A stretch of 64,000 nucleotides of DNA, from the NCBI GenBank assembly GCA_903884505.1, contig CAISET010000002.1:124001-188000 (forward strand), in the 5' to 3' direction. Origin of the DNA: an uncultured Microcaldota archaeon (GTDB lineage: Archaea; Micrarchaeota; Micrarchaeia; Burarchaeales; Fermentimicrarchaeaceae). The number at the start of each line of letters is the position of its first letter. Position 1 is the stretch's first letter. The notes under the pieces are model-generated. The model was not told the DNA's origin, made no database searches, and saw only the letters and a program-made list of their open reading frames with translations. Below are positions 1 through 64,000 of this stretch, piece by piece. A program made the translations under genes and the position numbers.

Positions 1-639
1 GCCTACGAATGGATCAAGAACGGTCTCGTGTTCGCTTTCATTTGTGCAGGCAAGGATTATGCGTTTGAGGAGCTCGAGTGGCTTTTGTGTTGGGTGCTCG
101 CCAGCCCACTTCTCGCGCCGGGGCGTGAGGGGAATCTCCCAGACGTTGCGCATCTGCTTGCCACCATTCATCGACTTCATCAACTCGTAATTGAAGGTCC
201 ACTTCTTGCCGTCTCCATTCTTCGACGCCCAAATGAGGTGCTCCGTGCTCTCGGTAAAGAAGCGGCAGGTGATGTTCGGTTGCGCATTTGGCTTGAACCA
301 TACGATGCTGTTGTTGGTCTTCAAGTCGTGGAAATGCTGGAGGATGAAGCCAATCTGGTAAATGTTGTGGAAGGAGCCACAAACCCAAAGGCTGCCTCCG
401 TGTTTCGTGACGCGCACGCATTCAGCGAGCCAGTCCTGATTGAACTTGAAGAAGGAATCCTTCGTGAATATGTCCCACTCCTCCTGGAGAGTAATGTGTT
501 TGCTGTACGCCCAGCCCAAACCCTTCTTCTTCGCCAGGCCATAGGGCGGATCTGCGAAGACGAGATCTATCGAATTAGACGGAATTTTCTTTAGCTCATC
601 GATGGCATCTCCGCAAATGAGCTTGTGCTGGGTTTTCAT
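1..639 (-). CDS. DNA methyltransferase, N-4/N-6 type (partial, runs off window start)
   Basis: Reverse-strand translation MKTQHKLICGDAIDELKKIPSNSIDLVFADPPYGLAKKKG...HPTQKPLELLKRIILACTNESEHETVLDPFVG; DPPY motif then DPFVG SAM motif; no stop before the window edge, so missing from the ORF track. Confidence 0.9.
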   Translation of the reverse strand, partial: MKTQHKLICGDAIDELKKIPSNSIDLVFADPPYGLAKKKGLGWAYSKHITLQEEWDIFTKDSFFKFNQDWLAECVRVTKHGGSLWVCGSFHNIYQIGFILQHFHDLKTNNSIVWFKPNAQPNITCRFFTESTEHLIWASKNGDGKKWTFNYELMKSMNGGKQMRNVWEIPLTPRREKWAGEHPTQKPLELLKRIILACTNESEHETVLDPFVG

Positions 640-700
640 ATCGGAATCAAAGAGATATGACTCCTCGCTGTTTAAAACCATGGCTCCAGCCTCGGAAGCC

Positions 701-1651
701 TTAGTCCTTCAGCCCTTCCTGCGTTACGCGGAATACGCACTCGCCCTCAGGCATGCTGGGGGAGTCAACGAGCCTCGCAACCCTTTTCTCCTCCTTTCCC
801 TTTCGGAAGTAGAGGCGGTAGGTTGCTGCGTGGGCGAGCACGTGCCCGCCAATCGGGGTGGTCGGGTCTCCGAAAAGAATTCCCGGGTTGTCCATGACCT
901 GGTTCGTGACATAGACCGCGAGATTGTAGGTATCTGCGAGCCTCTGGAGAGCGTGGATGTGCTTGTTCAGCTTCTGCTGCCTCTCGCTGAGCGCCCCCCT
1001 TCCGACGTAGTCCGCGCGGAAGTGCGCTGTGAGGGAATCGACCACGATAAGGCGGATGTTGTTCGCCTTAATTATCTCCTCCATCTTGTCAACTAGAATC
1101 ATCTGGTGGTCGGAGTTCACTGCCTTCGCCACGTGGATGTTCTTTAGGACCGCTTCAACATCCATCCCAGCTGCTTCGGCGATCTGCTTTATCCTCTCAG
1201 GGCGGAAGGTCGACTCCGTGTCCACGAAAAGGGCTGCGCCACCGAGCCCGCCCTGCTCAGCGGGCTTCTGGGCATTGACTGCGAGTTGGAATCCGAGCTG
1301 CGTCTTCCCGCTCGAATATTTTCCGAATGCCTCGGTGATTGCCTGCGTCTCAACGCCCCCGCCAAGCAAGCCATCGAGCTCCTTCGAGCCGGTGGTCAGC
1401 CTGCCAATCGCCTTCCTCCTCTCAAGAATCATGTCAGCGGACTCATAGCCCATCTCAAGCGAGTCCCTCGCGGCGGCGATGGCCTTCTTCCCGGTTTCTA
1501 TGGCTATTCCCGCCACTTCCTCGAGCTCGTGCGGAGATGAGGTTGCTATCTTCTCGAAGCAGTCGTAGCCTGCGGCCTTCAGCTTCTCCGCGGTAGTCGG
1601 CCCGACGCCGGGCAAATCTTCCAAATCCTTGGCTTTTTTCTCCTTGGGCAT
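701..1651 (-). CDS. radA: DNA repair and recombination protein RadA
   Basis: HhH N-terminus [13 protein letters not shown], Walker [29 protein letters not shown] preceded by GGTGATT SD. Confidence 0.96.
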
Positions 1652-1744
1652 TTCAATCACCAGTCCTAATCAGCGAGTTGTTTTTTACCCGCCGAAGAAT
1701 TTAACCCTTTGGGAGGCTTAAAAAGAGTCTGGGGGAGGTGCGTT

Positions 1745-2060
1745 CCAGTCAGAACCCCCGATGCGCAGGCTTGAGTCGCCTTCGGCGATTGTGTCGCCTT
1801 CCGGCGACAGCTCGCCAACTTCGTTGGCGACTGCTGCGCAACTTCTGTTGCGCATCGCTCTTCGTTCCAACGCGATTTGCGCTTCGGCGCAAATGCGTCG
1901 CAGTTCGCCACCGAGGCGAACTTGCGAACGAACTCGCTCGCCGCGCGTATCCAGTCGCCTTCGGCGACTGCCTGTTGCGCGTTGCGCAACATCGTCGGTT
2001 CCTGAACCTCCGTCAGAACCCCGGTTGCTTCCTTCGTCGCAGGCTCCTCCCGCAGACATC
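1745..2060. repeat. Intergenic array of short palindromes with TTC/TTCN loops
   Basis: Consecutive hairpins tcgccttcggcga, tcgccttccggcga, cgccaacttcgttggcg, gcgcaacttctgttgcgc, atttgcgcttcggcgcaaat, gttgcgcgttgcgcaac; flanked by repeated 'gtcagaacccc' and 'ggttcctNaacctcc'. Confidence 0.75.
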
Positions 2061-2153
2061 CTTGGTTCCTCAACCTCCAGCGCGGCGCTATGGTGTAGGC
2101 GGCGGAAAGCTGTTATATATTATGTATCTACAAACGGGTAGGAGGGTGAGGGG

Positions 2154-2627
2154 ATGAGGAAGGACCTGGCGAAGATTGCCGCGTATCTGCGTTCAGAGAA
2201 GGATAGCTACTTTGGGAAGGCGATGAGGGATTTGCGCAGCATCGGGCCCGAGGCAATAAAGGCGCATGACAGGACGACCGCCGAGAAGCTTGTTGATGAG
2301 TTGATTAAGGCGTTCTGGCACTGGGATGCGAAGGTGCCTGTTGCGAAGAGCAGGAAGGAGATGGGCGAGGGGGAGTTCGGGGAGTTTGTCGCGAGGCGGG
2401 AGAAGATGAGGGGAAGGAGGGACTCGGTGATTGAGCTGCTTTTCCTTCTGCGCGAGGCCACGGACCATATGCGGAGCGGAAAACATATGGAGAAAAAAGG
2501 GAAAGGCTTTGCGAGGCACATCGGGGAGAGGATAGACGAGTGCGAAAGGGAATGGGCGGTGCGCACGGACGAGCGGATTGTGAAGGGGGAGCAGGGGGAC
2601 AGATGGGCAATCCGGCTGAGGGAGTAG
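2154..2627 (+). CDS. Hypothetical protein
   Basis: 157-aa ORF, charged helical protein, GGTGAGG/GGGG upstream of ATG. Confidence 0.7.
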   Translation: MRKDLAKIAAYLRSEKDSYFGKAMRDLRSIGPEAIKAHDRTTAEKLVDELIKAFWHWDAKVPVAKSRKEMGEGEFGEFVARREKMRGRRDSVIELLFLLREATDHMRSGKHMEKKGKGFARHIGERIDECEREWAVRTDERIVKGEQGDRWAIRLRE

Positions 2628-2671
2628 GGAGGCATCGCGGGGCAGCTGGCCGTGGATGCGGAGGTAGTCTG

Positions 2672-2950
2672 ATGCAGGCGAGGCTCCACGCGAAAGTTTT
2701 CGGAGAGGTGCAGGGGGTATTCTTCAGGGCGCACACCGAAGAGAAGGCAAATTCATTGGGAGTTACTGGATGGGTAAGGAATCTGAGCGGCGGCGGGGTG
2801 GAGGTTGTCGCAGAGGGAGAGCGGAAGGTTCTTGAAGAACTGCTCGCCTGGCTGCGGAAGGGGTCGCCATCGGCCCACGTCGAGAAAGTGGAGAGCAGCT
2901 GGGAGAAATTCGCGAATGAGTTCTCCGGTTTCACGATAGAATATGGGTGA
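2672..2950 (+). CDS. acyP: Acylphosphatase
   Basis: MQARLHAKVFGEVQGVFFRAHTEEKANSLGVTGWVRNLSGGGVEVVAEG; acylphosphatase signature GxVQGVxFR and GWVRN. Confidence 0.93.
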   Translation: MQARLHAKVFGEVQGVFFRAHTEEKANSLGVTGWVRNLSGGGVEVVAEGERKVLEELLAWLRKGSPSAHVEKVESSWEKFANEFSGFTIEYG

Positions 2951-3040
2951 CTTTTCCGACGGGTTCGACGGAAAGCGAAGTTTTTACGTCGGAAAAAGCG
3001 AAAGGTTTATTAAATACCCACGTCAATACCGTTAGCGGGT

Positions 3041-3060
3041 GATTTTCCAGACGGAAAATC
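3041..3060 (+). promoter_or_regulatory. Perfect 8-bp hairpin in 5' leader of the downstream small gene
   Basis: GATTTTCC-AGAC-GGAAAATC, about 25-30 nt after a TATA-like tttattaaata and just before the ggagg SD. Confidence 0.5.
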
Positions 3061-3076
3061 CACGGAGGTCGGTTTG

Positions 3077-3292
3077 ATGGGAAAGAGAATCGGCACTGAG
3101 AAGATAAGCAGGGAATCTGGATACCTCTACTTCATCGGCAAGGACGGGTATGTCTGGAGGACCCCGATGAGGGCTAACAAGAAGGGCTCAAAGAAGAGGA
3201 TCGGCAACGAGAAGATCGCCAAGAAGAGCGGATTCCTCTACTACCTCGACGATGCCGGGTATGTTGCTGAAGCGAAGATGAAGAACGCATAG
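3077..3292 (+). CDS. Small two-repeat protein, function unknown
   Basis: MGKRIGTEKISRESGYLYFIGKDGYVWRTPMRAN / SKKRIGNEKIAKKSGFLYYLDDAGYVAEAKMKNA internal duplication; ggagg SD. Confidence 0.85.
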   Translation: MGKRIGTEKISRESGYLYFIGKDGYVWRTPMRANKKGSKKRIGNEKIAKKSGFLYYLDDAGYVAEAKMKNA

Positions 3293-3309
3293 GCGCGTTT
3301 CTTCTTTTC

Positions 3310-3603
3310 TTATTTTTTATTTTTCTTTCCTTTCGGATTCTTTGTGCTGTATTCCAGGACCACGAGAGGATGTGTCATCAATTCCCTCAGGGTGTAGAAG
3401 GAAAGCACGTCGCAGACGGCGAGCGGCTTCGCCCGCACGTTGAGCTTCCTGCCGGTGTATTCGTGCGTCTTCGGGTCCCATTCCTCAAGCACCATGTCGA
3501 AGCTCCTGGTGAGCGGCGTGTCCGCAATCCGCACTTCTATCCGCCTCTGCCCGCGTTTAATCCTCTCGAAGAACTTGGGCCAGCTTTTTCTTGCGATTGC
3601 CAT
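3310..3603 (-). CDS. ASCH/DUF3850-like domain protein
   Basis: KSWPKFFERIKRGQRRIEVRIAD...LEEWDPKTHEYTGRKL. Confidence 0.65.
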   Translation of the reverse strand: MAIARKSWPKFFERIKRGQRRIEVRIADTPLTRSFDMVLEEWDPKTHEYTGRKLNVRAKPLAVCDVLSFYTLRELMTHPLVVLEYSTKNPKGKKNKK

Positions 3604-3667
3604 AAATAGGTTAGATTAGGAGAAACTACTAAAAGTTATCTGAGAGAGAAAGGTATGGGTAGATGTT

Positions 3668-5263
3668 TTGGATAGGAGGTTCTTCTGGGCGCTGTTCGCG
3701 CTCGTGTTGATGGCGGGGTTCTTCCTCAGGTTCTATGACTTGACGAACCGGCCCATGCACCACGACGAGGGGGTGATAGGCTGGTTCAAGATGAACATCA
3801 TGAACGCGTGCCTTAATCCGGACCTTTCCCACTTCAACTTCTGGAACTATGTCGGGGCATGCGGGAAATCATATGATTACAACCCGGACTATCACGGGCC
3901 GTTCGAATACCTTTTCGGCGCGTGGGTGTTCAAGTTCTTCGGGGCGAGCGACTTCACGCTAAGGGCGCCGGAATGCCTTTTCAACCTGGCGACCATCCTC
4001 CTGCTGCTCCCGCTGAGGAAAAAGCTCGGGGATGCCGGAACGCTGATGGCCGGGGCGCTGCTTGCGGTCTCGCCATCGATGGTCTATTTCGCGCAGCGGG
4101 CCTATATGGACAATTTCTTCATCTTCTTCACGGTCGCGGTGGTGATCTGCGCAGTGAAGTTCTGGGAGGAAAGGAGGGCGCTGTGGCTTTATCTGGGGGC
4201 AGCGGCCCTCGCGCTTCTCTTCACAACGAAGGAGACCGCATACATATTCGTGTTCACTGCGCTGCTGTTCGGGGCCCTGGAATACGCCTATGGGCTTCTT
4301 GGCAGAATGGGGGGCAGGGTTGCCAAGGCGCGCGCTGGCGCAGAGGGGTTGTGGCAGGAGATTTTGAGTGTGCTGATGGAGATTGCGTTCGCTATCCTTA
4401 CTGATGCGAGAGGAGCGTTGCAGGGGATTTGGAGCATGAAGGCGGAGATTGTGGTTGCCATCCTGATTTTCGCCTTCATCTATTCCTTCGTCTTCTCCAC
4501 GATGTTCACCGATCCCTGGGATGTGGTGAACGGCGTGACGCAGGGGGCGGCCTTCTGGGTCCAGCGCTCGACCACCTGGGAGGGGCATTTCAAGCCGTTC
4601 TATTATTACTATGATTTGCTCACGCATTACGAGCAGGCGGTGCTTTTCCTCAGCGTTGCGGTCGTGCTCTTCTCGTTCAGGAATTCGTTTGCGAGATGGT
4701 GCGCCCTGTGGGCCTTCGCGACCTGGTTCATCTTCTCCATGATTCCCTACAAGACGCCGTGGCTTGACCCGCATTTCATCCTGCCCATGGCGCTCGTTGC
4801 AGGGATTGGTATTGACATCCTGGTGAATTCGCTGAAAGGCTGGCAGAAGTTCCTGCCCCTGGCAATTATAGTCCCGTTGCTCGCCCTTTCCTGCGTTGTC
4901 GCGTGGGATATCACCTACGTGAAATATGCGGACGGGAACGTGGCCTTGGTTTACGTTTCCGGGGTGGACAGCTACAAGGAGCTCGTGCAGAAGGTGGAGA
5001 ACCTCACCAAGGCGATGAACGGCACGGATACGGAGATTGCCGTTATCTCGGACGATTACTGGCCGCTCCCCTGGAGCCTGAGGGATTACGGGCATGCGGC
5101 CTGGTGGGGAAAGAGCATGCCGAACCAGACCGCGCCCATAATAATAAGCAGCAAGAACGACTTCTCGGAAATCAAGGAGGAGCTGCGCGGGAGTTATGCC
5201 GGGCCGGAAAAGTACGACCTCAGGCCGGGCGCGACCGTCTATCTTTACTATAAGCGGGCTTAG
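3668..5263 (+). CDS. Multi-TM glycosyltransferase-39-like / Agl23-like membrane protein
   Basis: N-terminal LRFYDLTNRPMHHDEGVIGWF, multi-TM, GT39/Agl23-like; TTG start. Confidence 0.8.
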   Translation: MDRRFFWALFALVLMAGFFLRFYDLTNRPMHHDEGVIGWFKMNIMNACLNPDLSHFNFWNYVGACGKSYDYNPDYHGPFEYLFGAWVFKFFGASDFTLRAPECLFNLATILLLLPLRKKLGDAGTLMAGALLAVSPSMVYFAQRAYMDNFFIFFTVAVVICAVKFWEERRALWLYLGAAALALLFTTKETAYIFVFTALLFGALEYAYGLLGRMGGRVAKARAGAEGLWQEILSVLMEIAFAILTDARGALQGIWSMKAEIVVAILIFAFIYSFVFSTMFTDPWDVVNGVTQGAAFWVQRSTTWEGHFKPFYYYYDLLTHYEQAVLFLSVAVVLFSFRNSFARWCALWAFATWFIFSMIPYKTPWLDPHFILPMALVAGIGIDILVNSLKGWQKFLPLAIIVPLLALSCVVAWDITYVKYADGNVALVYVSGVDSYKELVQKVENLTKAMNGTDTEIAVISDDYWPLPWSLRDYGHAAWWGKSMPNQTAPIIISSKNDFSEIKEELRGSYAGPEKYDLRPGATVYLYYKRA

Positions 5264-5927
5264 CAGCGACCGACATAAGGCGGTACTTCAACAGCGTCTT
5301 AACCATCCCGAGCCCGCCGGTCAATGGGTTTAGCTTTACTTCGCCGATGCGCGGCCTGTAGTCAATGGATATTTCCGCTATCTTGAACCCGCATCGCGCG
5401 GGCTTGAAAAGGAGTTCGAGCGAGAGGCCGACGTTCTCCGTCCAGTCGAAGGAATGTATCACTTCCCTGCGGAATGCGCGCATGCCGGTGGTTATGTCGG
5501 TTATGCCCGTCCCGTAAAGGACGTTGGTTGCCAGCGCGAACATGCGGTTGCCGAACTGGTTGAGCAGCGGCATCGTGCTTATCCTGCCTTTCCCCTTGAA
5601 CCTGGATGCGCTGACGACATCGTAGCCCTTCCCGATCAGCTCGACCATCTCGGGAATTTTCTCCAACGGGTATGTGCCGTCGCAGTCGGTCGTTATGAGG
5701 ATGCCGCCTTTCGCAGCGAGGAGAGCGGCGCGCAGCGCGACGCCGTAACCCATTGGCGGCTGCCGGATTACGCGCGCGCCGAGCCTCTTTGCAATCTCGG
5801 GCGTCCTGTCCGTGCTGCTGTCGACGATTACGATTTCCGCGTCCTTCCGGGCCTTCCTTATGTCCCCTATTACGCCCGCGATTGCCTTCTCCTCGTTCTT
5901 CGTGCCCATGCAGACCGAGACTTCCAT
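5220..5927 (-). CDS. Family 2 glycosyltransferase (dolichyl-phosphate sugar synthase-like)
   Basis: CMGTKNEEKAIAGVI...IVDSSTDRTPEIAKRLGARVIRQPPMGYGVALRAAL...TDCDGTYPLEKIPEMV. Confidence 0.9.
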   Translation of the reverse strand: MEVSVCMGTKNEEKAIAGVIGDIRKARKDAEIVIVDSSTDRTPEIAKRLGARVIRQPPMGYGVALRAALLAAKGGILITTDCDGTYPLEKIPEMVELIGKGYDVVSASRFKGKGRISTMPLLNQFGNRMFALATNVLYGTGITDITTGMRAFRREVIHSFDWTENVGLSLELLFKPARCGFKIAEISIDYRPRIGEVKLNPLTGGLGMVKTLLKYRLMSVAAKPAYSKDRRSRPA

Positions 5928-5979
5928 GCAAGGGTTTCTCAGGGAAGAACTTTTTAACTGTTGGATGGAAGATTAGTTT

Positions 5980-7857
5980 ATGCTGCTTGCAATCGCGTAC
6001 CTGCTGCTGACTTTCGCGGCCGGGTGGCTTGCGCTGTCGCTCGCACGCATAAGGCTATCGTGGGTAGAGACGGCCTGCGTCTCCTTCATGGCGGGCTTCG
6101 CGCTTCTTACCCCCCTGACTTTCCTGCTCTCGTGGGCTTTTGGGATAGGCGCCGGCGCGATTCTCGGGCTGGCGGGCGCGCTGCTCGCGGTCGCCCTGAT
6201 GTGGAGGCGGCTGGACTGGCGGCTTTTGCTCGACCGCACCGAGATTGTTTTCCTTGCCGCCGTGCTCCTGGGTGTTGCAGCGGTTTTTGTGCACAGCCAC
6301 CTCGAGCTGACGAAGGATGGCTTCGTGGTGGCGGCAAACAGCCACGGCGACCTGATGTACCACCTGAGGGTGATGAACAGCTTCGCCTACAGCAACAATT
6401 TCCCCCCGCAGGAGCCGATTTTCGCGGGCGAGCCGCTGAAATACCACTTCTTCTTCGATTTCTATTCCGCAGTGCTTCTGGTCCTCGGGCTCGGCTTCGT
6501 GCAGGCGATGATTGTCCCCGAGATAATAATGGCTGCGTGCCTTTTCGCGCTCATCTTCTGCTTCGCGTCCAGGTTTTGCTCTTCGCGCGCGGCGGGTTTT
6601 TTTGCCGCGTTCATCTTCGCCTTCAGCGGCGGATTGGCGTACCTGTTTGCCTATTCGCCGGGAATGGGCGCGAGCGGGCTTGCAGCCGGGGTCCATGGGA
6701 TGTACATCAGCAACACGCTCCAGTTCGTCTTCGGGAACATCTTGGAAACGCTCGAGGCTCAGCGGCCTCTCCTTGCGGGGCTCGCGCTGTTTTGCGCGGT
6801 CCTCCTGCTGCTCTTTGCCGCGCTGAGGGCGTTCCCGGAAGAGGGGAGGGGCGGGAAGGCGAAGAAGAAAGCCGATGCGCTGCCCGCGGTGGCTGCCTGC
6901 GGGGTGCTCACGGGCCTGTGCCCGCTCATCCACGGCTATGTTTTCATCGGCCTGGCGATTGCGGGGGCCGCGGCGATAATCGTCTACTCGGGAAACAGGC
7001 TGCGCGACCTTGCGTTGTTCCTCGGGCTCGCGGGGCTGGTGGCAGCGCCGGCTGCCCTGTTCCTGCTCCAGGGGCACGGGTCGGGCTATCCGAAGCTCAA
7101 CCTGTACTGGGAAGCGGATACCCCGGCTGACGCGGTCGTGTTCTACCTCAAGAATTTCGGGCTTTCCCTCGCGCTGATTGCGGGAGGCCTGGCGCTGTCC
7201 GATTGGAAGAAGCGATTCTGGTATGCTGGCATGTGCGGCGTGTTCGTGCTCGCGAACGTTATGCAGTTCCAGTGGTTCGAGTTCGACAACTACAAGTTCA
7301 TCGCGATATGGTATCTCGCCGGGTCATTCTTCGCCGCCGCGCTGCTTGCCGAGCTGGCCAGGCGCGGGGGAACGCTCGGCGCGGCCCTCGCGCTCGCGCT
7401 CCTGCTCGCGGCAACCGTCGATGGCCTGGCAGTGCAGGAATACAACTGGGACAACAGGTACGCCGTATTCGGCCTGGAGGAGAAGGCGATGGCGGACTGG
7501 GTCATCGGCAACACGCCGCCGAAGACGGTCTTCATCACGAGCACCAGCCACACGCAGCCGATTCCGACCCTGACCGGCCGGAGCATTGTCGTTGGGCCTT
7601 TCGCGTGGGTAGCCCCGCACGGGCTCGACCAGGGGGCGAGGAATGACGAGGTGCTCGAGGTCTATTCCGGCGCGGATGGCGCTAGGGCGGTTCTCGGGAA
7701 GTACGGGGTTGGCTATGTGGTCGTCGGGCCTTACGAAACGGACTCGATGCAGGTCAACGAGCAGTTCTTCGAGGAGTCCGGGCTTTTCGTGAAAGTCTAC
7801 GACCAGGTGCTGGATGGGAAGCGGTGGCGCCTGTATAAGGTCTCAGGGCTTCCCTGA
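5980..7857 (+). CDS. Large multi-TM membrane protein (glycosyltransferase-like, paralogue of 10942..12885)
   Basis: Many TM segments; NNFPPQEPIFAGEPLKYHFFFDFYSAVLL motif shared with the 10942..12885 product. Confidence 0.85.
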   Translation: MLLAIAYLLLTFAAGWLALSLARIRLSWVETACVSFMAGFALLTPLTFLLSWAFGIGAGAILGLAGALLAVALMWRRLDWRLLLDRTEIVFLAAVLLGVAAVFVHSHLELTKDGFVVAANSHGDLMYHLRVMNSFAYSNNFPPQEPIFAGEPLKYHFFFDFYSAVLLVLGLGFVQAMIVPEIIMAACLFALIFCFASRFCSSRAAGFFAAFIFAFSGGLAYLFAYSPGMGASGLAAGVHGMYISNTLQFVFGNILETLEAQRPLLAGLALFCAVLLLLFAALRAFPEEGRGGKAKKKADALPAVAACGVLTGLCPLIHGYVFIGLAIAGAAAIIVYSGNRLRDLALFLGLAGLVAAPAALFLLQGHGSGYPKLNLYWEADTPADAVVFYLKNFGLSLALIAGGLALSDWKKRFWYAGMCGVFVLANVMQFQWFEFDNYKFIAIWYLAGSFFAAALLAELARRGGTLGAALALALLLAATVDGLAVQEYNWDNRYAVFGLEEKAMADWVIGNTPPKTVFITSTSHTQPIPTLTGRSIVVGPFAWVAPHGLDQGARNDEVLEVYSGADGARAVLGKYGVGYVVVGPYETDSMQVNEQFFEESGLFVKVYDQVLDGKRWRLYKVSGLP

Positions 7858-9577
7858 GCGTGATTGCGAGTATTGCCGCGAGGGAAGCGATTGCGAGGAA
7901 CGCGAAGAGCAGGCGCTCGCCGCCAAGGTAGTCGAATGCGAAAACCAGGTGGTTGTCGGCCTTGAGCGGCAGGTTGTAGGTCTCATATTTCGTGAGCTGC
8001 TCCGTGAACAGCAGGTAGGTGTGGCTTCCGTTCACGGCCAGGAATTCGATGAGCACGCCCCCGAAGAAAAGCGCCTTCGGCAGCAGGCTCCAGCGGGTGG
8101 CTGCGCGCGCAAGGAAGCACTGGATTATCAGTAGCAGCGGGAGGAAGAGCGGCATCCATCCCTTCTCGTCGATGTACATCGTTGTCGAGAGCGTGCCGAG
8201 GATGAAGGAGAGCGGAAGGAGCAGGAGGAAGAGGAACTCGTCGCCCTCAATGCGCAGGAGGCTGAAGCCCCGCTTCCAGATTGCGCCGAACAATACAATG
8301 ATTGCGGCGATTGTGCCCGTGAGCGTGAGCGCGCCCGGGAAGGTGTCGAGCCAGAACCGCAGGGTCACGCTGTAGAACGCGCCGTAGCAGTTTATGTCCT
8401 TGCACTTGAGCAGCTCGAGCGGGCTCGCGTGCGCGAACCACAGGGAGTACCAGTTGTACTGGAAGAGCGGGAGCAGCGTGGCCTCGCCGTTCACTGCCCG
8501 GTCGTGGAGGAACTCGTAGGTCCATTTGACGTCGCTCAGGGATGCGGGGGAGGAGTGGAGCGTCTTGTCCACCCCGTAGGTGCTGAACGCCCATGCGAAC
8601 CACGGGGCAACGATGAGCAGGCCCGCGAGCAGCGCAATCCCGATTGCCCCCCAGCCCCTCGCGGGGAACTTGCTGCGGCTTTTCCAAAGCGAGGCTGCCG
8701 AGACGATGAGGAAGTCCAGCCCGATCGGGATGAGGAAGAAAAGCGCGGTCTGGTGCGTGAGGAATGCCGCCGCGGAATAGATTCCGAAGAATGCGCCCGT
8801 TTGCCATTTCATCCTAGACTCAAGGAGCTGCTTCCTGAGCTCTAGGTAGTAGTAGATTGCCGCGAGGAGGAAGAGCGAGATTAGGAGCTTGGACCAGGTG
8901 TAATACGCGTTCGTGAAAAGCGCGGAGCTGAAGACCGCAAGGAAGAGGGCCGCGTAGGCGGCTTCTTTCCTGTTGCCGCCGAGGCGCATCGCAAGGAGCG
9001 CCAGCGGGAGGAGGAATGCGATGTTCATGAACGAGGCGGGAATCTGGAAGTTCCAGAAAGCGCTCCCGAAAAGGGACATGAAGTAGGCGCCGGCGAGGTT
9101 GAAGATTGGGGTGCGCGAGGTGACCGCGTAATGCTGGGGGAACCAGGTGCTGTCAAGCGGCCCGTGGTTGAGGTAGAAGAGGGAAAGCCCGTAATGGAGC
9201 CACCAGTCGCCGTACCAGTAGGCGCCCGAATAGAACGGGATGAGCGCCTGGGCCGAGACTATTGCGAGGAAAGCGAGGGAGAATATGAGGAGCAGGCCGC
9301 GCGGGACCTTGATTGCAATCTTCCTCCGGCGCATCAGGGCGAGGCAGCCGAAGATGAGGAGCAGTGTTGTGGCGAGGTTGAACCAGGTTGCATTGATGTT
9401 GAGCAGGTATGCGGCGAACTCCGAAAAGGCCGCGAAAAGGATGGAGAACGCCGCGCTGTTCATCAGCAGCTCCCACCCATCCTGCCTCGTTACGAGCCTG
9501 AGGAGCAGGTAGCCCGGGAGGAACCCCAGGACGAGCACGCACAGCGCTTCAAGAATGTAAAAAAGGGATTCCATCAT
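7754..9577 (-). CDS. Large multi-TM membrane protein, glycosyltransferase-like
   Basis: 607-aa multi-TM ORF; convergent overlap of about 104 nt with 5980..7857. Confidence 0.8.
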   Translation of the reverse strand: MMESLFYILEALCVLVLGFLPGYLLLRLVTRQDGWELLMNSAAFSILFAAFSEFAAYLLNINATWFNLATTLLLIFGCLALMRRRKIAIKVPRGLLLIFSLAFLAIVSAQALIPFYSGAYWYGDWWLHYGLSLFYLNHGPLDSTWFPQHYAVTSRTPIFNLAGAYFMSLFGSAFWNFQIPASFMNIAFLLPLALLAMRLGGNRKEAAYAALFLAVFSSALFTNAYYTWSKLLISLFLLAAIYYYLELRKQLLESRMKWQTGAFFGIYSAAAFLTHQTALFFLIPIGLDFLIVSAASLWKSRSKFPARGWGAIGIALLAGLLIVAPWFAWAFSTYGVDKTLHSSPASLSDVKWTYEFLHDRAVNGEATLLPLFQYNWYSLWFAHASPLELLKCKDINCYGAFYSVTLRFWLDTFPGALTLTGTIAAIIVLFGAIWKRGFSLLRIEGDEFLFLLLLPLSFILGTLSTTMYIDEKGWMPLFLPLLLIIQCFLARAATRWSLLPKALFFGGVLIEFLAVNGSHTYLLFTEQLTKYETYNLPLKADNHLVFAFDYLGGERLLFAFLAIASLAAILAITLREALRPYTGATASHPAPGRRLSRKARTPRRTAR

Positions 9578-10884
9578 GTTCTCACGCCAAACCTGTTGAG
9601 CTCATCGGCCTTTTTTAATGCGGAGCTTATGCACGCATCCATGTTCAAATACCTGAACTCGGAGAACCTGCCGCAGAGGTGGATGCCCGACTCTGTCATG
9701 TAGTTCCTTGCCGCTGCCGCGTTTCCATCGTATCCAAGGTCCTGGAGGACGTAGGCGTATTTGCTTCGCCTGACCGCGGAGTAGCCGATGAATGACTTGT
9801 TGATGATTTTGTCATCGTGAAGCGCGGCGATTGTCTCCTCCTTCAGCCTCTCGTCGCTCATCCGCGAGACCTTATCGCCCTCGCGGTAGGTTATTTCAGC
9901 GGCTGCGGAGGATTTGCCTTCGGGCGCGGCCTGCGAGCTGAAGTTGCCCGGGAATGCGGTGCGGTTGAAGGGCTCATTTCCGGGGAAGTACATCCAGGAG
10001 ATGCCGTTCAGCTTCGGGGAATTTATTCCGAGCATCACCGTGGCAACGGAATTGAACTTCAGGTTTGAGATGGAAGCGCGCACGCCCTTGGGCACACCCT
10101 CCATCGCGGCTGCGAGGTAGTGGATTGGGATTGTAGAGGCAATCTGGTCGAACTCCTTCTCCCTTTTCCCATCAGAGACGAGCCACTTCTTTCCCTCCTT
10201 CCTGATTTTCCTCACCCTGAAATTGCGCGTAATCTTGCTGCGGACCTTGTTCTCGAGAGCCAGGGTGAGCGACTGGATGCCTAGCTCCTTCGGATAGTAA
10301 AAATTCAGCTGGTGCTTGTAGCCCTCTGAGCCGAGCCCCAGCGATGCTTTCAGCACATCGAGGAAGGGCGGCTGCGGGATGCGGCCCCCGGCCCAGGAGG
10401 TCCCGAGCTTTTCTGCGGGAAGGTTCCAGATTTTCTCGTTGTAGGGTATGAGGTATTTTTCTGCGATGCCTTTGCCGAATCTTGCGCGAAGCCATTCCTC
10501 CAGGTTTTTGGGATTGCCTTTCCCCGCGGCTAGGGCGAGCGCATAGCCGCTGAGGCACTCGAGATTCTCCGCCACCGGGAGGCCCGAGAGCCCGTTCTCA
10601 AACGGGTATTTCACGAGCCGCCCTTTGTAGAAGACTTTCGTGTTGCGCCGCCTTGCCTCGAGATTATCACCGAGGAGTGAAAGCATGTAGCTGAGGGCCT
10701 GCTTGTCGCGGGAGAAGATTATGTGCGCGCCGCCGTAGTCGAATGTGTAGCCTTCCTCGCGCATGCTGCGGCACAGGCCGCCGCATTCCCCTTCGGCCTC
10801 GAGAATTTCGAAATTGCCGCGCTTCAGGTTTGCTGCGAGCGCGAGCCCCGAGAGCCCGCCGCCAAGGATGCCTATCTTCATCAT
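9574..10884 (-). CDS. FAD-dependent NAD(P)-binding oxidoreductase, UDP-galactopyranose mutase / protoporphyrinogen oxidase-like
   Basis: MKIGILGGGLSGLALAANL...EILEAEGECGGLCRSMREEGYTFDYGGAHIIF. Confidence 0.85.
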   Translation of the reverse strand: MMKIGILGGGLSGLALAANLKRGNFEILEAEGECGGLCRSMREEGYTFDYGGAHIIFSRDKQALSYMLSLLGDNLEARRRNTKVFYKGRLVKYPFENGLSGLPVAENLECLSGYALALAAGKGNPKNLEEWLRARFGKGIAEKYLIPYNEKIWNLPAEKLGTSWAGGRIPQPPFLDVLKASLGLGSEGYKHQLNFYYPKELGIQSLTLALENKVRSKITRNFRVRKIRKEGKKWLVSDGKREKEFDQIASTIPIHYLAAAMEGVPKGVRASISNLKFNSVATVMLGINSPKLNGISWMYFPGNEPFNRTAFPGNFSSQAAPEGKSSAAAEITYREGDKVSRMSDERLKEETIAALHDDKIINKSFIGYSAVRRSKYAYVLQDLGYDGNAAAARNYMTESGIHLCGRFSEFRYLNMDACISSALKKADELNRFGVRT

Positions 10885-10937
10885 TTCACCGCAGCGGGCG
10901 GATGCGGCTTGCCGTTGCCGAGAACTTTTGCTTCCAT
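10881..10937 (-). CDS. Possible 18-aa mini-ORF in intergenic gap
   Basis: ATG...TGA encodes MEAKVLGNGKPHPPAAVK; its stop overlaps ATG of the 10884 gene (ATGATG); both ends carry the duplicated CGCTGCGGTGAAATRATG. Confidence 0.25.
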   Translation of the reverse strand: MEAKVLGNGKPHPPAAVK

Positions 10938-10941
10938 TATT

Positions 10942-12885
10942 TCACCGCAGCGAGTAGATTGCCGCTTCGCCGCGCTTGAACTCCTCCTTGAAGAGCGGGC
11001 TCTGCGTGAACGGCATGCCGCACCTGAATTCCCCGCGCTCGTTGCCGCTCACGTAAATGTAGCGCGCATCGTATTTGCGCATGGCGGATGCGGCGGCATC
11101 GGGCGGGCCGCAATAGATTGTGCGGATGTCCCCGACGCGCGGGGAGTAGTTGAGCCCGTAATTGTTGAGCCAGCCGAGATAGCCGATTATCCTCATCCTT
11201 CCCCCGACCGATTCGACCGGCGAGTTGTGCTGCGTGCCGGTTATGAAAACGGAAAGCTGCGGGGTGTTCGCGGCAATCCAGTCCCCTGCTGCGAGCTCGC
11301 TGGCTGAAAGGCCGATTGAGTTGGAGGTGAGGAAGTAGAACAGGATGGTCACGGGCGAAAGCATGCAGAAGAATAGGATTACCACCCAGAAGGATTGCGG
11401 TATGCGGGAGATGAGAACGCCTGCGAATATGGAAACCGGCAGCCACATGTAGGTGAAGAACTTCGCCATGTCCCATTGCGTTGCCGTGAGGTTTATCAGG
11501 TTGGGGATTGCGAAAAGGAGAAGCATCCAGATGGCGAGCGGCCAGCGCTCCTTCGGCGGGGCAAGGAAGAACCCTGCGATTGCGAGCAGGAACGGGAGGC
11601 CGAAGTTCCCTGCATAAAACAGGGCGAACTGCACGAGGTCCTTTGGCGCAATCCATCCGAGCCCTAGCCCCAGCGAGCTTGTCCTTTCGCTCGCGCCGAG
11701 CAGGAACGGCACCGAGATTAGGATTGGGAGGAAGAGGAGCGCCGCATATTCGGCGTGGAGCAGGCTTCGCCTCGCCTCCTGGAGATATGCCGTGCGGCGC
11801 GAGGCTGCAATTGCGGAGGCGAACTTCGCCGCGTGGTAGTATGCGACGTATGTGAGCGAGATGGCCACCGATGCGATGAATGCATGCGTCTGGAACGGGG
11901 GCAGCATGCCAGTGATGAGGCCTGCGAGCAGGAGCCTGCGCCAGTCCCTCGGGTAGCCCGATGCCACGAGCAGCATCACTGCAGCTACTGCCGGGATGCC
12001 GATTATCTGCGGCCTCTGGACAAGGAGGTAGCCGCCGAGAACCGACGGGACCTGGAAGAAGCCCCAGTCGTTGTCGTAGGACTTCGATGCGAGGAGCTGC
12101 GGGAGAGGCGCGGTTCTCAGGTCGTTCCAGAGGTTCATGTAACCGAACCCGCCGCCAAAGACCACGAGCAGCGCTGCGATGAGCGACGCGTTGCGGTTCT
12201 TCGTGAAGTGGAATGCGAGGAGGAATGCGAGCATGGACAGGACTCCGGTGTAAAGGGTGTGCTCGAAGACCATGACCGCTGCCGGGAATACCGCGAGGAG
12301 CTTCGCCGCGATTGCGGTGTGCAAGTCGATGAACCAGTGGTAGCGCAGCGGGGCGCCTGCGAACATTGGTTCCTGCGGCGGGAAGTTTCCGTTGTTAACG
12401 GTCTGCACTATCGCCAGGTGCTGGAAGATGTCGCTGTAGTTCCATCCGCCGGTAATCACCCCGTGCTCGGTCGGCACCCACATCGAGCTGTAGAGGACGT
12501 AGAAGATTACCAGCATCGTGATGAGGGCGAGCGCTGCCGGCGCCTGGAAGCCTTTCCCTATGATGTCCGGCGGCTCGCGGACGAAGAGCGCTGCGAGCGA
12601 AACGATTACGAAGAAAAGGTAGAACGCCCCGCTGCCGTAGCCGAAGAGCATGCTGAGCCAGTAGATTGCGTGCGCGGAGACCATCGCGCTAAGGAGAAGC
12701 GAGAGCGCGAGCGTGAGGAGCGCGTCGGCCTCGACGCGCAGCAGCTTGATGAGGATGTAGCCAGGCAGGATGTAGAGGAATGCGAGGACTGCGAGCGGGA
12801 GGAGAGGCTGGATAAGTAAAGATGCGAATGTAAGCACCAGAAGGCCGCCTGCCGCGAGGAGGTTGAGCCCTGCCTTTTTTGCCAT
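10942..12885 (-). CDS. Large multi-TM membrane protein (paralogue of 5980..7857)
   Basis: NNGNFPPQEPMFAGAPLRYHWFIDLHTAI motif; multi-TM. Confidence 0.85.
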   Translation of the reverse strand: MAKKAGLNLLAAGGLLVLTFASLLIQPLLPLAVLAFLYILPGYILIKLLRVEADALLTLALSLLLSAMVSAHAIYWLSMLFGYGSGAFYLFFVIVSLAALFVREPPDIIGKGFQAPAALALITMLVIFYVLYSSMWVPTEHGVITGGWNYSDIFQHLAIVQTVNNGNFPPQEPMFAGAPLRYHWFIDLHTAIAAKLLAVFPAAVMVFEHTLYTGVLSMLAFLLAFHFTKNRNASLIAALLVVFGGGFGYMNLWNDLRTAPLPQLLASKSYDNDWGFFQVPSVLGGYLLVQRPQIIGIPAVAAVMLLVASGYPRDWRRLLLAGLITGMLPPFQTHAFIASVAISLTYVAYYHAAKFASAIAASRRTAYLQEARRSLLHAEYAALLFLPILISVPFLLGASERTSSLGLGLGWIAPKDLVQFALFYAGNFGLPFLLAIAGFFLAPPKERWPLAIWMLLLFAIPNLINLTATQWDMAKFFTYMWLPVSIFAGVLISRIPQSFWVVILFFCMLSPVTILFYFLTSNSIGLSASELAAGDWIAANTPQLSVFITGTQHNSPVESVGGRMRIIGYLGWLNNYGLNYSPRVGDIRTIYCGPPDAAASAMRKYDARYIYVSGNERGEFRCGMPFTQSPLFKEEFKRGEAAIYSLR

Positions 12886-12889
12886 CAGA

Positions 12890-13414
12890 TTAAGTGGATG
12901 GCTTCTTTTTAATAAACTGCACTACCTCGACAGGCTGCTGCCTTCTCCTTGCGAAGCTTTCCTGCAATTCCCGCGCCGCGTCCTTCATCTTCGAGATTGC
13001 GGTGTCGCTCCTGCGCTTGAGCGCGTAGTCTATGGTTGCGGGAAGGTCGTATTTCTCGGAGAGGGGCGAGACCGTGAAGAAGTACCTTCCCTTCCTTCGG
13101 TCTATTAACCCGAGGTTCTTGAGCCTCAGCAGATGATAACGGACTGCCTTCTCGGTCGCCTTCTCCTTTCCGCCATCGTCCATCTCTTCCATTATCTCGC
13201 GCATGTCCGGGTCCGCCCTCTTCTCGAACTGCAGCGTGATGAGCGCGTCGAAAAGGTCGAGCATGGTCGTGCGCGACTCGTTCGGTGAGATGAGGCCCAT
13301 CGCGAGCGCGAGCCACCGTGTGAGCGAGGCCTTCGTGAGCCTAACGTCGCGCGAGAGCTGCATGTCACGCAGTATGAGTTCCCCCTCTATGAGCTGAGAT
13401 TCTGGCATCCCCAT
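12890..13414 (-). CDS. Winged-helix DNA-binding protein
   Basis: EKAVRYHLLRLKNLGLIDRRKGRYFFTVSPLSEKYDLP; GGTGATTGA SD. Confidence 0.7.
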   Translation of the reverse strand: MGMPESQLIEGELILRDMQLSRDVRLTKASLTRWLALAMGLISPNESRTTMLDLFDALITLQFEKRADPDMREIMEEMDDGGKEKATEKAVRYHLLRLKNLGLIDRRKGRYFFTVSPLSEKYDLPATIDYALKRRSDTAISKMKDAARELQESFARRRQQPVEVVQFIKKKPST

Positions 13415-13524
13415 TCAATCACCTGGCCGCGATGCTAATACTTTCTTAGCATCTATTAAAGTCTTTTGGTGGCCTTGCGGCACGCTTAAATACTGGCGCG
13501 CCTATTTTAGTGCCAGGTGCCACT

Positions 13525-13893
13525 ATGCCGGTGTTCAACATTTCGACAAGATTCTACCCGATAAGGCTGACCGCGTTCATGAGGAACGAGGTCGAGATGA
13601 GTGTGGAGCTCGAGAACCGCAGCGACCAGCCGGTCTGGACCGAGTGTGATGTGACGATTCCCGAGGCGGTCTCGCTCGCGCCTGACAGGGAGCTGCACCG
13701 CGGAAGGCTCCGTATAGGAATCATCAACCCGAAGGAGATTCTCACCGGCAAATGCAAGATTTATGCTAGCGCGCGCAGCTACCCGGAGAGCTATGTTGTG
13801 AAGCTCACTGCTTATGGATTCGGGAAGGATGGCGCGATTTTTGCGCGCGAGGACAAGAAGGTCGATTTGCGCTGTGAACAATTGGGAAAATAA
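13525..13893 (+). CDS. Small Ig-fold-like protein (paralogue of 25357..25770)
   Basis: VEMSVELENRSDQPVWTECDVTIPEAVSLAPDRELHRGRLRIGIINPKEILTGKCKIYASARSYPESYVVKLTAYG. Confidence 0.75.
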   Translation: MPVFNISTRFYPIRLTAFMRNEVEMSVELENRSDQPVWTECDVTIPEAVSLAPDRELHRGRLRIGIINPKEILTGKCKIYASARSYPESYVVKLTAYGFGKDGAIFAREDKKVDLRCEQLGK

Positions 13894-14019
13894 GCTAGGT
13901 ATCTTCTTCGCGTAATCTATCTGGGAAAAACAGCCTGGTCGAGAGTTGGCGTCTGCTCCTTGTGGGGCGCATTTCGCGCTCTTCCTTCTTCCATTCCAGT
14001 TTTCCAGCCAAGCTCTCAC

Positions 14020-14154
14020 TCAAGGCATCCTTGCTCCGACAATGTTCTTGCAGATGATGCAGAACTCAAGCCCGCCCATCTGGTAGGCCTCTCCGCACAT
14101 CAGGCCCCTGCCGCATTCGGAGCAATACTCTATGATGTCGTCCTCCCTCGCCAT
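14020..14154 (-). CDS. 44-aa zinc-ribbon protein
   Basis: MAREDDIIEYCSECGRGLMCGEAYQMGGLEFCIICKNIVGARMP; two CxxC pairs; GGTGAGTAAG upstream; below the ORF-track size cutoff. Confidence 0.75.
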   Translation of the reverse strand: MAREDDIIEYCSECGRGLMCGEAYQMGGLEFCIICKNIVGARMP

Positions 14155-14415
14155 CTTACTCACCTCTTGGTGAATCGGGCCGAGAGGTTGTGGGGCCAAC
14201 CGTGTTAGACCTTGGTTCTGATCGGGCCCCCCAGGCCGTTTCCCCCAACTGTTATGTCATTTGTGGCAGGTCACTTAAATAGTTATGCTTTCTTGAATAG
14301 AGATAGAAAATATATTATAATATAATCGTTCAGGAGACGTAAATCAGACAAATCGATATGCTCCGTCGGAAGGCCTTTGCGAACTTATTTATTTATAGGC
14401 TGGCAAACCCCTCTT

Positions 14416-15837
14416 ATGCCTTTGCGGGTCTACAATACGCTCTCGCGCGAGAAGGAGGAGTTCCGCCCACTCCATGGGAAGAAGGTCGGGATGTATGTTT
14501 GCGGAGTGACTCCCTACGACCTCTGCCACCTGGGGCACGCGCGCGCATACGTGACTTTTGACATGGTGAGGCGCTACTTGGAGTTCAGTGGATATGATGT
14601 GAAGCACGTGCAGAATTTCACGGATGTTGATGACAAGATAATCAACAAGGCGAGGAAGGAGGGCGACCCTTTCAAGGCAACCGAGATTGCGCAGAGGTTC
14701 ATTGATGAATATTTCAATGAGATGGATGCGCTCGGGATTAAGCGCGCACACGTCTACCCGAAAGTCTCGGAGCACATGAAAGAGATAATCGCGCTTGTTG
14801 AGAAGCTGCTTGCGAAAGGAATTGCCTATGAGGTTGACGGAAATATCTTCTACGATGTCTCGAAATTCCCAACATACGGGAAGCTTTCGAAGCAGCCCAT
14901 GGACCAGATAAAGGCCGGGGCGAGGATTGAGGTTGACGAGAGGAAGAGGAACCCGGTTGACTTCGCCCTGTGGAAGAAGGCTAAGCCCGACGAGCCCTAC
15001 TGGGAATCGCCCTGGGGAAAGGGGAGGCCGGGCTGGCATATCGAGTGCTCTGCGATGTCGATGAAATACCTTGGCGAGACGCTCGACATCCATGGCGGCG
15101 GGATGGACCTGATTTTCCCGCATCATGAGAATGAGATCGCGCAGTCGGAAGGCGCGACCGGGAAGCAATTCTCCAAATACTGGATTCACAATGGCTTCAT
15201 AACGATTGACCAGGAGAAGATGAGCAAGTCGCTCGGGAATTTCTTCACGATTAGGGATGTGATGAAGAAGTATTCCGCGGAGACCATACGCTTCTTCCTC
15301 CTCTCAACGCATTACCACTCGCCCATTGATTTCTCGGATGCGCTGCTGGTGAATGCGGCGAACAGCCTTGCGAAGCTGCACAATGCGATTGACAACCTGG
15401 AGGCTGTGGAGAAGACCGCCTCGAAGGCGAAGATGGGCGAGATGGAGAAGGCTTTGCTTGATGACGTGAAGGAGGACAGGGAGAAATTCATCGCTGCGAT
15501 GGATGATGACTTCAACACCCCGCTTGCGATTTCCGCGCTGTTCGAGATTGCGAAGAAGGCGAACCAGCAGCTCATGGAACCTGAGCCGAAGAAGGAAGTT
15601 GTTGCTGCGATGCTCAAGGAGCTTATTGAGCTTGGTGGCGCGCTGAACATCTACAAGGCAGCTGCGAAGGGCGGAATGGGAGATGAGGAGATTGACGGGC
15701 TCGTCAATGAGAGGCAGGCTGCGAGGAAGGCGAAGGACTTCAAGAGAAGCGACGAGCTGCGCGCCAAACTGAAGGAGCTTGGGATAATCTTGGAGGACCA
15801 GAAGGACGGAACCGTGAGATGGAAGCGCGCGAGATAG
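14416..15837 (+). CDS. cysS: Cysteinyl-tRNA synthetase
   Basis: [79 protein letters not shown]. Confidence 0.97.
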
Positions 15838-15880
15838 AAACTCTTTTTAAGCAGCAGCCCCCTGAAATCTTGCGGTCGAT

Positions 15881-16600
15881 ATGAGCTGGACTTTCTTCGG
15901 GTTCACTTTCATCTATGAGTACGAGAAGGGCCTTGTGTTCACCCTCGGGAAGTTCTCAGGAACAAGGGGGGCAGGCCTCACCTACATCGTCCCCATGCTC
16001 CAAAGGCTCGAAAAGATGGACATGCGCATCAAGACCATCGATATCCCGAAGCAGGAGGTAATGACTAGGGACAACGTCCCGGTCGCGATTGACGCCGTCA
16101 TCTATTTCAAGGTTGACAACCCAGAGGCCGCTTACCTCGAAATTCAGGACTTCATTTTTGCAGTTGCCAAATATGCGCAGACCGCGCTCAGGGATGTTGT
16201 CGGGCAGTCCAGCCTTGATTTCGTGCTTACCGAGAGGGACAAGATTGCGGACCAGATAAAGGAGATTGTCGACGAGGAGACCGAGACCTGGGGCGTTGAC
16301 ATAACCTCCATCAAGCTGCAGGACATCGAGCTGCCGGCTGACATGAAGAGGGCGATGGCGAGGCAGGCCGAGGCCGAGAGGGACAAGAGGGCGACGGTAA
16401 TAATGAGCGAGGGCGAGCTGACCGCGAGCTCCAACCTTGCAGCTGCTGCGAAGAAGCTTTCTGCGACCAAGGGCGCGCTGCACCTTCGGACCCTGCAGAC
16501 CCTGAGCGATGTCTCATCGGACCCGAGCGAGACCGATGTTTACATAGTCCCCATGGAACTCCTTCGCGCGCTGGAGGCGCTGGCGAAGTTGAAGGGATGA
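15881..16600 (+). CDS. SPFH/stomatin-like protein
   Basis: YEKGLVFTLGKFSGTRGAGLTYIVPMLQ...TIDIPKQEVMTRDNVPVAIDAVIYFKV. Confidence 0.93.
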   Translation: MSWTFFGFTFIYEYEKGLVFTLGKFSGTRGAGLTYIVPMLQRLEKMDMRIKTIDIPKQEVMTRDNVPVAIDAVIYFKVDNPEAAYLEIQDFIFAVAKYAQTALRDVVGQSSLDFVLTERDKIADQIKEIVDEETETWGVDITSIKLQDIELPADMKRAMARQAEAERDKRATVIMSEGELTASSNLAAAAKKLSATKGALHLRTLQTLSDVSSDPSETDVYIVPMELLRALEALAKLKG

Positions 16601-16604
16601 CTGG

Positions 16605-17435
16605 ATGGCAGATGTTTTTAGCATTATAGTGGCGGTGATCTTCTTCCTAGTCAGCATGATCCCGGTCCTCATACTCCTTGGGATAGTGTTCGTGTTCATC
16701 GTCGTTCCTATCCTGATGCTGTTCCTAAAGATAATCAACCAGTATGAGAAGGGCATACTTTTCTCCTTCGGCAAGTATTCGGGGACGAGGGGGCCCGGCC
16801 TGAACTTCATAATCCCGATATTCCAGGAGCTCAGGAAGGTCGACACCCGCATAATGACCATCGACATCCCGAAGCAGGAGGTAATGACCAAGGATAATGT
16901 GCCGGTCGCGATCGACGCCGTCATCTACTTCAAGGTGGTGAGGCCCGAGGATGCCATCATAAAAATGGAGGATTACACCTACGCCGTGGCGCAGTATGCG
17001 AAGACCGCTTGCAGGGACGTTGTTGGCAATGTTGAGATGGACGAGCTCCTCACGCAGAGGAAGAGAATAGCTGATGACATAGAGAAGATCGTTGATAAGG
17101 AAACTGGCGAGTGGGGAATTGACGTCACTTCCATTAAGCTTCAGAACATCGAGCTGCCTGATGACATGAAGAGGTCGATGGCGAGGCAGGCCGAGGCCGA
17201 GAGGGAGAAACGGGCGACAATCATAATGAGCGAGGGCGAGCTCGCTGCGAGTGACAATCTCGCGAAGGCTGCCAACATACTCGGCACGACGCCGGGTGCC
17301 ATGCACCTGCGCACGCTGTCGTCCCTCGACGACGTCAGCGCGGACCAGACCAACAAGCTCGCCTTCTTCATTCCGGTCGAGGCGCTGCGCGCCATAGAGG
17401 GCTTCTCCAGCCTTCTGAAGAAGAAAGGCGAGTAA
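16605..17435 (+). CDS. SPFH/stomatin-like protein with N-terminal TM (tandem paralogue)
   Basis: QYEKGILFSFGKYSGTRGPGLNFIIPIFQ...TIDIPKQEVMTKDNVPVAIDAVIYFKV. Confidence 0.94.
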   Translation: MADVFSIIVAVIFFLVSMIPVLILLGIVFVFIVVPILMLFLKIINQYEKGILFSFGKYSGTRGPGLNFIIPIFQELRKVDTRIMTIDIPKQEVMTKDNVPVAIDAVIYFKVVRPEDAIIKMEDYTYAVAQYAKTACRDVVGNVEMDELLTQRKRIADDIEKIVDKETGEWGIDVTSIKLQNIELPDDMKRSMARQAEAEREKRATIIMSEGELAASDNLAKAANILGTTPGAMHLRTLSSLDDVSADQTNKLAFFIPVEALRAIEGFSSLLKKKGE

Positions 17436-18158
17436 GTGCCTGTTGAAATCGCCCTTGTAACTAGCATCCGCAGGCGCATTTTGAAATGCTATTCCGACAT
17501 AAGCGAGCTTGACTCTTTGCGTAGAAGGAAGGCATCCGCCGCACTTGAGCGCGCGAAGAGGCTCGTCGTGCTCGGAAGAAAGAATGAGGCGCTCGGAATT
17601 CTCCTTGAGGTTGTTTCGCAGGCGCACAGGAATGGTCTTGGCTGGATGTTCTCCGATGCCAGCGGAAAGGCGCCGCTGCATGTGCGGGCGTGGGAGATGA
17701 TGATGGCCTGCTTCGAGGACGGGGAGAAAGAGAGTGAGGCTGCGAAGGCGGTTGCAGACCTTGCCGTGAATGAGTCGAAGCATCTGAATGATGGGATTGC
17801 TGCATTGAAAAGCGGGCAATACGCGAAGGCCGGCGTGGAACTCTATGCTGCTGAGAGGGCTGGAGTGGATTACGCTGCCGCCGTCAGGAAGGTTGCGGGA
17901 AAAGCGGCGAGAAAACCGGTGACCGCGCTCATCTATCTCGGATATGCGCACGCGCTCGCGAAGGATTTTGCTGGGGCTGCGAAGAAGTTCGATGATGCGC
18001 TGAAGCTCGACCCCGAGAATGCCGAGGCATGGGGAGGGAAGGGCTCGCTTCTCGAGGTTCTCGGCAAGCCGGCCGAGGCTGAGAGATGCTACGGCCGCGT
18101 CCGGGCGATTCTCGAGGGAGAAAGGAGGAAGGCGAGGGATGGTGGCGATGCCATCTGA
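17436..18158 (+). CDS. TPR-repeat protein
   Basis: C-terminal AHALAKDFAGAAKKFDDALKLDPENAEAWGGKGSLLEVLGKPAEAERCYGRV; GTG start right after the SPFH stop. Confidence 0.8.
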   Translation: MPVEIALVTSIRRRILKCYSDISELDSLRRRKASAALERAKRLVVLGRKNEALGILLEVVSQAHRNGLGWMFSDASGKAPLHVRAWEMMMACFEDGEKESEAAKAVADLAVNESKHLNDGIAALKSGQYAKAGVELYAAERAGVDYAAAVRKVAGKAARKPVTALIYLGYAHALAKDFAGAAKKFDDALKLDPENAEAWGGKGSLLEVLGKPAEAERCYGRVRAILEGERRKARDGGDAI

Positions 18159-18642
18159 ACCCTGCAGCTCATGCGATGCCCGGTGCTGCAGGAAATATCT
18201 CGTGGCTGTGGTTCCGTCGGATGTTTTGAAGATTTCTAAAAGATTAGGGAAAACGCCAACAGAGTTTTTGAACCTTTTCCCCTCCTCAGACTGTAGTTGC
18301 GCGCATTCGATTCCGCTCTGGCTCCGGGGAAAGGAGTTTTACCTTGGCCTGAGGAGGGGTGGGAACGGGTGCGTTTTTCTAACGGCAGACAATCGCTGCT
18401 CCATCCACAAGTTCAAGCCCCTGGTCTGCTCAACCTTCCCATTTCTTCTCGACGGGGAGAATGTTGCGAAGAGCAATGCCTGCTCCAAGGCGTGGGAAGG
18501 CGGGGAAGGGAGCCGTCGGCCGTTGAGGAAATACCACGCTGAACTGAAGGCTATGAGGCGTAAAATCGTCGAGTGGGACTGGCATCACTCGAAAAACGGG
18601 GATTTTCCGAAGCTGATGGCGTTTCTCCTATCGACTGAGTGA
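18139..18642 (+). CDS. YkgJ-family cysteine cluster protein
   Basis: CSSCDARCCRKYLVAV...CVFLTADNRCSIHKFKPLVCSTFP. Confidence 0.85.
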   Translation: MVAMPSEPCSSCDARCCRKYLVAVVPSDVLKISKRLGKTPTEFLNLFPSSDCSCAHSIPLWLRGKEFYLGLRRGGNGCVFLTADNRCSIHKFKPLVCSTFPFLLDGENVAKSNACSKAWEGGEGSRRPLRKYHAELKAMRRKIVEWDWHHSKNGDFPKLMAFLLSTE

Positions 18643-19146
18643 TTCTATTTCTTTCCTGTCGTTTCCAAGAGTTATTTGGCAACGTGCGTTGCAGGCCGGG
18701 CTTTCCGACGAAGAATCTGCTCCTTTGGCCTGTTTTTGCCTCCAGGGGTAGCCCGTGGATGGGGAAAGAGGGCGAGTTTCGAGGATGGATTTTTGGGCAG
18801 TTCCAAAATGATGGAAGAGGAGAAATTGGTGCTTCCTGCCTTTCTCTTCCCTCTTCCAAAACCATGAAACGGATTTTGAAGCTTCGGCGGAAGCAGTTTC
18901 TTCAGGCTTCTTTTCCACTGGAAGCACGGAGTCCTGGCTGGGGAGGCCTGTTTTTCAAATTCATGGAATGGAAGCGCTTGCGGAAATTTGACGGCGTTTC
19001 ATACGAATGGAAGATGAGTAGTATAGATGGGCTGGGAACGCCGTGGACACGTCGAGTTCTGCCTTCCTAATTCCAAATCCATGAAATGCGCCGGAGAAAC
19101 TAATTTAAAGAAGCGCCGGCCCTATTAGCCACGAGGCGATTGGAAC

Positions 19147-19413
19147 ATGGCTCAAAAACGGAAGAAAAGGGCCGCTGTAAGCAGGCAGGCAAAGGCAGTT
19201 GCGCCACTTTTGGAAATGGGGAGGGTGGAGAAGCGATTCGAAACTGCGGCAGTGCGCGAGGTTGTGGTTGCCAGGCACGCCCTTGACAGGATGCACTTCT
19301 GGGGCGGAATCAGCCTGCTCATCCTTGCCGTGGTGCTCTCAGTCAATGGCGTCGCTGACATAACGTACCTTAGCACTGGAGTTGCTGGCGTGCTCGCGGT
19401 ACTGATAGAGTGA
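19147..19413 (+). CDS. Small membrane protein
   Basis: 88-aa ORF with basic N-terminus and C-terminal hydrophobic hairpin. Confidence 0.6.
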   Translation: MAQKRKKRAAVSRQAKAVAPLLEMGRVEKRFETAAVREVVVARHALDRMHFWGGISLLILAVVLSVNGVADITYLSTGVAGVLAVLIE

Positions 19414-19414
19414 G

Positions 19415-19786
19415 TTAGGGAAGATGCTTTAAGGCGGGCATCGCCGCCTTGCTAGTCTTCTCCTCTGGCCCATAAAGAATTAGTTCCATCGATCTCATTG
19501 CGATACGGATTGAGCCGCGTAGATTGCACACGTGTGGAGCCTTGTTTTCCTTTGGATACATTGCAAGCACGAAATCCTCGGCTACTCTCCCGAATGCCTC
19601 GCGACTTGGATAAAGCTCGAGCAGGGCCTTCACGTGCTCAGGCTGCACTTCCACCCAGCTCTGCGCGCCAGTCATTTTTGCGATTGCGCAAAGCCAGGTA
19701 ACGGTGTGGGCCTGTCCGCATATTGCACCGAAGATTTTTTCTTCATTTGGTTTTTTCTTCGGGGATTTCTCCACTGTTTCGGCCAT
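19415..19786 (-). CDS. Hypothetical protein
   Basis: 123-aa ORF with plausible composition; fills the gap between genes. Confidence 0.6.
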   Translation of the reverse strand: MAETVEKSPKKKPNEEKIFGAICGQAHTVTWLCAIAKMTGAQSWVEVQPEHVKALLELYPSREAFGRVAEDFVLAMYPKENKAPHVCNLRGSIRIAMRSMELILYGPEEKTSKAAMPALKHLP

Positions 19787-19886
19787 CGCATTTCCCGCTC
19801 ACTTCAGTAATAAATGCCTGCCGCTTTAGTTTCAAAACTATGGAAAGGCTATTAAAGAGGCGTCGCGCTAATTCTGCGAGGCGATT

Positions 19887-20984
19887 ATGGTAAGCATACC
19901 CGATAGGATAACAGAGCTCGAGACAGAGCTGCGCACCACGAAATACAACAAGGCCACTGAAAGCCACATCGGCGAGATAAAAGCCAAGATAGCGCGGTTC
20001 AGGCGCGAAATGATGAAGCCGAAGAGCACCGGGAGCGGCGGCGGCTTCGACGTGAGGAAGAGCGGCGATTCCTCTGTTGTGTTCATCGGGTTTCCATCGG
20101 TTGGAAAATCAACTCTGCTGAATCAGCTGACCAATGCGCAGAGCGAAGTGGCTGCCTATGAATTCACCACGCTCACAGTTATCCCCGGAATCCTAAACTA
20201 CAAGGGCGCGCGGATTCAGCTGCTCGACGTTCCCGGGGTGATACAGGGCGCATCGCAGGGAAGGGGGCGGGGGCGCGAGGTCCTCTCGGTTGCGAGGAAC
20301 TGCGACCTTCTGCTCCTAATGCTGGACGTGTTCCAGGCGAAAACGCAGCTTGATGTGATTTTGAAGGAGCTTGAGCAGATGGGCATCAGGCCGAACCAGT
20401 CGCCCCCGAATGTCGTGATTACGGTGAAGCAGCGGGGAGGAATAATATTGAACTCCACTGTGAAGCTCACGAAAATCTCCGAAAAAACGGTTGAAAAAGT
20501 CCTGAATGTTTATGGCATCCACAATGCGGATGCCGTCCTGCGCGAGGACATAAACGATGACCAGCTCGTAGATGTCGTTGTCGGAAACAGGAGGTATGTG
20601 CCTGCGCTCGTCACCCTCAACAAGTGCGATTTGGTTGACAAGAGATTCGTGGATGAGGTGAAGAAAAACCTCGGGATGCCTTCGGTGGAGATTTCTGCGG
20701 ACACAGGATTGCACCTTGATGAGTTGAAGGAGGCAATCTACTCGCGCCTTCGATTCATGCGCCTTTACATGAAGCCGAGGTTCGGCGAGGCCGATTTGAA
20801 GGAGCCGATGATTCTACGCGAGGGCGCGACCGTCGCTGATGTGTGTGACAGGATTCACAGGAATGCGAAGGGCGAGTTCAAGCATGCATTCGTCTGGGGC
20901 AAGTCCGCGAAGTTCCCGGGGCAGAAGGTCGGGATAGACCATGTTCTCATGGATGGGGATGTCGTGAATATTGTCAAAAGATAG
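19887..20984 (+). CDS. DRG-family (OBG-HflX superfamily) GTPase with TGS domain
   Basis: GFPSVGKSTLLNQLTNAQSEVAAYEFTTLTVIPGILNYKGARIQLLDVPGVIQGAS; C-terminal TGS. Confidence 0.96.
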   Translation: MVSIPDRITELETELRTTKYNKATESHIGEIKAKIARFRREMMKPKSTGSGGGFDVRKSGDSSVVFIGFPSVGKSTLLNQLTNAQSEVAAYEFTTLTVIPGILNYKGARIQLLDVPGVIQGASQGRGRGREVLSVARNCDLLLLMLDVFQAKTQLDVILKELEQMGIRPNQSPPNVVITVKQRGGIILNSTVKLTKISEKTVEKVLNVYGIHNADAVLREDINDDQLVDVVVGNRRYVPALVTLNKCDLVDKRFVDEVKKNLGMPSVEISADTGLHLDELKEAIYSRLRFMRLYMKPRFGEADLKEPMILREGATVADVCDRIHRNAKGEFKHAFVWGKSAKFPGQKVGIDHVLMDGDVVNIVKR

Positions 20985-20992
20985 GTGGGCGG

Positions 20993-21505
20993 ATGGGTGA
21001 GGAGATGATTTATCGCGGGCCGACGAAGAGCGACCTTGATGGATACCTCTCTTTCATAAACGAGCTTGCCGGAGAAAACACTTACATAAAGGCCGAGAAG
21101 CAGACTAGGAAGAAGGAGAGGAAGTGGCTTGACGGCCAGCTCAAGGCAATCAGGAAGCGCGATACGGTGATGGTGCTGGCAGAGGCGGGCGGGAAGCTTG
21201 TTGGCAACTGCGGAATTGCGCGGCGTGCCGCATACCGGCGCGTGAGGCATTCCGCGGTTTTTGGGATTTCCGTGCTGAAGAAGTGGAGAGGAAGGGGCAT
21301 TGGGGAAACGCTTGCAAGGAAGGCGATTGCGCGGGCGAAGAAGAGGATGAAAATCGGGCTGCTGACGCTTTCGGTCATGGCGAACAATCCTGTTGCGCAA
21401 AAGTTGTACCGGAAGCTCGGGTTCAGGGAATTCGGAAGGTGCCCGAAGGCGTTCTGGTTCAAGGGGAAATACGTCGATGAGATTTACATGTACAAGTCCC
21501 TGTAG
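20993..21505 (+). CDS. GNAT-family N-acetyltransferase
   Basis: GISVLKKWRGRGIGETLARKAIARAKKRMKIGLLTLSVMANNPVAQKLYRKLGFREFG. Confidence 0.9.
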   Translation: MGEEMIYRGPTKSDLDGYLSFINELAGENTYIKAEKQTRKKERKWLDGQLKAIRKRDTVMVLAEAGGKLVGNCGIARRAAYRRVRHSAVFGISVLKKWRGRGIGETLARKAIARAKKRMKIGLLTLSVMANNPVAQKLYRKLGFREFGRCPKAFWFKGKYVDEIYMYKSL

Positions 21506-21513
21506 GTGGTTGC

Positions 21514-21933
21514 ATGAACATTAAATACTGGGAATGGGAGCCGGCTCCGTTCAAGGAGCGCGTGAAGAAGCCGAGCGTGCGGGATTTGGCACGCGTGTTC
21601 TTCGAGAATGAAACGCAGGCCTACAGGTTCGCGAGTGCGCTGCTTGAGGTGAAGAAGAAGGGGAAATTGAGGCTGCGGGACTGCCCGCCGGAGCTGCCGG
21701 TTGCGACGTGGAAGAGGTATCTCGACTATGCGGTGCAGGTGGGGCTGCTGAAGCATGAGGAGGAGGCGTACGAGTTCACAGACAGGTTCTCTACGCCGGT
21801 TAGGAACTTCTCCTCCTTCGTGAAGGAATGGATTGAGAAGGGCGAAAAGGAGGAGGATTTGGCGACAGCATTTGCGTTCGCCAAGAAGGAAAAACAGAAG
21901 AAGAGAGGCGGAAAACCGCAGCTAAAGGATTAG
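21514..21933 (+). CDS. Hypothetical protein (wHTH-like)
   Basis: 139-aa ORF, tightly spaced after GNAT gene. Confidence 0.6.
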   Translation: MNIKYWEWEPAPFKERVKKPSVRDLARVFFENETQAYRFASALLEVKKKGKLRLRDCPPELPVATWKRYLDYAVQVGLLKHEEEAYEFTDRFSTPVRNFSSFVKEWIEKGEKEEDLATAFAFAKKEKQKKRGGKPQLKD

Positions 21934-21964
21934 CGATGCTTATATTATCTGGATTCGTAATCTT

Positions 21965-22474
21965 TTGGATGAGTGGATGACGCTTAGTATTTTCATGCCA
22001 AGAAGCAAGAAGGAACCGGCCAGGCGCGATTTCGACTATCTCGTGAAGGTCCTCAATAACTCGACGAATACGATTGAAGACCGCATGAATGCCGTTTTCT
22101 ATATGGGGGAAATTGCCGAGAAAGAGCCGGCGATAAGGAAAGATGCCGTCAAGATTCTGATTCCGGCGCTGGAACATAGCTGGCACGGCATGACTAACAA
22201 TGCTTCCATGGCACTTGGAAGCTGCGGAGCTGATGCGGTGCCGGCAGTGCCGAAGCTTGTTGAAACGCTTGACCGCGCTTTGGAGGGCAAGGCTCCACGG
22301 GTCTATACGGAGAACTTGGTGGAAGCTCTCGTAAGGATAGGCTCCAGCTCGCCGGATGCGGCGAATCTTGTTGAGAACCGGCTGAACGAGATGATTGGGA
22401 AGCACCCTGCCATGAACTGCAAAGAACTGGTTGAGGAGATGTCAAGAGCAATGGCTGAGCGTGGGAAAAAGTAG
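21965..22474 (+). CDS. HEAT-like repeat protein
   Basis: DRMNAVFYMGEIAEKEPAIRKDAVKILIPALEHSWHGMTNNASMALGSCGADAVPAVPKLVETL. Confidence 0.7.
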   Translation: MDEWMTLSIFMPRSKKEPARRDFDYLVKVLNNSTNTIEDRMNAVFYMGEIAEKEPAIRKDAVKILIPALEHSWHGMTNNASMALGSCGADAVPAVPKLVETLDRALEGKAPRVYTENLVEALVRIGSSSPDAANLVENRLNEMIGKHPAMNCKELVEEMSRAMAERGKK

Positions 22475-22520
22475 AAAGAGCTGAAAAAGAAAAGGGCTTA
22501 ATTTTCCGCAAGCGCTTTTA

Positions 22521-22610
22521 CCACCCGATTTGCCCGGAAGGGCAAATGGGCGCATTTGCGCCGAAGCGCAAATCGCGTGCCGAACCTGGCGGAAGCCGGA
22601 TATCGGGTGG
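22521..22610. other. 90-nt structured intergenic element (4-way junction / cloverleaf-like)
   Basis: Closing stem CCACCCGAT...ATCGGGTGG enclosing ATTTGCCC-GGAA-GGGCAAAT, ATTTGCGC-CGAA-GCGCAAAT and CTGGC-GGAA-GCCGG. Confidence 0.65.
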
Positions 22611-22619
22611 GAAAGGGGC

Positions 22620-22940
22620 TTAATGTTTGCTGCCGAAGCCGAACTTCGGGGCCGGGGAGGATTCCTCTTCCTCCTCTGGGAGCACTTCGCCAGCCGCGAT
22701 CGGGCCGCCCTTGCTGACCATTATCACGTCCTCGACGGAGCGCACGTTCTTGTAGAGTATGCTGCGCTCGCGCAGTATCCTCTTTGCGTCCTCACGAGTG
22801 ACGGATGACAGCGGCTCGAGGGTTATCCTGAGGACCTCCCCCTTCTCGAGGTCGATTATCAGGTCCTGGACCCTTCCGAGGTATCTCCCGCCGTCGCTGT
22901 ATATGTCCATCCCATACAGCCGTGAAAGCTTTAGTCCCAT
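22620..22940 (-). CDS. PRC-barrel domain protein
   Basis: MGLKLSRLYGMDIYSDGGRYLGRVQDLIIDLEKGEVLRITLEPL. Confidence 0.85.
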   Translation of the reverse strand: MGLKLSRLYGMDIYSDGGRYLGRVQDLIIDLEKGEVLRITLEPLSSVTREDAKRILRERSILYKNVRSVEDVIMVSKGGPIAAGEVLPEEEEESSPAPKFGFGSKH

Positions 22941-23070
22941 TGTCTCACCCGCTAGCAGAACTGCTCGCGTATCGTTATTCCTTTGCCTTGTTTAAAAGCT
23001 TTTCGGGTTTTTTACAGTTAGTACAGTTATCGAACTATTGTTTATATTGCCTGCGGGCCAAATTCAGCCC

Positions 23071-23805
23071 ATGGAGATAGTCATTGTGCCTGTCGCGCAT
23101 GTTTCAGAGAAGAGCGCGCGCAACGTCAGGACGGCGATTGAGGAGACGAAGCCGGATGTTGTTGCGATAGAGCTTGATGCGCAGAGGCTGCAGGCGCTCC
23201 TGCACCACAAGGAGCCGACGCTGGGGGAAATGGTCCGCAGCCCCTTCTTCGCGCTTCTTTACCTGTTCCAGACGGCTGTGGGAAAGGGCCTGCGGGTTGC
23301 GCCCGGAGGGGAGATGCTCGCCGCCGTTGAGGCCGCGCGGGACGCGAACCTGCCGATTGCGCTCATTGACCGCGACATCTCGATAACGATGGGCAGGCTC
23401 TCGGCGATTCCGCTCTGGGAGAAGCTCTCGATTGTTGCGCAGATTTTCCTTTCTCCGCTCGCATTCATCCCAAACCCGTTCTCCAAGCAGAGGCAGCCGA
23501 CGATCGATGAGATGACGGACCAGAGGTTCATAACGGGCTTCTTCGGTGAGTTCAAGAGGCAGCTGCCAAACGTCTACCGGGTGCTTGTTGAGGAGAGAGA
23601 TGAGTATATTTCGAGGAGGCTGCTTGCGCTGAAAGCCGGAAAGGTCGTGCTCGTTGTCGGTGCAGGCCACGTGCCCGGGATAACGAAGAGGCTGAAGGAG
23701 CTCGGCGTCGGGGAGGAGAAGGCCGTGGTGCCTGGCGCAGGGCTGAAGGGGCTTGGTGTTGGCGAGGAGAAGGGGGCGAAGCGGCCCGCTCCTTTTGCGT
23801 CGTAG
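23071..23805 (+). CDS. TraB/PrgY-family protein
   Basis: VIVPVAHVSEKSARNVRTAIEETKPDVVAIELDAQRLQAL...VLVVGAGHVPGITKRL. Confidence 0.88.
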   Translation: MEIVIVPVAHVSEKSARNVRTAIEETKPDVVAIELDAQRLQALLHHKEPTLGEMVRSPFFALLYLFQTAVGKGLRVAPGGEMLAAVEAARDANLPIALIDRDISITMGRLSAIPLWEKLSIVAQIFLSPLAFIPNPFSKQRQPTIDEMTDQRFITGFFGEFKRQLPNVYRVLVEERDEYISRRLLALKAGKVVLVVGAGHVPGITKRLKELGVGEEKAVVPGAGLKGLGVGEEKGAKRPAPFAS

Positions 23806-23847
23806 CGCAGAAGCTTAAAAAGGCGGGAACGGCAAATCGGTGCTTGC

Positions 23848-24189
23848 ATGGCGTCGAAGGAAGTTATCTTGCACCCGAAGTCCGCAACCGTCCTTGTGAG
23901 CCTGAAGGAGGACGGGAAGAAGTGGTATGCGAGCAGCCTTGCGAGGCAGTCGGGGCTGAGCTACGTCTATGTGACCGAAATTCTGGGCATCTTTTTGAAG
24001 GACGGGCTTATCGAGTTCAAGAAGGAAGGGAAGATAAAGCGCGTGCGCCTTACCGAGAGCGGGCTGAAGGTTGCGAACGCGCTCGATGAGCTGGTGAGCA
24101 GGATTAACGCCATTGCGGCCGCCCCGCCGAAAGCCGAGAAGCCCGCTGCGCCTGCCCCTGAAGAGAAAAAGGAAGAGAAGAAGGCTTAG
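23848..24189 (+). CDS. Winged-helix DNA-binding protein
   Basis: KKWYASSLARQSGLSYVYVTEILGIFLKDGLIEFKKEGKIKRVRLTESGLKVANAL. Confidence 0.75.
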   Translation: MASKEVILHPKSATVLVSLKEDGKKWYASSLARQSGLSYVYVTEILGIFLKDGLIEFKKEGKIKRVRLTESGLKVANALDELVSRINAIAAAPPKAEKPAAPAPEEKKEEKKA

Positions 24190-25367
24190 TCGTGGCGAAA
24201 CGGGCTTCTGCTTATGCCGCCTTTTACCGCGATTGCGAGGACCGCTGCCGACGCGAGCGTGAGGGATGCCGCGAACTGGATTGCCGTTGCATAGCCGAGA
24301 TATTGGTTGATGTAGCCGCTCGCGACTGCGCCGACGAAGTTCGCGATGATGTAGACTATCGTGATGGCGCCGACCGCGCCGCCCATGCGCCCCTTGGATG
24401 AAATTGCCGCGATTGCGAGCATCAGGGAAACGCCTAGCATCCCGTCCCCCGAATCATGGAGGATGCGCGCGAGCAGTGCGGAGCCGAAATCATAGCTGAA
24501 CGAGTAGAGGAGGGCGCCGGCTGCCGAGATGAGGAGGCCGAGAATGAAGAGCCTGGTGCGGTGCTTCGAGAGCTCGACCATGTTCCCCGCGAGCAAGCCG
24601 GCCACTGCGTAGATTAGGAGGTTGAAGAAGAAGAGCAGGCCGAGCTGCGCGCTCGAGAGGTGGAGGAAGTTGCTCGCGTAGAGCGGGAAGGACGTCTTCT
24701 CGGCGCCCCAGTGGTAGGCGAGGAGAGCGGCCGCGATTGCGAGAAGGAGGAACTCGCGCTTCCTGAAGTCGCCGAGGTATTCGCCAAGGCTGTGGTGCTC
24801 AACCTTAACGGTTGCGCGGGGGATTTTCGTGACGAGCGCGCCTAGGATGAAAGCCGGGATGAGGAAGATGAAGCCGAGCCCCCTGAAGCCGAACGTGGCG
24901 ATGGCATAGCCGCTCAGGAGCGCGCTGCCGGCTGTCCCGAAGTTCAGCAGGAGATGGACGACTCCGAAAGCCTTGCCTTTCGTCGTTTCGATGGCACGGT
25001 ACATGGAGCTGTCCGCTGCGATACCGTAGAGGTTTGCGCCAAGGCTGTCGATTATGAAGATGAGCAGCAGCAAAAAGAAGGAGTCGGTGAACGTGATTGC
25101 GAGGTAGAAGGGCGCGGTCAGGACGAGGCCTGCGAGCATCGCGCGCTTCGGGTTGAACCTGTCGCTCAGCAGGCCCGAGGGGAATGCGACTACGAGCCCC
25201 ATGAGGGAGTTAACCCCGAAGAGAAGCCCTATGCCCGAGTCGCTTATCCCTGCCTGCGAGAGGTAGATTGCGACGAAAAGAGAGTACGGGGTTCCCCAGA
25301 AGCCCCAGAAGAAATTGAGGAGGGAGAAAAGCCTGACTGCGCCTGCCTGCCCTTGCTTAGACTGCAC
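24186..25367 (-). CDS. MFS transporter
   Basis: 12-TM pattern, GLLFGVNSLMGLVVAFPSGLLSDRFNPKRAMLAGL. Confidence 0.9.
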   Translation of the reverse strand: MQSKQGQAGAVRLFSLLNFFWGFWGTPYSLFVAIYLSQAGISDSGIGLLFGVNSLMGLVVAFPSGLLSDRFNPKRAMLAGLVLTAPFYLAITFTDSFFLLLLIFIIDSLGANLYGIAADSSMYRAIETTKGKAFGVVHLLLNFGTAGSALLSGYAIATFGFRGLGFIFLIPAFILGALVTKIPRATVKVEHHSLGEYLGDFRKREFLLLAIAAALLAYHWGAEKTSFPLYASNFLHLSSAQLGLLFFFNLLIYAVAGLLAGNMVELSKHRTRLFILGLLISAAGALLYSFSYDFGSALLARILHDSGDGMLGVSLMLAIAAISSKGRMGGAVGAITIVYIIANFVGAVASGYINQYLGYATAIQFAASLTLASAAVLAIAVKGGISRSPFRHD

Positions 25368-25770
25368 GGATTACTCCCCGCTTCTTCTCCGAATTAAGGA
25401 CGTAGGCGTAGTTCCTGTAGTGCGAGATGGCTGTGACCTCGACCGGGTATTCTGCCGCGTCCGTCTTCGTGCTGGAGTATATCTCTACGTTCAGCTCCTT
25501 GTCATCGCCAGGCGCGAGCTCCCCGAGCCGTATCTCGCGCGCCTGCGAAAGGCAGGTCTGGTCGAGCCCGAGCTTCTTCGGAATCTTGACGACAACGGAG
25601 GTGAGCAGCGGCTCCTTTGAGAGGTTCCTCAGCTCTATCTTCATCGTGGCTGAGTCGCTCCTGTTCGCGCTGACCCTGAAGGGATGGAATGAGAGCTTGA
25701 GGGCATAAGGCACCTTCTTAGTCAGTTCCGCGCTTACGTCTCTCTTTCCGAACATGTCGAGCAAGCCCAT
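25357..25770 (-). CDS. Small Ig-fold-like protein (paralogue of 13525..13893)
   Basis: MGLLDMFGKRDVSAELTKKVPYALKLSFHPFRVSANRSDSATMKIELRNLSKEPLLTSVVVKIPKKLGL; GGTGATCGG SD. Confidence 0.8.
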   Translation of the reverse strand: MGLLDMFGKRDVSAELTKKVPYALKLSFHPFRVSANRSDSATMKIELRNLSKEPLLTSVVVKIPKKLGLDQTCLSQAREIRLGELAPGDDKELNVEIYSSTKTDAAEYPVEVTAISHYRNYAYVLNSEKKRGVIRAV

Positions 25771-25836
25771 CCGATCACCAGTGCGCTTGATTTGGCCCGA
25801 AGTGCTTTTATAATCTTTCTCTCCGAAAAGAGGGTC

Positions 25837-26946
25837 ATGGAGGCCGTTGAGCCGTTCATGGACGAGTGGGGCCCTGAGAAGGTGATGGTCGTCTGGGACC
25901 CGAAGACCAAGATGAAGGGAATTCTGGTTATAGACAACACTGCGCGCGGCCCTGGGAAGGGAGGGATAAGGCTCGAGCCAGATGTCACGACCGAGGAGGT
26001 TCTTCGGCTTGCGCGCGCAATGACCTGGAAGAACGCGCTCGCGGACATACCTTTCGGAGGCGCGAAGGCGGGGATAAAGGGCGACCCCAAGGGGAACAAG
26101 GACGCGCTTGTCAGGGCTTTCGCGCGCGGCCTGAAGGGGATTGTCCCTTCGGAGTATGTTGCTGGGCCTGACATGAACATGGGCGAGGCCGAGATGGGCG
26201 CCTTTGCCGATGAGATTGGCGATATGAAGGCATGCACTGGGAAGCCTGCTGAGATGGGCGGCCTTCCCCATGAGTTCGGGAGCACGGGATTCGGGATTGC
26301 TGAAGCAACCGAGGTCGCGTGCAGGCACGCTGGGATTGACCTGAATGGCGCAAAGGTCGCGATTGAGGGTTATGGGAATGTCGGGACGTTCACGCACAAG
26401 TTCCTGGCCGCGAAGGGCGCAACCATTGTTGCCGTTTCCGATTCGCACGGGATGATTTTCAACGTGAAGGGGCTTGACTACGGAAAGCTGCTTAACACGA
26501 AGTGGAAGCAGGGGAGCGTATCGAAGTACAGGGATGGGAAGGCCCTGCCCGTTGAGGCGCTGTTCTCCCAGGATGTTGACATACTCATTCCCGGCGCGAG
26601 GCCGGATGTGATAAACGGGACTAACATCGGGGCGGTGAAGGCAAAGATAATCGTCGAGGCGGCGAACATCCCCATCAAGGAGGAGTTCGAGCGGAAGCTG
26701 CAGAAGAAGGGCGTGCTTATAGTTCCTGACATAATTGCGAATGCGGGCGGCGTAATATCGTCTTCAGCGGAATTCGTCGGGAAGGATGAGGAAGAGATGT
26801 TCAGGGCGGTTCGCAAGAAGATTACGGCGAATGTAGACACGGTCCTCATAAACTCGCGGCGCGACTCCGTGACGACGCGCGATGCCGCGATGCAGATTGC
26901 GAAGGAGCGCGTGCGCAACGCGATGAAGTACAGGGGAAGGGTCTAG
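25837..26946 (+). CDS. Glu/Leu/Phe/Val dehydrogenase (glutamate dehydrogenase)
   Basis: GGIRLEPDVTTEEVLRLARAMTWKNALADIPFGGAKAGIKGDP; Rossmann VAIEGYGNVG. Confidence 0.95.
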   Translation: MEAVEPFMDEWGPEKVMVVWDPKTKMKGILVIDNTARGPGKGGIRLEPDVTTEEVLRLARAMTWKNALADIPFGGAKAGIKGDPKGNKDALVRAFARGLKGIVPSEYVAGPDMNMGEAEMGAFADEIGDMKACTGKPAEMGGLPHEFGSTGFGIAEATEVACRHAGIDLNGAKVAIEGYGNVGTFTHKFLAAKGATIVAVSDSHGMIFNVKGLDYGKLLNTKWKQGSVSKYRDGKALPVEALFSQDVDILIPGARPDVINGTNIGAVKAKIIVEAANIPIKEEFERKLQKKGVLIVPDIIANAGGVISSSAEFVGKDEEEMFRAVRKKITANVDTVLINSRRDSVTTRDAAMQIAKERVRNAMKYRGRV

Positions 26947-27531
26947 CTATTCCAGGTTTGTGTGGAGCGCATTCAGCTCCGCCTCGCTCTTCCTGTATTT
27001 CAGCATCAGCTCCTCAATCAGCGCATCAAGAAAGACCATTGTGGAGAGCTCGAAAAGGGTTCCGAGGGGAACGATGGGGTCGTGGCGGCCTGCGAGTTGC
27101 CGGTTCAGGTAGTCCTTGTCAACTTCTCCCAGCTTACGGCCTTTTATCTGGACAACGCAGTCCGAATTTGCGGCAACTGGCGAATTGGGGAAAGAGGTTA
27201 TTGCCACGACCTTCGCGCCTTTCGCCTTGGCTGTGCGCGCCGCTGCGACAAGCGAGGCTGTAAGGCCCGTGCCTGAGACGACGATCAGAAGGTCGCCTTT
27301 CCTTATTGCGGGGGTGACTACCTCTCCCACGATGAAGACCGTGAAGCCGAGGTGCATGAGGCGCATGCCGAAGGTGCGCGCGACAAGCCCGCTCCTTCCC
27401 GCCCCTGCGATGAAGATGCGCTTTGCGCTGATGATTTCGCGCATGAACTGGCTGATGCTCCTGCGGTCCATCGCTCTGCACTGCTCGGCGATTTTATGGC
27501 ACAGCTTCTCCATGCGGATGTGGATTGCCAA
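26947..27531 (-). CDS. hxlB: SIS-domain 6-phospho-3-hexuloisomerase
   Basis: IFIAGAGRSGLVARTFGMRLMHLGFTVFIVGEVVTPAIRKGDLLIVVSGTG; typical hxlB length and C-terminus. Confidence 0.88.
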   Translation of the reverse strand: MAIHIRMEKLCHKIAEQCRAMDRRSISQFMREIISAKRIFIAGAGRSGLVARTFGMRLMHLGFTVFIVGEVVTPAIRKGDLLIVVSGTGLTASLVAAARTAKAKGAKVVAITSFPNSPVAANSDCVVQIKGRKLGEVDKDYLNRQLAGRHDPIVPLGTLFELSTMVFLDALIEELMLKYRKSEAELNALHTNLE

Positions 27532-28398
27532 TCAGACAGCCTTCGCCTTGAGCAGGTCCGCCACATGGACCTTAGAAACGGGGGAGTGGATTGAGTCTGT
27601 TGCAACAATTTCCCCCGCGCCTGCCTCCCTTAGCTTCTCCAGCGCGCCGGAGAGGAAGAGGCCGTGCGTTGTTGCGCAGCTTATCTTTTTTGCGCCTGCC
27701 ACCTTGAGAACATTTACTGCCTTTATCATCGTTGAGCCGGTGGAAACCATGTCGTCTATAATCACGAGGTCTTTCCCTTTGGCCTCGAAATCGACCTTCA
27801 TCTCCGCAACCTTCCTGTAGGTCGCGCCCCCCATCTCGCCATATTCGCCCCTTACCTTCTTTATCGACTCGCCGCCTTTTGCCATGTAAGCGGCACCCTG
27901 GTCCGGGGAGATTGCCAGCGCATTCGGGGAGGATTTGCGGATGTGCGCGAGCAGGGCGCCTGATGCGGTGAGGTTCCTTATCTTCAGGCCCGCCCTCTCG
28001 AAAATGCCTGCGCCCTGCTTTATGAAATGGCAGTCAACGGTGATGAGCTCATTGCAGCCCAGGGATTTGAGGGTTTTGCATACCGTATCCGCGCTTATCG
28101 CCTCGCCCTGCTTCACTGCCTTGTCCATCCTTGCGTAAGGGAGATAGGGGATGAAGCAGCGAAGGGAGGACGGGGACTGCGACTTTATTGCGTCGAGGAG
28201 GATGAAGAGCTTCATGAGGTTCTCGTTCTGCTCTGGATAGCAGCGGTGGAGAAGGAGGACTTCTTTTCCCTTGCAATCGGTTGGGATGCGGGCGTAGAAC
28301 TCGCCATCTGGGAATTTCTTTATCTCTGCGGCAACGGCACCGGGGAATGCCGCTGCGAAATCGCCCGCGGTGTCGGAGATGAGGACGAGCCTTTCCAT
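27532..28398 (-). CDS. prs: Ribose-phosphate pyrophosphokinase
   Basis: PDGEFYARIP, YLPYARMDKAVKQGEAISADTVCK, DLVIIDDMVSTGSTMIKAVNVL. Confidence 0.95.
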   Translation of the reverse strand: MERLVLISDTAGDFAAAFPGAVAAEIKKFPDGEFYARIPTDCKGKEVLLLHRCYPEQNENLMKLFILLDAIKSQSPSSLRCFIPYLPYARMDKAVKQGEAISADTVCKTLKSLGCNELITVDCHFIKQGAGIFERAGLKIRNLTASGALLAHIRKSSPNALAISPDQGAAYMAKGGESIKKVRGEYGEMGGATYRKVAEMKVDFEAKGKDLVIIDDMVSTGSTMIKAVNVLKVAGAKKISCATTHGLFLSGALEKLREAGAGEIVATDSIHSPVSKVHVADLLKAKAV

Positions 28399-28468
28399 CG
28401 AGGGAATTTGGATTTGGATGATTAATAAACCTGCACTTTTTTATAGTTGAACGGGGCGGTATCCGCCG

Positions 28469-29002
28469 GTGATATTTGTGGTGAGCAGCGTACTGACGGA
28501 GCAGGGCAGGATTCCTTTGAATGTTCAGCAGAAGGTAGATGCGATAGAGATACTTTTCAGGAAACTCCCCGGACAGCTGAATACGGCGGACATTGCGAAG
28601 CAGGACCGGGACAGCCTGTTTGGCTCCGTGAATTCTGTAGCGGCACGCTTCACAGCCTGTTCCGGAGAAATCTTGAAGAGCAGGGGGGAGTTTCCCGGCC
28701 TCCATGAAAAGCTGAGGGAGGTGGAGAAGAGGCTTCAGAAGATTATTTCCTTCACCCAGGACACTCCGAAAAGGATAGAGGCCATGCGGGGTGAGCTGCT
28801 CGGGCTGCACCACCGGAACAAAACGGTCATGAAAGGTGCGAAAAGAATCCTTGCACAGCTTGCGGAGCTCGAGCCGAAAGTGGTTGAAATGAGGTTCGAG
28901 GGCTACGACGACAAGAGTGCAGATGGGATAGAAGCGGACCTGAAGAAGATTGAAAATAGGATTGTTGCGCTCAAGGCGATGGGCGTTACGCCTGCCGCGT
29001 AG
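28469..29002 (+). CDS. Hypothetical coiled-coil protein
   Basis: 177-aa ORF between divergent/convergent genes. Confidence 0.6.
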   Translation: MIFVVSSVLTEQGRIPLNVQQKVDAIEILFRKLPGQLNTADIAKQDRDSLFGSVNSVAARFTACSGEILKSRGEFPGLHEKLREVEKRLQKIISFTQDTPKRIEAMRGELLGLHHRNKTVMKGAKRILAQLAELEPKVVEMRFEGYDDKSADGIEADLKKIENRIVALKAMGVTPAA

Positions 29003-29440
29003 CTACACGAGGAGCTCCTTTGCCTCGAATAGCATCTCGCAGTATGAGCAGCGGAACCTTCCCTTGGCCTCCTGCGCGAATTTCGTCTCCGCCTTCTCGG
29101 AATTGGTCACGCACTTGGGGTTCGGGCACTTGCTGACGCCCGCGAGGAGCTTCGGTAGCCTCACCTCGCTCTTCTCGACCACTGAGGAGTTGCGGATTAT
29201 GTTCAGGGTGGCATTCGGGGCTATTATGGCAATCTTGTTTACCTCCTTCTCATCGAGCTGCCTCCCGGAAATCTTCACGATGTCCTTCTTTCCGACCCGC
29301 TTGCTCGGGACGTTCATCAGGAGCGCGACCTTCGTGCCATCGCCGATTCCGAGGAGGTTCAGGACCTTCAGCCCCGCGCCTGCAGGAATATGGTCTATCA
29401 CCGTGCCGTTCTCAATCTTCTCGACCACAAGCTCTCCCAT
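29003..29440 (-). CDS. pyrI: Aspartate carbamoyltransferase regulatory subunit
   Basis: VEKIENGTVIDHIPAGAGLKVLNLLGI; CxxxxC...CxxC zinc site. Confidence 0.96.
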   Translation of the reverse strand: MGELVVEKIENGTVIDHIPAGAGLKVLNLLGIGDGTKVALLMNVPSKRVGKKDIVKISGRQLDEKEVNKIAIIAPNATLNIIRNSSVVEKSEVRLPKLLAGVSKCPNPKCVTNSEKAETKFAQEAKGRFRCSYCEMLFEAKELLV

Positions 29441-29448
29441 TCAATCAC

Positions 29449-30366
29449 CTACTCGCCCATTATCTCCGCAATTATCGCCATCCTCATCGGAACTCCGAGC
29501 TTAGCCTGCTCGAAGTATCTCGCGTATTTGGTTGCGTCTATCTGCGGGTCCATCTCGTCTATCTTCGGGAGCGGGTGCAGGATTGCAAGGTCGTCCTTCA
29601 CGCCCTTGAGTGCGTCCATGGTTATGCGGAAGCTCTTCTGCACCTTCTCCGCCTCGTAGGGGTCCGCGAACCTCTCCTTCTGGACTCGGCATACGTATGC
29701 GACGTCAGCACCCGAGAGGTTGAGCGCAGTCTTCTGCGTGACGCTCGTCCCGAATTTCTCCTTCACTTCCTCCACCATCTTGGGGTCCATTTCCAGGCCC
29801 GCTGGAGCCACGAGGGTTATTTCAGCGCCGAACATCCCAAGGCCGTAGAGGAGCGAGCGCATCGTCCTCGCGTATTTCAAATCGCCGACAAGGTAGACGC
29901 TGAGCCCCTGAATCTTCCCCTTCATCTTCCTTATCGTGAACAGGTCGAGGAGCGTCTGCGTGGGATGCTGGTTGCCCCCGTCCCCGGCGTTGATTAGCGG
30001 GTGCTTGCAGACCTCCGCCGCGTATCTCGCCGCGCCTTCGGCTGCGTGCCTCATTATGAGCAGGTCCGCGTAGCCGTCAACCATCCGCAGCGTGTCCGCG
30101 AGGGTCTCGCCCTTCTTCATGGAGCTGGATTCCATGGATGTGAAGTTGAGAATCTGGGCGCCAAGCCTCTTCGCAGCGGTCTGGAAGCTCATCTTCGTCC
30201 TCGTGCTCGGCTCGAAGAAGAGCGTAGCCACTATCTTTTCCTTAAGGATGTCGAGCGTCCTGCCCGCGCCGAGCGTCCTGTCCATGTCTTCAGCGCGCTT
30301 AAGGAGCTGCTCGATGTCCGCCTTTTCCAGGTCTCTAACAGATATTAGGTCATTTCCACGCAGCAT
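29449..30366 (-). CDS. pyrB: Aspartate carbamoyltransferase catalytic subunit
   Basis: FFEPSTRTKMSFQTAAKRLGA, HPTQTLLDLFTI, HPLPKIDEMDPQIDATKYARYFEQA. Confidence 0.97.
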   Translation of the reverse strand: MLRGNDLISVRDLEKADIEQLLKRAEDMDRTLGAGRTLDILKEKIVATLFFEPSTRTKMSFQTAAKRLGAQILNFTSMESSSMKKGETLADTLRMVDGYADLLIMRHAAEGAARYAAEVCKHPLINAGDGGNQHPTQTLLDLFTIRKMKGKIQGLSVYLVGDLKYARTMRSLLYGLGMFGAEITLVAPAGLEMDPKMVEEVKEKFGTSVTQKTALNLSGADVAYVCRVQKERFADPYEAEKVQKSFRITMDALKGVKDDLAILHPLPKIDEMDPQIDATKYARYFEQAKLGVPMRMAIIAEIMGE

Positions 30367-30428
30367 AAGAATCAGAATTTACTTTGAAAGCGAGCGAATA
30401 TAAAATGGTTCGCACGCAAATCCACCCT

Positions 30429-31058
30429 ATGAAGCTCCGGCGGGGCCTGCTCATCGATTTGGAGGGGATTGATGGCAGCGGAAAGGCGGTCCAGGGCGAG
30501 AGGCTTATGAGCTGGCTCCAGTCCGAGGGCCATTCTGTGAAGCTCTACTCCTACCCGGACATCAAATCGAGGTTCGGCGAGATACTGAATGATTTCCTCG
30601 CCGGGAGGCTGAGGCTCGATGAGAGGACGCAGCTGCTCGCGTTCGCGGCCGACATAATGAAGGACCAGTCGGCAATCCGGAAGGCGCTCGAGGGCGGGGA
30701 TGTCGTCCTACTCGACAGGTATGTCCCCTCGACGATAGCTTACCAGTGCGCGAAAGGCGTGCCGCTGATTGATGCGCTGAAGCTGATGAACATGCTCCAG
30801 CCCATGAAGCCGGACGTAATCCTCTGGTTCGACATCCCGCCCGAAGTGGGGATTGAGAGGCGGGCGAAGAAAAAAGGGAAGAGAAAGAGGGACGTGCACG
30901 ATGCCGACGCTTCGCTTCTGCGGAAAGTCAGGGCGAATTACCTGAAGCTCAACAACATCAAATGGCTTTCGCGGAAATGGGTGAGGATTGACGGCAACAG
31001 GCCCGTTAAGGAGATTGGCGACGACATCAAATCCGCAGTCGCACCGCTTTTGAAGTGA
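30429..31058 (+). CDS. tmk: Thymidylate kinase
   Basis: RRGLLIDLEGIDGSGKAVQGERLMSWL, LLDRYVPSTIAYQ. Confidence 0.9.
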   Translation: MKLRRGLLIDLEGIDGSGKAVQGERLMSWLQSEGHSVKLYSYPDIKSRFGEILNDFLAGRLRLDERTQLLAFAADIMKDQSAIRKALEGGDVVLLDRYVPSTIAYQCAKGVPLIDALKLMNMLQPMKPDVILWFDIPPEVGIERRAKKKGKRKRDVHDADASLLRKVRANYLKLNNIKWLSRKWVRIDGNRPVKEIGDDIKSAVAPLLK

Positions 31059-31062
31059 TTTT

Positions 31063-31380
31063 ATTACGGACATAACGCTCGGCGTAATCGGGCTTGCCTG
31101 CCTCATCCTCGCCTGGATTCCGCAAACGCTCGAGACTTTGCGGACGAGGACCAACCGAATGAACCCGAGCTTCGCGCTCTTCTACTTCGCCGGCTGCGTT
31201 GTGCTGACCTACTATGCATGGACCATAAACGACATAGTATTCATGGCGCTCAACGGCGGCGCCGGACTTCTTTCGCTCCTGAACCTCTACTACTCCTGGC
31301 TGACTTTCAGGAAAGGGGCCGCACCGGCGGCGAAGACGGGGAAAAGGGAAGGCCAGCCTCCAAAGAGGAAAGGACGGTAA
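31063..31380 (+). CDS. SemiSWEET-like PQ-loop membrane protein (start codon uncertain)
   Basis: Open frame ITDITLGVIGLACLILAWIPQTLETLRTRTNRMNPSFALFYFAGCVVLTYYAWTINDIVFMALNGGAGLLSLLNLYYSW; PQ motif; no ATG/GTG/TTG before the PQ loop. Confidence 0.6.
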   Translation: MTDITLGVIGLACLILAWIPQTLETLRTRTNRMNPSFALFYFAGCVVLTYYAWTINDIVFMALNGGAGLLSLLNLYYSWLTFRKGAAPAAKTGKREGQPPKRKGR

Positions 31381-31438
31381 AGGCTTTAATTACGCTTCTT
31401 CTGAAATAGACACGACGATTTTTCCCAAATATCCATAT

Positions 31439-31641
31439 GCTCCGATCGTCTAGTCCGGTCAAGGACGCAGGCCTTTCAAGCCTGTAACCCGGGTTCAAAC
31501 GAAGGAGAAGGGGGCTCCGCCCCCTTTCTCCTACAATCTCGCCTTCGGCGAGATGTAGACGCTTTCGCTGTTAAGCGAAATGCGCCTAACGCTTACCTCA
31601 TCCCCCGGGATGGGGAAGCTCTGAAAATCCCGGTCGGAGCA
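31439..31641 (+). tRNA. tRNA-Glu(TTC) with about 128-nt intron in the T-loop (59/60), intron about 31500-31627
   Basis: Acceptor GCTCCGA/TCGGAGC; anticodon arm CAGGC-CTTTCAA-GCCTG; T-stem CCGGG/CCCGG; BHB-like TTCA(AA^C)...TGAA(AA^T). Confidence 0.9.
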
Positions 31642-31643
31642 TC

Positions 31644-32531
31644 ATGCGAGAGGGCCTCATCCGCAATGCGTGCGCGCTGCTTCTGCGCGAGGGATACGCG
31701 GCGTTCTACTGCGCGGGAACGCGCGGCTGCTTCGACATAGTTGCAAGAAGGGAGGGCGAGCTCCTGCTCCTGAAGGTGTTTGAGAACATCGACGCCCTGA
31801 CCGGGCAGCAGGCGCTTGACCTGAGGAAAATTGCGCTCATGTTCGGCGCGAAATATTTCATCCTCGGCGAGGCGACGAAGGAGGAGAGGATGCGGGATGG
31901 CGCGCTCTATGAGAGGCACGGGGTTCCCGCGCTAAGCCTGAAGACCTTCGGGGAGATTATTAGTGAGAGTGTTTACCCAGAAGTAAGGAAGTTCAAGACT
32001 TTCAGCGTCGCGATAGACGGGAAAAAGCTCGCGGTCGCCAGGCAGGAGATGGGGCTGAGCCTTTCCGAGCTTGCCGAGAAGGCGGGGATTTCTCGGGAGA
32101 CGCTTTATCGCTACGAGCATGGGAGGACCGGCGCGAGCGAGGAGAATGTCGAGAAGCTGGAGAGGCTGCTCGATGCGGACGTGCGCAAGCAGATAGACCC
32201 GTTCGAGGGAAAGGCCCTGCGCGTTGATGAGAGGACCGTCTTCTCCGTAATGGGATTTGAGAGCGTGAAGGCGAAGAGCGCGCCGTTCGAGTTCGCGGCA
32301 AAGGAGAGGAGCAGGGTCATTGCCGGCGAGGAGATGGACGTGCGCACGATGAGGAAAAGGGCGGGAATCTACGGGAAGATTTCCGAGATTTTCGATTCCA
32401 GCGCGTGCTTCCTTCTCAGGGAGAGCGCGCGCGATGTCATTGAGGGCATTCCCGTCGTGCGGAAAAAGGAAATGAAGGAGATGAGGAAGCCCCGCGATTT
32501 GCTGAAGCTTATTGAGGAGCGCGGGGAGTAG
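31644..32531 (+). CDS. Archaeal HTH-type transcriptional regulator
   Basis: LAVARQEMGLSLSELAEKAGISRETLYRYEHGRTGASEENVEKLERLL. Confidence 0.88.
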   Translation: MREGLIRNACALLLREGYAAFYCAGTRGCFDIVARREGELLLLKVFENIDALTGQQALDLRKIALMFGAKYFILGEATKEERMRDGALYERHGVPALSLKTFGEIISESVYPEVRKFKTFSVAIDGKKLAVARQEMGLSLSELAEKAGISRETLYRYEHGRTGASEENVEKLERLLDADVRKQIDPFEGKALRVDERTVFSVMGFESVKAKSAPFEFAAKERSRVIAGEEMDVRTMRKRAGIYGKISEIFDSSACFLLRESARDVIEGIPVVRKKEMKEMRKPRDLLKLIEERGE

Positions 32532-32533
32532 GC

Positions 32534-34045
32534 TCAACGGCTGTTTGTTAGGAATTCTGCGAGCAATCTTACTCCCACGCCAGTCGCCCCCAAGCCGAAG
32601 TATGGCTTTGGCCTGTCGTTCATCACGGTTGCCGCGATGTCGATGTGCGCCCAGGGGGTTTTTTCCGGGACGAAGAACTCCAGGAACTTTGCCGCGGTAA
32701 TCGTCCCTGCCTCGCTGCTCCCGCGGCTGCCGCTGTTCTTTATATCCGCGACCTCGCTCTTGTTGTATTCCGCGTACTCCTTCCAGGTGGGCAGCCTCCA
32801 GACGCGCTCACCTGATTTCTCGCCTGCTGCGATGAGCTGTTTGAGGAGCGCGGTGTCGTTGCCCATGAGGCCGGATGCCTCGTAGCCGAGAGCGACTACG
32901 CACGCGCCAGTTAGGGTTGCGAGGTCGATTATTGCGCGGGGCTTGAACCTTGCCGAGTAGGAGAGCGCGTCCGCGAGAACCACGCGGCCCTCCGCGTCCG
33001 TCGTTATTATCTCTATTGTCTTGCCCGACTGCGACTTGACGATGTCGCCCGGCCTTGCCGCGGAGCCGCCTGGCATGTTCTCCGTCGCGGGAATGAGTCC
33101 CACGATGCTGACCGGCAGCTTCATCCTTGCAACTGCGACGAATGCGCCGAGCACGGCGCACGCACCGCCCTTGTCATCCTTCATCTTGTCCATGTCTCTC
33201 GATGGCTTTATTGAGACGCCGCCCGAGTCGAAGGTTATTCCCTTTCCTATTAGGACGATTGGGGCCGCCTTCCTCCCGTGCGAATATTCCAGGACTATGA
33301 AGACCGGCGGCTGGTGGCTTCCCGAGGAGACGGAAAGAAGCCCTCCCATCTTCTCCCTCTCAATCTCCTTTTTCTCGAGGACCTTGCAGGAGAACCCGTA
33401 TTTCTTCGCGAACTCCTTCGCCTTTTCTGCGAGCGCCTCGGGCGTAGTGTAATTGCCCGGGCCATTGCAGATGTCGCGCGCTATGTTTGCGGAATCCGCC
33501 AGGATTTCGCCGGTTTCCGCGCCTGCCTTGAGCTCCTTTGCATCGCCTTCGGTGAGGATTGACAGCTTGGCGAGCTCCTTCGCCTCTTCATCCTTCATCT
33601 TGTATTTCTTGAATTCGTAGAGCGAGAGGGTTGCGCCTTCTGCGATGAGGCGTGCGAGCTCCTGGCGCGCTGTTTTTCCTTCGAATGAATCTAGGAGGAA
33701 CGCCGCTGATTTCGAGCCTGCGCTTCTTGCTGCGGTTGCCCCGATGCCTGCTGCCTGCCTCACCTTGTCCGGCACGAACTCCGACGGCTTTCCTAGCCCG
33801 ACGAGGATTAGGCGCGGCGATTTCATCTTCTGCGTGTGGAGGAGCAGGACCTGGTTCTGCTTCCCGGTGAATTCGCCGGAAGAGAGCGACGCGGAGATGA
33901 GGCCTTCCAGCCTTTTGTCCAGCGCATCAATAGATTTAGTTGTCTTGGGCTTCTCCCCTTTCTCCGCCTCGAAATGCGCAACTATTAGCGCGTCTGATTT
34001 GAACTCAGTCGGCTTTCCGCCCTCAACCACAAGCTCCATAATCAT
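32534..34045 (-). CDS. pepA: Leucyl aminopeptidase (M17)
   Basis: VLIGKGITFDSGGVSIKPSRDMDKMKDDKGGACAVLGA, NTDAEGR-type TTDAEGRVVLADAL. Confidence 0.95.
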   Translation of the reverse strand: MIMELVVEGGKPTEFKSDALIVAHFEAEKGEKPKTTKSIDALDKRLEGLISASLSSGEFTGKQNQVLLLHTQKMKSPRLILVGLGKPSEFVPDKVRQAAGIGATAARSAGSKSAAFLLDSFEGKTARQELARLIAEGATLSLYEFKKYKMKDEEAKELAKLSILTEGDAKELKAGAETGEILADSANIARDICNGPGNYTTPEALAEKAKEFAKKYGFSCKVLEKKEIEREKMGGLLSVSSGSHQPPVFIVLEYSHGRKAAPIVLIGKGITFDSGGVSIKPSRDMDKMKDDKGGACAVLGAFVAVARMKLPVSIVGLIPATENMPGGSAARPGDIVKSQSGKTIEIITTDAEGRVVLADALSYSARFKPRAIIDLATLTGACVVALGYEASGLMGNDTALLKQLIAAGEKSGERVWRLPTWKEYAEYNKSEVADIKNSGSRGSSEAGTITAAKFLEFFVPEKTPWAHIDIAATVMNDRPKPYFGLGATGVGVRLLAEFLTNSR

Positions 34046-34104
34046 CCCCGAACGGATTTGCCGCAGGGGTTATAAAAATGCGCTGAGAAAGCCCTTCGGT
34101 CGAA

Positions 34105-34554
34105 ATGCGCTGCCCCTATTGCTTCAACGATGATACACAGGTCATAGATTCCCGCGAGACCGAGGACCAGGCAGCTGTAAGAAGAAGGAGGGAATGCTCC
34201 AAGTGCGAGAAGCGCTTCACGACCTACGAGAGAATTGAGCTGCTTGACCTGATGGTGATAAAGAAGGACGGCTCGCGGCAGGTGTTCGACCGCAGCAAGA
34301 TAATCGCCGGGATGAGGAGGGCGTGCGAGAAGAGGCCCATCCCAACCGAGAGGATAGAGAAGGCTGTTGATGATATTGAAAGGGAGCTGCGCGGCATGCC
34401 CTCGAACGAAGTCCAGAGCAAGGTTATTGGGGATTTGGTGATGAAGAGGCTGCGCGAGATAGACCCCGTTGCCTATGTCCGGTTCGCTTCCGTTTACAAG
34501 TCTTTCACGAATCTGGAAGCATTTGAGAAGGAATTGGACAAACTGAAGGAGTAG
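34105..34554 (+). CDS. nrdR: Transcriptional repressor NrdR
   Basis: MRCPYCFNDDTQVIDSRETEDQAAVRRRRECSKCEKRFTTYERIE plus ATP-cone. Confidence 0.96.
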   Translation: MRCPYCFNDDTQVIDSRETEDQAAVRRRRECSKCEKRFTTYERIELLDLMVIKKDGSRQVFDRSKIIAGMRRACEKRPIPTERIEKAVDDIERELRGMPSNEVQSKVIGDLVMKRLREIDPVAYVRFASVYKSFTNLEAFEKELDKLKE

Positions 34555-34565
34555 CCTGTGATGGA

Positions 34566-35222
34566 ATGAGGTCGCCATTATACCGTTCGGGCTTGCTTTT
34601 CCGTGCGGCAATGCACCTGCTACACGGGCCGGGCTTGGACAGGAAATACGCGCATATCTGCAGCTTTATTTCGCCAGGCGACAGGGTCCTCGACCTCGGC
34701 TGTGGCACTGGCACACTGCAGTCGCACCTCAAGGGCAACTATTACCTCGGCTTGGAGATGAACGACGACTTCGTTGCCTATGCGAAAAAGAAGGGCAGGA
34801 ACGTGCTGAAGCAGAATGTGCTGGGGTTCGGGCGGTTCAGCGACTTCGACGTGTGCGTGATGATGGATGTGCTGCACCACGTGAATCCGCGCCATGTTGA
34901 GCTCGTCGAAAAGGTGCTCGCCAGTGTGAGAAAGATAGTCATCATAAGCGAGCCGTTCGATATGCCCAACAGGCACGGCGCCCTCAGGAGGATGGCGCGC
35001 GTCCTTGATGATGATGGGATAAACGCCTCGCGCGAGTGGATGGACAAGGAATCCTTGATACGCTTTTATGAGAAATACGGTCCGGAGCGCATTGACGAGA
35101 TAAGCTCTTCCATGATTGCAGTATACCGGAATTGGGGCTCGCAAAAAGACAGAGGAGCAATCTCCGGACTTCCAGTGGGCAACCGGGCTCAAAAATCCAT
35201 TAAAAACTTGAAACGAGCCTGA
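34566..35222 (+). CDS. Class I SAM-dependent methyltransferase
   Basis: GDRVLDLGCGTGTLQSHLKGNYYLGLEMNDDFVAYAKKKG. Confidence 0.85.
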   Translation: MRSPLYRSGLLFRAAMHLLHGPGLDRKYAHICSFISPGDRVLDLGCGTGTLQSHLKGNYYLGLEMNDDFVAYAKKKGRNVLKQNVLGFGRFSDFDVCVMMDVLHHVNPRHVELVEKVLASVRKIVIISEPFDMPNRHGALRRMARVLDDDGINASREWMDKESLIRFYEKYGPERIDEISSSMIAVYRNWGSQKDRGAISGLPVGNRAQKSIKNLKRA

Positions 35223-35273
35223 TTTTGCCTTGTTTTTCGCAGGAAAGGGGGCCTATCGCAAGGTATTTAAATA

Positions 35274-35320
35274 CCGCGATATATAGTTTACACAAGGGAT
35301 GAACCCCCCATATATTGTGG
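35274..35320 (+). promoter_or_regulatory. Tandem NrdR-box-like sites upstream of nrdJ
   Basis: ccgCgATATATAGttt (35274-35289) and cccCcATATATTGtgg (35305-35320), 31-bp spacing, just downstream of TATA-like ggtatttaaatacc. Confidence 0.6.
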
Positions 35321-35431
35321 TTTTTCAGCAATAATGGGGGCGGGTAAATGGGTCAAAAAACTGAAAAATTTATGTTAGACAGTTAGCGAAGGCAGTGGGC
35401 AAAAACGGCGTGGATTTGGGGGCGCATAACA

Positions 35432-38062
35432 ATGAAAATCAAGTTCTTCACACAGGAAAACTGCCCTAAATGCCCCTCTGCCAAAGTGGTTGTTGATGAG
35501 CTGAAGGCTGAGGGAATTCCGATTGAATATTTTGATGTGAAGACTGTTGATGGGAAGGCTGAGGCCATTTATTACGGCTTGATGAGCACGCCCTCAACTG
35601 TCGTGACTGACAATTCCGATGTGGAATTAATGTCATGGCGCGGGGCAGTGCCTGACAAGGCGAAGATTGTCGAGATGTGGGCTGAGGCGCAGGTTTCTAC
35701 CCCTAGGGTGATTTCTGCGCCCGAGGGGATGCCGGAGCCTAGGGTTGAGGAGAAGCACGTGACGAAGGTCAGGAAGAGGGATGGCCGTGTCGCCCCGTTC
35801 GACACCGAGAAGATTACCGAGGCCGTCTGGAAGGCTGCGCAGTCTGTCGGAGGAAAGGACAGGTCGCTGAGCGCGGCTCTTGCTGATGAGGTCGTGAAGA
35901 TTGTCAATGCCAAATTTACCAATGAGAAGATGCCTGGAGTTGAAGATATACAAGATGTTGTTGAGAAGGTGCTGATTGAGAACGGGCATGCGCGGACTGC
36001 GAAGAGCTACATTTTGTACCGGCAGAAGAGGGCGATTTTGCGCGAGATAAAGGCTGAGCTTCTGAACTCGCCGGTTGATGATGTTGATTCAAGGCTGAGC
36101 GTGAATGCAATCAAGGTGCTGGAAAGGCGCTATTTGCTGAAGGACAGGAACGGGATGATTGTTGAGACGCCCAAGCAGATGTTCAGGAGGGTCGCGCAGG
36201 CGATTGCGCTCGCAGATATCTTCTATGACAGGCAGGTGGATTTGAAGAAGACCGAAGAGGAGTTCTACCAGACGATGGTGAACCTGGAGTTCATGCCGAA
36301 CTCGCCTACCCTGATGAATGCCGGAACAGCGATGGGGCAGCTTTCCGCCTGCTTCGTGCTTCCGGTGGGCGACTCGATTGAGTCCATATTCGATGCGGTG
36401 AAGAACACTGCGATAATCCACCAGAGCGGCGGGGGAACGGGCTTCGCGTTCTCGCATCTGAGGCCCAAGGGGGATGTTGTGAAGAGCACCGGGGGAGTCG
36501 CCTCGGGCCCTGTTTCCTTCATGCGCGTCTTCGACGTGGGGACGGATGTGATTAAGCAGGGGGGAAGGAGGCGCGGGGCGAACATGGGGATGCTCAGGGT
36601 GGACCACCCGGATATCATCTCGTTCATCACCTGCAAGGAGAGGAACGATGTTTTCAACAACTTCAACATCTCGGTTGCGCTCACGGACAAGTTCATGAAC
36701 GCGGTTGAGAAGGATGAGGAGTATGACCTGCTCAACCCGCGGAGCGGTAAGCCTGTCGAGAGGCTTGCTGCGAGAAAGGTTTTCGACTTAATCGTGAATA
36801 TGGCCTGGAAGAACGGGGAGCCGGGCGTAGTCTTTATTGACAGGATTAATGCCGCGAACCCCACGCCGCACATCGGGCAGATTGAATCGACGAACCCCTG
36901 CGGTGAGCAGCCTCTTCTCTCATATGAGAGCTGCAACCTTGGGAGTATAAACCTAGTGAAGATGACCTCTGAGGATGGGAAGGTCGACTGGGAGAAGCTC
37001 AAGAAGACAGTCTGGACTGCTGTGCATTTCCTGGACAATGTTATTGATGTGAATAAGTATCCGCTCCCGGACATTGACAGGATGAGCAAGGCGAACAGGA
37101 AGATAGGCCTCGGGGTAATGGGATATGCTGACCTGCTGTTCACACTCGGGATTCCTTACAACAGCGAGGAGGCTGTGAAGGTTGCTGAAAGCGTGATGAA
37201 GTTCATAGATGGGGAGGCGAAGAAGGCCTCTGCCGAGCTTGCGAAGGTGCGCGGCCCGTTCCCGAACTTCAAGGGGAGCATCTATGACAAGGAGGGGAAG
37301 GCGCCTTTGAGGAATGCGACTGTCACCACGATTGCGCCCACGGGCACCATCTCCATCATTGCCGGCTGCTCCTCCGGGATTGAGCCGCTCTTTGCAATCG
37401 TTTTCGTGCGCAACGTTATGGACAACACTGAATTGCTTGAGATCCACCCCATGTTCGAGAGGGTTGCACGCGAGAAAGGATTCTACTCGATTGAGCTTAT
37501 GAGGAAAATCGCCAGGACCGGGGGGCTGCACGAGTGCGAGGAACTGCCCGAGGAGATGCGGCGCATTTTCGTGACAGCGCATACCATTACTCCAGACTGG
37601 CACATGAAAATCCAGGCCGCTTTCCAGAAATACACCGATAATGCGGTCTCGAAGACCATCAACTTCCCGAACCACGCGACGCCTAAGGAGGTTGAGAATG
37701 TTTATATGCTCGCCTACAAGCTTGGGTGCAAGGGAGTGACGGTTTACCGCGATGGGTCGCGCGAACAGCAGGTGCTTTCCATCCAGTCGTTCAAGAAGGA
37801 GCCTGCCAAACCACCCCCTTCCCCGCCTTCGGAGCCCAAGCCAGCGCCGCTCCCGGCCAGGGTTGAGAGAATTGTCCCTGCCTCAGCTGTGCGCGAGACG
37901 TCCACGGTTGGCGATAGCGAGAGGAAGGCCGTGGCTGTTTCCCCTACGCAGGCCGCGCCCATTGCGACCGCGAAGATGATCAACGATGGCGGGAATAATG
38001 CCGTGAGGAAGGTGGCTTCTGACTTCACGAACGAATGCCCTTCCGGGAAGTGCAAGATTTAG
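35432..38062 (+). CDS. nrdJ: Adenosylcobalamin-dependent (class II) ribonucleoside-diphosphate reductase with N-terminal glutaredoxin-like domain and ATP-cone
   Basis: N-term MKIKFFTQENCPKCPSAKVVVDELK...STPSTVV; ATP-cone KVRKRDGRVAPFDTEKI; core NSPTLMNAGTAMGQLSACFVLPVGDSIESIFDAVK; C-term CPSGKCKI. Confidence 0.95.
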   Translation: MKIKFFTQENCPKCPSAKVVVDELKAEGIPIEYFDVKTVDGKAEAIYYGLMSTPSTVVTDNSDVELMSWRGAVPDKAKIVEMWAEAQVSTPRVISAPEGMPEPRVEEKHVTKVRKRDGRVAPFDTEKITEAVWKAAQSVGGKDRSLSAALADEVVKIVNAKFTNEKMPGVEDIQDVVEKVLIENGHARTAKSYILYRQKRAILREIKAELLNSPVDDVDSRLSVNAIKVLERRYLLKDRNGMIVETPKQMFRRVAQAIALADIFYDRQVDLKKTEEEFYQTMVNLEFMPNSPTLMNAGTAMGQLSACFVLPVGDSIESIFDAVKNTAIIHQSGGGTGFAFSHLRPKGDVVKSTGGVASGPVSFMRVFDVGTDVIKQGGRRRGANMGMLRVDHPDIISFITCKERNDVFNNFNISVALTDKFMNAVEKDEEYDLLNPRSGKPVERLAARKVFDLIVNMAWKNGEPGVVFIDRINAANPTPHIGQIESTNPCGEQPLLSYESCNLGSINLVKMTSEDGKVDWEKLKKTVWTAVHFLDNVIDVNKYPLPDIDRMSKANRKIGLGVMGYADLLFTLGIPYNSEEAVKVAESVMKFIDGEAKKASAELAKVRGPFPNFKGSIYDKEGKAPLRNATVTTIAPTGTISIIAGCSSGIEPLFAIVFVRNVMDNTELLEIHPMFERVAREKGFYSIELMRKIARTGGLHECEELPEEMRRIFVTAHTITPDWHMKIQAAFQKYTDNAVSKTINFPNHATPKEVENVYMLAYKLGCKGVTVYRDGSREQQVLSIQSFKKEPAKPPPSPPSEPKPAPLPARVERIVPASAVRETSTVGDSERKAVAVSPTQAAPIATAKMINDGGNNAVRKVASDFTNECPSGKCKI

Positions 38063-38119
38063 GCTGTTTGCCAGTTGTCGAAGTTATCTTTAAGAGGGGG
38101 CTCAGCCCGAAGGTTCTTG

Positions 38120-38629
38120 ATGATACAGGTCTATACCGGCGAGGGGAAGGGGAAGACCACTGCCGCATTCGGGCTTGCTTTGCGGGCCCTCGGTAACGGG
38201 AAGAAGGTCGTAATACTGCAGTTCATGAAGGGAAGGAAGGACGTAGGCGAATTCAAGATGGGGACGAAGATTCAGGGGCTGGAGATACACCAGTTCGGCA
38301 GGCCTGAGTTCGTGGACCCGATGAACCCTTTGCCGATTGACTTCGAGCTGGCGAAGGAGGGGCTAAAGTTCGCGCAGAGGGTTTTGAAGGAGAGGAAGCA
38401 TGACTTGCTGATTCTGGATGAGGTGAATGTCGCGTTGAAGTTCGGATTGCTGAAGACCGTTGATATTTTGGCGCTGATGAAATCTGCGCCGAAGACGATG
38501 GAAGTTGTGCTCACTGGGAGAGGGGCGCCTAAGGAAGTGATTGAGAAGGCGGATTTGGTGACGGAAATGAAGGAGGTCTCGCACCCGTTTGAGAGCGGGG
38601 TGCCGGCGAGAGAAGGCGTGGAGTTTTAG
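38120..38629 (+). CDS. cobO: Cob(I)alamin adenosyltransferase
   Basis: MIQVYTGEGKGKTTAAFGLALRALGNGKKVVILQFMKG; DLLILDEVNVAL. Confidence 0.94.
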   Translation: MIQVYTGEGKGKTTAAFGLALRALGNGKKVVILQFMKGRKDVGEFKMGTKIQGLEIHQFGRPEFVDPMNPLPIDFELAKEGLKFAQRVLKERKHDLLILDEVNVALKFGLLKTVDILALMKSAPKTMEVVLTGRGAPKEVIEKADLVTEMKEVSHPFESGVPAREGVEF

Positions 38630-38637
38630 GCCTAATT

Positions 38638-38997
38638 TTATTTATCAAGATGTTTTAGCGCATCATCCGCACTCTTGGCAATAAGTTCCGAACCGTGGGT
38701 GCGGATGTATTCAAGGACATCCCTCATCCTATTAACGAATGCCATATTGATTGCATATCCGCCTACGTCTTCGCGATCGGTGCATGCCCCTATCCTCTTT
38801 AGTTTCTCCCAATCACGTTTTTCGACTGCGCGATCTATTCTGCGCCTCTGGATTCGGTATGCTATGCCCCAGTGCCCAAATATCTCCTTTCTTCGCCTCT
38901 TTTCCGACAGCTCCTTGCTGGTTGGTTTGACGAGACCGAACGCCCTGAAGATGGCGTTGTAGCGCACTGGTTTTTCCGGAGTTGAGACGGTTGCCAT
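38638..38997 (-). CDS. Hypothetical protein
   Basis: 119-aa ORF with plausible composition. Confidence 0.55.
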   Translation of the reverse strand: MATVSTPEKPVRYNAIFRAFGLVKPTSKELSEKRRRKEIFGHWGIAYRIQRRRIDRAVEKRDWEKLKRIGACTDREDVGGYAINMAFVNRMRDVLEYIRTHGSELIAKSADDALKHLDK

Positions 38998-39093
38998 GCG
39001 GGATTTACTCTTAACAACTATAAAAGAGATTTCTCCATATTTTTTATCAGAAAAACAATTTCTTTATATTATTTGTCATTTAAATAAACAGTT

Positions 39094-40092
39094 ATGGGGC
39101 TGGAGATGCTTGACCTCAAGGACAGGCGGATACTGTACCAGCTGGATTTGGACTGCAGGCAGTCGAACGCGGAAATAGGAAGGAAGGCCGGGCTCTCAAA
39201 GGAGGTCGTAGACTACAGGGTGAAGAAGCTGGTGGGGGATGGCTACATAACACGGTTCGCCACTGTGATAGATACCTACAAGCTGGGCATCTCGAACTAC
39301 AAGATATACGCCCACCTGGAGAATGCGGACAAGAACAAGTTCGCCGAGATAATAGACTACCTGAAGGCCCAGAAGAAGACGCAGTGGATAGCGACGTGCT
39401 CCGGGAAGTGGGATATAATAGCGGGCTATCTCGTGCGGGATGTTTACGAATTCAATGACGCACTGAAGGCATTCGACGAGAAATACAGCGATTTCATTGC
39501 AAATCGCGAGATGACGGAAACGCTCAGCGTGCCGCATTGGAGGAAGGATTACCTGCTGCAGGACTCTGAGCGCGCGCCAGTCGTGTTGCAAGGGGGCGCC
39601 CGGGGCGAGAAGCAGTTGGATGCAGTGGATGAGGAGATTGTGAAGGTGGTTGTAAACAATGCCAGGATGCCCACCGTGGAGATAGCTAGGCGCATTGGGG
39701 CGACACCGCGCATCGTCAATTACAGGATGGCGCAGCTGCGGAAGGACGGCGTGCTGCTAATCAGCAGGTTTTTCCTGAACCTGGGGAAGCTCAATTACAT
39801 CTACTGCAAGGCCATAATCAAATTCAAGAACATAAGCAAGAAACGGCACGCGCAATTCGTGGCTTATTGCGCCAAATTCAGGAACCTCACGTATGCCATA
39901 AACTGCGTCGGCTCCTGGGACATCGAGCTGGACTTCGAGGTAGCGGACTTCAATACTTTCCACAACATAATGCTCGATATACGGGACAAGTTTGCCGACA
40001 TCATAAAAAACTACGATTTCGTGATAGCCACCAACGAGGACAAGCTTGATTATTACCCCGGCTGCTACCGGGCGCTCCAAAAACCTATTTAA
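39094..40092 (+). CDS. Tandem Lrp/AsnC-type transcriptional regulator
   Basis: [48 protein letters not shown] and a second [37 protein letters not shown]. Confidence 0.88.
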
Positions 40093-40169
40093 ACCCGTAG
40101 GCACAAATATCCATTGAAAATGTAAGGCTAGTTTTCTGAGCCTGTAACGTTTGACTTAGAGGTGAAAAA

Positions 40170-41840
40170 ATGGCAGGACAAGGTGGACAGCTTGGCGGGC
40201 AGCAGGTATTGCTTCTTCCCGAGGGCAGCAACAGGCTGCAGGGGAGGGATGCGAGATGGGTGAACATCGCCGTCGCGTACGCGGTGGCGCAGGCCATCAG
40301 GACGACCCTGGGGCCCAAGGGAATGGACAAGATGCTCGTCAGCGAGATGGGCGACATTGTGATTACGAACGACGGGGCGACCATTTTGCAGGAGATGAAC
40401 GTGGAGCACCCCGCGGCGAAGATAATGGTGGAGATTGCGAAGACGCAGGACAAGGAGGTCGGGGACGGGACGACCACCTCTGTGATGCTGGCGGGCGAGA
40501 TGCTGAAGAAGGCCGGCGAGCTGATGGACCAGAATATCCACGCCTCGACGATTGTGAACGGCTACAAGAATGCCGCGGCGAAGGCGAACGAGATTCTGCA
40601 GCGCATCTCCTACCCCGTGACCGTTGATGACACGGAGACGCTCGAGAAGATTGCGAGCATTGCGATGGGCTCCAAGACCATAGGGGCCGGGAGCGCGAAG
40701 GACTTCCTGGCGAAGCTCGTGGTCCGGGCGGTGAAGCAGGTCGCAGAGAAGAAGGACGGGAAGGTTGAGATTGACGACGACTTCATAAAGGTGGAGAAGA
40801 AGGAAGGGGGCGATATAAACGACACGCAGTATATCACCGGCGTCGTCGTGGACAAGGAGATAGTGCACTCCGGGATGCCGAAGAAGATTGAGCATGCAAA
40901 GATTGCCCTTGTTGATGCGGCACTGGAGATCGAGAAGACCGAGACGGATGCGAAGATTGAGATTACTTCTCCGGAGCAGATGCAGGCCTTCCTGAACCAG
41001 GAGGAGAAGATGCTCAGGGACATGGTGGAGAAGATTGCGAAGAGCGGTGCGAACGTCGTCTTTGTGCAGAAGGGGATAGATGACATGGCGCAGCACTTCC
41101 TCTCCAAGAAGGGCATAGCCGCCATCCGCAGGGTGAAGAAGAGCGACATGGATAAGCTTGCGAAGGCGACAGGGGCGAAGATTGCCACGAGCCTTGACGA
41201 CCTGGAGTTGAAGGACCTTGGGGCAGCCGGGCTTGTGGAGGAGAGGAAGATCGCAGGCGAGCAGATGGTCTTCGTTGAGAAGTGCAGGGACCCGAAGAGC
41301 GTCACCATATTCGTGAGGGCAAGCACTGAGCATGTGGTGAATGAGGGGGAGAGGGCCATTGTTGATGCAATTGGCGCTGTTTCCTCTGCGATTGAGGACG
41401 GGAAGTTCGTGACCGGGGGAGGCAGCACCGAGATGCAGCTCGCGCAGCAGCTCAGGAAGTATGCGACCGAGGTAGGGGGAAGGGAGCAGCTCGCGATACA
41501 GGCGTTTGCGGACTCCCTTGAGACCGTGCCGAGGACGCTTGCGGAGAGCGCGGGGATGGATGCCATAGACACCCTGGTGATGCTGAGGATGAAGCACAAG
41601 ACCATCGAGGGAAAGAGCTTCGGGGTCGGAGTCTATTCCGGCAAGATTGAGGATATGAAGAAGCTCGGAGTCATCGAGCCGCTCAAGGTGAAGACGCAGG
41701 CGATTGCGTCGGCATCCGAGGCGACGGAGATGCTGCTGAGGATAGATGACATGATATCCGCGAAGGGAAGGGCGCCTTCGATGCCGCCAGGAGGGCCTGG
41801 CGGAATGGGAGGCATGGGCGGAATGGAAGGAATGGACTAA
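40170..41840 (+). CDS. Thermosome subunit (group II chaperonin)
   Basis: [41 protein letters not shown]-rich C-terminus. Confidence 0.98.
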
Positions 41841-41899
41841 GCTCCGCCCTTCTTCTTTTCTTTTATTTTCTGATTATGTGCAGCTGCAGGCCTGCGGAT

Positions 41900-41917
41900 A
41901 TGTAACCATGGTTACAT
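41900..41917. promoter_or_regulatory. 18-bp perfect palindrome ATGTAACCATGGTTACAT
   Basis: Identical 18-mer also at 51158-51175. Confidence 0.6.
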
Positions 41918-41972
41918 TGCCTTCCTGCGCGCCCCTCGGCTTATTTATATTTCTAAGGGCTTATCCTTCCGC

Positions 41973-42089
41973 GGGCCCGTGGCGCAACTGGATAGCGCGG
42001 CAGGCTTCGAACCTGAAGGCTGGGGGTTCAAACGCAGGTTGCGTGCGCTCAACGCGCATTCAGCTTCGCTGAATATCCCTCCGGGCCCG
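41973..42089 (+). tRNA. tRNA-Arg(TCG) with 43-nt intron in the T-loop (59/60), intron about 42033-42075
   Basis: Acceptor GGGCCCG/CGGGCCC; anticodon loop CTTCGAA; T-stem GGGGG/CCCTC; TTCA(AA^C)...TGAA(TA^T). Confidence 0.9.
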
Positions 42090-42095
42090 CTTTTC

Positions 42096-42980
42096 TTATT
42101 TTGTGAGAACTCGGGCCGAGTCTTTCTCGACCACTACCGTGACTTCTGCCTGGGAGACAAGGCCGCCCTTTGCTTCCTTGAGTATGGGGTACTGGTGCAG
42201 GGCCTCTGAGAGGATGAGCTCGCGCAGGGCTGCGTTCAGGAGGAGCTTCGACTTGAAGGAGGGGTAGAGCCAGCGCTCTGCGAATGGAAGGGTGCGGTAG
42301 TTTGACGCGACGTGGGCCTGCAGGCGGCGGGATTCCCTGCCGCGGAGCAGCCTTTGCGAGAGGAGGGAGTATATCTCCACTTTCGTGCCCTCGCCAACGC
42401 GGCCTGCGCCGGTGGTTGCGAATGGCTCTATTGCGAGAAAATCGCCCTCCTTGAGCGTGTGGCTGTGCGGGGTGCGGATGTTCGGGACGTCGATGCCTGC
42501 GTGTAGGTTGTATTGGGCAAGCGAGTGGCCAGTGAGGTTCTCGATCGGGCGGAAGCCATGGGCCTTGATGACCGCTTCCACTTCTGCTCCGATGTCGCTC
42601 GTCCTTGCGCCTGCCTTTACGGATGAGATTGCGGCGTCGAGTGCGAGCTGCGAGGCCTCGAGAAGCTTTCCGTTCTCCCCGGAGAAATCAACGGTTGCTG
42701 CAGTGTCGCCAATGAAACCGTCTATCTGCGCGCCAACGTCTATCTTCAGCAGGTCTTTTTCGCAGATCACTGCCTTGTCCTGGTATTCAGGAGTGTAGTG
42801 GGCTGCGACATCATTGATGGAGAGGTTAACCGGGAATGCGGGCTTTGCGCCCTTCTCGCGAATCAGGGATTCGAGCTTTTCAGCGAGCTCCAGGAGCGGG
42901 AGGCCGGGCTTTGCGAGCCTTTTGCCCTCTGCGAGAACTTCAGCTGCTATGCGGCCTGCCTTCTCGTATTCTTCAATCAT
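42096..42980 (-). CDS. map: Methionine aminopeptidase type II
   Basis: KAGRIAAEVLAEGKRLAKPG...FPVNLSINDVAAHYTPEYQD...LKIDVGAQIDGFIGDTAAT; GHSLAQYNLHAG. Confidence 0.94.
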   Translation of the reverse strand: MIEEYEKAGRIAAEVLAEGKRLAKPGLPLLELAEKLESLIREKGAKPAFPVNLSINDVAAHYTPEYQDKAVICEKDLLKIDVGAQIDGFIGDTAATVDFSGENGKLLEASQLALDAAISSVKAGARTSDIGAEVEAVIKAHGFRPIENLTGHSLAQYNLHAGIDVPNIRTPHSHTLKEGDFLAIEPFATTGAGRVGEGTKVEIYSLLSQRLLRGRESRRLQAHVASNYRTLPFAERWLYPSFKSKLLLNAALRELILSEALHQYPILKEAKGGLVSQAEVTVVVEKDSARVLTK

Positions 42981-43636
42981 TTTAGAACCACCGGTAGCTC
43001 GCTTATTGCGCGTATCTGGAAATCGGCCTTGCGGCCGTCGGCATCTTTTGCGTGATGCCCCTTCATCAGGTGAACCGTGACGAAACCTGCCTTTTTCGCG
43101 GGCAGGACGTCTATGCGGGGATAATCGCCGACCATCGCGGCCTCGCCCGGCTTTAATTTCAGGCGCTGGAGGACCGAGCGGTAGAAGTGCACGTCTTTTT
43201 CCCGGGTTACGAAGACTTCGGAGAAAAGGTGGTGGAGCCCTAGCCTGATGAGCTTGTCCCACTGCTTCACGTCAACGCCGCGGGATAGCGCATAGACGCG
43301 GAAGCCCTTTCTGCGCAGCAGGCGGAGCGTGCCCGGAACGTCCGGGTATGGGGTTAGGTGCTTCTTCGCCTCGTGGTATGCGATTACTGCCGATGCGATG
43401 AGCCTGGGATTGCGCTTAATCCCATATCCGCGGAGGAGGATGTCAAAATGCTTCGGGTAGTTGGAGCCGTAGCGCTCGACGACAGAAAGAAGGCGTTTGT
43501 ACACTTCCTTCTCCCCGAAGGGAAGGCCCTCCCGGACCATCGCGCGGACTGCGCGCTTGCGCGCGAGAACCGTGAATTCGCTCGTTGGGAAGAGCGTGTT
43601 GTCTATGTCGAAGAAAATTGCCTTCAGCTTTGGCAT
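42977..43636 (-). CDS. HAD-superfamily hydrolase
   Basis: KAIFFDIDNTLFPTSEF...MVGDYPRIDVLPAKKAGF. Confidence 0.9.
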   Translation of the reverse strand: MPKLKAIFFDIDNTLFPTSEFTVLARKRAVRAMVREGLPFGEKEVYKRLLSVVERYGSNYPKHFDILLRGYGIKRNPRLIASAVIAYHEAKKHLTPYPDVPGTLRLLRRKGFRVYALSRGVDVKQWDKLIRLGLHHLFSEVFVTREKDVHFYRSVLQRLKLKPGEAAMVGDYPRIDVLPAKKAGFVTVHLMKGHHAKDADGRKADFQIRAISELPVVLK

Positions 43637-43657
43637 GGGTATGATTTGCGCTGCGGA

Positions 43658-46063
43658 TTAAAAAAGAGTTGTCTGCTTCCCGGAGCCTTTCAGGTCGTCC
43701 TCGGAATAGCCGAGCTCCTTCATTATCTTGAGGACTGCGGGAAGGACCTGGTGGTCTATGTAGTAATTCGGGTCGTAGTCCTTTGCCAGCTCTGCCGGCT
43801 CGCTCTTTTCAGAGATGGTTTTTCCCTTCTTCGTGATTATGTAGCCGACAAGGGAGCCAACCTGCACCGGAATCCCGGCCTTTATGGCCTTCTGCGCTGC
43901 CGAGACTTCCGGAGAGGTGACCGCGTAATGGCGGATGTCCTTCCTGATTGAGGAGTAGATGATGCAGTCCTCGAGTTTTGTTTTGCCGTCACGGAGGTCT
44001 GAGATGACCTCGCGTATTATTTCGACCGCCTTCTCCTTGCTGCCTTCTTTGAGGATTGTCTCGAGGACTTTCTGCTGGGTGTGGCGGGCCACGCGGGACC
44101 AGTCGCGCCTCACCAGTTCGAAGCCGCGTATCTTTATCCTTCCGTCCTCTCCGATGAGCGCGTATTTCTTCTTCGCGCCTACCTCCGCGGTCTTTGCGCC
44201 TGCAAGCTTCTTGCCAACGAACACTCCGCGCGGGTAGAAGCCTTCCAACTCGAGTTCCATGCGTCCCGGGAGCTCGGAATTTATTTTCTTCATGAAGGCG
44301 ATGGCCTCCTCCTTTGGCTTGCTGCCGAGCTGCAGTACTACGGAATCGGTGTCGCTGTAGAGCACCTTGAAGCCTGCCTCCTCTGCCTTGCGGATTGTCT
44401 CCTGGATGTAATGGCGGCCATAGGCAGTGACGGATTCGCCGCATGGGCGGGAATACCAGCGCGAACGGGAATAGAGCAGGAAGCCGTAGAAGGAGTTGCT
44501 GATTATCTTGAAGGCCTGCGACTTTGCGAAGACGGCTTCGTATTCCGGCGTGCCTGGCTTGAGCGACTTCAGCTCCTTTTTCAGCCTGTCGCGCTCGTCG
44601 ATGAGGCGCTCGAGGACGGACGGGACAAGACCCTTCTTCTTTGAGCAGAACTTGTGCCCGAGAGGGGAAACGTGCTTTTCCGCATCGGTGCAATCGTCGC
44701 AGTTCAGCGAGTCCATGTCTATGTTGTGCGAGATGATTATCGATGGGTACATGCCTCGGAAGTCGAAGACAGCGAGGTTATCATAGATGCCAGCCTCGGG
44801 CAGCTTCACGTAGGCACCCTGCACGGGCATGGACTCGCGCTGCCGGACCTCGTCCTTGTCCGGCTTGTTCGGGACTATGCGGTTCTGGGCATGGGCCTCG
44901 CGCCAAAGGAGCATCTCCACCATCTGCCCTGTCGTTGCGCCGCAGACGTCAGGAAGGGATGCGCCTGCGAGGCGCGCGAGGGCGAATTCGAGCGGAACGA
45001 CTTTGTCTGCAATCTTCTTCGTAGCAATCGCATCGTGAAGGGAATATTCGGCGAGCGTCTTCTGGTCCTCCTCGCTCCCGTCCCACATGCGCCAGATGTC
45101 CATCTTCTTTACCTTCTTCTTCTCCTCGCCGAACATCTCATTGTAGATTTCGCCAAGCGTGAGGCGGCGGGTCTTGACCGCGCCTATGAGTGCGAGGAAT
45201 TTGGCGACTGCATAAAGGTCGAGATGGACGCGGCCTGCGATTTTCGCATGTTTGAAGAGGCCGCGCTGCTGGACTTTGAACGAGGAAAATCCGTCCCTGC
45301 CCAGCCTGAGCTCTGCGCCGGACTTCTTCGCCCTGTCGCGCAGGTAGGGGAGGTCGAACTCGACATCGTTGTAGCCGAGGAGCAGCTCCACGTCCTTCTC
45401 CTTAACGAGCCTGCAGAATTCCTCTATCATCGCCTTCTCGTCCGCAACTTTGTGCACGAACGGGAGGGGGATTGGCTTGTAGGTTAGGACGCCGCTCTCC
45501 TCGTCGGCGTAGCTTATCATTATGGCCGGGTCCTTGTCCGGCCGCGGCGCTCCAATGGGATTGTAAGTCTCTATGTCGAACGCGAGGGTGCGGAGCGTCA
45601 GGCCTTCCGGCTCGCCGCGCTTAGTGATTTTCTTCAGCTCTTTCCCTTTGTGCGTGAATTCCAGCAAGTCGAACGGCGTGAGACCTCTGTCAATGAGGTA
45701 GCGGCGCGAGAAGACGATGTCTGCCTCATATACGTCGGCGAGGCCGCGGACATGCTCGCGCAGGACGCGAACGTGCGATGGGTGCTTGCAGAATATCTTC
45801 AGGAAAGTGGCCTTCTTCCCGAAGAGGAGCTTTTCCTCGGTTTCGATGCGCTCTGGCTCGATCCGCTCCGCATTAACGAGAAGGCTTATGTGTGAGATGG
45901 CAGTTTTCAGTGATTCAAGGCTGCCGGCCCTTGGAATCGCATAGAAGTACGGTTCGAATTTTGGGTCGTAGATGCGGAGGAAACGGTTGCGCTTCATAAT
46001 GAGCCGTATGACTGCCCTGCCGTCGCGCGTGATGTAGTCGCAGTCGATAAGATGGGCTTTCAC
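43658..46063 (-). CDS. polB: Family B DNA polymerase
   Basis: LAFDIETYNP, FDFRGMYPSIIISHNI, NSFYGFLLYSRSRWYSR, YSDTDSV; no intein seen. Confidence 0.97.
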   Translation of the reverse strand: MKAHLIDCDYITRDGRAVIRLIMKRNRFLRIYDPKFEPYFYAIPRAGSLESLKTAISHISLLVNAERIEPERIETEEKLLFGKKATFLKIFCKHPSHVRVLREHVRGLADVYEADIVFSRRYLIDRGLTPFDLLEFTHKGKELKKITKRGEPEGLTLRTLAFDIETYNPIGAPRPDKDPAIMISYADEESGVLTYKPIPLPFVHKVADEKAMIEEFCRLVKEKDVELLLGYNDVEFDLPYLRDRAKKSGAELRLGRDGFSSFKVQQRGLFKHAKIAGRVHLDLYAVAKFLALIGAVKTRRLTLGEIYNEMFGEEKKKVKKMDIWRMWDGSEEDQKTLAEYSLHDAIATKKIADKVVPLEFALARLAGASLPDVCGATTGQMVEMLLWREAHAQNRIVPNKPDKDEVRQRESMPVQGAYVKLPEAGIYDNLAVFDFRGMYPSIIISHNIDMDSLNCDDCTDAEKHVSPLGHKFCSKKKGLVPSVLERLIDERDRLKKELKSLKPGTPEYEAVFAKSQAFKIISNSFYGFLLYSRSRWYSRPCGESVTAYGRHYIQETIRKAEEAGFKVLYSDTDSVVLQLGSKPKEEAIAFMKKINSELPGRMELELEGFYPRGVFVGKKLAGAKTAEVGAKKKYALIGEDGRIKIRGFELVRRDWSRVARHTQQKVLETILKEGSKEKAVEIIREVISDLRDGKTKLEDCIIYSSIRKDIRHYAVTSPEVSAAQKAIKAGIPVQVGSLVGYIITKKGKTISEKSEPAELAKDYDPNYYIDHQVLPAVLKIMKELGYSEDDLKGSGKQTTLF

Positions 46064-46089
46064 AGTAGGTTTTGCGCAACTGGTTTTAA

Positions 46090-46623
46090 TTACTCCACGT
46101 GGTAGCCGAGGTCACCGGTGATTATGTGTGTCATGCCGCTCGCATCAGTGTACTCGATGGTGAGCGTGCCTGCGTAGTAATCGCCTGCGCTTGGGGGCAA
46201 ACCGTTGGAGTTCGTGCAGTTCACGTAGTCCGACAGGTCGGTCAGGTTCTTGTGCCTGCTGTTCCGTATGACCTGGTCTGGGATGAACGTTGGGTCCGGC
46301 GGCGGGTCCTGCGCGCTGCATCCGATTGCGTTTATCGTGACGTCTCCGCCTGTCGATTGGCTGAGGTCGAGGTAGATTACCCCGCCATCGGTTATCTTGT
46401 ATGCGTAGCAGGAGAAACCGGGGGGCAGCGAGCACAGGTTCGGGGTGGCGCGGGTCGGATTGAAGACGCCGAGCATGTAGAGCACGCCCACCACGATGAG
46501 CGCTATGAGGACTGCCCAGCCGTAGGTTGTTAGGAATTCCATCGCAGACTGCCCATGCAGGCTGCGAGCTGTCGCCGAAGGCGACTCAATGGCTGATTGT
46601 GCTTTTTTCACGTTTTCCACCAT
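46090..46623 (-). CDS. Class III signal peptide (archaeal pilin-like) protein
   Basis: GQSAMEFLTTYGWAVLIALIVVGVLYMLGVF after an unusual leader MVENVKKAQSAIESPSATARSLH. Confidence 0.82.
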   Translation of the reverse strand: MVENVKKAQSAIESPSATARSLHGQSAMEFLTTYGWAVLIALIVVGVLYMLGVFNPTRATPNLCSLPPGFSCYAYKITDGGVIYLDLSQSTGGDVTINAIGCSAQDPPPDPTFIPDQVIRNSRHKNLTDLSDYVNCTNSNGLPPSAGDYYAGTLTIEYTDASGMTHIITGDLGYHVE

Positions 46624-46693
46624 GACCCCTTTTGCACCCTTATTATATATTTTGCTTATTCCGCGAGTCTTTAAAAGCGGGCGGGTTAATAAA

Positions 46694-47377
46694 ATGGTTG
46701 TGGATTCCACGAAGATGAATGCTGCGAAAGCGGCGCTCCAGTTCATGGGGGATGGGATGGTCGTAGGGCTCGGAAGCGGGAGCACTGCAGCGATTTTCAT
46801 AGGACTGCTTGGTGCTCTTGCGAAGAGGAAGGGGTGGACGCTGAGGTGCATTCCGACCTCAGAGGACTCGCGGGCGCTTGCAGTGAAGGCGGGGCTGCCG
46901 GTCGCGGGCCTTGACGAGGTCAGCAATGTGGATGTGGCGGTCGATGGTGCCGATGCTATCAGCGGGGAGGGGTACCTCGTTAAGGGGGGAGGAGGGTGCC
47001 TTGCAAGGGAGAAAGTGGTGGCTTACGCGGCGAAGAAGTTCATCTGCATAGCGGATGAGAGCAAGCTTAAGGCGGACTTCCCGGGCATCGTGCCGATTGA
47101 GGTTCTCCCGTTCGCACACGCCCAGGTTGCGCGCGATGTGAAGAGAAGATGGGGCGTTGCTGCGCGGCTGCGGATGGGAAGCGGCAAGTGCGGCCCGATT
47201 GTGACCGACAATGGCAATTATATCCTCGATGCCGGATTCCGGAAGATAGGACGGCCGGACGGGCTTGAATGCGAGCTGCAGTGCGTGCCCGGCGTGGTGG
47301 CTAACGGGATTTTTGCGAGGAAAAAGCCAGTCGTGATAATTGGCGGGAAAAGTGGCGCGCGAATCCTGAAGGTCTAG
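46694..47377 (+). CDS. rpiA: Ribose-5-phosphate isomerase A
   Basis: VGLGSGSTAAIFI, VDGADAISGEGYLVKGGGGCLAREKVVA, DNGNYILDAGF. Confidence 0.95.
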   Translation: MVVDSTKMNAAKAALQFMGDGMVVGLGSGSTAAIFIGLLGALAKRKGWTLRCIPTSEDSRALAVKAGLPVAGLDEVSNVDVAVDGADAISGEGYLVKGGGGCLAREKVVAYAAKKFICIADESKLKADFPGIVPIEVLPFAHAQVARDVKRRWGVAARLRMGSGKCGPIVTDNGNYILDAGFRKIGRPDGLECELQCVPGVVANGIFARKKPVVIIGGKSGARILKV

Positions 47378-48246
47378 CGATCTCGCGCGGCCAGGATGTG
47401 CTCGTAAAGCGCGGATTTTGTTGCCCTGCGCATCTTTGAGTTCACCAGGTAACGGAGGCGAAGAATGATTCCCTGCTCTCCTAAGTCCACGTAAACTTCC
47501 GGACCCTGGAGGCGCGATTTCACGCCATAGTGGCTCAGCGCTGCATTGTACTCTTTTATGTTCTCGGCTATCTTCTTGTTGCCCAGGACCTCGTCACTGG
47601 CCCGCAGCAGCAGCGTCTTCTGCGCTGCGATGTTCGCGCCTTTCGCCGGGATGGTAAGCTCGTCCCAGACGTATGGGGTGTCCTTTGTGAGGTTTGTGAC
47701 TGCCTGCTCAAGGATGAAGGAGTTCGGGAACGTGATCTGCCTGCCGCCCTTTTGGTCAAGAAGCGTCGTGGTCAGGATGTCAACGCTGATTACATCGCCG
47801 CGAAGCGGGCCCACTTCTACCGAGTCCCCGGGGGAATAGAGCCGCTTCCAGGTGATGTTAAGCCAGCCGATGAATGACAGTATGGGCTTCTGGAGCGCGA
47901 ATGTCAGCCCGAAGCCCACGAGGCCCGCCGAAACGAGCAGCGTGCTGAGGTCGCCCACGAATACCGAGAGTATCAGGAAGCACGCACCCGACCACACCAG
48001 GAGCGACCACAGATTATTCGTTGTTGCTCGCATGCCCGGCGAGGTGGAATGCCGCTCAAGGATTGGGAGCGTGAGCTCGAGCACCGCTTTTCCCGCCAAT
48101 ATTGCGAGCAGGGCCAGCCCCAGTTTGGGCGCGGTTGCCAGGAAGATGTTCGTGAGCGGCATTACCTGGAGCGACAGCGTGCCGTAGGTTGCAAGGAGCA
48201 GCGCCGTGAGGAGTATCAGGAGGCCCCACTTGAGCTTGTTAAGCAT
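47374..48246 (-). CDS. MscS-family mechanosensitive ion channel
   Basis: SAGLVGFGLTFALQKPILSFIGWLNITWKRLYSPGDSVEVGPLRGDVISVDILTTTLL. Confidence 0.88.
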   Translation of the reverse strand: MLNKLKWGLLILLTALLLATYGTLSLQVMPLTNIFLATAPKLGLALLAILAGKAVLELTLPILERHSTSPGMRATTNNLWSLLVWSGACFLILSVFVGDLSTLLVSAGLVGFGLTFALQKPILSFIGWLNITWKRLYSPGDSVEVGPLRGDVISVDILTTTLLDQKGGRQITFPNSFILEQAVTNLTKDTPYVWDELTIPAKGANIAAQKTLLLRASDEVLGNKKIAENIKEYNAALSHYGVKSRLQGPEVYVDLGEQGIILRLRYLVNSKMRRATKSALYEHILAARDR

Positions 48247-48297
48247 GAGGTAGTTTTGGGGGCGGATGTATATATAAGATTTCAGCGAAAGGGATGC

Positions 48298-48804
48298 GTG
48301 CGAAAACTTACTGAGGAGCTGCGGGCATTGCTCCACGAGCCGCTCGGCACGCTGCTTGGCGGCGATGATGCGCTTCGGAGGCTGCGGGGCTTCCACGGGC
48401 CCGTGATTTCAGTTGGCGATGAGTGCTCCTACACGCTTATTGCGCACGGCATCAAGCCCAATGTTGTCATCTACGACCACAGGTGCATGCGGGCCCGGGT
48501 CGGCCCGGTGGAGAGGAAGGCGCTTGACGGCTATGACGGCGAGGCGGAGGTCGTGGTCAACCCTGCCGGGGCAATAAGCGAGGAGCTGCTTGCGGCTGTC
48601 GGGAAAGCCGTTGCAAAAGGGAAAGGCAAAATCCTCGTGGATGGGGAGGAGGATTTGGCTGCGCTGGTGGCGATAATTGCTGCCGCGGACGGTGCAGTCG
48701 TTTTGTATGGGCAGCCCGGCGCAGGAGTTGTACTGGTTGAAGTCAATAAAAAATCTAAGGGAATGGCCCGCGCCATATACGGAAAAATGGTGCCTAGCGC
48801 CTGA
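48298..48804 (+). CDS. GTP-dependent dephospho-CoA kinase (DUF359)
   Basis: PVISVGDECSYTLIAHGIKPNVVIYDHRCMR...VVNPAGAISEEL...VDGEEDLAALVAI; GTG start. Confidence 0.88.
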   Translation: MRKLTEELRALLHEPLGTLLGGDDALRRLRGFHGPVISVGDECSYTLIAHGIKPNVVIYDHRCMRARVGPVERKALDGYDGEAEVVVNPAGAISEELLAAVGKAVAKGKGKILVDGEEDLAALVAIIAAADGAVVLYGQPGAGVVLVEVNKKSKGMARAIYGKMVPSA

Positions 48805-49684
48805 GCAGCAGGAGCCCGGCTCCGCCAAGAATGAACGCGAGGCCCAGGGGGCAGATGCCGCCCTTGGGGATTGCTGTTGGGGCGGGCGTTGGGGTTGCTG
48901 CCGGAGTGCTCGTAGCTGTTGGGGACTGCCCCGGGGTCTGCGTCGGTGCAGGGGTCTGCGTGCCTGAAGGCGTTCCGGCTGGGGTCAGCGTAGGCGATGG
49001 TCCCGCCGCGAGGCACGTGTTTATCCGGCTTGTTGCGTTGTCAGTCTTACCCTCAGCCAGCATTATGCTGTCGTAGGCCTTGGTAAGGTTGCAGACCAGT
49101 ATCGCCGCGTTGCCCTGCTGGATTGCCTGGTCCGCAACGTCAATCGCATCGCGCGCCGGCTGGTCGCAGCAGGCGGGGTTTGCGGTGCAAAGGGATTGCA
49201 CCTGGCCGAATTCGGTTGCGCGCTCACCTAGCTGAGTTATGAATCCTCCCTCGTGCTCTCCGGTGAAATGGGTGACCGAATAGGAGAGGTTGGCTTCGTA
49301 AGTGTCGCCTGGTGCGGCGTCGCTCGTGCCTATCAGGTGGATGAGCGGCTCTTCGAACGTGCCGTTGCCCGTACCGCCCTTTGCGATGATAAGCGTAGTG
49401 TCGCACTGCAGGAATTGCGCTGCCGGCACGTCGCACAGCTTCCCGCCGCTTATCCAGGTGCCGGAAGGAAGGTCGCGGTATTCGTAGTGCACGGACATCA
49501 TCTGCTGCAGCGGGTTCTCCACGAAGATAGTGGCCCTTTGCCTGTTCGGGCCGCTCTGCAAGTCGCAGTTCGAGACGAAGAGGCTCGTGGAGCCGACTGT
49601 GTGCGAAGTCAGGGGATGCACTGCCGCATAGGTGCTGCACGCCAGCAGCAAAAGGGCGAGCACTGGGAATTTCAGGTCCATCAT
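48794..49684 (-). CDS. Secreted surface protein with Thr/Pro-rich stalk and C-terminal TM anchor
   Basis: N-terminal signal FPVLALLLLACSTYAAVH; C-term TPTPAPTAIPKGGICPLGLAFILGGAGLLLLRR. Confidence 0.8.
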   Translation of the reverse strand: MMDLKFPVLALLLLACSTYAAVHPLTSHTVGSTSLFVSNCDLQSGPNRQRATIFVENPLQQMMSVHYEYRDLPSGTWISGGKLCDVPAAQFLQCDTTLIIAKGGTGNGTFEEPLIHLIGTSDAAPGDTYEANLSYSVTHFTGEHEGGFITQLGERATEFGQVQSLCTANPACCDQPARDAIDVADQAIQQGNAAILVCNLTKAYDSIMLAEGKTDNATSRINTCLAAGPSPTLTPAGTPSGTQTPAPTQTPGQSPTATSTPAATPTPAPTAIPKGGICPLGLAFILGGAGLLLLRR

Positions 49685-49728
49685 ATCACCGCATGGTAAG
49701 GCGCTCCGCGCCTATTTAAGAGTTCCTT

Positions 49729-50076
49729 TCACTTCGCTTCGTCCTTGAATCGTATCGGCCTTATCGGAAGCTTCACGTAGATTTTGTCGTACATCTTGTC
49801 GTATGTGCGGTCTATCCTTTCCTGGACCATGTGCGTGCCAAGCTGGATGAGGATATACAGGAAGACGGAAACGCCTACTAGGACAAAGCCCACTGTGAAA
49901 AGCTTGCCGGCGTCGGTTTTCGGCGCGAGGTCCCCGTAGCCGATTGTTGTGAGGGTCACCGTGGAGAAATAGAGCGCGTCGAGCCTGCTCCAGCCCTCGA
50001 GCTGGTGGTACGCCTCCGTTCCCAGCGCGAGAAGAAGCGCGAGCGTCAGAATCGGGTAGACAATTGTCCTTTTCAT
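49729..50076 (-). CDS. Two-TM potassium channel
   Basis: ALYFSTVTLTTIGYGDLAPKTDAGKLFTVGFVLVG selectivity filter TIGYGD. Confidence 0.9.
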   Translation of the reverse strand: MKRTIVYPILTLALLLALGTEAYHQLEGWSRLDALYFSTVTLTTIGYGDLAPKTDAGKLFTVGFVLVGVSVFLYILIQLGTHMVQERIDRTYDKMYDKIYVKLPIRPIRFKDEAK

Positions 50077-50459
50077 TGCATTTCCCTCCGTTTCCTGTAG
50101 AGCTTGTAGACCTCTTCCACACTCCTTCGGTCTATGCGCTTTCCGAAGCACTCGTGCGGGACGAGCGCGCCGCTGAACGTCTTGGGTATGTGGAGGAGCT
50201 CGTGGATTATCACCCTTTCCTGCTCGGCCTCCGGAAGCCCGTCGAATTTCTCCGAGATGACCTCGATTATGTAGTATGTCTTGACGCCGAGGGCCTTCTG
50301 CCATATGCGCGGCAGGTTCCAGATGCGTGCATATGCGTTTGCCGTGCTGCCGTGCGAGCGCATGCAGATGATGCGGAACTGGTCCACGTGGTCGAGTTCG
50401 AGCGCCTCGATTATCTCCTCGGTTTTTCCCTGGATGTCGAGCGCGAAGTCTATATCCAC
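50073..50459 (-). CDS. Putative zinc metallopeptidase
   Basis: ERVIIHELLHIPKTFSGALVPHECFG (HELLH motif). Confidence 0.72.
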   Translation of the reverse strand: MDIDFALDIQGKTEEIIEALELDHVDQFRIICMRSHGSTANAYARIWNLPRIWQKALGVKTYYIIEVISEKFDGLPEAEQERVIIHELLHIPKTFSGALVPHECFGKRIDRRSVEEVYKLYRKRREMQ

Positions 50460-50541
50460 ACGTTCTTTTTGTCGCCTGCGCTCTTAATAAAATAGGTTTA
50501 AAGCTTGGTTGTTGCCAAGATTTGGTTGTTGGAGGGGGAGA

Positions 50542-51105
50542 ATGGACAGGAGGGTTGTTGGGTTTGCCGCACTGGTTGTTTTTGCCGCAGTGACTGGGGT
50601 TGGGGGAAAGGCGGTCGGAATGCCGCCTAATGTCGAATTGCTCATGCCGTTTGTCCTTGCTGCCGGGCTTGTAGGTGGGCCTGCATATGGGTTCGCGACC
50701 GGCTTTGCCATACGCGGGGCGTATGACGTTTACCTTGGGTGGGCTGGGCCATGGACAATTATGACGATAATTGCGTATGGGCTGACTGGCGCGATGGCCG
50801 GGCTTGCCGGCTCGTGGTGGGGAATGAGGAAACGGAGCGAGATCGTGCTGCTCGCGGGAATAGCGGCCCTTTTTTATGATGTAATTACCATGTTCGCTGG
50901 CGAGCTCTTCTTTCCGATGTCGATTCCCGCGCTCATAATAGGGCAGGTTCCGTTCAGTGTGAACCACGCGGCAAGCAGTATGCTGTTTTGTTTTGTGCTC
51001 GTGCCGTACATAAGCAAGGTGGTGGCCGACTTCAACCAGCCAGTTGAGCTGCGGGTTGGCGTCCCTGCGCCGGTTTGTGTTGAAGTGGAAAATGAGGGGG
51101 GTTAG
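50542..51105 (+). CDS. Multi-TM protein, ECF transporter S-component-like
   Basis: MDRRVVGFAALVVFAAVTGVGGKAVGMPPNVELLMPFVLAAGLVGGPAYGFATGFAIRGAYDV. Confidence 0.6.
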   Translation: MDRRVVGFAALVVFAAVTGVGGKAVGMPPNVELLMPFVLAAGLVGGPAYGFATGFAIRGAYDVYLGWAGPWTIMTIIAYGLTGAMAGLAGSWWGMRKRSEIVLLAGIAALFYDVITMFAGELFFPMSIPALIIGQVPFSVNHAASSMLFCFVLVPYISKVVADFNQPVELRVGVPAPVCVEVENEGG

Positions 51106-51229
51106 ACCCCGGACTTCCGCTATTATTATTTATTAAACGTTATAGTAGTAGTATAGTATGTAACCATGGTTACATACAACACACTACACACGAAACCAAA
51201 CCACCAATATTACAGGAAGTCCGGGGTCT
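51104..51229. repeat. 126-bp element: perfect 15-bp terminal inverted repeats with concentric 22-bp palindrome
   Basis: AGACCCCGGACTTCC (51104-51118) / GGAAGTCCGGGGTCT (51215-51229); GTATGTAACCATGGTTACATAC (51156-51177); both centred at 51166.5. Confidence 0.85.
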
Positions 51230-51262
51230 TGCTTTTAAAGAAAAGAAAGAAAACGACAAGCA

Positions 51263-52075
51263 ATGGAGCCGAAGCTGAAACCACGGAACCCGAACGCATA
51301 CAAAGGGCAGAACGGGAAGGTCCTGGTTATAGGTGGAAGTAAGAGATATTTCGGCTCGCCTGCCCTCGTCGCGCTTTCCGCACTCCGTGCAGGCGCAGAT
51401 ATTGCCCATCTCTGCGTACCCGAGTACATAGCGCCAGTTGTAGCGGGCTATTCCCCAGACCTGATAGTCTGGTCTTATCCCGGCGAATATCTCGCCAAAC
51501 TTCCGGGGGATTTGCCGGAACTGGCGCACCGCTGCGATGTCCTCGTTATCGGAAACGGCCTGACAAAGGAGCCGGATGTTCTCGAAACAACCAAAGGGAT
51601 CATTGCAAACTGGCGCAAACCCATCATAATTGACGCAGATGCAATAATGCCCGGACTAAAAACAATCTCACACCAGGTCGTTTACACCCCGCACGCCGTC
51701 GAATTCCAACGCCTCTCAGGCGCAGCACCGTCGCAGAATCTGCAACTGCGGAAAGAACAAGTGAAAGCTCTCGCAGGCAAGCTGGGAGCCGCTGTCTTGC
51801 TGAAGGGAAAAACCGACGTTATCTCGGATGGAAACGAAGTTCTCACGAATTCGACTGGAAATGCGGGAATGACCGCGGGCGGTACTGGCGATACCCTCGC
51901 GGGCATATGCGCCACTCTCCTCGCCCAGGGCCACACGCCGCTTCAGGCAGCATTCTACTCCGCATACATAAATGGCGCAGCAGGCGACCTTGCTTTCAAA
52001 AAATACGGCTACTCCCTACTCGCAACAGACCTGATAGTGGAGATACCCCAGGTTCTCAAGAGGCTGCGAAAATAA
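51263..52075 (+). CDS. nnrD: ADP-dependent NAD(P)H-hydrate dehydratase
   Basis: GKVLVIGGSKRYFGSPALVALSALRAGADIAHL...STGNAGMTAGGTGDTLAGICATLLAQG. Confidence 0.94.
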   Translation: MEPKLKPRNPNAYKGQNGKVLVIGGSKRYFGSPALVALSALRAGADIAHLCVPEYIAPVVAGYSPDLIVWSYPGEYLAKLPGDLPELAHRCDVLVIGNGLTKEPDVLETTKGIIANWRKPIIIDADAIMPGLKTISHQVVYTPHAVEFQRLSGAAPSQNLQLRKEQVKALAGKLGAAVLLKGKTDVISDGNEVLTNSTGNAGMTAGGTGDTLAGICATLLAQGHTPLQAAFYSAYINGAAGDLAFKKYGYSLLATDLIVEIPQVLKRLRK

Positions 52076-52076
52076 G

Positions 52077-52814
52077 CTATTTCTCTATCTTAAGCCCGGT
52101 ATCGGTCAGCGTGATATTCCTCGGGATGAAGTCGTGCTTCGTATACCTCATCTTTTCGACGGTTATCGTCCGCTTGCCGATGGATTCCACCCTGTTGAGC
52201 TTTATGACGCCGTCCATCAGGTACTCGCAGGTCTGCCTGACGTTCTCCAGCGTCAGGTCCTCATAGATGAATATCGAAGTCGTTTCCGCGCCCGCAATGC
52301 GCCTTAGCAGGCGCGTTGTCAGGGCCCTCACAAGCATATCCTCGGATATGGCAAGGCCCGGGATCCTCTTCAGCGTGTCATAAAGCTGGTCCGCCTCGAA
52401 GTCTTCCCTTGCCACGGGGAGCCTGCTTAGATACGACGAGAGGGAGTCAATTACAAGCCTCTTCGCGCCCGACTCCTTTATCTTCATGACAACATGGGGC
52501 TCGACATCAAAATCCTTCGACGTGTCAAAAGCAACGAATTCGACGGGCAAGCCCTTGAAGTTCCATCCGAATTCCTCCGCCTGCTTCATGATGCCGTCGA
52601 TGCTCTGGTTGAAGGTCACATAAAGCCCCGGCTCCTTCTTGTTCTTCGCGCCGCAGTAGAGATACTGAAGGCAGAATATGGTCTTGAAGCTGCCCGGCGG
52701 TCCCTTCAAGAGCACAGAGCTTTTGTCAGGGATTCCCCCAGTCAGCATGGCATCCAATTCGGGTATTCCAGTCGGAACGCGTTCAATCATGGCAGCACCA
52801 CTTACCTGTTGCAT
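52077..52814 (-). CDS. KaiC-like RecA-superfamily ATPase
   Basis: VPTGIPELDAMLTGGIPDKSSVLLKGPPGSFKTIFCLQYLYCGAKNKKEPGLYVTF. Confidence 0.88.
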   Translation of the reverse strand: MQQVSGAAMIERVPTGIPELDAMLTGGIPDKSSVLLKGPPGSFKTIFCLQYLYCGAKNKKEPGLYVTFNQSIDGIMKQAEEFGWNFKGLPVEFVAFDTSKDFDVEPHVVMKIKESGAKRLVIDSLSSYLSRLPVAREDFEADQLYDTLKRIPGLAISEDMLVRALTTRLLRRIAGAETTSIFIYEDLTLENVRQTCEYLMDGVIKLNRVESIGKRTITVEKMRYTKHDFIPRNITLTDTGLKIEK

Positions 52815-52857
52815 GGGCGCCTTTAATAACTTTTCATGGAAGGCTGAAAAAGAAACA

Positions 52858-52963
52858 TAGCGGGGCGTGGATTTGAACCACGGATCTCTGGGTTATGAGC
52901 CCAGCGGGCACTCCAAGCTACCCTTAGGGCACTCGGTCATCATCAACCGAATGCTACCCCGCT
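52858..52963 (-). tRNA. Initiator tRNA-Met(CAT) with 31-nt intron at about 9/10, intron about 52924-52954
   Basis: Acceptor AGCGGGG/CCCCGCT; anticodon arm CTGGG-CTCATAA-CCCAG; T-arm CGTGG-TTCAAAT-CCACG; intron GCATTCGGTTGATGATGACCGAGTGCCCTAA with TA^G / AA^G junctions. Confidence 0.88.
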
Positions 52964-53817
52964 GTAGATAGGAGTAATCCAGGCAGTTCAGTTACACAGC
53001 ACACATTTATATCGTTTCCCAGCGCTTTCTGATACTGCTGGAGCATAGCCTGGCTTGTGACAACGATGAACCTTGCACTCGGCAAGCGGCGCCTCAGCGC
53101 CGCAAATTTGCGTTTTAAGGTCAAAGATTTCGGCCCAGGCTTGTCCCAAATAGTCGCTTCAATCAAAACGTCGCCTTTCAGGGCGAAATCAACAGACACG
53201 AACCCGTTCATGTTATTTGCGGGGAAACGCTTCTCATACTCATATTCCAAGCTCAAGGATTGCAAAACCGCTGCGACGCGGGCTTCAAGGCGATTATACA
53301 TCCTCTCGCCATTCGGGCCGACTGTCTTTCTGCCAGTGCGGCGAAGGCCCTTAAGCGACCAACTTGTGCGCTTAGCCACAAGTTTCGGATCATGAATGCC
53401 CAACTTCTTCCTAAAGACTTCTTGGCCACCCTCCGCACACTTGCGGCGCCAGGCTTCGGAAAAAGCAGGCTCCCTCATCAAAGATCTTATCTTTGCAACG
53501 CCAACTTTCGACGCCCGGCGTGTTTTAGAGCGCCATGTTCGTTTGAACCCAGCATCCAACATTCTCTTCCGGATGCTCCTGCTGACTGTCCGCTTCATTG
53601 CAGTGCAGTACTTTGCATAGTCACCTGGCGACCGTTCAAGGCGCCGGAACATCCTAAACCCACCATTCCGCCGTGCGAGCTGCAGGTATCCTGTTTTGCC
53701 AAGGCGGTCCATAAGGATTCCGCGTACGTGACTCGTATCTAATCCCGTTACCTGCCCAATCTCATCAAGAGTCATGTGCGAATCGCGGAAGAGTGATACG
53801 ATGCGTTTCCTGCCCAA
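52954..53817 (-). CDS. HTH plus putative PD-(D/E)XK-like nuclease, possibly homing-endonuclease-like
   Basis: HTH MTLDEIGQVTGLDTSHVRGIL; C-term NRLEARVAAVLQSLSLEYEYEKRFP...FVSVDFALKGDVLIEATIWDKPGPKSLTLKRKFAALRRRLPSARFIVVTSQ; TTG start. Confidence 0.6.
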   Translation of the reverse strand: MGRKRIVSLFRDSHMTLDEIGQVTGLDTSHVRGILMDRLGKTGYLQLARRNGGFRMFRRLERSPGDYAKYCTAMKRTVSRSIRKRMLDAGFKRTWRSKTRRASKVGVAKIRSLMREPAFSEAWRRKCAEGGQEVFRKKLGIHDPKLVAKRTSWSLKGLRRTGRKTVGPNGERMYNRLEARVAAVLQSLSLEYEYEKRFPANNMNGFVSVDFALKGDVLIEATIWDKPGPKSLTLKRKFAALRRRLPSARFIVVTSQAMLQQYQKALGNDINVCCVTELPGLLLSTAG

Positions 53818-53834
53818 AGCTACCCTACCCCGCT
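53817..53834 (-). other. Intron-less 18-nt copy of the tRNA-iMet 5' end
   Basis: AGCGGGGTAGGGTAGCTT equals the spliced 5' 18 nt of the 52858-52963 tRNA; TATA-like CTTTTTAAAG about 30 nt upstream. Confidence 0.85.
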
Positions 53835-53854
53835 ATGTGGGCAATAGTTTCGTC

Positions 53855-54757
53855 TTACTTCTTTAAAAAGTCGACGACGGGCCTTGCATTGAAGCCGAGG
53901 CTCAAGCTGGAAAGCTCCTTCTTCCCCACCCATCTCGCCGAGGTGTGCTCCCTGCTCAGCCTCAGCTTCCCTCCGACGGCCTTCCCTGAAAACACGATAT
54001 AGACGGCATGCTTGAGCTTCCCGCCCTTCTCATAGACTGCGCTCGTCGTCCCGAGCACTTTCCCTACGGCAACCTTCAGTCCGCACTCCTCTTCGCACTC
54101 CCTGCGCGCCGCCTGCTGCGGCGATTCCCCCCATTCAATCGCCCCGCCGGGAAACTCCCATATTTTAGGCGATTTTCGCTTGAGGACCAAATATTTCCCG
54201 CCCTTCTCGACAGCAACCATCGCATCAAAGTCCCGGACCGTCTCAAGTTTTCCTCCAGCCATGCCTTCAACTTCTCGCATGAGCTTTAAAATCCGCTTGT
54301 AGGCAGGGCTGTTGCCGCCGGCATAGCCGTGCATCCGCAATATCTTCCCACTATCAGACACCTTATCCGCGTAGCATACAATCTTCTCCTCAATGCTGTG
54401 CGGGATACTGTCCTTCGAAGGCAGCCCCAATGCCCCCGCCTCCCCGGCAGTCAGCCCTCCGAGAAAATGCGTTTCGGCAAATCGCGCAACCTTTTCCGGC
54501 ACGCCCTCCTTCCTCAGCATCTCAGCCCCTTTGCTGCAGTGCGCCGGGCCGTGCGTTGCAGCCCTCCCAACGTCATGGAGCAGCGCCCCAGCCTCAACAA
54601 GCCCCAAATCGACCCGTTTTCCTCTCGCAGCAACCCTTCTTGCAACTGCGAGCGCTATCTCCTTAACGTTCTCAGAATGGAGCCGCACGCCTTCTGGGAC
54701 GTCTAATTTTCTCAGAACAAGGGCAGTGTCAACAGCGCTACTTCTTCGCGTCGACAT
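53855..54757 (-). CDS. HD-domain hydrolase fused to Nudix hydrolase
   Basis: HSENVKEIALAVARRV...GALLHDVGRAATHG; Nudix box GGAIEWGESPQQAARRECEEECGL. Confidence 0.9.
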   Translation of the reverse strand: MSTRRSSAVDTALVLRKLDVPEGVRLHSENVKEIALAVARRVAARGKRVDLGLVEAGALLHDVGRAATHGPAHCSKGAEMLRKEGVPEKVARFAETHFLGGLTAGEAGALGLPSKDSIPHSIEEKIVCYADKVSDSGKILRMHGYAGGNSPAYKRILKLMREVEGMAGGKLETVRDFDAMVAVEKGGKYLVLKRKSPKIWEFPGGAIEWGESPQQAARRECEEECGLKVAVGKVLGTTSAVYEKGGKLKHAVYIVFSGKAVGGKLRLSREHTSARWVGKKELSSLSLGFNARPVVDFLKK

Positions 54758-55352
54758 AGTGCAGCATCCCTAGGCACTCGGGGCACTTGAACTCGGCCTC
54801 AACCGCCTGCTCGAACTTCAGCCTTGCCTTCGTCCTCTCGAAGCAGCGCGGGCAGGCATAGTACTCCCCGACATCCGCCAGCCTGGCCTGGGCCGCAGCC
54901 TTCTCGTTTGCGGAGCGCTCATCGAGTATTCTCTTCGCCCTCGACAGCTCGAGCCCCCAGGTGTAAGTATACCAGCCCTCGTTGTTCCTCGTCCTCGCAT
55001 AAGCCGCGATTCCCGCAGCATGGAGCTTGTTCAGAACAGCCCTCGTCTCGGAAAGCTTCAGCTTCACGGCGCCTGCAAGGTCCTCGTCGCTCATGGGCTC
55101 AACGAGCTCCCCCGCAATCTTCGGCGCCTTCTCGCCGGCAAGCTCAATAAGCAGGTTCCTGACATGCTGGTTCTCAAGAAGCTTGACCGCCTCGCGCCCC
55201 CTCCTCGGCTTGCACGCAACCTTCGCCTTCACCGCACTCCGGATGGCGCGCTTGCCAGGGGCTGCGCGTTTCTTCAGCCTAAGCTTGAGCCTAGAACTCC
55301 TGCGCACTACAACAATCTTCCCTTTCGCAGCTTTCTTCCTTCTTGTCGCCAC
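54738..55352 (-). CDS. tfe: Transcription factor E (TFIIE-alpha homologue) with basic N-terminal extension
   Basis: MSDEDLAGAVKLKLSETRAVLNKLHAAGIAAYARTRNNEGWYTYTWGLE; zinc ribbon YYACPRCFERTKARLKFEQAVEAEFKCPECLGML. Confidence 0.92.
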   Translation of the reverse strand: MATRRKKAAKGKIVVVRRSSRLKLRLKKRAAPGKRAIRSAVKAKVACKPRRGREAVKLLENQHVRNLLIELAGEKAPKIAGELVEPMSDEDLAGAVKLKLSETRAVLNKLHAAGIAAYARTRNNEGWYTYTWGLELSRAKRILDERSANEKAAAQARLADVGEYYACPRCFERTKARLKFEQAVEAEFKCPECLGMLHYVDAKK

Positions 55353-55384
55353 AGCAGAATTATGACCCTACTTATATAAATGCG

Positions 55385-55918
55385 TTATTCCTTCCACTTC
55401 CTAACACTCTTGCCCCTTTCCGACGGTGAAATTGCAATCCTTGCGCCAGGGAACCGCGCCCCAAGTTCCCTCCCCCCAAAATACTCGTGGAGGAAGACGG
55501 CGAGCGCCGCCACCTCGCTGTGCGGCTGGCTTGTCACCGCAATATTGAAGTCCGCCAGCCCGTAGACTTCGGCAGGCACCTTCTCAGCCCCGACGACAAC
55601 AAGCACCTTTCGCCTCTTTCGCACCGCAGCAATCTTCTCCTGAATCCTCTCGCCATACATCGTGAGATGGACGACAGCAAAACCGTTCTTCTTCGCCCAG
55701 CGCACGGCTTTCCTCAGGCTGCCCTCATACCGGATTGAAAACCTTCCGCCCCATTTCTCCGCAACCTTCCTCACACTCTCCAGTACGGCATCGTCCCTCT
55801 CGCCGGACAGGATGCCGCCCCTGGCCCCGAGCGCCCTCGCGGCAAGGAAGACGTGCGTCGTAACGCGCTTGTCCCTGTTCTTCCTGTGCCCGAGCCTCAG
55901 AATAACGATTTCAGCCAT
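55385..55918 (-). CDS. trm56: tRNA (cytidine(56)-2'-O)-methyltransferase
   Basis: EIVILRLGHRKNRDKRVTTHVFLAARALGA...VVHLTMYGERIQE...VVVGAEKVPAEVYGLADFNIAVTSQPHSEVAALAVFL. Confidence 0.93.
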   Translation of the reverse strand: MAEIVILRLGHRKNRDKRVTTHVFLAARALGARGGILSGERDDAVLESVRKVAEKWGGRFSIRYEGSLRKAVRWAKKNGFAVVHLTMYGERIQEKIAAVRKRRKVLVVVGAEKVPAEVYGLADFNIAVTSQPHSEVAALAVFLHEYFGGRELGARFPGARIAISPSERGKSVRKWKE

Positions 55919-55981
55919 GGAAACGCCTCACGCTTATAATAGTAATCTACTATAATATAGCCCCGCTGGGCGACGTCAAAT

Positions 55982-56159
55982 GGGCCCGTAGCTCAGCTTG
56001 GTAGAGCGACTGGCTCTTAGCCCTTTTCGGTGTCGCCGGCTTCGCCGGACGCTCCAGCGCTTCGCGCTGTCGCTCGACATCCGAAAAGCGCTAGCGGAAA
56101 ACGCTGGCGCAAAGGGAAGAGCAACCAGTATGTCAGGGGTTCGAATCCCCTCGGGCCCG
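55982..56159 (+). tRNA. tRNA-Lys(CTT) with 104-nt intron at 37/38, intron about 56020-56123
   Basis: Acceptor GGGCCCG/CGGGCCC; exon arms ACTGG-CTCTTA / A-CCAGT; CTCT/AGAG central helix with TA^G and CA^A bulges. Confidence 0.93.
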
Positions 56160-56220
56160 TTTCTTTTTATCAAACCCGCAGCCACACCAAGCTTATATTG
56201 TTCTAACGTGAAATAAACGC

Positions 56221-57240
56221 ATGGTCGAAGCCTACCACATGGGCTCGTTCAAAGAGCTGGAAGAGCTTGCAAGGCGGATAATCAAAGGCCATCGGGGTGA
56301 GCACGTCCCCCAAACAGTGAGCTTTTCGACTTTCGCCGAAGGGAACCGGGACATACAAAGCTATTGCGCCAACGGCTACGTGGGCCTTCTGGTCGATGTG
56401 GGAAAAGATGCTACGCTGCTGCACTTCCCTACCGACGCAGGAACCGTAGTCCCGCTCCTCCCGTTGGAACACATGCAGAGTGAAGACTATCTCAGGGGCC
56501 TTTTCACGAAGCTAATCAGGCACGGTGGGGTCGGCATTTCCTCAAAGCTGGTCCGGACAGGCACTTACGACGAACTATTCGCATACATCCACCATGACCC
56601 CGAAGTAAACAGCGAGAGGATGAAAATAAAGGGGCTCGTGTATCAGGCCATTGCAAAACCGGAAGCCGAAGCGCTCAAGCAGCATCTCGAGGAAGAGCAC
56701 AAAGGCCTGCGCCTGAAGCTGGTCGCGCTCAAGAAGGACCGCATATCAACGCCCAACCAGATGCAATCGCTGGCGCTCGACCTAAATTTCTCCGAAGCGT
56801 CCAAAACAGCCGAGGGAACCGAAGCAAGGATACGCGTTGAGCATCCCGATTACACCCTAGGGATATTCAGGGACACGGCGCGTACCCACACCCCCAACCG
56901 GATAGGAGCTACGGTGCAATTCAACAATCGCAACGCATCCGAGCTCGCGAAAAGCCTGGCTGGAAAAGCCGGCACAGGCTGCAGGGTGAAATACCTGAAG
57001 GAGAGCAACGCCGTGCAGATCGAATCGGGTTGGGAAGACAGGGGCAGCGTCGCTTCCCTTCTTGCAACCATCATCACCGGACGGGAGAAAATGCCAAAGC
57101 TCGAACGGGAGATTCAAAAACTGCTGATGGAACACCGCATAGCCGACACTTCCCTTGTTTTCCTGTTCGGGCATAACATTCTATCCGATTCAGGAGGGAA
57201 AACAGCCGAAGAAAAACCCAAAAAAATCCGCAACCGCTGA
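56221..57240 (+). CDS. Hypothetical protein, no recognised family
   Basis: 339-aa ORF between tRNA-Lys and lysS. Confidence 0.7.
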   Translation: MVEAYHMGSFKELEELARRIIKGHRGEHVPQTVSFSTFAEGNRDIQSYCANGYVGLLVDVGKDATLLHFPTDAGTVVPLLPLEHMQSEDYLRGLFTKLIRHGGVGISSKLVRTGTYDELFAYIHHDPEVNSERMKIKGLVYQAIAKPEAEALKQHLEEEHKGLRLKLVALKKDRISTPNQMQSLALDLNFSEASKTAEGTEARIRVEHPDYTLGIFRDTARTHTPNRIGATVQFNNRNASELAKSLAGKAGTGCRVKYLKESNAVQIESGWEDRGSVASLLATIITGREKMPKLEREIQKLLMEHRIADTSLVFLFGHNILSDSGGKTAEEKPKKIRNR

Positions 57241-57299
57241 AAACTTTAACGGTAGGCGCGTAGGGGATTTAATAGTCTTTGGCGGCAAACTTACGTTAT

Positions 57300-58859
57300 A
57301 TGGCAGTTTCTTCCGAAGAGCTGAAGAGCAAGCACTGGTCCGAGATTCTTGCGGACAGGGTTATCGCAGAGAAGAGGCCGCCCTTCGTGGTGAGCAGTGG
57401 GATAACCACATCGGGTCCAACGCACCTCGGCACGCTCTGCGAGTTCCTTTTCCCGAGCGCGATAGTCGAGGAGCTGAGGGAAAAGGGCCAGGAGGCCGAA
57501 TTCTACTTCGTCGCCGACATTTTCGACGCGTTCGATTCAGTACCGCTGGCGATGGCGAAGTACGAGAAGCAGCTGGCGCCGCATCTCGGGAAGCCGCTCA
57601 CGGACGTTCCCGACCCCGCGGGCTGCCATCCCTCTTTCGGGGAGCATTTCCTGCAGGAGACGGCAGCGGTAATGGAAAAGTTCGGCGTCCATTCAAAAAT
57701 AGTCCGCATGAACGACGTCTACAGGGCTGGGAAGTGGGACAACTATGCCATGGACTTCCTCGGGCGCGAGGACGAGGCGAAGCGCATAGTCGCCGAGTCC
57801 TCCTTCAAGAAAATCGAGGAAATGGGCGACTGGTCTCCGATAATGCCGATTTGCACGAACTGCGGGAAGATTGCCACGACGCGCGTCACGGCGCACGGAA
57901 GGGACTGGTACGAATATTCATGCGACCGCGACGTGAAATACACGAAGGGCTGCGGATTCAAGGGCAAAAACAAAATCTCAGACCACAAGTACAAGATTAC
58001 CTGGCGCCTGCACTGGCCGACGTGGATGGATTACCTGAAAACCAGCGCGGAAGGTGCGGGCATGGACCACCACACGCGGGGCGGAAGCTGGGACACGCTC
58101 ATGAAGACCTTCACCGAGTTCTTCAAGCGTGAGCCGCCCATCGGCTACAAATACGGCTTCGTCCTTCTCCAGGGAAAGAAATACTCGAAGTCAAAAGGGA
58201 TTGGGATGGGCGTGAAGGACCTGCTCGAGCTCATGCCGCCAGAACTGATAAAATATTCCCTCTTGAGACCCGACCTCCAGGAGAACAAGGACATAGACCC
58301 GACCGGCGTGAAGCTAATGGCGCTCTACGAGGACTTCCAGAGCGTCGGGAAGGTTGTGGAATCAAAGCAGGAAGAGCTCAGCAGGGCGGACCACAAGAAG
58401 CTCATCGCATTCAGGCTGGCAACCGGCGAGAAAATAAACTGGCATGCGGCGTTCGCAGACGTCCTCATGTATTACCAGCTATACCGCGACTGGAACAAGG
58501 TCGGCGAGGCAACCCGGGACCCTGCCGGGGCGAAATACCTTGCGCCATTCATAGAGAAATGGGTCGAGCGGAAATTCGCGCCGGACGAATACTCATTCTC
58601 ATTCCAGCCAGCGAAGGAAACGGCAAACCCGGAGGCGGTCCGCGCATTCGCCGGAAAATTGGAAAAGGGAATGGACGCGGTCGCGATACACAACCTCGTG
58701 TTCGAAGTCGCAAAAGAGAAGGGGCTGCAGCCGGCAGAGCTCTTCAAGATATTATATAACGCGCTCATAAGCAAGGATAGGGGGCCGAAGATGGGAAAGC
58801 TGATAGGGGCGATAGGCGTCGGAGTTGCAAAGGAGGCGCTCCTTGCCGCTGCCGGGTGA
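57300..58859 (+). CDS. lysS: Lysyl-tRNA synthetase, class I
   Basis: VVSSGITTSGPTHLGTLCEFLFPSAIVEELR, KYSKSKGIGMGVKDLLELMPPELIKYSLLR. Confidence 0.96.
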   Translation: MAVSSEELKSKHWSEILADRVIAEKRPPFVVSSGITTSGPTHLGTLCEFLFPSAIVEELREKGQEAEFYFVADIFDAFDSVPLAMAKYEKQLAPHLGKPLTDVPDPAGCHPSFGEHFLQETAAVMEKFGVHSKIVRMNDVYRAGKWDNYAMDFLGREDEAKRIVAESSFKKIEEMGDWSPIMPICTNCGKIATTRVTAHGRDWYEYSCDRDVKYTKGCGFKGKNKISDHKYKITWRLHWPTWMDYLKTSAEGAGMDHHTRGGSWDTLMKTFTEFFKREPPIGYKYGFVLLQGKKYSKSKGIGMGVKDLLELMPPELIKYSLLRPDLQENKDIDPTGVKLMALYEDFQSVGKVVESKQEELSRADHKKLIAFRLATGEKINWHAAFADVLMYYQLYRDWNKVGEATRDPAGAKYLAPFIEKWVERKFAPDEYSFSFQPAKETANPEAVRAFAGKLEKGMDAVAIHNLVFEVAKEKGLQPAELFKILYNALISKDRGPKMGKLIGAIGVGVAKEALLAAAG

Positions 58860-58860
58860 T

Positions 58861-59877
58861 ATGATGGTGCAAAACGATGTGATGGAATACCTGCACTCGC
58901 TCGGGCAGATTTTCGACAAGGAGATAGAGAAGACCATTCCGCGCGACAGGAAGCCCTGGGAAGTTTACGGCGTCCTCTGGGACTTCCTGGACCGGGGAGG
59001 GAAGCGCTTCAGGCCTGCAATGGCGAAGCTCTCCTATGAGGCGGTTGGAGGCAAGGCAGCGGACGAGGACGCCATTGTGGTTCCAGTCGGCGCGGCAATA
59101 GAGATGTTCCACAACTTCACGCTCATCCACGATGACATCGAAGATGATTCCGAGATGAGGCGCGGCAAGCCGACGCTTCACCGTGCATACGGAATCCCTC
59201 TCGCAATCAACGCGGGCGACGGGCTCTTCATGATGGTCTGGGAGGCCCTGCTGAAGGCAAAGCTTCCCCCTGCAAAGCTTTTCGAAGTGCAGCACGTCCT
59301 CTCGAGCGCATTCAGGCGCGTGCTCGAGGGGCAGGCTATAGAGCTCAACTGGTATCGGGAGAAGAAGTTCGACATAAGCGAGGAGCTGTACTTCAGGATG
59401 GTGGAAGGGAAGACGGGCGCGCTCATAAGCGCCTCCTGCGAGGCAGGCGCATTGATGGCAGGCGCAACCGAGGAGCAGCTCGACGCGCTGCGCAATTTCG
59501 GCATGGTGGTCGGCATCGCGTTCCAGGTGCAGGACGACGTCCTCAACCTGGCGGGAAGCGAGGCGAAATACGGGAAGGAGATAGGAGGGGACATAAGCGA
59601 GGGGAAGAGGTCGCTCATAACAATCCATGCGCTCGCGCACGCGCCCCCGAAGGACAAGAAGCGCCTCTCGGAAATACTTTCATCGCGCACAAAGGACCAG
59701 GCGCAGGTGCGCGAGGCGATAGACATCTGCAAGCGGACGGACTCCATCCATTATGCTGCCCAAACGGCGAAGAGCATGGTTGAGACGGCAAAGGGGCGCC
59801 TCATGGTCCTTCCCAATAACGCAGCAAGCAGGCGGCTGCTGCAGCTGGCGGACTTCTTCATATACCGTGAGGTATAG
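58861..59877 (+). CDS. Polyprenyl (geranylgeranyl) diphosphate synthase
   Basis: GGKRFRPAMAKL, LIHDDIEDDSEMRRGKPTLH, QVQDDVLNLAG. Confidence 0.95.
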   Translation: MMVQNDVMEYLHSLGQIFDKEIEKTIPRDRKPWEVYGVLWDFLDRGGKRFRPAMAKLSYEAVGGKAADEDAIVVPVGAAIEMFHNFTLIHDDIEDDSEMRRGKPTLHRAYGIPLAINAGDGLFMMVWEALLKAKLPPAKLFEVQHVLSSAFRRVLEGQAIELNWYREKKFDISEELYFRMVEGKTGALISASCEAGALMAGATEEQLDALRNFGMVVGIAFQVQDDVLNLAGSEAKYGKEIGGDISEGKRSLITIHALAHAPPKDKKRLSEILSSRTKDQAQVREAIDICKRTDSIHYAAQTAKSMVETAKGRLMVLPNNAASRRLLQLADFFIYREV

Positions 59878-59919
59878 CCTTTTTATCCTTCTGGCGGCAG
59901 ATTTAAGGATGGTCGATTC

Positions 59920-62900
59920 ATGGTCAGATTACTGCCCGTCACATTCGCTCTTAGCTGGCTTCTTCTCGCCATATCCTCGGCAGCCGCGCCGCCGGCATTC
60001 CCAGGAGGAACCGAAGTAACAGTCACTTTTACTGATTACGGGACGGGGCTTGCGCTCGGAAACAGCCGCATCGAGCTCACCTTTGCCGGCCAGCAGATTC
60101 CGGCAATCTCAGCCAGGACCCTCGCCAACGGCAGCGCAACAATCTACCTTCAGCAAGCCGTCACTCCGCTAATCGCAGTCGCATCAATGGACGAGCCAGC
60201 AACACCAGAGCTAGACTATATCTCTCCGCAGATCGAGCTGTCGAATGGCACGAACATAGAGATGGTTCCGGTAGGCACCGTCTCAGGCACCGTAAGCGCG
60301 GAGAACGGCACAGCAGCCCAGGCAACCGTCACGTTCGATTGCGCAAACAAGGCGCTGTCAGCGCCCGCAGTCACTGCCGACGCCAACGGGAGGTTCAGTG
60401 CAGCGCTTCCTGCAGGGCAATGCCTGCTCTCTGCTTCTGCCCAAGGCATGACCGGGAACGCAACCGTCACGGTGCGGAAGGGCGAGTCCTCGCAGGCGGA
60501 TATCCTGCTCAGCGCACAGGGTGGGCAGCTCAGCCTCCCAAGCTCGCCAGGAGCCCAATTCGCATCATTCGTCCTGGTGCTCGCAGTCTTGGTCGTCGCC
60601 GCATTCATTGTTTATTACTTCCTCTCAAAGAAGCCGTCCCCAAAGAAGCGGCGCAGGAAAGGCGGCGGCAGGCTGAAGCTCATCCCACTGCTCCTACTGC
60701 TTGCCATACTGCTCCCAGTTTCCCGCGCAGCTTCCCTCTCGAACAACATCGCGGCAGCCAACCATACGTACGACCTTCTCAGCAGCCTGGGATACGTTCC
60801 AGTCATCAGTTCGCTGGCGGTTTCGGGAACGGCCGGCTCAAGCGACGGCTGCGCAGGAACAGTAGCCGTTGAGATAAGCGACAACGGCCAGTCCTATGCG
60901 GAAATAGGCTCCGCCGAAACAGTTTCCCCGCAGAACTTCTCCCTCTCATTCCCGAATCCGGGCGCGCACCGCTACATCCGCATAATGAACGTGGAATGCG
61001 GCTTGGCGGGAACGTCGCTCCAGATATCCGAAAAGCCGGATATCACAATCTCGTCGCTCCGCATAAGCGGCGAGCCCAAGACCGGCATCCCAATAAACCT
61101 GACAGCCACCGTTTACAACGCAGGCGGCAGCCTACCAGCGGGCCAGCCAGCTGCAATACTCCTCGCGTTCTATGACAGCGCGGTTGACCCGCAGCACCTC
61201 ATAGGCGAAGTGCAGCTCAACAGCAGCGAGGCGGCGTGGGGTGAGCGCGGCTCAACAGAGAAGTCCGTGGTCTGGATTCCTCCGCTTCTCGGGACAAGGA
61301 CGCTCTATGCAACCGCCTACCTCTCCCCGGCTTCGCCGGGCCTTGAGGTGGATGAAGGCAACAACATGGCATCCCTCGGCATATTCATCCAGGCAGGCCC
61401 GGGCGAGAACAGGGCGACAACGCTCGAAGTCGCCGTCTCACCATCGAGCCTCGAATCCGGGCAGGCAGCACCCATCCATATAACCGCGACCTACCGCGAC
61501 TTTCTGACAGCACAGCCAATCCTTGGCGCGAACTGCAGCGCTTCAGAAGCAGGCCAGCCAGGCCCTAATGTTACGCAGGAATCGGAATCTGGCTATTACT
61601 GGGAACGGGGCAACCAGTCCTGGCCAGTTGGCGTGTACGAGTTCTCCGCAACATGCGAAAAATCGGGCTATGCGCCTGCAAACGGTACCACCTTCCTGCC
61701 AGTCAATTCGTGGGGCGGCCAGCAGGTGCTTCTCCAGCGCGAAGAGGAGGACTTCAAGGGGACCATTCTCACTGATAAGCGCTCACTGGGCCCGATGGCG
61801 AAGCTGAAGGTGCGCGTGGAGCGCGCAGGCCCGGAAACCATGGGCTTTGCAGCGGACAGCGTCAAGATAAACGGCCGCACGGCTGCCAGCATCGAGTCGG
61901 ATGCAACGCAGCGAAACAGCCGCTACTGGCTCGAGCCCGGGGCCACGTTTGTGGAATGGACCTTTGAGATGGACCGCATACCCATCGACTCGCTCACAAT
62001 CTCGTTCGAAACGGAGGTCGCTCCTGCGCACGCAACTGCCATCGCGGTCAGCCTGACGCCGGTGCGTGCCGCGTGTGTGAGAGCGCAGCCGGCAGTCGAG
62101 ATCCTGCCCAGGGATCGGGCGGGCGAGGTGGGAACGCCCCTGTTTTACCAGGTGGTTGTAACCAACAACGACGGCAGGGAATGCCCTCCGACAGAATTCT
62201 CAATGCTTGCGGCCGGGCTAAGGACGGGCTGGGGCTATTCGTTCTCATCCTCACGCCTCATCGTTTCGCCCGGCAAGTCGAACATCACTTTCGTTTCCGT
62301 TGAGCCACCTCTCGGGGAGCAGCCCGGCAGCTATAACTTCAAGGTAGAGGTTGCAGACCCGGACGTGCATACCGGCCCGCAGTTCGGCGCGCCGCCGCAG
62401 GCCGAGGCGGCCTACAACGTCACGTCGCCCAAGCTTTTCGCGGGACTCGAAGCGGGCCTTCTCGGCAACAGCACCATGCCCGCAGGCCCCCGGGCAGTCT
62501 TCGAATTCTACGCACGATATTACGACATCACCAACAGCTCGATAGGTTCCTGCATCATAATAACCGACCTCATAGGCACAAAAGGCGTGCGCATGGCGCC
62601 CGACGGTGCGCGCTTCACCCTCCCGCTTAACTTCTCCAGCCGCAGCCCAGGCACATACATGTACCTTATAGAATGCGAGGCGGCGGAGCACAAGCCCCTC
62701 GCTTTCACGGGAAACATTACAATCGCTGCACATGCCACCCAGATGCGCTACCCGTCGCTCTCGCTAGCCCCTGCGGCACAGCACGCATCAGGCAACTCAA
62801 CCCTGGCGTTTATCGCCCGCACCTCAAACAATGAGATTTGCAACGGGACAAGGCAATTCCTGCTGCGGGCCCAGCCGCCCGAAGGATGGGCTGTGGAATT

Positions 62901-64000
62901 GGAGGGCAATGCCCCGCGCATCCAATGCGGCGCGGATGCCGACTCGCTCGCACGAATCACGCCGCCCGCAGGCCTCCCGCGCGGCCTCTACTTTATCCCA
63001 GTAACCGCATCCTACTCATCCGGCCCAGGCTTCACGGCAACCTCCTACGCGCTGGTCGCGTCCTCCCAATCGCAGCAGCGCGTCCTCTCATGCCTCTCGG
63101 GGGACGCGGAGGAATCCGCGCAGAACCTCGAGCTTGGCGGCGACCCATGCTCGAACTGGAACGCAGCCCACACTTACCCGCTAAACGCAACAAGCGGGGA
63201 AATCATTTTCGCAGGAAGGACGGCGCTGGAGAACTGCTCAAGCACGGTCGAAATCGAGGCGAGCACGGACAGCGCATCGTTCACAAAAGTCGCAGAGGTT
63301 AAGGCAAACTCCTCAGCCGACTTCAGCGTTGCGATAAACAACACGGGCTACGTGCGGGTGAGGATAGCTGATGACAAGTGCAGGCTCGCCCGCACAGCGC
63401 TCATGTATGGCCCGGATTCCAGCGGCTCGCCGGAGCTTTCGGTCGCAGGCGCGGACTTCCCGGTGCTCGTGCAGGGAAGCAGGGCGGTCGTCACGGCATC
63501 AATCAGGAACTCCGGCCAGTCAACCTATTCTTCCTACACCGCAGGCATTGCGCTGAGGTCGCCCGAAGGCGATACCACGCCTCTTGATTTCAAGACCCTG
63601 CACTCGCATGCTTCCGGCTCGGACCAGGTGGTCACCTTCGGCTTTACGCCGGCCTCCGCAGGCACGTTCGACCTCGTGATAACCGCGGACTACGCGAACG
63701 AGATAAACGAGTCCGACAAGTCGGATAATTCGCTCGTAATCCCCGTCGAGATACTTCCGGCCCCGCAAGCCATCCGCGCAAGCCTTTCGCCCGGCTGGAA
63801 CCTCGTCCCGTTCATCAACGGCATCTCCCCGGCAAATGGCTGCAACCTATCCGACGCCTACGCTTTCGACGCGTCCTCGGCGCGCGCAATCCCGCTCAAC
63901 TCCAGCACGCTCGCATTCATTTCCGATGCAGATTTCAGCAATTTCACAGCCGCCCACGGGGTATCCTCCAGCCCGCGGGATGCAGGCGCATTCGGAGGCG
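59920..64000 (+). CDS. Very large extracellular protein with CARDB/Ig-like segments (partial, runs off window end)
   Basis: Signal MVRLLPVTFALSWLLLAISSAAAPP, open frame checked line by line to 64000; two-TM hairpin at about residues 209-266; not in the ORF track because no stop. Confidence 0.88.
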   Translation, partial: MVRLLPVTFALSWLLLAISSAAAPPAFPGGTEVTVTFTDYGTGLALGNSRIELTFAGQQIPAISARTLANGSATIYLQQAVTPLIAVASMDEPATPELDYISPQIELSNGTNIEMVPVGTVSGTVSAENGTAAQATVTFDCANKALSAPAVTADANGRFSAALPAGQCLLSASAQGMTGNATVTVRKGESSQADILLSAQGGQLSLPSSPGAQFASFVLVLAVLVVAAFIVYYFLSKKPSPKKRRRKGGGRLKLIPLLLLLAILLPVSRAASLSNNIAAANHTYDLLSSLGYVPVISSLAVSGTAGSSDGCAGTVAVEISDNGQSYAEIGSAETVSPQNFSLSFPNPGAHRYIRIMNVECGLAGTSLQISEKPDITISSLRISGEPKTGIPINLTATVYNAGGSLPAGQPAAILLAFYDSAVDPQHLIGEVQLNSSEAAWGERGSTEKSVVWIPPLLGTRTLYATAYLSPASPGLEVDEGNNMASLGIFIQAGPGENRATTLEVAVSPSSLESGQAAPIHITATYRDFLTAQPILGANCSASEAGQPGPNVTQESESGYYWERGNQSWPVGVYEFSATCEKSGYAPANGTTFLPVNSWGGQQVLLQREEEDFKGTILTDKRSLGPMAKLKVRVERAGPETMGFAADSVKINGRTAASIESDATQRNSRYWLEPGATFVEWTFEMDRIPIDSLTISFETEVAPAHATAIAVSLTPVRAACVRAQPAVEILPRDRAGEVGTPLFYQVVVTNNDGRECPPTEFSMLAAGLRTGWGYSFSSSRLIVSPGKSNITFVSVEPPLGEQPGSYNFKVEVADPDVHTGPQFGAPPQAEAAYNVTSPKLFAGLEAGLLGNSTMPAGPRAVFEFYARYYDITNSSIGSCIIITDLIGTKGVRMAPDGARFTLPLNFSSRSPGTYMYLIECEAAEHKPLAFTGNITIAAHATQMRYPSLSLAPAAQHASGNSTLAFIARTSNNEICNGTRQFLLRAQPPEGWAVELEGNAPRIQCGADADSLARITPPAGLPRGLYFIPVTASYSSGPGFTATSYALVASSQSQQRVLSCLSGDAEESAQNLELGGDPCSNWNAAHTYPLNATSGEIIFAGRTALENCSSTVEIEASTDSASFTKVAEVKANSSADFSVAINNTGYVRVRIADDKCRLARTALMYGPDSSGSPELSVAGADFPVLVQGSRAVVTASIRNSGQSTYSSYTAGIALRSPEGDTTPLDFKTLHSHASGSDQVVTFGFTPASAGTFDLVITADYANEINESDKSDNSLVIPVEILPAPQAIRASLSPGWNLVPFINGISPANGCNLSDAYAFDASSARAIPLNSSTLAFISDADFSNFTAAHGVSSSPRDAGAFGG

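Follow-up and report, generated by a model that had tools for sequence, protein, structure and literature searches.

The locus studied here lies on the minus strand of a 64,000-nt stretch of DNA from an uncultured Microcaldota archaeon (the window), where a putative nuclease gene runs directly into an intron-bearing gene for the initiator tRNA, tRNA-iMet(CAU) (Table 1). Upstream of both stand a TATA-like element, which falls within the 3′ end of a NUDIX-like gene, and an exact copy of the tRNA 5′ end. The parts interlock closely: the TTG start of the nuclease gene begins at 53817, the last base of that 18-nt copy, and its stop codon TAG is made of tRNA U8, A9 and the first nucleotide of the intron, so that ORF and tRNA overlap by 10 nt. 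The coordinates and order of these features, as set out in an earlier note on this DNA, were all confirmed to the base.

Table 1. Features of the tRNA-iMet locus in the window, with the basis of each assignment.
Feature	Position	Strand	Details and basis
TATA-like CTTTTTAAAG, original tRNA-iMet promoter element, now 5′ of the nuclease gene	53861..53870	-	Comparison with G003
Exact copy of intron-less tRNA-iMet nt 1-18, AGCGGGGTAGGGTAGCTT	53817..53834	-	Above shuffles; aligns with the G003 empty site
Predicted nuclease gene	52957..53817, stop codon 52956-52954	-	864 nt with stop, TTG start, 287 aa
TATAAA inside the 3′ end of the nuclease gene	53006..53011	-	About 45 nt before the tRNA; candidate internal tRNA promoter
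tRNA-iMet(CAU) gene, split after nt 9	52858..52963	-	Direct reading, Rfam
tRNA-iMet parts	nt 1-9 = 52963-52955; 31-nt insert = 52954-52924; nt 10 onward = 52923-52858	-
31-nt intron at tRNA position 9/10	52924..52954	-	Direct reading, pairing test, folding

Rfam matches the tRNA from the D arm on, and ARAGORN at default settings missed the gene. It is the sole iMet gene in the 1.5-Mb assembly (99.8 bits versus 40.7 for the next best candidate) and must therefore be functional. At the place equivalent to the TATAAA of the window (53011-53006), direct reading found GATATTAA/GATATAA-like codons in several nuclease homologues; related AT-rich codons recur in the homologues and in a nuclease remnant of genome G009, so the end of the nuclease gene may serve as a tRNA promoter. 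Elsewhere in the window, a second intron-bearing tRNA gene, tRNA-Lys(CUU) at 55982-56159 (+), has an anticodon-loop insert of about 106 nt.

A predicted PD-(D/E)XK-type nuclease

The model and family alignment identify the 287-aa protein as a predicted PD-(D/E)XK-type nuclease with an N-terminal HTH. The AlphaFold2 model, built on an eight-row alignment (pLDDT 84, pTM 0.53), comprises an N-terminal HTH, a helical middle and a C-terminal domain of catalytic type, whose core follows the order H-E-E-E-H-E (H176-187, E192-199, E206-213, E217-221, H227-244, E249-254). Residues E178, D210 and E220, which are invariant in all eight homologues, place an E/D/E set of acids in helix 1, strand 2 and strand 3 of this alpha-beta core, as expected for the superfamily. 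The usual lysine is absent, with ExT (E220-x-T222) standing in place of ExK in 8/8 homologues; the PD-(D/E)XK superfamily tolerates substitutions at this position. The top PDB fold match of the model is the homing endonuclease I-Bth0305I, with a probability of 0.98 and a TM of 0.63 on the target but an E value of 0.053. Furthermore, a profile search with the family hit T7 endonuclease I (Pfam Phage_endo_I) at E 0.0013, aligning E178, D210 and E220 with the catalytic E, D and E of that enzyme. The HTH and the C-terminal D...ExT nuclease-like core that the earlier note had read from the letters, and the PD-(D/E)XK homology for which it had suggested a check, are supported by the model, the invariant acidic residues and the profile match.

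The identification came from the family profile and the fold search only: sequence searches of the single window protein against Pfam, PHROGs and the PDB returned nothing above threshold, and sequence matches of the family to known endonucleases are weak. Viral fold matches of the model include endonuclease I-like, Holliday-junction resolvase-like and DUF559 proteins. Peptide-pattern scans of genome contigs and viral contigs found no nuclease relatives, nor did tblastn of phage and plasmid records.

Linkage of the nuclease family to a tRNA intron

Homologues were sought in 118 relatives and then in 303 genomes of the class, which in this set is the whole phylum (named contigs say Micrarchaeota). 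Eight full or near-full homologues were recovered (G000, which is the window, and G023, G042, G070, G083, G089, G131 and G135, that of G089 truncated by a contig end); they are drawn from six families, with 35-44% identity to the window protein. In all eight cases tRNA-iMet follows directly downstream in the same orientation, and without exception the tRNA gene is split by a short intron after nt 9. The nuclease-tRNA-intron arrangement is not an assembly artefact, since it occurs in eight independent assemblies. In four homologues (the window, G023, G042 and G131) the stop codon consists of U8, A9 and intron nt 1, with the last two residues of the protein, Ala-Gly, encoded by the start of the tRNA. 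The free-standing ORF of the window lies 5′ of its 31-nt intron and touches the first base only. The G135 gene stops about 14 nt before the tRNA, next to a leader like that of empty sites, which indicates that the inserted segment differs between loci. The eight-row nuclease tree is poorly supported and too weak for judging horizontal transfer.

We surveyed introns with a covariance model of iMet exon 2, which matched in 286 of the 303 genomes, and read about 150 loci. The 9/10 intron stands without the nuclease in 11 genomes (G002, G005, G008, G009, G013, G045, G053, G085, G108, G142 and G143), some 134 relatives have neither, and the nuclease family was never found beside an intron-less iMet gene among the loci read. 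The co-occurrence (8/8 versus 11 intron-bearing and about 134 intron-less loci free of the nuclease) has a hypergeometric P of about 1e-8, a figure that is too optimistic because it ignores shared ancestry. Presence and absence of nuclease and intron both occur within genera g27, g32 and g35 and within the window's own family. A pattern-based scan across 85,462 named species yielded 18 intron-bearing iMet genes of the 9/10 kind, all from archaea or uncultured-archaeon records and most labelled Micrarchaeota, and added four intron-only loci (L178, L183, L184 and L188).

Two further sequences are not known to lie at iMet. One is a distant relative in G129 (L015, G129:C1; 271 aa, E 2e-11) that corresponds to the C-terminal domain only, weakly matches Phage_endo_I and lies away from tRNA-iMet; G129 is itself the empty-site sister of an occupied genome. 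The other, in G155, is a stretch of 49 residues at the end of a contig.

Empty and occupied sites in sister genomes

Both kinds of site that an inserting element should leave among sister genomes, a comparison suggested in the earlier note, were found. The clearest empty site is that of G003, from the window's own family, which keeps the neighbours, the TATA box and the leader and has neither nuclease nor intron. Its flanks are 86% (upstream) and 88% (downstream) identical to those of the window, its TATA box has nearly the same sequence in the same place, and its tRNA-iMet is identical except that the intron is absent. The window allele is thus the G003 allele plus 902 bp after tRNA nt 18. 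Occupied/empty pairs with conserved neighbours were also found in g27 (G131/G129), g32 (G042/G073, G039) and g35 (G135/G136). The flanks of G131 and G129 are 79% identical on both sides, and in G131 the native leader of about 100 bp was replaced together with the insertion. Weaker comparisons are provided by G070 against f12 relatives (by tblastx) and by G023 against its own family f9, on the downstream side only.

The upstream copy AGCGGGGTAGGGTAGCTT scores 18, whereas 40 shufflings of the 1150 nt upstream gave no score above 8.5. Such a copy exceeds shuffles only in the window (L001, 18 nt) and in G023 (L005, 14 nt with one mismatch) and is absent in the other six homologues, and we rejected it as a constant component of the element. 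It is probably a scar left at the junction, where the upstream end of the broken target gene was kept. From the 18 and 14 nt kept in the window and G023 we infer a cut near or 3′ of nt 14-18, with the 5′ side closed by end-joining and the 3′ side by homology within the tRNA. Because AGCGGGGTAGGGTAGCTT is intact in the occupied allele, the 18-mer cannot be the whole target, which must extend past nt 18. The earlier note had proposed an element that targets the intron-less site and carries a resistant, intron-split copy; that proposal is strongly supported, but the exact 18-mer does not stand as the whole target.

Predicted relaxed splicing motifs in the 9/10 introns

The 9/10 introns, which are 14-42 nt long, look like relaxed bulge-helix-bulge (BHB) introns in their predicted pairing. 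In the folded window intron, exon G4-G7 pairs with intron CCCU, an internal hairpin forms between CAUUCGG and CCGAGUG, and a 3-nt bulge presents UA|G. The 4-bp helix between exon nt 4-7 and the last part of the intron is complete in 19 of 24 homologous introns, versus 1.5 expected from shuffling. Where the exon reads GAGG rather than GGGG, the intron partner changes to match (CCTT, CTTC) and the pairing is kept. Similarly, intron-internal hairpins have a mean of 6.1 bp versus 2.0 expected. The folds share a 5′ splice-site bulge of 3 nt (or 2 nt), UA|G or UA|A, with the 3′ side open.

The outer exon-exon helix of a BHB motif does not form in the folds, and predicted splicing therefore depends on a tolerant endonuclease. 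The splicing endonuclease of Micrarchaeum accepts relaxed motifs (PMC12397907), and a 396-aa reading frame of the window genome has two domains of the tRNA splicing endonuclease type. Across the window and six loci, Rfam gave tRNA matches only and no group I or II intron. Separately, a further insert unrelated to the 9/10 intron occupies the anticodon arm of iMet or its vicinity at L092-L094, L096-L098, L121 and L122.

Probable decay and replacement at the same tRNA

Several loci contain what look like later stages. The G042 nuclease gene has an in-frame stop in the HTH. G009 has kept the intron together with a C-terminal nuclease remnant, DINVLTPKELRHAIC, in the 90 nt between the NUDIX gene and the tRNA; this remnant scores 22.75, versus 9.4 for the best of 124 intron-less controls. 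In G005 the leaders of two intron-bearing iMet copies have in common a stretch similar to the C-terminal end of the nuclease; as remnants these stretches are suggestive only, that of L073 scoring 9.25, within the control range. The two iMet-like genes of G005 (L061, L073) have related 9/10 introns, and one of them, mutated in its anticodon loop, is possibly a pseudogene; the pair may come from a mixture of populations or from a locus that was duplicated and is decaying. Most of the 11 intron-only genomes contain no clear nuclease remnant, and some introns may therefore have arisen without the nuclease.

In G142 and G143, LAGLIDADG genes with Pfam matches above cut-off stand at iMet in the nuclease's stead, and the two proteins are dissimilar (25% identical). 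In genus g35, introns that resemble one another (ACAAATTC...GAATTTGCCCT and close variants) adjoin three distinct endonuclease genes, one of the PD-(D/E)XK family in G135 and those for LAGLIDADG proteins in G142 and G143. LAGLIDADG genes directly upstream of tRNA-iMet were seen in three species of one genus (L094, L095 and L096, corresponding to G140, G142 and G143), with the 9/10 intron in two of the three. G140 has a related LAGLIDADG gene, no 9/10 intron and another intron in the anticodon arm. For this reason we dropped the LAGLIDADG genes as a second clean case of linkage; their association with the intron is not exclusive and is weaker than that of the main family.

Discussion

The earlier note took the locus for a homing or insertion element, an idea now carried by the empty and occupied sites, the intron linkage in 8/8 homologues and the conserved nuclease core. 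Our preferred reading, to which we assign a probability of about 80%, is that a free-standing endonuclease gene and an adjacent short BHB-type tRNA intron together form a small homing unit, a scheme termed collaborative homing. The endonuclease would most likely cut the intron-less tRNA-iMet gene within its 5′ third, and the break would be repaired from an occupied copy, so that nuclease gene, first exon and intron would be copied together. By splitting the target after nt 9 the intron would destroy it, and the occupied gene could then no longer be cut; the tRNA splicing endonuclease would remove the intron from the RNA, so that the essential tRNA would still work. In the window, the upstream side would have been closed by probable end-joining at tRNA nt 18, leaving the 18-nt copy and putting the nuclease frame, its start now TTG, under the old tRNA promoter, while the downstream side would have been joined by homology within the tRNA.

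The intron may instead have come first, as a host defence against integration or cleavage at tRNA-iMet, with nuclease genes settling later beside genes that were already protected. Intron-only genomes do outnumber nuclease-bearing ones (11 versus 8, plus the four named genomes), clear remnants are missing from most of them, and protection by tRNA introns was proposed by Randau and Soll, in the form in which PMC3293823 cites it. We nonetheless judge this order of events unlikely: among the loci read the nuclease family never adjoins an intron-less iMet, the occupied/empty pair nearest to the window differs by nuclease and intron together, and G009 has lost the nuclease and kept the intron.

An integrase-type element, such as a virus or plasmid remnant, could have integrated at an attachment site in the 5′ end of tRNA-iMet and restored the tRNA with an intron-bearing copy that it brought along. 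The repeated 5′ fragment, inserted gene and rebuilt intron-bearing tRNA do match the layout described for Caldiarchaeum tRNA-Thr (Sugahara et al. 2012, PMC3293823). However, the sole large ORF of the 902-bp insert encodes the PD-(D/E)XK-type nuclease with no recombinase match in Pfam up to E 10, the 5′ repeat is absent from most homologues, and no relative turned up in the phage and plasmid records or viral contigs searched, which together make such an origin quite improbable. We regard as more doubtful still a domesticated nuclease or regulator, acting on the expression or RNA of tRNA-iMet and no homing enzyme. Strict linkage to one tRNA gene and the likely shared transcript in the window would suit that role, but the patchy distribution within genera, the decay, the nonsense copy of G042 and the replacement by LAGLIDADG genes are more in keeping with a selfish gene. 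Least probable of all is a giant intron of about 902 nt, raised in the earlier note, in which nt 1-18 at 53834-53817, an exact exon with the original tRNA promoter, would be spliced to nt 19 onward with removal of the ORF and the second 5′ exon; the copy is missing from the other six homologues, which nevertheless have their own short 9/10 intron, most with the expected splicing helix, no relative that was read has an 18/19 intron, and Rfam finds no group I or II intron.

Why archaeal tRNA genes acquire introns at non-canonical positions has long been asked, and direct evidence for the leading proposal, that they protect against integrating elements, has so far been scarce. At this one locus, many species together present the intron, a nuclease that could plausibly impose the pressure, the unprotected ancestral gene and decayed leftovers, and with all stages in one place the protection proposal becomes a simple cleavage test. 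The association of nuclease and intron suggests a selfish gene pair, of which some introns of archaeal tRNAs would be the protective half. The chances seem to us even that non-canonical archaeal tRNA introns can be parts or scars of DNA-level selfish units, in which a nuclease spreads a tiny protein-spliced intron that serves solely to mask the target of that nuclease, unrelated nucleases (PD-(D/E)XK type, LAGLIDADG) succeed each other at the protected tRNA, and intron-only genes are the leftovers. If true, nuclease plus BHB intron would form a distinct class of mobile element and would provide an origin for tRNA introns at odd positions. Collaborative homing, known from phages, would also come to include an essential tRNA gene of archaea whose intron is spliced by protein. 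In the open-licence papers searched, we found no report of collaborative homing for an archaeal tRNA or protein-spliced intron, nor one linking an endonuclease gene with an archaeal tRNA intron; given that scope, novelty is provisional.

Comparison with known systems

Each known system shares some features with the locus described here. T7 endonuclease I has an acidic triad that aligns with E178, D210 and E220, but it is a Holliday-junction resolvase and not a homing enzyme, with ExK where the present family has ExT, and it has no HTH. The LAGLIDADG endonucleases of archaeal rRNA introns and inteins are likewise archaeal endonucleases tied to introns, and members occur in the same tRNA-iMet neighbourhood in G142 and G143; they usually lie inside the intron or intein, and their catalytic fold is unrelated. 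I-Bth0305I, an EDxHD homing endonuclease, belongs to a phage group I intron; it is the best PDB fold match of the predicted model, at an E value of just 0.05.

The group I intron of I-Ssp6803I lies in a cyanobacterial tRNA-fMet gene, so that an initiator tRNA gene is the target there and the predicted target here. I-Ssp6803I is a PD-(D/E)XK homing endonuclease (PMC3943268), and the restriction-like nuclease fold is common to both; unlike the present protein, that enzyme is encoded inside the group I intron, and neither single-protein nor family-profile searches found a sequence match to it. Integrase elements of the SSV/pNOB8 type have a site-specific recombinase gene in the insert, whereas none was matched here (Pfam up to E 10). 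The tRNA-Thr locus of Caldiarchaeum subterraneum is similar in its direct repeat of a tRNA 5′ fragment, the gene inserted beside a rebuilt tRNA and the intron gained with the element (PMC3293823). There, a putative recombinase of a plasmid-like element is associated with a 24/25 intron in one population; in contrast, the present locus has a nuclease family, a 9/10 intron, several families and empty sites.

The earlier note recognised no established mechanism for a standalone nuclease tied to an archaeal tRNA intron, which holds for archaea in so far as we found no such report, but the closest scheme, collaborative homing, has been described in phages (PMC10448857). There, a free-standing endonuclease lies beside the gene whose intron it spreads, and endonuclease turnover, one replacing another, has been suggested as the source of such pairs (PMC10448857). 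As in phages, the endonuclease gene is outside but adjoining the intron, the pair co-occurs, and the intron presumably interrupts the site that is cut. Unlike the intron-containing phage genes, the host of the pair described here is a chromosomal archaeal initiator tRNA gene, and its partner is an intron of 14-42 nt of the tRNA-splicing-endonuclease kind.
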